This document shows positions 1-34,756 of a stretch of DNA of 34,756 bases, one piece after another. The stretch is from Candidatus Peribacteria bacterium. GTDB taxonomy: Bacteria > Patescibacteriota > Gracilibacteria > Peribacterales > Peribacteraceae. The position numbers and the translations under genes were made by a program. Numbering within the stretch: the first letter of the stretch is position 1; each line of letters starts with the position of its first letter. The DNA is taken from assembly GCA_943350395.1 (NCBI GenBank), contig CALRAD010000011.1:1-34756 (forward strand), written 5' to 3'. Below the pieces are notes generated by a model that did not search any database, had not been told where the DNA came from, and saw nothing but the letters and a program-made list of their open reading frames with translations.

Positions 1-6903: not shown

Positions 6904-7755
6904 ATGACAGCAGCCGCATTGATCACGCTTCGTGAGACACTCGAGACGTCTTTGGTGATTGGCATGATTCTTACGATTCTTTCGCGTTTGGGTCAGGATC
7001 GCAGGAAACGTTTCGTCTGGATGGGAGTCGGCTCGGGGATCGGCTTCAGTATCATTGTTGCCTTTTTGTTTCACGTTTTTGCGGCAAGTCTGCTCGAGGA
7101 AGCGAAAGAGGTCTACGAAGGTATTTTGATGCTTGTTGCCGCTGCACTTCTGACATGGATGATTCTCTGGATGATGCGGATGGGATCAACGCTTCGCGCG
7201 TCGATCCAGCGGGATGTTACGCTCTATGCGCTCTCCGGTCAGTCTTTTGCAATTTTTCTCCTCAGTTTTACGACAACCGCGCGTGAGGGAACCGAGATGG
7301 TGATCTTCCTCAATGCTGCGTTTTTGAGTGCGAAGTCGAATCTTCATCATCTTGCAGGCGCGCTTGCAGGAATCACGGGCGCACTTCTGATCACCGTGTT
7401 GATCCTGCGTGGCAGCAGGAAATTTTCGCTCCATTCATTTTTCGTGGGCACCGGAGTGCTTCTACTTCTCTTTGCCGCAGGACTTCTGTCGCACGGTATC
7501 GGTGAACTGCAAGAAGCCAATATCTTCACGGTTTTGCAGGCTTCCGTGTGGGATTTGAGAGCGGTGCTTCCCGAGGAAACTCTTCTCGGCGGCATCCTCG
7601 AATCGCTCGTTGGCTACAGCGATCATCCGACGGTGCTTCAAATTTCTGCATACATTCTCTATCTGTCGGGTGCGGCGTTTCTTTGGAGGAGAATGAGATC
7701 TTCCCCCACCCCTAACCCCTCCCCCGAGGGGGGAGGGGAATATCGTTCTCACTAA
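6904..7755 (+). CDS. FTR1-family iron permease
   Basis: This 283-residue polytopic membrane protein carries the two family signature motifs, RETLE (residues 10-14) and REGTE (127-131), which bind and carry Fe3+ in FTR1/EfeU permeases. About seven hydrophobic helices are seen, as usual for the family. I chose ATG 6904 because RETLE then lies ten residues from the N-terminus, as in homologues; a TTG at 6859 would add an unlikely leader. The last 14-16 residues (PTPNPSPEGGG...) come from a palindromic repeat that runs into the gene, so the native C-terminus has probably been replaced or extended. It follows the histidine kinase closely. No EfeO or EfeB partner is present, so the iron source and oxidase remain unknown. 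Confidence 0.88.
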   Translation: MTAAALITLRETLETSLVIGMILTILSRLGQDRRKRFVWMGVGSGIGFSIIVAFLFHVFAASLLEEAKEVYEGILMLVAAALLTWMILWMMRMGSTLRASIQRDVTLYALSGQSFAIFLLSFTTTAREGTEMVIFLNAAFLSAKSNLHHLAGALAGITGALLITVLILRGSRKFSLHSFFVGTGVLLLLFAAGLLSHGIGELQEANIFTVLQASVWDLRAVLPEETLLGGILESLVGYSDHPTVLQISAYILYLSGAAFLWRRMRSSPTPNPSPEGGGEYRSH

Positions 7756-7835
7756 AAAAAGTGCTTCCTTCCCAGAAAGCAAAATGACCTTTTTCCCTCT
7801 CCACCTCAGTGGAGAGGGGCAGGGGTGAGGACGGG
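7700..7835. repeat. Inverted pair of palindromic repeats (family 2, locus 2)
   Basis: Unit one, read on the minus strand, has a 10-bp stem CCCCTCCCCC/GGGGGAGGGG (7716-7738) and the tail TTAGGGGTGGGGGA. Unit two, on the plus strand, has the stem CCCTCTCCAC/GTGGAGAGGG (7795-7818) and a tail CAGGGGTGAGGAC. The layout equals that at 3201-3323. The first unit overlaps the 3' end of the FTR1 gene. The pair lies between convergent genes and may act as a bidirectional terminator. Confidence 0.7.
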
Positions 7836-7856
7836 GGAAGGATTGAGGATGGGGGA

Positions 7857-9224
7857 TCAGTTCGCTGCAATAAATTCCTGCATCGCAATATCGGTAGTTC
7901 CTCGCGTCTGTTCGGTTGTGAGAGGGGATCTCTTCGCGACTGATTTCGGAATAGCGTTGTAGCGTGCGGCGAACACTTCGTCGCTTCTCTCTCCCGACGG
8001 CAGACGCACGCTTCGCTTCCACGCGATTTCGTTTCTGCGAACCGTGTGACCATTCACGAGGAGATCATTCGGTGCGGTTGAGCTGAAGTACGGACCGCTC
8101 ATGACGACTGACCGATGATCGTCGATGCCGAAGATGTGGACGAATGCTTCGTCGTCGCGGCTGTAGGACTGGATGACGATCGGACCGGGGGTGTCATTCA
8201 CGAAGGTCAGATCCTGCTGTCCAGGGAAGATCGTCGCGTCGAGTCCCACACCGTATTTCTCGTAGTATGTGACATAAAGGCTGTGGCTTTTCTGCTTGAG
8301 AATCGGGAAACCTGCTCGCAGTACGGCTCGGTAGACCGTTGTCGATGCCTGGCAAATGCCCCCGCCCGGGAACATCTTGAGGTCTTTTCCATTGAAGATC
8401 GTCAGCGCCAATTTCCATCCGGTTCCGAGATCCACTCTGCCACCAAGCGCACTGTTGAAGGAGAACTCCGCTCCCTCAGGGATCACAATATTGTGCACCT
8501 GCTCATTGATCGCTTTTCTCACGTTCCACTTTCTGCCCTCACCGGAGCCTTTGAAGTTCGACTGACCGCTTGCGAGAAGTGTCAGCGTTCCCTGTACGGT
8601 CATGCCGCTTTCGGCCAGCGCAGAGATCGTCGGAGAGACGGATTCGACTGCGATTGATACGCCCGAATTGTTCGTTTCGAGTGCATGTTTTGCGATGGTC
8701 GATACGGATGCCGTGTCATAGCGGTAGCCGGTTTCCGCCGTACAGCTTGTTTCGATTCGTATCACTCCTTGCAGATCGACCTCTTCTCGGAGGATCGAAC
8801 ACGCCGACGGTTTTTGGAGAGAATCCATCGAGAGAGTGTTCAAATATTCTTCGATACTCTTTTGGTCGACGCTCGCATGGATACGTCGTGTCATATCTCG
8901 ATCGAGCGTGATCCACTCGGGGTGGTCTGCCAGCGAGATGGTCGTTGCACTCAGAACCGTGCCCGTACCTGTCGTGAATTGGACGGTGACCGAGCGCGTC
9001 ATGAGTGCTCTCTTCATGCGCATGGCTTCTCTCAGATTCCTGACGGAGTCCGTGTCGAGTGGTGCTGCCTGATGTTCCGCCGCATTGCTTTCGGATGTGA
9101 CAGAGGCAGCCAGCGGAGCAGTGAACGTTCCCGTTCCTCCAATGAGTGTGACCATGGCCAGTGCGACGACTCCGGTTTGCATACTATGGAGACGTGCGTA
9201 CTCAGTGATTCTGTTTGTATTCAT
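7857..9224 (-). CDS. VanW-family secreted protein
   Basis: This 455-residue precursor (ATG 9224) starts with a hydrophobic signal segment (about residues 16-38) and should be exported. After an N-terminal region of unclear fold, residues about 250-385 are a VanW domain: FSFNSALGGR, then GGGICQASTTVYRAVLRAG, the HSLYVTYYEKYGVGLDATIF segment and DLTFVNDTPGP. VanW is linked to glycopeptide-resistance clusters and is widespread in Gram-positive and CPR envelopes. Its reaction is not known. The C-terminal 70 residues are basic and not recognised. The gene has its own -10 box (TATAAT) ten bases before the start, and a repeat separates it from the asparaginase gene. A longer frame from 9269 would add 15 residues and is unlikely. 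Confidence 0.85.
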   Translation of the reverse strand: MNTNRITEYARLHSMQTGVVALAMVTLIGGTGTFTAPLAASVTSESNAAEHQAAPLDTDSVRNLREAMRMKRALMTRSVTVQFTTGTGTVLSATTISLADHPEWITLDRDMTRRIHASVDQKSIEEYLNTLSMDSLQKPSACSILREEVDLQGVIRIETSCTAETGYRYDTASVSTIAKHALETNNSGVSIAVESVSPTISALAESGMTVQGTLTLLASGQSNFKGSGEGRKWNVRKAINEQVHNIVIPEGAEFSFNSALGGRVDLGTGWKLALTIFNGKDLKMFPGGGICQASTTVYRAVLRAGFPILKQKSHSLYVTYYEKYGVGLDATIFPGQQDLTFVNDTPGPIVIQSYSRDDEAFVHIFGIDDHRSVVMSGPYFSSTAPNDLLVNGHTVRRNEIAWKRSVRLPSGERSDEVFAARYNAIPKSVAKRSPLTTEQTRGTTDIAMQEFIAAN

Positions 9225-9234
9225 TGTTGAAAGT

Positions 9235-9240
9235 ATTATA
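9235..9240 (-). promoter_or_regulatory. -10 box of the VanW gene
   Basis: TATAAT on the minus strand, ten bases before the ATG at 9224. The -35 region (TTTGCA at 17 bases) is weak. Confidence 0.5.
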
Positions 9241-9291
9241 ACATATTTTAATAAATATGCAAATACCAAATTGAAAGAATCAGAAAAGGAG

Positions 9292-9350
9292 CGGGATTCC
9301 TGCCCGTCTGTAGCCCGAAGGCAAAGGCGGGCTTCCCGCGAATGACAGGT
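9292..9350. repeat. Palindromic intergenic repeat
   Basis: An imperfect inverted sequence (GATTCCTGCCCG ... CGGGCTTCCCGCG, inner arms GCCCG/CGGGC) lies just after the asparaginase stop. It has the look of a dispersed REP-like element and could end asparaginase transcription. Only this one copy is seen here. Confidence 0.45.
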
Positions 9351-9353
9351 TTT

Positions 9354-10700
9354 TCAGACAAGCTCACCAACCATATTGCTTTCCATTGCATCGTAAAATC
9401 TTCGAAGATCCACTGAGTTGTACACAATGCCGAGTCCCTTTTTGTAGGCAAGAGGTTGAATGTTCAGTTTGTGAAGGACGTAGTTTACTTTCGCTTCGAA
9501 TGCACTTGGAGACGTGTTCAGGATAGGAAGTGTTCGATGTATGAGTGGTACGTTTTCGCGGACCGCCGCTCCTGCTTTATACGTTCCGGTCTGTACCGTC
9601 GAATCAGGGAAGGGTGCCTCGAACAGAACAATTTTGCCGTGATTTGCGGCTGTCATCGCAAGATCGACAAGTGTGTCATCGGCTGTAGCGGAACCGAGCT
9701 GCGTCAGGAGTGATACTTTTTGCTGGATCAAATGTTGTGCGAATGATTCCGTGGATTTGTCGCTGAGTTGCACAGGGTAAAGATCGGCTGCGTGTGTGAT
9801 GTTCGTGAACGGGTCATACGGTTTTTTGTTTTCCAGTGTCATGGCATGGCTGGCGATTTCCAGACTGCCGGAATTTTTTCCGGTTCCGAAGTCGATAAGT
9901 GCAGGTGCAAGTCTGTGCAGCGTGCCGTCTCTGGCTGCTTGCGCCCAGTCTGTCGCGTCGTATTCCTGGCTGGTCTGATTCCACGGTGCAAACGCATTCG
10001 TTGTTTTATCACCTTGCTTTGCAGCCCATGTGGCACGGCTTACTTTCAAGCCGCAGGCAACCATCACCTCGCAAATTCTTCTGCCGGCCGATGCGGCGAT
10101 TTTCGATGTGACGATCGCTCGTTCCATTTGATCTTTGGCATCGGATCCTTTTTCCAGCGCAGGATACTGCGATCCCGTGAAGACGATGCTTTTCGGGAAT
10201 CCTTGCAGCATGAATGAAAGGTAGGAAGCGCCTTTCGACATCGTGTCTGTTCCATGCGTGATGATGATGCCGTCGTACAGATCGCCTGCTTCCTCTTCCA
10301 GAAGCACGATCATTTCAGCAATAAATCTCCATTGTTGGACCGTCATTTGAGACGAATCGGCATTCATAAGATCGCAGAGTTCCAGATGGATTGACTCGTC
10401 TTTCGGCATTTGCAACGCGTTGAAACTCTCTCGTAAATTTTCCGTCGGGGCGTATCCTTCCGTTGTGCTCTCGGATTGGAATGTCCCGCCGGTTCCAAGA
10501 ATAACCAGAACTTTTTTCTCATCTTTGCGATGCTCTTTCAATCGATCACGCAGAGTGGATAGGAATTTTTTGAAATCCGGAGCATGCTCGCTTTGCAGTC
10601 TTTCATAATTCGGGATGGTTCGTTTTAGGCTCGCGGTTTTGGCATATTGTTTAAGATCAAAGGAATCTTCGTGTTGCCGATTGCGGGATGATGGAGGCAT
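9354..10700 (-). CDS. L-asparaginase/glutaminase-family amidohydrolase
   Basis: This 448-residue protein is of the asparaginase I/II type, which hydrolyses asparagine to aspartate and ammonia. Catalytic positions are all present: T73 in GTGGTF, Y83 in EGYAP, S116/S117 in NADSSQM, T151-D152 in HGTDTM and K228 in RATWAAK. There is no signal peptide, so it should be cytoplasmic. About 60 residues precede the first conserved strand, longer than in simple asparaginases and reminiscent of the GatD subunit of archaeal Glu-tRNA amidotransferase. No gatE lies nearby, so an ordinary asparaginase is the better call. TATAAT ends four bases before the ATG. It lies downstream of the giant surface-protein gene, from which a strong hairpin separates it. 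Confidence 0.85.
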   Translation of the reverse strand: MPPSSRNRQHEDSFDLKQYAKTASLKRTIPNYERLQSEHAPDFKKFLSTLRDRLKEHRKDEKKVLVILGTGGTFQSESTTEGYAPTENLRESFNALQMPKDESIHLELCDLMNADSSQMTVQQWRFIAEMIVLLEEEAGDLYDGIIITHGTDTMSKGASYLSFMLQGFPKSIVFTGSQYPALEKGSDAKDQMERAIVTSKIAASAGRRICEVMVACGLKVSRATWAAKQGDKTTNAFAPWNQTSQEYDATDWAQAARDGTLHRLAPALIDFGTGKNSGSLEIASHAMTLENKKPYDPFTNITHAADLYPVQLSDKSTESFAQHLIQQKVSLLTQLGSATADDTLVDLAMTAANHGKIVLFEAPFPDSTVQTGTYKAGAAVRENVPLIHRTLPILNTSPSAFEAKVNYVLHKLNIQPLAYKKGLGIVYNSVDLRRFYDAMESNMVGELV

Positions 10701-10704
10701 TCTG

Positions 10705-10710
10705 ATTATA
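10705..10710 (-). promoter_or_regulatory. -10 box of the asparaginase gene
   Basis: TATAAT on the minus strand, four bases before the ATG at 10700. It is very close to the start codon and leaves essentially no leader. Confidence 0.4.
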
Positions 10711-10715
10711 TTCCG

Positions 10716-10746
10716 CGTTACCCCTGAATGTGATTCAGGGGTAACG
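10716..10746 (-). terminator. Perfect 14-bp hairpin after the giant surface-protein gene
   Basis: CGTTACCCCTGAAT and its exact complement enclose a 3-nt loop, starting eight bases past the stop at 10755. There is no T-run after it, so it may act as an RNA-stabilising or attenuating hairpin rather than a classic terminator. It also lies immediately upstream of the asparaginase -10 box. Confidence 0.55.
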
Positions 10747-10754
10747 TGTGAAAG

Positions 10755-13700
10755 TTAGAAACCCAGCGGTGACAGAAGCTTGCTTGCAGCAGCGGAACCT
10801 GCCGCGAGAATGGTCATGAGGGTTGCGTAGAAGATGGCACCGAATCCAGAATCTTCATTTGCTCCTGTTTTCTGTCCGGGTTTGATGGCAGTCACCTGCG
10901 ACTTGTCCGTAGTTGAGGCATAGAAGTTTCGGTCATTGCTACCCGTCTGCGGGAGGATCACCGGAGGATAGAAGGTCGGAGGCGTTACTTGAGGAGGAGT
11001 GACGACTGGAGGATAGAAGACGGGAGGTGTTGGTGGATTATACGGTGGGTAATAGGGAGGCGGCGTGTATGGCGGATAATAAGGAGGAGGCGTGTAGGGT
11101 GGAACATATGTCTGCCCAGTGATCGTCGTGCTGTCTGTCGACGTCTGGCCGTTCACTGTTACGATATTTTGGACCACCGTATTATTGCTGACGTCGCTTC
11201 GAACCTGTGCATCGAGTGTGATCGTGCGACTGCTGTTCGCCGCAACGGTCAGGTTCGTCCATGTCACGTTCTGTCCGTTGATCGTTCCGCCGTCACTGAC
11301 GGTGAGAATCGTGAGTCCGTACGGTACGGTATCGCTTACCGTGAGGTTGCTTGCAGCGGTACTTGAGTTATTGGTGAGAATAATCGTGTAATGGAGCGTA
11401 TCTCCAGCTGTTGCATTCGTACGGTTATCCGTTTTGTACACCGTCAGATTCGTAGCCTCCGGACAGACGAGCGTTGTGGTTACCTGGCTTGTGTTGTTCG
11501 CGGCATTCGAATCGGACGTTGCACTCGAGACTGTTGCTGTTGCCTGCGTTGTGGTCGACGTACAGTTGCTGATCGTCGGCACGGAGAAGGCGAAACCAAC
11601 AATGAGAATCTGACCGACAGTCATATTGCCCAGTGCACAGTTCAGTGTGCTACTGACAAGTGTGCATATTGCTCCTGCTGCGGAGACATAGGTAAGACCT
11701 GCTGGGACAGGGATGATGAGGCTCCCTGATTGTGCCGTATTCGGTCCGTTATTCGTAATTGTTGCGTTATAGACCGCATTCGTTCCTCTATTGCTTGAGC
11801 TCGGACCGGTGAGTATTACCTGCATATCCGCGATCTGCGATGTCGGACAGGTGAGAGTCGTATTTGCGGAGCTCGAGTTATTCGTCTGATTTAGCTCGGC
11901 GGTACCGCTTGTGATCGTCGCGGTGTTTGTGACTGTGGCTGCTTGTGAGCACGGAGTGACTGTCTTTCCGGTGAAGTTGAGTACGATCGTCGCACCGATG
12001 CTTGGGGCGAGTGTTCCAACCAGACACTGAATCTGTGTCGTATTGAGGACGGTACAGGTGACACCTGTCGGAGCAGTGAACGAGACGTAGTTCAGGTCGG
12101 CAGGAATGACATCTGTGACAATGACACCCGTTGCCGTTCCCGTTCCTATATTGGAGGCGACAATGCTGTAGCTCACTGCGCTGCCTCTTACAGCCGTCTG
12201 CGTACCGGTCTTCAAAATGCTCAGATCAGGCGTGTTTACGGTCGGGCAGAGAATGGCGGTGCTCACCGTGCCACTCGTATTGTTGGACAGAATTGGGTCA
12301 CTGAGTTGGCTGACGACCGTTGCGGTGTTCAGGGCAACTCCTGTGGTACAGCTTTGCATGGTCGGGACGTTGAAGGCGATGATGAAGTTCACAGACGAGC
12401 TTGGGCCGAGAGCGGAGAGACACACGATGCTCGCGCCGCTTTGGCTGCAGCCGGCGCTCGATGCGGATTGGTTGAAGGTGAGATTTTGGCCCGACGGGAT
12501 CTGATCAACAACTTTCACGTTTGCGGGAGTCAGGGACGGACCGAAGTTGGTGACTGAGAGGCTGTAACTGAGGACTTGTCCGCGTGTCACCGTTGTCGGT
12601 CCTGTTTTCTGGATGAGGAGATCTGCCTGCTGGATGCACGTGACTGAGGTTGCAACAATCTGGCTCTGATTATTCACCGGATTCGGATCGGTCGTCGATG
12701 TGCTCACCGATGCCTGGTTGATGATTGTGCTGTTGCACAGGGCATTTGCAGGAACGTTGAATGCAACCGTTACTGTCGCACTCTGACCATTTGTCAGTGT
12801 GAGGTTATTGCAGAGAATGTTACTGCCGTTCTGGATACAGTTACTAGAACTCTGAGAAGCATTGAACGTGAGACCTGCAGGGATCGGATCGGCAAGCGTC
12901 ACATTTGTTGCGGTACCCGGGCCTGCATTCGTTGCAGTCAGCGTGTAGAGAGCTACACCTCCCTGAAGGACTGTTGCAGGTCCGCTCTTACTGATCGAGA
13001 GATCTGCTGTAAGAGGAGGAGCACATGTGACGGTTGTGCTTACGGTCTGACTTTGGTTATTGGCAGGATTCGGATCGGTCGTCGATGTACTGACAGATGC
13101 AGCATTCAGGATCGTACTGTTACAAGCGGCATTGGCAGGAACATTGAATGCAACGGTGACGCTTGCAGACTGACCACTTGTGAGGGTCAGGTTATTGCAG
13201 AGAATGTTACTGCCGTTCTGGATACAGTTACCGGAACTCTGAGAAGCATTGAACGTGAGACCTGCAGGAATCGGATCGGCAAGCGTCACATTTGTTGCGG
13301 TACCCGGACCGGCATTTGTTGCAGTCAGTGTGTAGAGAACAACACCTCCCTGAAGGACTGTTGCAGGTCCGCTCTTCGCAATCGAGAGATCCGCAGTCAC
13401 CGTCGGACAAGTGAGGGTCGTCGTGACATTCGACTGGTTATTGCCGGTACTCGGATCGGCGACAGATGACGTAATCGTTGCCGTATTGGTGACAGTTGTC
13501 TGCGAACAGTTCTGGCTTGGAGCAAGTGTTGCGAAGGTGACGGAGACGATCGGACTCGAAAGACCTGAGAGAAGGCTTGGGATCGTACACTGCAGCGTGT
13601 TTCCGGTGACCGCACAGTTTACGCCCGAGGATGATACGAACGTCAGTCCTGCAGGAATCTGATCATTGATGACAACATTTGTTGCAGTTGAAGGACCGAA

Positions 13701-16700
13701 GTTGGTGGCGATCAGTGTGTAGGTAATCTGGTTTCCTGCAACGATCTGTGCAGGACCAAATTTGGTGATGGAGAGGTCGGCGCTGGCACTCGCTGGACAC
13801 GTAAGTGTTGTCTGGAATTGGCTCGAGTTGTTGCCGGAGTTTTGGTCAGCAGTGCTGCTCTGGATGGTTGCCGTATTTGTCACGCTTCCTTGCGTGCAGT
13901 TTTGGTTGAGCGTTGCGTTCAAGGTAATCGTGAACGTCTGTGACGTGCTCGGTGTGAAATTTCCAAGAGAGCACTGCACCTGCTGGCCGACTTGGCTGCA
14001 GGCTCCCGTCGACGATACGAAGGTCATTCCCGCTGGAATCGGATCTGTGATCGTTACGTTTGTGGCGGTCGATGGTCCGTTGTTGCTTGCAACAATCGTG
14101 TAGACGAGATTGGTGCCGAATTGGGCGGTCTGAGGACCGATTTTGACGATCGAAAGATCAGACGTATTGACGACCGGACAGTTGACGCTCGTATTCACCT
14201 GGCTCTGATTGTTGTTCGCATTCGGATCGTTGTCACTCACAACCGATACGGTGTTTGTTGCGACGGAAGGCGTGCATGTTTGATTCACGGGAACATTGAA
14301 GACAATCGTGATCGTAAGCGGTTGCCCTGCGGTCATGCTTCCGATGAAGCAGGCGACTTCATTTCCGCTGTTGATCAGAAGACAGCTGGCTCCGGTTGCG
14401 GAAACGAGGCTGAAGCCGTTTGTTGCTGATACGAGATTCGAGATATTGTCATGAATGACGACGTTCGTTGCAGTTGCCGGACCGTTGTTGATGACAGAGA
14501 GCGTATAGGTCACGGTGCCTCCGCGAGTCACGGATGCAGGTCCGGTTTTCAAGATCGACATATCTGCAGTGACAACGGGACACGTCACCGTTGTCTGTAC
14601 GGTTTGGCTTTGGTTATTATTCGGATTCGGATCAGTCGAGGACGTGCTCACCGATGCCGTATTTTGGATCGTCGCATTGCATGTGAAATTCTGAGCAACG
14701 TTGAACGCAATCGTGACTGTCGCAGACTGACCATTCGTAAGAGTCAGGTTGTTGCACAAAATATTACTGCCGTTCTGGATACAGTTTCCGGAGCTCTGCG
14801 ACGCATTAAACGTCAGTCCCGGAGGAATCGCATCCGCAAGCGTCACGTTATTGGCCGTTGCAGGTCCTGCATTCGTCGCAGTCAGTGTGTAGCTGACAAC
14901 ACCACCCTGCAGAACAGAACTCGGTCCGCTCTTTACAATCGAGAGATCCGCATTGATGACAGGGCATGTTGCTGTTGTCTGTACGGTCTGGCTCTGATTA
15001 TTCGAAGAATTCGGATCGGTCGTCGACGTACTGACAGATGCCGTATTGAAGATCGTACTCTGCGTGCAGTTTTGGATCGTCGGCACGTTGAAGGCAATCG
15101 TGACTGTTGCCGACTGACCATTGGTGAGAGTCAGGTTGTTGCACAAAATATTGCTGCCGTTTTGGATACAGTTTCCCGAACTTTGTGACGCATTGAACGT
15201 GAGTCCCGAAGGAATCGCATCCGCAATCGTCACGTTGTTTGCCGTGTTCGGTCCCGCGTTGAATGCTGTCATCGTGTAACTCACGATGCCGCCGCGAACG
15301 ACGGAGAGAGGACCCGATTTCACAATCGACAGATCGGCAGTCTGACACGTCACCGTGGTCTGTACGGTTTGGCTTTGGTTGTTATTGGAGTTTGGATCAG
15401 TGGTTGATGTACTCACGGATGCAATGTTCTGGATCGTCGTATTGCATGTGAAATTCTGAGCAACGTTGAAGGCAATCGTGACTGTGGCAGACTGACCATT
15501 CGTGAGAGTCAGGTTGTTGCACAAAATATTACTGCCGTTCTGGATACAGTTTCCGGAGCTCTGCGACGCATTGAATGTCAGTCCCGGAGGAATCGCATCC
15601 GCAAGCGTCACGTTATTGGCTGTTGCAGGTCCTGCATTCGTCGCAGTCAGTGTGTAGCTGACAACACCGCCTTGCAGAACAGAACTCGGTCCGCTCTTTG
15701 TGATCGACAAATCTGCGGTGATACATGCCACTGCCGTCTGCACGGTCTGGCTTTGGTTGTTGCCTGCATTTGGATCAGTGGTTGAAGTACTGACTGATGC
15801 CGTGTTGAAGATCGTACCGTTACAGGTAAATGAGTTTGAGACATTGAATCCAAGAATCACGCTGAGGCTCTGTCCATTTGTCAGTGAGAGGTTACTGCAC
15901 ACGACATTGGAACCGATTAACTGGCAGCCTGCAGAAGTTTGAGACGGGTTGAACGTAAGTCCGGATGGAACCGGATCGGTGATCGTGACACCGTTTGCGG
16001 GGCCGGGACCGGCATTCGTTACCGTGATCTGATAGCTGATGAGTCCACCTTGCGTTACAGAACTCGGTCCATTTTTTGTGATCGACACATCTGCACTTGG
16101 ACATGTCACGGTCGTCTGCACAGTCTGACTTTGGTTGTTTCCTGAATTCGGATCGGTCGTTGAAGTGCTTACCGAAGCCGTGTTGAGGATCGTGCTTTGC
16201 GTGCAGTTTTGGATCGTCGGCACGTTGAAGGCAATCGTGACTGTTGCTGACTGACCATTGGTAAGAGTGAGGTTATTGCAGAGAATATTATTGCCATTCT
16301 GAATACAGTTCCCCGAACTTTGTGATGCATTGAATGTGAGTCCCGAAGGAATCGCATCCGCAATCGTCACGTTATTGGCCGTGTTCGGTCCCGCGTTGAA
16401 GGCAGTCATCTGGTAACTCACGACGTTGCCTTGCTGCACGGAACTTGGTCCGCTTTTCGTCATTGAAAGATCGGCAGTCGGTGTCGGACATGTCACCGTT
16501 GTCTGCACTGTCTGGCTTTGGTTGTTGCCTGCATTCGGATCAGTGGTTGAAGTACTGACAGATGCAATGTTCTGGATTGTTCCGTTACAGGTAAATGAGT
16601 TCGAGACGTTGAGTGCAATCGTGACTGTTGCCGACTGGCCATTCGTGAGAGTCAGGTTGTTACAGATAATACTGTTGCCGCTCTGGAAACAGTTCCCAGA

Positions 16701-18398
16701 ACTCTGTCCTTGGTTGAACGTGAGTCCTCCGGGAATCGGATCAGTAATCGTGACGTTATTTGCTGTCGCAGGTCCCGCATTGAACGCAGTCATCTGGTAA
16801 CTCACGACGTTGCCTTGCTGCACGGAACTCGGTCCGCTTTTCGTAATCGAAAGATCTGCAGTCACGACAGGAGGGCATGTCAGTGTTGTCTGTACCGTAT
16901 TACTCTGATTATTCGATGAGTTCGGATCGGTGGTGGAATTTGAAATTGATGCAACGTTTTGGATGGTAGTCTGGTTGCAGCTCTGAACCGTCGGTACGTT
17001 GAATGCGATCTGGAAAGTCGAGCTCTGTCCTGCGCTCAAACTGAAGTTATTGCACACAACGTTGTTACCGCTCTGGAAACAGTTCCCGGAACTCTGTCCT
17101 TGGTTGAACGTGAGTCCAGATGGGATTGGATCCGTGATGACGACGTTCGTTGCAGAATCCGGTCCTGCATTGAAGGCTGTCACGCTATAGATTGCAACGT
17201 TCCCGCGTAGTACGGAACTCGGCCCGCTCTTCTGGATCGAGAGATCTGCGGTCAGTGCCGGACAGGTGATTGTGGTACTTACTGTCTGGCTTTGGTTATT
17301 TGAGGAGTTTGGATCGGTCGTTGAACTCGAAATGGATGCCGTATTCTGGACCGTTGTCTGGTTGCAGCTCTGAACCGTCGGTACGTTGAATGCGATCTGG
17401 AAGTTCGAGCTCTGTCCTGCGCTCAAACTGAAGTTATTGCACACAACGTTGTTTCCGCTCTGGAAACAGTTCCCGGAACTCTGTCCTTGGTTGAAGGTTA
17501 GTCCCGATGGGATAGGATCCGTGATGACGACGTTTGTTGCAGTCGTGGGACCGCTGTTGAATGCCGTGACGGTGTAGACTAAGACATTGCCTCGCTGGAT
17601 CGATGAAGGTCCTGACTTCTGGATAGAGAGATCGGCTCCCGGAGGAGGAGCACAGAACGTAGTGCTGACCGGTGCGCAGCGTAGTCGCACGACGGAGTCT
17701 GTGGCATCCGGATCGGACGACACCTGAGAACCGAAGGAGTCATACGTCACTCCGACTGCGACGCTTCCGCTTGGACAACTGATACTTTGGATGGTCGTTG
17801 GTACTTGGCTTCCGTGCGGCAAAAAGTCTCCTGGTTGGCGTGTTTCCACCTCATCTGTACCGATACCGTCGCATGAAATCGGATTACATCCGATTCCTTG
17901 CCCGTCCATTGCGTCTTGTCGTCCTCCTGATGCATTACTCTCAAGGTCGGCCCAGTACACAGTCGCAACGGCATTGTTACCACTACAGGTGGGTTGTACG
18001 AGGTCAGTGGCACGGCGTGGATTGCTGTCGATGTCGCCATTGGCTAGATACGAGCCTTGTGATCCAAGATTTCCTGTCGTTGCATTAATTGGTTTGCACG
18101 CAATCGTAAGGCCATCGGTACTATCATTGCCTGCCTGGATACCGAGATACGCAATACTCGTGATGACTTGTCCGGACGGACAGTTCAATGTCGCTCCTGC
18201 AGGCCTAGAGACGCTGTTTCCATTTTCGTTTGTTTGGCTGTCAAAACTGTCAGGCGTGTTAAATGCGGTTCCGAGAGCCGGTCCTGCTGCAATTGATTTC
18301 TGAAGAAGGGGCTCGAATGACGGGATGAGACCGGCTTGTACTTGCGTCATCAGCATTCCCGCGAGTACCAGTGAGGATATCGTTTTACGGAATTCCAT
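10755..18398 (-). CDS. Giant cell-surface protein with 17 DUF11 repeats and LPQTG motif
   Basis: This 2547-residue protein begins with a signal peptide (cleavage after about residue 22, TQVQA). An unrecognised Cys-containing N-terminal region follows (about 45-255). Then come 17 DUF11-type beta-sandwich repeats of about 115-130 residues, most opening with ADLSI.KSGP and containing the NAGP.TA..V.. core and paired cysteines. Several are almost identical, for example repeats 6 and 8, which implies recent duplication. After them lie a Pro/Tyr-rich stretch (about 2415-2480), LPQTG at 2482, a 35-residue spacer and a membrane helix (about 2520-2540). DUF11 arrays are common in long surface fibres and adhesins. 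Anchoring could be by the helix alone or by a sortase-like enzyme; none is encoded here. Promoter at 18444-18472. Confidence 0.9.
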   Translation of the reverse strand: MEFRKTISSLVLAGMLMTQVQAGLIPSFEPLLQKSIAAGPALGTAFNTPDSFDSQTNENGNSVSRPAGATLNCPSGQVITSIAYLGIQAGNDSTDGLTIACKPINATTGNLGSQGSYLANGDIDSNPRRATDLVQPTCSGNNAVATVYWADLESNASGGRQDAMDGQGIGCNPISCDGIGTDEVETRQPGDFLPHGSQVPTTIQSISCPSGSVAVGVTYDSFGSQVSSDPDATDSVVRLRCAPVSTTFCAPPPGADLSIQKSGPSSIQRGNVLVYTVTAFNSGPTTATNVVITDPIPSGLTFNQGQSSGNCFQSGNNVVCNNFSLSAGQSSNFQIAFNVPTVQSCNQTTVQNTASISSSTTDPNSSNNQSQTVSTTITCPALTADLSIQKSGPSSVLRGNVAIYSVTAFNAGPDSATNVVITDPIPSGLTFNQGQSSGNCFQSGNNVVCNNFSLSAGQSSTFQIAFNVPTVQSCNQTTIQNVASISNSTTDPNSSNNQSNTVQTTLTCPPVVTADLSITKSGPSSVQQGNVVSYQMTAFNAGPATANNVTITDPIPGGLTFNQGQSSGNCFQSGNSIICNNLTLTNGQSATVTIALNVSNSFTCNGTIQNIASVSTSTTDPNAGNNQSQTVQTTVTCPTPTADLSMTKSGPSSVQQGNVVSYQMTAFNAGPNTANNVTIADAIPSGLTFNASQSSGNCIQNGNNILCNNLTLTNGQSATVTIAFNVPTIQNCTQSTILNTASVSTSTTDPNSGNNQSQTVQTTVTCPSADVSITKNGPSSVTQGGLISYQITVTNAGPGPANGVTITDPVPSGLTFNPSQTSAGCQLIGSNVVCSNLSLTNGQSLSVILGFNVSNSFTCNGTIFNTASVSTSTTDPNAGNNQSQTVQTAVACITADLSITKSGPSSVLQGGVVSYTLTATNAGPATANNVTLADAIPPGLTFNASQSSGNCIQNGSNILCNNLTLTNGQSATVTIAFNVAQNFTCNTTIQNIASVSTSTTDPNSNNNQSQTVQTTVTCQTADLSIVKSGPLSVVRGGIVSYTMTAFNAGPNTANNVTIADAIPSGLTFNASQSSGNCIQNGSNILCNNLTLTNGQSATVTIAFNVPTIQNCTQSTIFNTASVSTSTTDPNSSNNQSQTVQTTATCPVINADLSIVKSGPSSVLQGGVVSYTLTATNAGPATANNVTLADAIPPGLTFNASQSSGNCIQNGSNILCNNLTLTNGQSATVTIAFNVAQNFTCNATIQNTASVSTSSTDPNPNNNQSQTVQTTVTCPVVTADMSILKTGPASVTRGGTVTYTLSVINNGPATATNVVIHDNISNLVSATNGFSLVSATGASCLLINSGNEVACFIGSMTAGQPLTITIVFNVPVNQTCTPSVATNTVSVVSDNDPNANNNQSQVNTSVNCPVVNTSDLSIVKIGPQTAQFGTNLVYTIVASNNGPSTATNVTITDPIPAGMTFVSSTGACSQVGQQVQCSLGNFTPSTSQTFTITLNATLNQNCTQGSVTNTATIQSSTADQNSGNNSSQFQTTLTCPASASADLSITKFGPAQIVAGNQITYTLIATNFGPSTATNVVINDQIPAGLTFVSSSGVNCAVTGNTLQCTIPSLLSGLSSPIVSVTFATLAPSQNCSQTTVTNTATITSSVADPSTGNNQSNVTTTLTCPTVTADLSIAKSGPATVLQGGVVLYTLTATNAGPGTATNVTLADPIPAGLTFNASQSSGNCIQNGSNILCNNLTLTSGQSASVTVAFNVPANAACNSTILNAASVSTSTTDPNPANNQSQTVSTTVTCAPPLTADLSISKSGPATVLQGGVALYTLTATNAGPGTATNVTLADPIPAGLTFNASQSSSNCIQNGSNILCNNLTLTNGQSATVTVAFNVPANALCNSTIINQASVSTSTTDPNPVNNQSQIVATSVTCIQQADLLIQKTGPTTVTRGQVLSYSLSVTNFGPSLTPANVKVVDQIPSGQNLTFNQSASSAGCSQSGASIVCLSALGPSSSVNFIIAFNVPTMQSCTTGVALNTATVVSQLSDPILSNNTSGTVSTAILCPTVNTPDLSILKTGTQTAVRGSAVSYSIVASNIGTGTATGVIVTDVIPADLNYVSFTAPTGVTCTVLNTTQIQCLVGTLAPSIGATIVLNFTGKTVTPCSQAATVTNTATITSGTAELNQTNNSSSANTTLTCPTSQIADMQVILTGPSSSNRGTNAVYNATITNNGPNTAQSGSLIIPVPAGLTYVSAAGAICTLVSSTLNCALGNMTVGQILIVGFAFSVPTISNCTSTTTQATATVSSATSDSNAANNTSQVTTTLVCPEATNLTVYKTDNRTNATAGDTLHYTIILTNNSSTAASNLTVSDTVPYGLTILTVSDGGTINGQNVTWTNLTVAANSSRTITLDAQVRSDVSNNTVVQNIVTVNGQTSTDSTTITGQTYVPPYTPPPYYPPYTPPPYYPPYNPPTPPVFYPPVVTPPQVTPPTFYPPVILPQTGSNDRNFYASTTDKSQVTAIKPGQKTGANEDSGFGAIFYATLMTILAAGSAAASKLLSPLGF

Positions 18399-18443
18399 AG
18401 TATGAGACGGGGAAATTGCTACTTTGGCAAGTAAAAGGGACGA

Positions 18444-18472
18444 ACTTTACCTTATATAATAAATATTGTCAA
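18444..18472 (-). promoter_or_regulatory. Promoter of the giant DUF11 gene
   Basis: On the minus strand TTGACA (18467-18472), a 17-base spacer and TAAAGT (18444-18449) precede the ATG by about 45 bases. The same -35/-10 pair precedes the neighbouring PQTG protein gene. Confidence 0.6.
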
Positions 18473-18534
18473 ACATAAAAAGTAATAGAAAAATATACAT
18501 GACAAATTTGACCTATAAAGATCTGTTTTAGCCC

Positions 18535-20343
18535 TTATCTATGAGCAAATCTCATCAACATGGCATATCCGAGTATCACGATACTGAAGAGAGACAGAAA
18601 GAATATCGGAGTTGAAATACTTCCGATCGATACAGTGTCATGAGGGATCAGAACGTAGTCATCAGTCCCAACATTCTGGTAGTACAGATCATTTGCTCCG
18701 GTCTGCGGCTCGACGGTGTTTGGATCGTAGATTACTTCCGCATTTTCCTGCCTGTTTTCTCCACCGATACCGTTTCCAAAACTAAGATCATCTTCAGTCT
18801 TCATGACACAGTTGACGGTTGCTGAAACCGGAGGAATCGGTGCGTTTTCGGAGGCACTCTGGACGGCGATCGTCTTCAGCATTGGCGTGTTTTTGCAGTA
18901 TTCTGGATCGGTGACTTTGTACGTGATCGTGAAATTCTGAGTGGCGGATTCGCCCAGGTTTTTCTTGCATGCAACGATCGAATTTCCAATCGCGCAGCTA
19001 CCGTCCGATTTGTCGTCGTCGAATGTCGCATCGTCAGGAACCGTTCCATGAATCGCTCGGATATCGTCGACAGGAGTATTACTGAGATTCTTGAGCGTGA
19101 CATCGTAGACCGCGAACAGGCTACCGTTGCCTATAGAAGAGCTCATGTTGCTCGCCACATCTCCATTCTGCTTTGCGATTTCCTGATCGATCTCATCACC
19201 GTTTTTACTGACACATTGCACCGATGCTGAAATAGTCGCTGGCGTAGAGATTGTTTTCAGACCTTGTACGTCTTCGCATTTTTTCCCATCCGTCAATTTG
19301 TAGACGATCGGAAATTTTTTCGTTTCCGTGGAAACGAGATCCTGCCTGCAGGTGACAGCGTTGCCACTGAGTGAGCACGCTGGTGAAGACTTTGACGGGT
19401 CGAACGAAAGACCCGAAGGGATGGCTCCGTGGCTGAGCACAGCGCCATTGGTCGGAGATGTGCCGTTGTTCTTCGCTGACACGGTATAGACCGCATATTG
19501 GTCTTTGCTTGCTGCTGTTCTCGAAGACGACGAAGAGTTCCCGGCACCTACCCCTGTCCTCGAAGATACAGAAGAGTTTCCAGTACTCACTGTAGTTCTG
19601 GAAGATGTCGAAGATTTCACGCTACTTACCCCTGTCCTCGAAGATGCCGAAGAGTTCACGCTACCTATCCCTGTTCTCGAAGATGCAGAAGAGTTTCCAG
19701 CACCTATCCCTGTTCGGGAAGAGGAGGAAGAACTCACTGTATTCACGACTGATCTGGAAGAAGACGAAGATGATAGAGGTTTCGTCTTTGCAAGTTCTGC
19801 ATCCAGTGCACTGCCTTTCACGATTGCACACTGTACGGATGCCGAGACAGGTGGGCTCCCTGCCGCAGGATCGCTGAATTCGGCACGAATAGTCTGGAGA
19901 ACAGGATTGATGCGGCAATGTGCGCTGTTCGTTACTTTGTAGACGATAGGAAACTTCTTTGTTGCAGATGCAGCAAGACTTTCTGTGCAACCAATCATTG
20001 GAGACAAAAATGAGCAGCTGGACGAAGACTTGAGCGGGTCGAATGTGGAACCGAAAGGTACGGCACCGTGACGCAGCTGCAAGCCGTTCACTGCTTTTGT
20101 TCCAAGATTCTTGAGTGTGACGGTGTAGAGTGCGTACTGATTATTATCTGACCCCGATGAACCTAGAGAAGAGCTTATGCCAGAGCGCGGTCCAATGATG
20201 ATATTGCTGCCTGTACCTGAATCTCCAAAGCCCGAGGAGCCATCGCTGCTATCATATGGTGGAATGTAGACGGAACCATCCGGACTGTAGCCCGGTTCAC
20301 ATCCGACAAGCCCCGGAAAACATGGTGGATCAAGAAGCGGCAT
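18535..20343 (-). CDS. Ser-rich surface protein with three DUF11-like domains and PQTG motif
   Basis: The protein has 602 residues if it starts at ATG 20343. A TTG at 20382 would overlap the -35 box of its own promoter, so I reject it. Three DUF11-like domains of about 100 residues open with YALYTVTLKN, YAVYTVSAKN and FAVYDVTLKN and carry conserved cysteines. The first two are joined by a linker of six to seven 12-residue repeats (SS.SSRTG.G..N). Near the end EPQTGAND (about residue 545) resembles the LPQTGSND of the giant protein, followed by a spacer, one membrane helix and a basic tail. Oddly, no signal peptide is visible: the N-terminus is short and Pro/Cys/Gly-rich. The neighbourhood and domains suggest a partner or paralogue of the giant surface protein. 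Confidence 0.78.
   Translation of the reverse strand: MPLLDPPCFPGLVGCEPGYSPDGSVYIPPYDSSDGSSGFGDSGTGSNIIIGPRSGISSSLGSSGSDNNQYALYTVTLKNLGTKAVNGLQLRHGAVPFGSTFDPLKSSSSCSFLSPMIGCTESLAASATKKFPIVYKVTNSAHCRINPVLQTIRAEFSDPAAGSPPVSASVQCAIVKGSALDAELAKTKPLSSSSSSRSVVNTVSSSSSSRTGIGAGNSSASSRTGIGSVNSSASSRTGVSSVKSSTSSRTTVSTGNSSVSSRTGVGAGNSSSSSRTAASKDQYAVYTVSAKNNGTSPTNGAVLSHGAIPSGLSFDPSKSSPACSLSGNAVTCRQDLVSTETKKFPIVYKLTDGKKCEDVQGLKTISTPATISASVQCVSKNGDEIDQEIAKQNGDVASNMSSSIGNGSLFAVYDVTLKNLSNTPVDDIRAIHGTVPDDATFDDDKSDGSCAIGNSIVACKKNLGESATQNFTITYKVTDPEYCKNTPMLKTIAVQSASENAPIPPVSATVNCVMKTEDDLSFGNGIGGENRQENAEVIYDPNTVEPQTGANDLYYQNVGTDDYVLIPHDTVSIGSISTPIFFLSLFSIVILGYAMLMRFAHR
19505..19775 (-). repeat. 36-bp tandem repeats encoding a Ser/Arg/Thr-rich linker
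   Basis: Six to seven degenerate 36-bp units code for SS.SSRTG.G..N in the linker between the first two DUF11-like domains. Copies differ mostly at the fifth to twelfth codons. Confidence 0.7.
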
Positions 20344-20354
20344 AAAGGATGCAT

Positions 20355-20382
20355 ACTTTAATGTATTATTAGATTTTGTCAA
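20355..20382 (-). promoter_or_regulatory. Promoter of the PQTG protein gene
   Basis: TTGACA (20377-20382), a 16-base spacer and TAAAGT (20355-20360) end 11 bases before ATG 20343. This fixes the start downstream of the TTG at 20382. Confidence 0.6.
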
Positions 20383-20422
20383 GTACCCATAAAAGCCATG
20401 TTTCAGTACTCTCTGTACTCAT

Positions 20423-20428
20423 TACGAT
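20423..20428 (+). promoter_or_regulatory. -10 box of alaS
   Basis: TACGAT ends eight bases before ATG 20437. No Shine-Dalgarno site is present. Confidence 0.35.
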
Positions 20429-20436
20429 TCTCTCTC

Positions 20437-22269
20437 ATGACAACCGCAGACATCCGCACAGCCTACCTCGAATTCTTCAAATCGAAGGGTCATAGCATTA
20501 TCCCTGGTGCTTCTCTCGTGCCCGAGAACGATCCTACTGTGCTTTTTACGACTGCCGGCATGCACCCTCTCGTTCCGTACCTGATGGGACAGGCGCATCC
20601 GATGGGCAAGAGACTCTGTGATGTCCAACTCTGTGTCCGCACGCAGGATATCGATGAAGTAGGGGACAGTAGTCACCTGACGTGTTTCGAGATGCTCGGA
20701 AACTGGAGCCTTGGAGATTACTTTAAGAAAGGCGCGATCGAGATGAGCTACGAATTTCTGACGTCCAAGAAGTGGCTCGGCATCAATCCTTCGATGCTTG
20801 CCGTCACCTGCTTCGAAGGTGATAAGGATGCGCCGAAAGACGAAGAGTCCGCGGGGATTTGGGAATCGGTGGGCATGCCCCGAGAGCGTATCGGTTTTCT
20901 GCCGAAGGCGAAGAACTGGTGGGGTCCTGCGGGAAAAACAGGACCATGCGGGCCTGACACAGAGATGTTTTACTGGGTCGGAGCAGGGGAACCGAAAGGT
21001 AATCCGGCAACACACGACAGCGAGTGGATGGAAATCTGGAACGACGTCTTCATGCAATACAACAAGCAGGAGGACGGATCGTTTGTGCCTTTGGCACAGC
21101 AGAATGTGGATACAGGTATGGGACTCGAACGCGTTGCAGCTGTGCTGCAGGGAGTGAAGAGTGTGTATGAGACAGATGCATTTTTACCGATGATGCATGC
21201 CATTTCCAGTGCGGCTACCCGCCTGCCGGCAGGCAAGGTCCCTGACCGCGGTAACAGTGCGGCCATCCCTGGCCGCGATCAGCGGATTATCGTCGATCAC
21301 CTCAAGGCCGCTACGTTTATGCTCGCAGACGGCGTGCGACCGAGTAATGTCGATCAGGGCTACGTACTGCGAAGAATCATTCGTCGTGCGATACGTTCTG
21401 CACGCAAGTTAGGGATAGAAAATATTTCAGGATTCTGCGCATCGATTGCGCAGGTTGTTGTGTCGCAGTACGGAAATTTCTATGAGAAGATTAAGGTGCA
21501 GCAGTCAGTGATTCTCGATGCATTTAATGATGAAGAAGAAGCATTTATGAAAGCGCTGACAGAAGGGGAGAAGCACTTTCAGCGCGTTGCAGAGAGAAGC
21601 ACAAAGCAAATTTCCGGCATCGATGCATTTCACCTCTATGACACGTATGGCTTTCCGATTGAAATGACACGAGAAATGGCCAATGAACAGGGACTCTCGA
21701 TTGATGAAGATGGCTTCAGCAAGGCATTTTCGGAGCATCAGATGCTCAGTCGAGCCGGAGCTGAGAAAAAATTCGCAGGCGGTCTAGCCGATCATTCGGC
21801 GGAGACGACAAAGCTCCATACGGCAACGCATCTCCTCAATGCAGCACTCCATACGGTGCTTGGGAATCACATTTCGCAGAAAGGTAGCAATATTACAGCC
21901 GAGCGTCTTCGGTTCGATTTCTGCCATGGCGAAAAGATGACGCCAGAGCAGATCAAGAAAGTCGAAGAACTCGTCAACGAAGCGATCAAAGCAGACGCAC
22001 CTGTAAGTTACTCCGTCATGACCGTCGATGAGGCGAAAGCTCAAGGCGCGATCGGAGTATTTGACAGCAAGTATGGCGAAAAAGTGAAAGTCTACACGAT
22101 GGGCACGTTCAGCAAGGAAATCTGTGGAGGCCCGCACGTAGCCAAGACCGGAATGCTCGGCACGTTCAAGATTCAGAAAGAGGAAAGCAGTTCCGCGGGC
22201 GTGCGCAGAATTAAAGCAGTGGTGAGCGGAGGACCTGCGGAGATAGAAGTTGCAGCAGAAGTTTCATAA
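20437..22269 (+). CDS. alaS: Alanine--tRNA ligase, minimal form
   Basis: It charges tRNA-Ala with alanine. I start it at ATG 20437 (MTTADIR...), since the earlier ATG at 20398 adds 13 residues lacking family similarity and lies before the likely -10 box. The class II catalytic core is clear: NDPTVLFTTAGMHP, CFEMLGNWSLGDYF and the GPAGKTGPCGPDTE segment. The tRNA-recognition helices follow with GYVLRRIIRRAIRSARK. The editing site has H461/H465 (HTATH) and C563/H567 (CGGPH). At 610 residues it is far shorter than the usual 850-880. The C-Ala (DHHA1) domain is absent, and so is the roughly 120-residue beta-barrel segment with the GGQ..D motif that normally lies between GFP.(E/D).T and HxxxH. A palindromic insert occurs near residue 263. 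Short AlaRS-like proteins are known in CPR genomes. Confidence 0.9.
   Translation: MTTADIRTAYLEFFKSKGHSIIPGASLVPENDPTVLFTTAGMHPLVPYLMGQAHPMGKRLCDVQLCVRTQDIDEVGDSSHLTCFEMLGNWSLGDYFKKGAIEMSYEFLTSKKWLGINPSMLAVTCFEGDKDAPKDEESAGIWESVGMPRERIGFLPKAKNWWGPAGKTGPCGPDTEMFYWVGAGEPKGNPATHDSEWMEIWNDVFMQYNKQEDGSFVPLAQQNVDTGMGLERVAAVLQGVKSVYETDAFLPMMHAISSAATRLPAGKVPDRGNSAAIPGRDQRIIVDHLKAATFMLADGVRPSNVDQGYVLRRIIRRAIRSARKLGIENISGFCASIAQVVVSQYGNFYEKIKVQQSVILDAFNDEEEAFMKALTEGEKHFQRVAERSTKQISGIDAFHLYDTYGFPIEMTREMANEQGLSIDEDGFSKAFSEHQMLSRAGAEKKFAGGLADHSAETTKLHTATHLLNAALHTVLGNHISQKGSNITAERLRFDFCHGEKMTPEQIKKVEELVNEAIKADAPVSYSVMTVDEAKAQGAIGVFDSKYGEKVKVYTMGTFSKEICGGPHVAKTGMLGTFKIQKEESSSAGVRRIKAVVSGGPAEIEVAAEVS
21221..21234. 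repeat. 14-bp palindrome inside alaS
   Basis: GCCTGCCGGCAGGC is a perfect palindrome in the stretch coding for TRLPAGKVPDRG, where AlaRS proteins vary in length. More inverted segments (GACCGCGG, GGCCATCCCTGGCC) follow to about 21280. A related palindrome lies in the penicillin-binding protein gene. Confidence 0.55.
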
Positions 22270-22277
22270 TTATCGCA

Positions 22278-22299
22278 GCGGAAGATCCGTATCTTCCGC
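22278..22299 (+). terminator. Hairpin after alaS
   Basis: GCGGAAGAT and its exact complement enclose the loop CCGT, eight bases past the alaS stop. There is no T-run, so termination is uncertain. Confidence 0.45.
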
Positions 22300-22367
22300 G
22301 GAAGTTACGAACGATTGCTACGGTTCCGATGATTGCCAAGTTTCATTGGCATTGCTTGTTGTTTCTT

Positions 22368-22376
22368 TGCTAGTAT
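22368..22376 (+). promoter_or_regulatory. Extended -10 element of the small secreted-protein gene
   Basis: TGC-TAGTAT, 31 bases before ATG 22408. Confidence 0.35.
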
Positions 22377-22407
22377 CAGCTCACTGGATACTTCCCCCTC
22401 CTCTTCC

Positions 22408-22920
22408 ATGCGTACATACGCTCTTCGTTTCGTTTCTCTCAGTCTTACACTTTCTATGATCGGGTCTCCATTGGCAGTTGCCGCAGGAGTGCCCAAAGTC
22501 GAGCCTGTCGGTGTGTTCATGCGAGGCGCGAACTTGGAATGGTCATCGGCGCATGCGGAATCGAAGGCGTCCGGTGAAGTGCACAGGCAGTATCACCAGA
22601 ATGCCGAAGCAGAGCGCGTCCTGTGGATCAGGGAAAATGCAATGAATGTCGGTTCACAGACCTACAAAGACGCGAATCGTGATTTCGTCCAGAAAAGAAA
22701 TTTGATGCACAGGCAATGGCATGTCGAGAAGTCGGGTTGGGTTCAGCCGGATCATTCGACGTCGATGAAATTTTTCGATGCGGAATTGACAATCATGATT
22801 CCGGAGTCGCCGACGGACATTGTTGATCGTGCGTACGACGGCGTTCGCATCAGCCGAAGATCTCTCGTGAATCAGGTCTTAAAGCAGCAGAAACTGCACT
22901 CGCTCACGGTCGGACAGTAA
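22408..22920 (+). CDS. Unknown secreted protein
   Basis: I do not recognise this 170-residue protein. The start at ATG 22408 is chosen because it begins a classic signal peptide with cleavage after about residue 25 (SPLAVAA). An upstream frame from 22333 would add 25 unrelated residues and overlap the likely promoter. The mature part is hydrophilic and rich in His, Arg, Gln and Ser, with a mainly helical middle (about 45-105, EAERVLWIRENAMNVG...) and a C-terminal region ending in basic and Gln residues. There are no cysteines in the mature part. It lies 138 bases after alaS and converges with the SLH-esterase gene, whose stop is only seven bases away. Confidence 0.6.
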   Translation: MRTYALRFVSLSLTLSMIGSPLAVAAGVPKVEPVGVFMRGANLEWSSAHAESKASGEVHRQYHQNAEAERVLWIRENAMNVGSQTYKDANRDFVQKRNLMHRQWHVEKSGWVQPDHSTSMKFFDAELTIMIPESPTDIVDRAYDGVRISRRSLVNQVLKQQKLHSLTVGQ

Positions 22921-22927
22921 TCGATCT

Positions 22928-24298
22928 TTATTCGATCGATGCGAAGAAATCTCCAATAGCCGCAGCCGTCGCACGCGGCCATGTATGGGGGTAGAAAGTG
23001 CCGTCGTGCTCGTCTGTGTCGATCGTGTGCGGACACCACAGAATATCGTTGCCGCCCGCGCAGTTGGCGTGACGAACGCAGTTCAGTGTCGCAGGTCCCG
23101 TGTTTTCCGTTTCCCATGCACAGGCGTTTGTTTCCAGCCTCAGCTTTCGGACACGTTCGGCGCCGCTAAAGGCTGCAAGAGTGTCTTTTGGATTGTGTGC
23201 GATCAATGCGGCTGCCGGGCCCGCGCACTTTGTGATCACCGAATCGCCTCCGACGGTTGCCGATGCCATCACGGCACCTCCTCGTACGCAAGCGACCGTG
23301 TTCGCCATCCAAGCGCCGAGTGAATGACCGACCGTGCTGATGCGATCCAGATCGATGCAGTACGTCTCTGCAAGCTTCTCAACAATCGCATCGAAGAACG
23401 CGATATCGCGGATTTCCTGCGGCTTGTCGCCCGGATTTGCCCATGAGTATGAACCGTTGTCATTTTTGATCGCGGCGGGATAGGCGATGATGCTGTCGCC
23501 GATTTCGCGGTCCAGTCGCATGTAGCTTCGTACTTGTGCGTTGCTATTGGTGCGGCCGTGAAAAGCAACGATCAGCGGTGCCGGATCGTGCGCTTTGTAG
23601 TTCTTTGGAATCGTCAGCAGGAAATCCCGGTCTCTTCCGCCGACGGAGAGGGTGACGGGCGGGAGTACGGGAGGTGCTTTGGTGCAACCCGGCGACAGAC
23701 GTGCGATGAATCGTTCATCTTCGTAACGCAGCATGCGCCAGAGAAGATCGGCTGCTCGTTCACGATTGAGAGGAGTCCACGGAACGTACGAATGTTTCGA
23801 AAGAATCTCCAGTCGCTCGAGTTCTTCAACGTAGGGGAGGTACCATTCGGAACCCTGGCTTTCGGTGACTTCGTGACCGTACGCATTCAGCACGATTTTG
23901 ATCGCCTCGGCGAAATTGACGGGTTCTGCGGGTTTGAAGGTGCCGTTTTGGTAGCCTTTCACGATGCCGCGGTTCTTTGCGGCGCAGACGTACGGTGCAT
24001 ACCATTCGTCGGGGCTGACGTCCGAGAAGCACCGTCTGGAAACGGGTGTCACATCGCTTCTGCCCTTAAAGACGATCTTGAGGAGTTCCGCTCTGTTGAT
24101 GGTTTCTTTCGGTCTGAATGTTCCGTCGTCGTAGCCTTGAAGAATATCTTTCGCTTGCAAATACTGAGCAGCTTCGCGGTATCGATACCAACTATGCTGC
24201 ATATCGGCGAATGGCTGTGCGGTCGCAATTGCATTCTCAGTCGTTCCGATTGCGAAGAGCAATGCCAGCGTAAGCGCAGCGATTGGTCGAAGATTCAT
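22928..24298 (-). CDS. S-layer-homology / polyhydroxybutyrate-depolymerase-like esterase fusion
   Basis: This 456-residue protein starts with a signal peptide (to about residue 26). Two clear SLH domains (about 30-78, with GYDDGTFRPKETINRAELLKI, and 90-140, with GYQNGTFKPAEPVNFAEAIKI) and a degenerate third (about 150-193) follow. SLH domains bind secondary cell-wall polymers and hold proteins at the S-layer. Residues about 215-456 form an alpha/beta hydrolase of the PHB depolymerase/feruloyl esterase (LpqC) type: S326 in GHSLG, D372 in NPKD and H438 in YPHTWP are the likely triad. The oxyanion region VAFHGRTNSN is also present. It is therefore a cell-surface-tethered esterase. The substrate, an ester of a polymer or of a plant or polysaccharide side chain, is not known. 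TACACT ends six bases before the ATG. Confidence 0.85.
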   Translation of the reverse strand: MNLRPIAALTLALLFAIGTTENAIATAQPFADMQHSWYRYREAAQYLQAKDILQGYDDGTFRPKETINRAELLKIVFKGRSDVTPVSRRCFSDVSPDEWYAPYVCAAKNRGIVKGYQNGTFKPAEPVNFAEAIKIVLNAYGHEVTESQGSEWYLPYVEELERLEILSKHSYVPWTPLNRERAADLLWRMLRYEDERFIARLSPGCTKAPPVLPPVTLSVGGRDRDFLLTIPKNYKAHDPAPLIVAFHGRTNSNAQVRSYMRLDREIGDSIIAYPAAIKNDNGSYSWANPGDKPQEIRDIAFFDAIVEKLAETYCIDLDRISTVGHSLGAWMANTVACVRGGAVMASATVGGDSVITKCAGPAAALIAHNPKDTLAAFSGAERVRKLRLETNACAWETENTGPATLNCVRHANCAGGNDILWCPHTIDTDEHDGTFYPHTWPRATAAAIGDFFASIE

Positions 24299-24304
24299 CT
24301 CGCG

Positions 24305-24313
24305 AGTGTAGCA
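24305..24313 (-). promoter_or_regulatory. Extended -10 promoter of the SLH-esterase gene
   Basis: TGC-TACACT on the minus strand, six bases before ATG 24298; transcription would start at the start codon. Confidence 0.5.
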
Positions 24314-24328
24314 CGTCCAAGGGACATT

Positions 24329-25033
24329 TTACGAGACGAACACAAGCAAAAAAACCAGAAATAATTCTGCAAGCAGCAGGACCACGATATCGAAGAGAGG
24401 GAGAGTCGAGAGAAGAATATTCTTCTTTCTGATCAGGCGCTCAGTGACAGAGATCGAGAAAAGCAACGCCGCAAGTCCGACAAGGTTGCCGGCAAGAACA
24501 TCACTCAGGTAGTGAACGCCGAGATACAGGCGACTCAGATCGAGAAGTGTGATCACAAGGATCGCAAGAACGAAGACATGAATCTTCACACTTCGATTTT
24601 TTTGCGTGCGGATGAGCAGGTACGCAAGAAAGCCGAAGAACGCAACTGCGGTCGTCGCATGCCCACTCGGAAACGAGTACGTTGTTTCAGCGGTTGCCTG
24701 CAGCAGGATCTCCGGTCTCACGCGGCGGAACAGGATCTTTCCGAGGAGCATCGCCGTTTCACCCGTGAAGAGCGTAAGCCACAGGGTCAGAATGAAATGT
24801 TTCTGTTTTCTGTTCCAGAGAAGCAGTGTGAGAAAGAGCACCGCGATCGCCAGCACTTCCGCAGATCCGAGAAGTGTGATTGCTGAAAAAAACTTCAGCA
24901 GGAGGGGAGTCCTGACGGAGAAGAGAGCAAAGGCAATAGTGTGGTCCGTAGCGATCAAAAATCCGGGAGCAACCGCGTATCCGATGACGCCGAGAAGAAG
25001 CGATGCGATCAGGAAGATCCGAAGAAGGCGCAT
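24329..25033 (-). CDS. PAP2-family membrane phosphatase
   Basis: This 234-residue membrane protein with about six helices belongs to the PAP2 superfamily. It has the three phosphatase motifs: KILFRRVRP, YSFPSGH and SRLYLGVHYLSD. Members dephosphorylate lipid phosphates such as undecaprenyl pyrophosphate or phosphatidic acid, facing outward. Next to a penicillin-binding protein, recycling of the undecaprenyl carrier for peptidoglycan synthesis is a natural inference. I start it at ATG 25033, where TACAAT ends six bases upstream. An in-frame start at 25066 overlaps the upstream gene and is unlikely. It follows the penicillin-binding protein stop by 29 bases. Confidence 0.87.
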   Translation of the reverse strand: MRLLRIFLIASLLLGVIGYAVAPGFLIATDHTIAFALFSVRTPLLLKFFSAITLLGSAEVLAIAVLFLTLLLWNRKQKHFILTLWLTLFTGETAMLLGKILFRRVRPEILLQATAETTYSFPSGHATTAVAFFGFLAYLLIRTQKNRSVKIHVFVLAILVITLLDLSRLYLGVHYLSDVLAGNLVGLAALLFSISVTERLIRKKNILLSTLPLFDIVVLLLAELFLVFLLVFVS

Positions 25034-25039
25034 GTGCTT

Positions 25040-25045
25040 ATTGTA
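25040..25045 (-). promoter_or_regulatory. -10 box of the PAP2 gene
   Basis: TACAAT on the minus strand, six bases before ATG 25033, between the penicillin-binding protein and PAP2 genes. Confidence 0.45.
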
Positions 25046-25062
25046 CAGCAAATATTTTGAGA

Positions 25063-27117
25063 TCATGTGCAGGAATCGTTTTCAAAAACGTTCACATTCG
25101 ATGCCGATTCCAGAAATTTTCTCCAGATAGGTGCGGCGACGGTGAGTCCGTCCGCGAGAGGATCCAGGATGCTGTTGTCCGCATTACCGACCCAGACTCC
25201 CACGACCAGATTGTTGCTGTAGCCGAGCGTCCAGACGTTGTTCACGCCGTACTCGGTGCAGCGACTCCAGATATCGCGCCGAAAGCAGACGTTGCTTGTT
25301 CCGGTTTTTGCCGCGGTATCAAGTCCGGGGATCGTGAGCATGGTTCTCCAATATCCTTCGGGACGACTCTTGCTGTCCCGAAGAATGTCGTCGACTTGAT
25401 CTGCTGCTTCGGACGCAAATGCGACGGTCGGCGGTTCTTGCGGCAATTGCAGGATGACATTTCTTTCTGCGTCTTTCAGTGCACAGAGCATTCGAAGCGG
25501 TTGATACAGACCGTGATTGGCGATTGTCGCATACAGTTCCACCATCTCGAGAAGCGGTACTTCGACGCTGCCGATGGCCATTGGCCAGCCGTAGGTAAAA
25601 TGCGGATTTGTCTTGAGCATCTCTTGTTTATAGATGAGGGGTGTCGTCACTCCTGCGCGACTGCCTGCTTCGAGCACGGGATCCTCTCCGCCGATATCGA
25701 GGAATGTTTTGATCGCAGGAATATTTCGAGACTGTGCGAGTGCCGAGCGGATCGTCATCTTCCCCTTAAATCCTCCTTCGTAGTTTTTCGGAATGTCCGA
25801 GCCGATGCGGATCGGTTCGTCTCTCACAATCGTTTCGGGTGTGAACCCGCGCTCGAACGCCGTCGCATACACCAGAGGTTTAAAGGAAGAGCCTGGCTGT
25901 CTCGGGACTTTGGCCATGTCGATCTGCCCTTCTTCGTCCGCGATGAAGAAATCGTTGTTGCCGACATACGCAAGCACTTGTCGATTCCTGCGGTCGATTG
26001 CGACGAGCGCGATGTTCTTGGCAAGGGATTTTTGCAGGAGTTCTTGGGATTCCAGAATGATTTTTTCGGCGATGCGTTGCAGATTCGGATCCAGCGTCGT
26101 TTCGGCCGTGAGTCCTGCAGCCTGCCACGCGGCAGGCGCCGACACTGACTGCAGCAGCGAGGTGATCTCGTCTCGGATCGAGAGCGTGAAGTGCGGAGCT
26201 GCGATGCCGTGTCGACGCGGCTTGAATCGGAGTCGCAAGAGTTCTTTCGAGGCCTCGTCAAAACCGGACTGATCGATGAAGCCTGTGCGAAGCATGGCTT
26301 TGAGGACGGCATCGGCTCTCCCCGGGATTCGCACTGCTCCGCCTTTTGCTTGGATGATTTTCGGGAGAAGTCCGGTGACCGTCAACGATTGCAGTGTTGC
26401 TCCCGAGACGCTTCCTTTCCGGACGGATCGAAGCGTTTCCGCATCGATACTGCTTTTGAGATTTGGACCATAGGGACTGAAGTATGTCGGTCGTTGGGGG
26501 ATCGAGACCAGCGTCGCCGCTTCGGCGACCGAGAGCTGCTCCGCGGATTTTCCGAGGTAGGCTTTTGCAGCCGCTTCGATGCCGTTGATGCCGTTCCCGA
26601 AGCTCACGCCATTGAGGTACAGCGTGAGGATCTCATCTTTCGTGAGCAGGTGTTCAAGTCGGCAGGACAGCAGAATTTCATAGACTTTCCTTGTGATCGT
26701 CCGTTCCCGCGTGAGGTAGAGCATCCGCACAAGTTGCTGCGTCAGTGTGGATGCGCCCTGCTGGCCGTTCTCGAAGATGTTTACTTTTACCGCTCGAAGC
26801 AGTGCACGGACGTCGATGCAGGTTTTTCTGACGAAAAAGCGCTCGTCTTCGATCGCGACAATCGCATTTCTTACATTCAGAGGAATGCTGTTTCCCGGCA
26901 GGGAGAGACGCTGTTCCGCATTCGAAAATTGATAGAGTGTTCCATTCGTGCGATCGACGATGCGTATGCTTTCCTGCAGTGCAAGCTTGTTTCTATCCAG
27001 AATGGGTCCGGCTTTCAAAAACTCCACAAAGAAGATGGTTGCAGCCGAAGCAAGCACAAGCAAGATGGCAAGAACGCAGAGCACGATGTGCAGCGTGAGT
27101 GAGCAGTGCCTGCGCAT
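25063..27117 (-). CDS. Class A (bifunctional) penicillin-binding protein
   Basis: This enzyme makes and cross-links peptidoglycan outside the membrane. From ATG 27117 it has 684 residues: a short basic tail, a membrane helix (about 7-30), a GT51 glycosyltransferase domain and a transpeptidase domain. GT51 motifs are the catalytic Glu E90 in IEDERFF, GASTLTQQLVR, RKVYEILL and the GNGINGIEAAAKAYLGK segment. The usual H.G after the EDxxF motif is changed (RKTCID). Transpeptidase motifs are S410-x-x-K in PGSSFKPL, SRN and KTGTS. There is no PASTA or other C-terminal extension. ATG 27195 in the same frame would add 26 acidic residues and overlap the divergent start, so the start is uncertain. A palindrome at 26120-26137 encodes a small insert (PAAWQAAG) between the domains. 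Confidence 0.88.
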   Translation of the reverse strand: MRRHCSLTLHIVLCVLAILLVLASAATIFFVEFLKAGPILDRNKLALQESIRIVDRTNGTLYQFSNAEQRLSLPGNSIPLNVRNAIVAIEDERFFVRKTCIDVRALLRAVKVNIFENGQQGASTLTQQLVRMLYLTRERTITRKVYEILLSCRLEHLLTKDEILTLYLNGVSFGNGINGIEAAAKAYLGKSAEQLSVAEAATLVSIPQRPTYFSPYGPNLKSSIDAETLRSVRKGSVSGATLQSLTVTGLLPKIIQAKGGAVRIPGRADAVLKAMLRTGFIDQSGFDEASKELLRLRFKPRRHGIAAPHFTLSIRDEITSLLQSVSAPAAWQAAGLTAETTLDPNLQRIAEKIILESQELLQKSLAKNIALVAIDRRNRQVLAYVGNNDFFIADEEGQIDMAKVPRQPGSSFKPLVYATAFERGFTPETIVRDEPIRIGSDIPKNYEGGFKGKMTIRSALAQSRNIPAIKTFLDIGGEDPVLEAGSRAGVTTPLIYKQEMLKTNPHFTYGWPMAIGSVEVPLLEMVELYATIANHGLYQPLRMLCALKDAERNVILQLPQEPPTVAFASEAADQVDDILRDSKSRPEGYWRTMLTIPGLDTAAKTGTSNVCFRRDIWSRCTEYGVNNVWTLGYSNNLVVGVWVGNADNSILDPLADGLTVAAPIWRKFLESASNVNVFENDSCT
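26120..26137. repeat. Palindrome inside the penicillin-binding protein gene
   Basis: GCCTGCC-ACGC-GGCAGGC lies in frame just before the conserved GL.AETTLDP strand that opens the transpeptidase linker. Its arms equal those of the alaS palindrome at 21221. Confidence 0.55.
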
Positions 27118-27193
27118 GGGGGTGGGCTCGACCAAAGTATGAGAGTCTACGGGAAAATGAAGTCCTTGTGTATCATCACCGTCGTACTTTCCC

Positions 27194-27964
27194 ATGGTTT
27201 CGAATACATTCTTCATCGCACTGTCACTTTTTCTTTTTGTGCATCTTGCGTTCATCATTGCGGTGCTCATCCGAAGGAACGATGTCGCCGATGTCGCATG
27301 GGGCCTGGGATTCATTGTCGTCGCATGTCTCGCCTACGCATTGTCGGGTCATTCTTCGAGATCTCTGCTCGTGACCGTTCTCGTGACAATGTGGGGACTT
27401 CGTCTTTCTTTCCATATCTTTCTAAGGAATAGGAAGAAGCCGGAAGATCATCGCTATGCCCTGTGGCGCAAGCAATGGCGACATGTGCATCTCAGAAGTT
27501 ATGTTCAGATTTTTATGCTTCAGGGGATTCTTCTTTTCGTCATTGCATTCCCCGTCATGTTCATCGCACAAAGTCCTTCCTCTCCCCTCGGAATGTTCGA
27601 TGTGCTCGGGAGCGCGATATGGCTCGTTGGCTTCTTCTTCGAGTCGGTGGGGGATTATCAGCTGACGAGTTTCGTGCGTGACCCGGAGAACAAGGGAAAG
27701 ATCATGGACAGGGGTCTCTGGAGATATTCGCGTCATCCCAATTATTTCGGGGAGGTCACGCAGTGGTGGGGGATTTTCGTAATAGCACTCTCCCTTCCGG
27801 GAGCTTTGGTCACCTCTGTCAGTCCTCTTCTCATCACAGTTCTCATTCTCTTCGTTTCCGGTGTTCCAATGCTCGAGAAAAAGTATGCGGTTCGACCGGA
27901 TTTCGAGTCATACAGGAAACGCACGAGCATGTTTATACCGCTTCCGCCTCGAAAAGGAGTCTGA
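27194..27964 (+). CDS. DUF1295 (steroid 5-alpha-reductase-like) membrane protein
   Basis: This 256-residue protein with about six or seven membrane helices matches DUF1295. The conserved C-terminal signature GLWRYSRHPNYFGEVTQWWG is seen near residues 175-195, and DVADVAWGLGF near residue 31 is also typical. The fold is related to isoprenylcysteine methyltransferases and 3-oxo-5-alpha-steroid 4-dehydrogenases. Bacterial members are of unknown substrate, probably acting on lipids. Its ATG overlaps, within CCATGG, a possible start of the divergent penicillin-binding protein gene. Its stop lies one base from the stop of the convergent DoxX-like gene. Confidence 0.85.
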   Translation: MVSNTFFIALSLFLFVHLAFIIAVLIRRNDVADVAWGLGFIVVACLAYALSGHSSRSLLVTVLVTMWGLRLSFHIFLRNRKKPEDHRYALWRKQWRHVHLRSYVQIFMLQGILLFVIAFPVMFIAQSPSSPLGMFDVLGSAIWLVGFFFESVGDYQLTSFVRDPENKGKIMDRGLWRYSRHPNYFGEVTQWWGIFVIALSLPGALVTSVSPLLITVLILFVSGVPMLEKKYAVRPDFESYRKRTSMFIPLPPRKGV

Positions 27965-27965
27965 A

Positions 27966-28358
27966 TCAGGCTGTTTTGTTTCTTAGCCTGCTCAGAAGCT
28001 CCGGGTTTCTGAAGTACGCGCTGATCGTGAGGAGCACGAAGAGGATGTAGATCGGCAGTGCCTCCATGTGCGAGAACCCGTGGGTCAGGTTTGTCGCGAG
28101 TGCACCTGCGAGGTACCCCACCATCAGGACGAAGCCAACGGTCGATGTTCGCGGGACGAGGAAGAGAACGACGATAAGAAGTTCGAGAATGCCCAGTGCA
28201 TGATTGAATGATGGTGTGACTCCGATTTTCTGCATCATCACCTCTGCTTCCGAGCCGGGCGCGATGGGCGTGAATTTCATGATCCCTGCGAAGATGTTGA
28301 AAGCTGCGACGAGGATGGCGCAGGTCCAACCGACGATGGAAGAGAAACGGAGTTTCAT
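27966..28358 (-). CDS. DoxX-like small membrane protein
   Basis: This 130-residue protein has four hydrophobic helices and fits the DoxX/DoxX-like family (RFSSIVGWTCAILVAAFNIFAGIMKF at the start, HALGILELLIVVLFLVP in the middle, split by short loops). The family's biochemical role is not settled; some members act in redox or thiosulphate metabolism. I chose ATG 28358 because a longer frame from 28418 adds a non-hydrophobic leader. A TGC-TACACT element lies 28 bases upstream of that ATG. It converges with DUF1295. Confidence 0.7.
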   Translation of the reverse strand: MKLRFSSIVGWTCAILVAAFNIFAGIMKFTPIAPGSEAEVMMQKIGVTPSFNHALGILELLIVVLFLVPRTSTVGFVLMVGYLAGALATNLTHGFSHMEALPIYILFVLLTISAYFRNPELLSRLRNKTA

Positions 28359-28428
28359 GGAAGAATAGTGGGAAGGATTGGACGCAGTGTAGCAAACGGA
28401 TCGTATTTCCGAAATCATGTGCGGCGAT

Positions 28429-28434
28429 TACACT
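28429..28434 (+). promoter_or_regulatory. -10 box of the DUF2177 gene
   Basis: TACACT ends seven bases before ATG 28442. Confidence 0.45.
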
Positions 28435-28441
28435 ATCTCGT

Positions 28442-28837
28442 ATGTTCTTCAAACTTTTCTTCATCGCGCTGCCGCTCTTTCTCGCACTCGACATGACCTG
28501 GCTTGGGTTTCTTGCACGCGATTACTACAGGAGCCAGATAGGATCGCTTCTCAAGGATCAGGTGAACTGGGTTGCGGCACTCGTGTTCTATGCGATCTAC
28601 ATTTCTGGTCTCGTGACATTTGTGCTGATTCCGGCAGTGACGAAGCACTCCTGGCAATCGGCACTCCTGATGGGTGCGTTCTTCGGCTTCGTTGCGTACG
28701 CGACCTACGATCTCACGAACTTGGCGGTTGCCAAAAACTGGACGCTCTCGGTGACGCTTGTCGATCTCGCGTGGGGAACAGTTCTTGCCGGTACCGTTTC
28801 TGTGCTGACCTACTGGATTGCTGCTAGAATAGGATAA
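28442..28837 (+). CDS. DUF2177 family membrane protein
   Basis: This 131-residue protein with four membrane helices matches DUF2177. The segments LDMTWLGFLARDYYRSQIG, GAFFGFVAYATYDLTNLA and VDLAWGTVLAG are typical conserved blocks of the family. Its function is unknown. The stop codon lies two bases before the next start, so the two genes form a transcription unit. Confidence 0.85.
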   Translation: MFFKLFFIALPLFLALDMTWLGFLARDYYRSQIGSLLKDQVNWVAALVFYAIYISGLVTFVLIPAVTKHSWQSALLMGAFFGFVAYATYDLTNLAVAKNWTLSVTLVDLAWGTVLAGTVSVLTYWIAARIG

Positions 28838-28839
28838 CC

Positions 28840-29361
28840 ATGTACTTTCTGATCGCCGCCCTCGTCCTTGTTCTCTTCCTCGTCTATGTCTCACGCAGAC
28901 CGAGTTCGTTTCGGTACGTTCGTTCGGCCACGATCTCTGCGCCTGCTTCAGCGGTCTTCCCGCACGTGAACGATTTTCACAAATGGGAAGCATGGTCGCC
29001 GTGGGAGAAACTCGACCCGGCAACGAGGAAAATTTACAGTGGTTCTGCGTTTGGCGTTGGTGCGAATTACGCATGGCAGGGGAATAGCAAAGTGGGTTCG
29101 GGTCACATGACCATCATCGAGAGTCGCCCAAGCGAGTTCATCCGGATCACGATCGAATTTATTAAACCAATGAAGGCAACGAACACCATCGAGTTTACAT
29201 TTGCAGAGAGCGGCAATCAGACCGTTTTGGCGCACAGCATGTTCGGCTGCAATTCGTTCCTCGGGAAATTGATGGGTCTTTTTATGGATATGGACAAGAT
29301 GATCGGCACTCAGTTCGAGAAGGGTCTCCAGTCGATCAAGGAGATTGCGGAGAGGCGATAA
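28840..29361 (+). CDS. SRPBCC-family protein (polyketide cyclase/START-like)
   Basis: This 173-residue protein has an N-terminal membrane helix (residues 2-16) followed by an SRPBCC domain: RSATISAPASAVFPHVNDFHKWEAWSPWEK is the usual opening, then NYAWQGNSKVGSGHMTI. The fold binds hydrophobic ligands; the ligand here is unknown. The membrane anchor suggests it works next to DUF2177 or at the membrane surface. AGGATAACC just before the ATG may give weak ribosome binding, and TAGAAT with a TGC extension lies nine bases upstream inside the end of the DUF2177 gene. It converges with the toxin gene, two bases away. Confidence 0.82.
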   Translation: MYFLIAALVLVLFLVYVSRRPSSFRYVRSATISAPASAVFPHVNDFHKWEAWSPWEKLDPATRKIYSGSAFGVGANYAWQGNSKVGSGHMTIIESRPSEFIRITIEFIKPMKATNTIEFTFAESGNQTVLAHSMFGCNSFLGKLMGLFMDMDKMIGTQFEKGLQSIKEIAERR

Positions 29362-29363
29362 AT

Positions 29364-29648
29364 CTATTCGATTCCGAGTACATCTCTGTGCGTTCCTGTA
29401 CGCAGGAGCAGTAAAAGCAATCGATCATTGTCTTTTCTGTACATCAGTAACCAGTCAGGAGCGATGTGACATTCGCGAGTGCCTTTCAATTGTCCCTTTA
29501 GTTCATGGTCCCAGTATTGTGCAGGCAGTGGCTTATTTGTATCGAGTAAGTCAATGACTGTCTCAAGTTTTGAAAGCTGATAACCGGATTTCTCTAAACG
29601 GCGAAGATCTTTTCTGAATCGATTCGATGATATTCGTTGATACTGCAT
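29364..29648 (-). CDS. YafQ-family mRNA interferase toxin
   Basis: This 94-residue protein of the RelE/YafQ superfamily cleaves mRNA on the ribosome in known relatives. Residues H48, H61, D65 and H87 line up with the histidines and aspartate needed in E. coli YafQ (in DHELKG, ECHIAPDW and RTGTHRD). It overlaps the antitoxin stop by one base (TAATG), which couples their translation. Confidence 0.9.
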   Translation of the reverse strand: MQYQRISSNRFRKDLRRLEKSGYQLSKLETVIDLLDTNKPLPAQYWDHELKGQLKGTRECHIAPDWLLMYRKDNDRLLLLLLRTGTHRDVLGIE

Positions 29649-29917
29649 TACTCGCTTAGAATATCTTCAAACATTTCCTTGGTGGTAGCATAACTTTTTC
29701 CGTGTTTTTTCGTCCAAGCAAGATCTTTGAGTATTTCCGCTTCTGCTTCAGGCGTGTAACCGTTTTCCGTAAGCACCTGAAAAGGAATCCCTTTCTTTGC
29801 GATAATCTGTACAAGATAAATATTAATTGCTGTACTTAAGTCCAAGCCAAGCTTCTTGAGGATCCGCATGGCGGTCTTCTTCGTTTTTTCTGCAGTGCGG
29901 ACTTGGATGGTGGTCAT
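29648..29917 (-). CDS. RelB/DinJ-family antitoxin
   Basis: This 89-residue protein opens with a ribbon-helix-helix segment (TIQVRTAEKTKKTAMRILKK, then LGLDLSTAINIYLVQI), the DNA-binding and dimer part of RelB/DinJ antitoxins. The acidic C-terminal half (residues 55-89) would wrap the toxin. It is expected to neutralise the YafQ toxin and repress the operon. Confidence 0.88.
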   Translation of the reverse strand: MTTIQVRTAEKTKKTAMRILKKLGLDLSTAINIYLVQIIAKKGIPFQVLTENGYTPEAEAEILKDLAWTKKHGKSYATTKEMFEDILSE

Positions 29918-29923
29918 GGAAAC

Positions 29924-29962
29924 AGTATAGGCTGGTGTAATTACAATGTCAATACAATGTCA
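29924..29962 (-). promoter_or_regulatory. Promoter and direct-repeat operator of the toxin-antitoxin operon
   Basis: On the minus strand TTGACA (29947-29952), a 17-base spacer and TATACT (29924-29929) end six bases before the antitoxin ATG, giving leaderless mRNA. The direct repeat TACAATGTCA occurs at 29942-29951 and 29953-29962 (period 11) and overlaps the -35 box, fitting an autorepression site. Confidence 0.7.
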
Positions 29963-29965
29963 TTA

Positions 29966-30577
29966 CTACTCCTTCCATTCAAGCTCCGCTCCTATCTTTC
30001 GTTCCATGCGATCTGCACGACGAAGGTTCTTGATCTGCGCACCGGAGACGACAGGGTAGTGCCGCACCTGATCAATGTATTCGGGGATGTAGTGCACGTC
30101 TTCTTCTGCTGTCATCCAGCCACGAGAATCAAATCTCGAGAGATCGACGGCGCCCGAATATGACCGCAGAATCTTGTCGCCATTCGGTGCCGTGTATTCA
30201 TGAAAGTACGACATCGCGAGCTCATGAAGCGACCGGTACACAGGGTCTCTGTAGCGCACCGTTCCATGATTTGTCTTGCTAATCGCACCGTAGCAGCCGA
30301 ATTTTCGGAAGACCGCAACGACATGATCATCATCTGCGTCGGTCACCTTCAGGTCCATCACAAGGGGCTTCTCTCCTGCAATCCTGAGTGCGAGGGCTGC
30401 GAGCATCGCGCCTTCCATGCAGTGTGCCGTACGCTCACTGAGCACACGCCTCGGTGACATGTATGTCTCGCCGTTCTTCTCAAAATTCATCGGAAGCGAA
30501 TCGAGAAAGTCCTGGATTTTCTCGGGGGTGCGTAGCTTCCTGAGGATTTGGAGTTCCTCTGGGTGAAGGTCGAACAT
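29966..30577 (-). CDS. Transglutaminase-like (cysteine protease fold) protein
   Basis: I infer this fold from residue pattern only. The 203-residue protein has a Cys at the start of a helix (HCMEGAMLAALALRIAG, about residue 53), a His in a strand (DDDHVVAVF, about residue 85) and a later acidic/Asn position, the order seen in transglutaminase-like cysteine enzymes. No signal peptide is seen, so it is probably cytoplasmic. Target and function are unknown. TATACT (30585-30590) ends seven bases before the ATG at 30577. It lies upstream of the toxin-antitoxin operon on the same strand but with its own promoter. Confidence 0.55.
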   Translation of the reverse strand: MFDLHPEELQILRKLRTPEKIQDFLDSLPMNFEKNGETYMSPRRVLSERTAHCMEGAMLAALALRIAGEKPLVMDLKVTDADDDHVVAVFRKFGCYGAISKTNHGTVRYRDPVYRSLHELAMSYFHEYTAPNGDKILRSYSGAVDLSRFDSRGWMTAEEDVHYIPEYIDQVRHYPVVSGAQIKNLRRADRMERKIGAELEWKE

Positions 30578-30637
30578 GCAGGGGAGTATAGCGTGCGGAG
30601 TGCCGAAGCTCCCGGTGCAGTTTGCGGTTCCTTCTTC

Positions 30638-30787
30638 CTACAGTATTCCTGCAAGCTTCAAGAGCATCACAATGGCGATGATGCCGATGATGATGTAACC
30701 GATTCTTTTCAACTGGCCCTCCATGGGAATGTAACTGAATACAATGCCGATGATAAGCAGAATGATGAAAGGGGTGATGGCACCCAT
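30638..30787 (-). CDS. Small two-helix membrane protein (Thivi_2564-like)
   Basis: This 49-residue frame was found by reading the gap. It starts at ATG 30787 (MGAITPFIILLII...) and stops at TAG (30638-30640). Two hydrophobic helices (about 3-19 and 31-48) are joined by YIPMEGQLKRIG. The helix-YIPM-helix layout resembles the small Thivi_2564 family membrane proteins of unknown function. It begins just after an in-frame stop 27 bases upstream. There is no Shine-Dalgarno site. Confidence 0.6.
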   Translation of the reverse strand: MGAITPFIILLIIGIVFSYIPMEGQLKRIGYIIIGIIAIVMLLKLAGIL

Positions 30788-30808
30788 AGGGAAGGGGGAA
30801 GGGTTGAA

Positions 30809-30824
30809 GTCTTACCCCTAAGAC
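30809..30824. other. Hairpin upstream of the small membrane protein
   Basis: GTCTTA-cccc-TAAGAC, a 6-bp perfect stem with a 4-nt loop, lies 21 bases before the ATG at 30787. It could be a leader hairpin or an operator. Confidence 0.3.
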
Positions 30825-30944
30825 GTGTAGATGGTGCTTTCTCTTACAATTTCATTCTTTACGCAGCTTCCAGCAGCACCCCGTTCTTCGACATAGTTGG
30901 TTTGGTGCGATCCGACGAATTATGAGACATCAACAATGCATCGA

Positions 30945-32090
30945 TCATCTAAAAAAATCCTTCGCCCTTTCATAGAAAGTATCGGAGTCAATTCTCTGTA
31001 CTGTAAAGACGTCCCTCAGCTCACTCTTCAGCAGAAGCCTGTACACAGCTCGAAACATTTCTGGTTTCATCTCTCTAAAATTTTTTTCATGCTCTATACC
31101 CAGTTCCTCGACTGCAAGCCGTATATCTTCCTGCCGAACTGAATCGTCAAAAAGACCGGTGAGAAACGAGAGGGCAACTTCTTTTACGATTGCGCTTGCC
31201 GCAGTCGAGTGTTGAATGAAATTGAGCTCGGCAACTCTTTTTGCAAGATCACACACGGCATCGCGAAGAAACTGGCTGCCATACGCCATGGGCGTTTCCA
31301 TTGTACGATAATCAACCACAGTATCCGTATCACTCACAACAAGATGATCACTTTTTTGGTTATACAGGAAATTATCAGCAGTCGACGAATGCCTGCCAAG
31401 GCCTGCATGTGTGGCCATCTTTCTTTTTATTCTTCCGATCCTCTGCACAAGGTCATAATGTGTATCCAGTTCATCGTTATCTAAGGTGTCATGACATTTC
31501 CGTACACGTAGAGAGCTTTCACTGTCACCGTAATTGGTGAGAATCGTACTCAGCGGACGATAGAGTACGTCATGTCTCATAACGGAAAACCCCGTTCTAT
31601 ACCCATTCGCATCCACTTCTTTGTTCTGCCGTTCATCCAAAAATTCTCCCCAGAGCAGAGCATTGAATCCAATAGTACTGATATGTAATCTCGTTTGAGC
31701 CACAAACTCCATTTCGGCCGCCTCGACGCGCAGACTATTGTATGCTTTCGGTTTCGAATGGTTATGGAAAAAAGTCAGATCGGGTGTCAGGCCTATGTGC
31801 TTGATCTCTGGTACGAAATGTTCGTTTGGTTGCGGAGAATAAAATTCCAAGCCTTCGCCGGAACTGGATTGCAATCCGCCGGCACCTTTTACCTTTAAAG
31901 CAGGTAAATCCAAATCTGGCTCGGGTAGATACAACGTCCTGCCTCGTCCGGACAGTGTTGAGCACGCAAATTCACGTGTTCCGCTGATAAGATCAAGAAG
32001 GTATCTTGCTTGCTCCTCTGAAACCTCTTCGGCATTACTTTCTCGTATTCTTGCCGGTCTCGATATATTTTGTGCTTGGATCAGACTCAT
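30945..32090 (-). CDS. Unknown protein, possibly kinase-like
   Basis: I do not recognise this 381-residue protein. It has no signal peptide or membrane helix. Some features recall a protein-kinase-like fold: ALKVKGAGG (about residues 64-72, a possible Lys strand), EAAEMEFV (about 123-130, a possible helix Glu), then H234 and N240 in GRHSSTADNFLYN and D254/D256 in VVSDTDTVVDY, spaced like the catalytic loop and metal-binding segment of aminoglycoside-kinase-like enzymes. The Asp of HxD is missing, so this is tentative. The C-terminal 100 residues look helical. I start it at ATG 32090, since ATG 32111 is too close to the -10 box. It is divergent from the repeat protein; bases here are richer in A/T than in most of the window. 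Confidence 0.5.
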   Translation of the reverse strand: MSLIQAQNISRPARIRESNAEEVSEEQARYLLDLISGTREFACSTLSGRGRTLYLPEPDLDLPALKVKGAGGLQSSSGEGLEFYSPQPNEHFVPEIKHIGLTPDLTFFHNHSKPKAYNSLRVEAAEMEFVAQTRLHISTIGFNALLWGEFLDERQNKEVDANGYRTGFSVMRHDVLYRPLSTILTNYGDSESSLRVRKCHDTLDNDELDTHYDLVQRIGRIKRKMATHAGLGRHSSTADNFLYNQKSDHLVVSDTDTVVDYRTMETPMAYGSQFLRDAVCDLAKRVAELNFIQHSTAASAIVKEVALSFLTGLFDDSVRQEDIRLAVEELGIEHEKNFREMKPEMFRAVYRLLLKSELRDVFTVQRIDSDTFYERAKDFFR

Positions 32091-32112
32091 TGGCTTATGT
32101 AAAAAGTACATT

Positions 32113-32140
32113 ACTATAAATTAGATGAATGATATGTCAA
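32113..32140 (-). promoter_or_regulatory. Promoter of the possible kinase gene
   Basis: TTGACA (32135-32140), a 16-base spacer and TATAGT (32113-32118) on the minus strand; the predicted start site is near 32106, about 16 bases before ATG 32090. Confidence 0.6.
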
Positions 32141-32158
32141 TTTTTGTAAAGGTTTGTC

Positions 32159-32175
32159 ATTGAAAATAATTCAAT
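32159..32175. promoter_or_regulatory. Inverted repeat in the divergent intergenic region
   Basis: ATTGAA-aataa-TTCAAT lies 19 bases upstream of the -35 box of the minus-strand promoter, between the two divergent genes. It may be an operator; the A/T-rich context makes chance possible. Confidence 0.3.
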
Positions 32176-32301
32176 AAAAGTCACAAAATCGATGGTGGAT
32201 ATCCTGCAAAAAAGTTTACACCAACTTGAGCGGCTAATTATGGGTTGGGGAGAATGTCTACTATCACATTAAATTCTCTGCAATGATCTAAAACATCATA
32301 A

Positions 32302-32330
32302 TTGACATTATCTGTATTTAATGTTATTAA
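32302..32330 (+). promoter_or_regulatory. Promoter of the repeat-protein gene
   Basis: TTGACA (32302-32307), a 17-base spacer and TATTAA (32325-32330) end eight bases before ATG 32339. The in-frame ATG at 32321 lies inside the promoter and so is not the start. Confidence 0.5.
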
Positions 32331-32338
32331 TAACAAGT

Positions 32339-34459
32339 ATGGGAATCGAAGGATTGGAAATCCAAGGGTTTGATAATTACTTCCAATTACTTGGCAGAAT
32401 GGCAAGAGCGGCTAGTCAGTTTGAAGGAAGAGGAAAAGAGGAAAGTAAAATTTTGCAGGTTGGTATTGCAATTGAAGGTTGGATCACGAAAAAGTTTCCA
32501 CAGGAAAAAGGTTCTGCCCTGCAACGAGAAACTTCTATCAGAGAGAAAATAGCATTACTGATAGGCTCAAGTCCTGCGAGTATCTCTGATATTTTAGATG
32601 CTGCCTCTAATCACTTTAGGGTTATTTTGCAAACAGATGCAGATTCTCAAGCACTTATTAAAAGATTGAAACTGCCACATCAAGAAATTGAGAGTGTGAT
32701 TTTGCCTCCAGGCAAGGAGCTGCGTAAAGGTGAATCGAATCAGCACCAAGAAATAAACAAGCCAGTCATACCACGCTTTCAGTATTTGATTGCTGAATTG
32801 CAAGCACATGGAATTCATGCAGATGACCTGATCATTACAACAGGAATTCTAAATCCTAACCAATTGCGGACGCAGACATATATTCTTGTGGAAGTGCCTT
32901 CGATACAAAGAGAGGTGTTAGTTTGTAACCAGAGAGGTGAAGCTACCTTTGTATCAATGATCCATAGAGGCATGGATGCTTATGCCTCGCATACAAAAGA
33001 AGAATTACAAGAAATGCCAGGTATATTTAAGCTTTATTGTTCTAATCTAGAGATATGGAAAAGTCAGGTAGTATCTCTTCTTCTTTCAGAAGGATATGTA
33101 CAGATCCCCACGGATGCTGATTACCTCTTAACAGTTCGCCAAGAGATTAGTAGGATTACGAATCCGGAAGAATGGATAGGAATGAATACAAAGACAAAAA
33201 GGGAGTTAAGAATTTTGGGGAGTAAATTAAATCTTGTTGCTAAAAAATGCGGAATTGAAGGTAGCGTCAGCGATTCCCATCTAGCACATCTGCGTTTTGG
33301 AGCTTTGATATTTGGCAGAGATAATCCTCATATTGCGGTGCAGCTGGATACAACTGAAGCCGAATTTAGGTTAAGGGAAAGTCTTGGCGATGATCCCGAA
33401 AAATGGAAAGATTTGGTTCGAAGTACAAAAACTTCTGCTGAATGGGTAAAAATGGATACTCCTCAACGTCAATCTTTTTTTCTAGCTGGCTTAGGATTCA
33501 GAGCTTTGTCATTAAAAATGGGGCAGGATCTCAACCCTAGGAAGGAAGAAGAAGATCATCTAAAACTTGGGCTTTTTATTTATGGAGAAACCGATGAAAA
33601 TATTGCTCCGGCAATGGAAATTTTTACCAAAAATAAAAATGCACGAGCGGAACTCGGCAATGATTGCAAAAAATGGGCAACTGCTTTGCAGCTAAAACTT
33701 TCGGCTATGCAATGGCTTTGCATGCCGTACGACGTTAGACCTAAGTTTGAATTTAATGGGTTAGGACTCATTGCGCTGGCGAGAATTTTCGGCCTTAGTG
33801 GTGATCCAGGGCATAATAATGAACTCTATTTGGAATTGGGACATTTAATTTTTGCAGATCCGATATTACTGAAAGCAAAAGAGGAATGTAAAAAAAGACG
33901 TGAAAAACGCAAGCTTATTGAAAAAGAGCCTGCAAAATTAATAGAAGCTATAAAATCAAAGATGACGGCCCACGAATGGATATCAATGAATCAAACCGAA
34001 AGAGCAAATATAAGAGTATTGGACATGGGTTTAGGGAGGATAGGTTCAGCGCTAGGTATAAAAAATGTATGGAGTTCAAGAGAAAACTTTCTCAAGTTAG
34101 GAATAATTATTTTTGGTGAAGATCCTGAGCTACAAGCTGCTTTGGTAGATCCTTCGGCAAATACTTCGGCAAATTATAATCCGGAAGGGGGAGTGTCTGC
34201 ATTTATTACAAGAATTCAGTCTGCCTGCACTGTTGAAAGATGGACTACTTGGCACGACAAAAAAGATCATGAACTTCGTTTTGAAGGCTTTGGTCTGAGT
34301 AGATTAGCTAAGATACTAAAAGTCGAAGGAGATCCCTTCCTATCGAAGCTGGTGAGATTAAAAATGGCAGAGAAAATTTATGGAGCAGGTAATCAGATTG
34401 TTCAACAAGCATTAGTAGATGAAAAACAGCGACTTGGTTTACAGCCACAAAGTAAGTAA
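32339..34459 (+). CDS. Unknown protein with five tandem 88-90-residue repeats
   Basis: I do not recognise this 706-residue protein. It has no signal peptide, membrane helix or cysteine clusters. The N-terminal 270 residues are not repetitive. From about residue 265 five modules follow, each with a conserved Trp: EW at 278, EW at 368, QW at 458, EW at 546 and RW at 634, a period of 88-90. The module reads roughly W..M....r..f...G.gL..lA...G..g, then a spacer, then L.lG..IfG. The middle part (GLGLIALARIFGL, FGLSRLAKILKV) looks like a helix-turn-helix. Stacked modules of this kind could bind DNA or RNA along its length, but this is inference. The gene is richer in A/T than most others and lies just inside the right-hand insertion sequence, consistent with recent transfer. 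Confidence 0.7.
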   Translation: MGIEGLEIQGFDNYFQLLGRMARAASQFEGRGKEESKILQVGIAIEGWITKKFPQEKGSALQRETSIREKIALLIGSSPASISDILDAASNHFRVILQTDADSQALIKRLKLPHQEIESVILPPGKELRKGESNQHQEINKPVIPRFQYLIAELQAHGIHADDLIITTGILNPNQLRTQTYILVEVPSIQREVLVCNQRGEATFVSMIHRGMDAYASHTKEELQEMPGIFKLYCSNLEIWKSQVVSLLLSEGYVQIPTDADYLLTVRQEISRITNPEEWIGMNTKTKRELRILGSKLNLVAKKCGIEGSVSDSHLAHLRFGALIFGRDNPHIAVQLDTTEAEFRLRESLGDDPEKWKDLVRSTKTSAEWVKMDTPQRQSFFLAGLGFRALSLKMGQDLNPRKEEEDHLKLGLFIYGETDENIAPAMEIFTKNKNARAELGNDCKKWATALQLKLSAMQWLCMPYDVRPKFEFNGLGLIALARIFGLSGDPGHNNELYLELGHLIFADPILLKAKEECKKRREKRKLIEKEPAKLIEAIKSKMTAHEWISMNQTERANIRVLDMGLGRIGSALGIKNVWSSRENFLKLGIIIFGEDPELQAALVDPSANTSANYNPEGGVSAFITRIQSACTVERWTTWHDKKDHELRFEGFGLSRLAKILKVEGDPFLSKLVRLKMAEKIYGAGNQIVQQALVDEKQRLGLQPQSK

Positions 34460-34534
34460 CTATTTAAATTCGAAGTAGTAGTGCACATGCCGAAGACTTC
34501 ACATTTAGAGGAGTAGTTAGTGCGAGGCAGACTT

Positions 34535-34563
34535 GTCGAGAGTTGAACTGTGCAATTCTCGAC
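34535..34563. other. Hairpin between the repeat-protein gene and the insertion sequence
   Basis: GTCGAGAGTTG pairs with CAATTCTCGAC through 11 pairs (one G-T) around a 7-nt loop. No T-run follows. The 148 bases between the stop at 34459 and the IS show no gene. Confidence 0.45.
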
Positions 34564-34607
34564 ATTAATGCCCGTACTAGAAAGATCGCTGGGACTGGTA
34601 TAATTAA

Positions 34608-34756
34608 AGGCTCAAGACTAGTTAAGAGGGGTTTTTCGAATAAGATTTAGAAGTACATTATACACGTTTTCTTGACGATGATTGAATCGCCATTCACATT
34701 CTTTCAGATGGAGATAAAAGGTCTGCTTATGAATGCCCTTGAGACGATGAAGTCGG
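34608..34756 (-). mobile_element. Right end of an IS1595/ISXO2-like insertion sequence (right window edge)
   Basis: Exact reverse complement of bases 1-149. The transposase C-terminus faces into the window and the element extends beyond the right edge. Confidence 0.8.
34618..34755 (-). pseudogene. IS1595-family transposase, C-terminal fragment (cut by the window edge)
   Basis: Identical in sequence to the fragment at 2-139 but on the minus strand: the last 45 codons plus part of the KGIHKQTFYLHLKECEWRFN signature region, ending at TAG (34618-34620). It is cut by the end of the window, not by a visible mutation. Confidence 0.75.

Follow-up and report, generated by a model that had tools for sequence, protein, structure and literature searches.

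A Patescibacteria protein family that appears to exchange whole tandem arrays, putatively nucleic acid binding, behind a constant N-terminal domain

TALE-like repeats are about 33–35 amino acids long and comprise two helices and two hypervariable residues. In TALE proteins, and in the STAR, MOON, and pTERF proteins, a constant flank is joined to a tandem array that varies in length and whose repeats may each contribute to a long target, and the family described here is built likewise. It differs from these four in that whole arrays of unrelated module types appear to be swapped behind one N-terminal domain (N-domain). STAR, MOON, and pTERF are families of other proteins, and CPR bacteria are not mentioned in the main text on them (PMC11417379). 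A sharp border between a conserved and an exchanged part is also seen in HsdS specificity subunits and polymorphic toxins, but here the exchanged part is a tandem array, and we found no modification enzyme or toxin domain. HA repeats (PF03457) are, like the Trp modules described below, tandem Trp-containing helical repeats on SF2 helicases, and CTE_SPB4 (PF13959), a C-terminal extension of DEAD-box helicases, is similarly helicase-linked. Our searches of the literature on CPR repeat proteins yielded no description of a family combining this N-domain with arrays. We regard it as a new family, though of a general kind already known, the modular nucleic acid-binding repeat proteins, with the apparent exchange of whole arrays as its distinctive part.

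The window, that is, the whole stretch of 34,756 bp that was analyzed, is the complete contig C11 of a Candidatus Peribacteria genome of 1.25 Mb in 27 contigs. Its plus strand carries at 32,321..34,459 a gene, single-copy in that genome, for a protein of 712 amino acids consisting of an N-terminal helical bundle, an alpha/beta N-domain, and five Trp modules. The next in-frame ATG, at 32,339, is an alternative start and was the one used in a preliminary description of this DNA; we count residues from the 32,321 start, so that the earlier residue numbers run 6 lower. The gene has a GC content of 0.39 vs. 0.51 for the remaining contig, on which no other stretch of its length falls below 0.47, in agreement with the A/T-rich composition described earlier. 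This composition and the patchy occurrence of relatives fit a recent acquisition of the gene, short of proving it. The neighboring insertion sequence reported earlier was likewise found: the same 149-bp sequence stands in inverted orientation at the two contig ends (34,608..34,756, minus strand, at the contig edge, and 1..149) and recurs on contig C7 (61,176..61,323), as an insertion sequence would. The contig-end repeats are a collapsed insertion sequence, and we take the minus-strand frame at 34,608..34,756 to resemble the C terminus of an IS1595/ISXO2-type transposase. An ORF for an IS200-like transposase (Y1_Tnp; 216..647, minus strand) lies just inside the contig start, and the largest ORF in the window, of 2547 amino acids, is at 10,755..18,398 on the minus strand. 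About 2.4 kb before the gene, the minus strand encodes a YafQ-type toxin and a RelB/DinJ-type antitoxin (29,364..29,917; Pfam E 1.4e-30 and 3.1e-10), and two minus-strand ORFs beside it, of 388 (30,945..32,111) and 203 amino acids (29,966..30,577), have no Pfam match.

The array proved as regular as first described, with five repeats at a period of 88–90 residues. (E/Q/R)W pairs recur at W285, W375, W465, W553, and W641 with spacings of 90, 90, 88, and 88, and each repeat is found by the profile of the other four, a held-out repeat scoring 30.6–44.2 bits and a shuffled repeat at most 13.9 bits (1000 shuffles). Identity among the five is only 17–30%, and matches between single repeats (phmmer) range in E from about 1e-10 up to roughly 0.03. 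Run against the window's genome, a profile made from 20 repeats matched all five modules (E ≤ 1.3e-20) and nothing beyond them. The modules lie on the plus strand at 33,131..33,346 (module 1; profile A3, E 5.8e-23), 33,392..33,616 (module 2; E 2.2e-25), 33,662..33,877 (module 3; E 1.3e-20), 33,926..34,144 (module 4; E 9.9e-23), and 34,199..34,414 (module 5; E 1.2e-22). From 138 instances we derived the consensus PTxEEW(M)xM..xEKxxFxIxGxGLxAIAxxFGIxGNP.s....HLxLGxxIYGED, in which the Trp, L416, I420, G422, and a basic residue at 383 are among the most conserved positions. Trp modules carry an average net charge of +3.4 per 100 amino acids (121 modules) vs. −0.7 for the genes of the window; the array of the 712-residue protein has only a slight positive charge, +6 in 455 residues.

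The five modules share one confident predicted fold. The AlphaFold2 (AF2) model of the full protein has a pLDDT of 86.4 and a pTM of 0.61, which leaves the relative placement of the modules uncertain; module 2 modeled alone (residues 353–441) reaches a pLDDT of 93.3 and a pTM of 0.80. In the full-length model, all five modules have an identical secondary-structure string, with a helix, a short helix bearing the Trp, a third helix, a beta-hairpin, a fourth helix, a ten-residue loop, and a fifth helix in this order, and they are joined by linker helices of 18–21 residues. With the single module as query, Foldseek returned no PDB chain with E ≤ 10, and its best hit to the full-length model had an E of 0.67; a VIA search with the single module gave 11 chains only, with a best Z of 2.4, and a viral structure library contained nothing below E 3. 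Failure to match in Foldseek is not proof that the fold is new.

Among described repeats, a TALE-like unit was considered for the Trp module and rejected on its period of 88–90 residues with five to six helices and a hairpin; compared with TALE-like and related repeat proteins, the Trp module has this greater length and its own predicted fold. The HA model has 64 positions and a pattern unlike that of the Trp module; hhalign gave a probability of 0.3% for a relationship between the two, and PF03457 has no match in the 712-residue protein or in the window's genome. Membership in CTE_SPB4 was also rejected: the protein has no match to it, and the matches to the Trp modules of three relatives (loci L018, L114, and L119; E 1e-5 to 5e-4) are partial and below Pfam's cutoff.

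The N-terminal part is of unknown family, as had been proposed from the letters. It begins with a bundle of five helices (residues 17–116 in the AF2 model; 32,369..32,668, plus strand), for which no meaningful fold match was found, a second look with VIA giving Z ≤ 6.4 for an arrangement that is common. The alpha/beta N-domain follows at residues 124–257 (32,690..33,091, plus strand), where profile A2, which includes the window sequence itself, matches at E 8.9e-53, and it is marked by the motif MMRxxSYxxVEIPRxxRxVLVCNQVGEATFV ... TKEEL. This domain is the constant part of the family. For residues 133–260, VIA pointed to chain q of 7enc (Z 5.5, rmsd 3.1, 93 aligned residues), too weakly to name a fold; this comparison used the full-length model, so that the N-domain fold was barely probed. 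The 712-residue protein matched no family in Pfam, PHROGs, NCBIfam, PADLOC, or the PDB sequences, no nuclease or other effector domain was recognized in Pfam and the other family searches, and the N-domain and module profiles together gave a single PDB match, at E 0.83. Nor does any family model cover the N-domains of the members examined. Searches with the full-length protein (phmmer) did recover relatives, with E down to 1e-79. We define the family by a match to the N-domain profile with tandem modules behind it, and the 712-residue protein has both, with five modules.

Among the relatives, the same N-domain is joined to at least nine different tandem arrays, including HTH, HA, winged-HTH-like, and other modules and one mixed array. 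The 46 proteins of the N-domain tree include 25 with Trp arrays, 6 with Y4, 5 with winged-HTH-like, 2 with "H6" HTH, and 2 with HA arrays, and at least four further array types were recognized by eye from the sequences. HTH_11 passes Pfam's cutoff in the arrays of L139 (E 5.6e-16) and L141 (E 9.8e-07), and L096 contains HTH_3 (E 9e-06). The HA arrays of L109 (E 1.8e-52) and L112 (E 1.8e-14) follow the same N-domain exactly where Trp modules stand in other members. The mixed array of L092/L132 combines Trp modules (four) and Y4 modules (two) in one chain. Profile comparison detected no common origin for Trp, HA, winged-HTH-like, and Y4 modules. At L108 (5436..6989, minus strand) the N-domain is followed by repeats without a Pfam match that are reminiscent of the phage-integrase repeat unit.

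In two pairs of relatives the exchange can be seen directly. The N-halves of L110 and L112 are 71% identical (DNA 75.8% over 767 bp), with a type-5 array behind one and HA repeats behind its counterpart; those of L096 and L099 are 73% identical (DNA 79.4% over 786 bp), with winged-HTH-like modules behind one and another kind of module behind its counterpart. Past the N-half boundary, the best local similarity in both pairs is at the level of shuffled sequence. On the N-domain tree, array type requires at least 13 changes where the minimum is 9, and is thus partly inherited and partly exchanged; array types cluster on the tree, the Trp arrays most of all, which indicates that swapping is occasional rather than frequent. 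This looks like an undescribed family in which a putative nucleic acid-reading part has been exchanged in evolution behind a constant front domain.

Trp modules are also linked to helicases. They are fused to SF2 helicases in three genomes, at the C terminus of the helicase in L116 and L121 and between the DEAD and Helicase_C matches in L119. In two further loci, L025 (7013..11,052, minus strand) and L115 (6797..10,746, minus strand), an SF2 helicase gene is followed by an overlapping gene for a Trp-module protein, a pair conserved in two genomes; the helicase of L025 matches ResIII (Pfam E 1.1e-17), and that of L115 was assigned from its sequence and matching length. The matches of the helicases to PADLOC models (PbeA and others) look like generic helicase matches and were set aside. 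An apparent fusion to a sigma-70 region 4 in L024 (E 0.0011) is below the cutoff and was not used. The idea that the array binds nucleic acid thus gains from association, with HTH_11 and HA arrays on the same N-domain and with SF2 helicases, which makes such binding likely for the Trp array; the helix-turn-helix basis is not supported in the form originally given.

The family is scattered through Patescibacteria. Counting matches that read through TGA codons, 35 of 353 genomes from the class (about 10%) carry the N-domain, as do 13 of 380 genomes in a phylum-wide sample. For the Trp module the counts are 24 of 288 genomes within the class and 7 among the 380 phylum-sample genomes, these 7 all belonging to the same class. 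An alignment scan of genome contigs gave 12 named loci in Candidatus Peribacteria and other Patescibacteria, extending the Trp module to more distant members such as Uhrbacteria; the single-sequence scan of the same kind of contigs was empty. A pattern scan of viral contigs gave no match, and neither did tblastn against 50,697 phage and 72,556 plasmid records. We sought a conserved operon partner or shared neighbors among the examined loci of relatives and found none; the genes stand among ordinary and housekeeping genes such as uvrB, tuf, and a DNA gyrase subunit gene. At L022 (G055:C1:1–14,000), tandem paralogous genes carry Trp-module arrays of up to seven copies and adjoin a Fic-like and an HTH-like ORF, with further paralogs on two other contigs of that genome. 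Short proteins with a reduced N-domain-like part and a single Trp module are encoded at L120 (5382..6155) and L122 (527..1366), in each case immediately preceding two genes that by sequence are miaA-like and recJ-like; they appear to be a version kept vertically in one genus.

We consider it fairly probable that nucleic acid is bound by the array and that the array is what gives the protein its specificity and can be exchanged. The 712-residue protein would then be a cytoplasmic nucleic acid-binding protein in two parts. The C-terminal array of five modules would read or grip a long stretch of DNA, or possibly RNA, module by module, and the constant N-terminal part, the helical bundle with the alpha/beta domain, would provide the shared action or contact a partner, its most likely role being that of a regulator or of a sensor for foreign nucleic acid. 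Over evolutionary time, whole arrays would be exchanged as cassettes with the N-terminal part retained, and we propose that target specificity would thereby change and the action would not. We infer here that the Trp module binds nucleic acid, that its targets are long and composite, and what the N-domain does. Against nucleic acid reading speak the lack of a detectable relative of known function for the Trp module, its predicted fold, unmatched in the PDB by Foldseek, the absence of a profile link to HA, winged-HTH-like, or Y4 modules, the slight charge of the array, and the want of a conserved neighbor that would hint at a pathway. A bolder form of the idea, which we put forward only tentatively, has a widespread Patescibacteria family in which one effector domain is re-aimed by swapping whole arrays of at least nine module types, some of which, like the Trp module, would be new DNA- or RNA-reading folds, with module order maybe forming a code.

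Other explanations assign the array a different nature or the protein a different role. The preliminary description saw diverged helix-turn-helix units in the modules, corresponding to helices 4 and 5; the core pattern GLxALAxxFGVxGNP...HLxLGxxIYG between two helices and the HTH arrays on sister N-domains would suit this, but the ten-residue loop stands where the tight turn of a canonical helix-turn-helix, two helices so joined within a trihelical core, would be expected, no PDB chain matched in Foldseek, hhalign against the winged-HTH-like profile gave a probability of 1.7%, and the protein has no HTH profile match, nor any Pfam family up to E 5. With no match to a Pfam, NCBIfam, PHROG, or PDB family or to a PDB fold, the label is not established for the Trp module, and we regard it as unlikely. 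A somewhat less likely account makes the array a helical rod that holds a partner protein, the other arrays being unrelated adaptors. It draws on the mostly helical modules and their linker helices, the low net charge of the 712-residue protein, and the absence of any matched nucleic acid-binding fold, and is opposed by the clear HTH and HA arrays on the same N-domain and by Trp modules on or beside SF2 helicases.

By analogy with restriction specificity subunits, the protein could serve in defense, its array recognizing phage or plasmid DNA and its N-domain triggering or blocking, with arrays swapped in an arms race. Cassette-like replacement, patchy occurrence, an A/T-rich gene adjoining a repeated element, and the association of the Trp module with ResIII-type helicases all suit such a role, which we nevertheless find doubtful: PADLOC gave no match to the protein up to E 0.01, the loci examined contain no conserved neighbors or defense-island genes, and no nuclease or other effector domain was recognized. 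Least probable of all, and in our judgment quite improbable, is an accessory gene of mobile elements, carried by insertion sequences without a cellular role. The repeated element at the contig end and the A/T-rich composition would allow it, but relatives sit among housekeeping genes, and the searches of phage, plasmid, and viral sequences gave no match.

On the reading of the family as exchangeable nucleic acid binders, its setting is of interest: most regulators have been lost from the ultra-small CPR bacteria, yet roughly one-tenth of the class's sampled genomes retain these long modular proteins. For the Trp module, the confident predicted fold has no counterpart that Foldseek could find among solved structures. 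Should the arrays prove to bind specific DNA or RNA, the family would be a natural system that exchanges whole recognition arrays as cassettes behind a constant domain; new modular binders could be drawn from it, and the evolutionary re-aiming of specificity could be tested on it.
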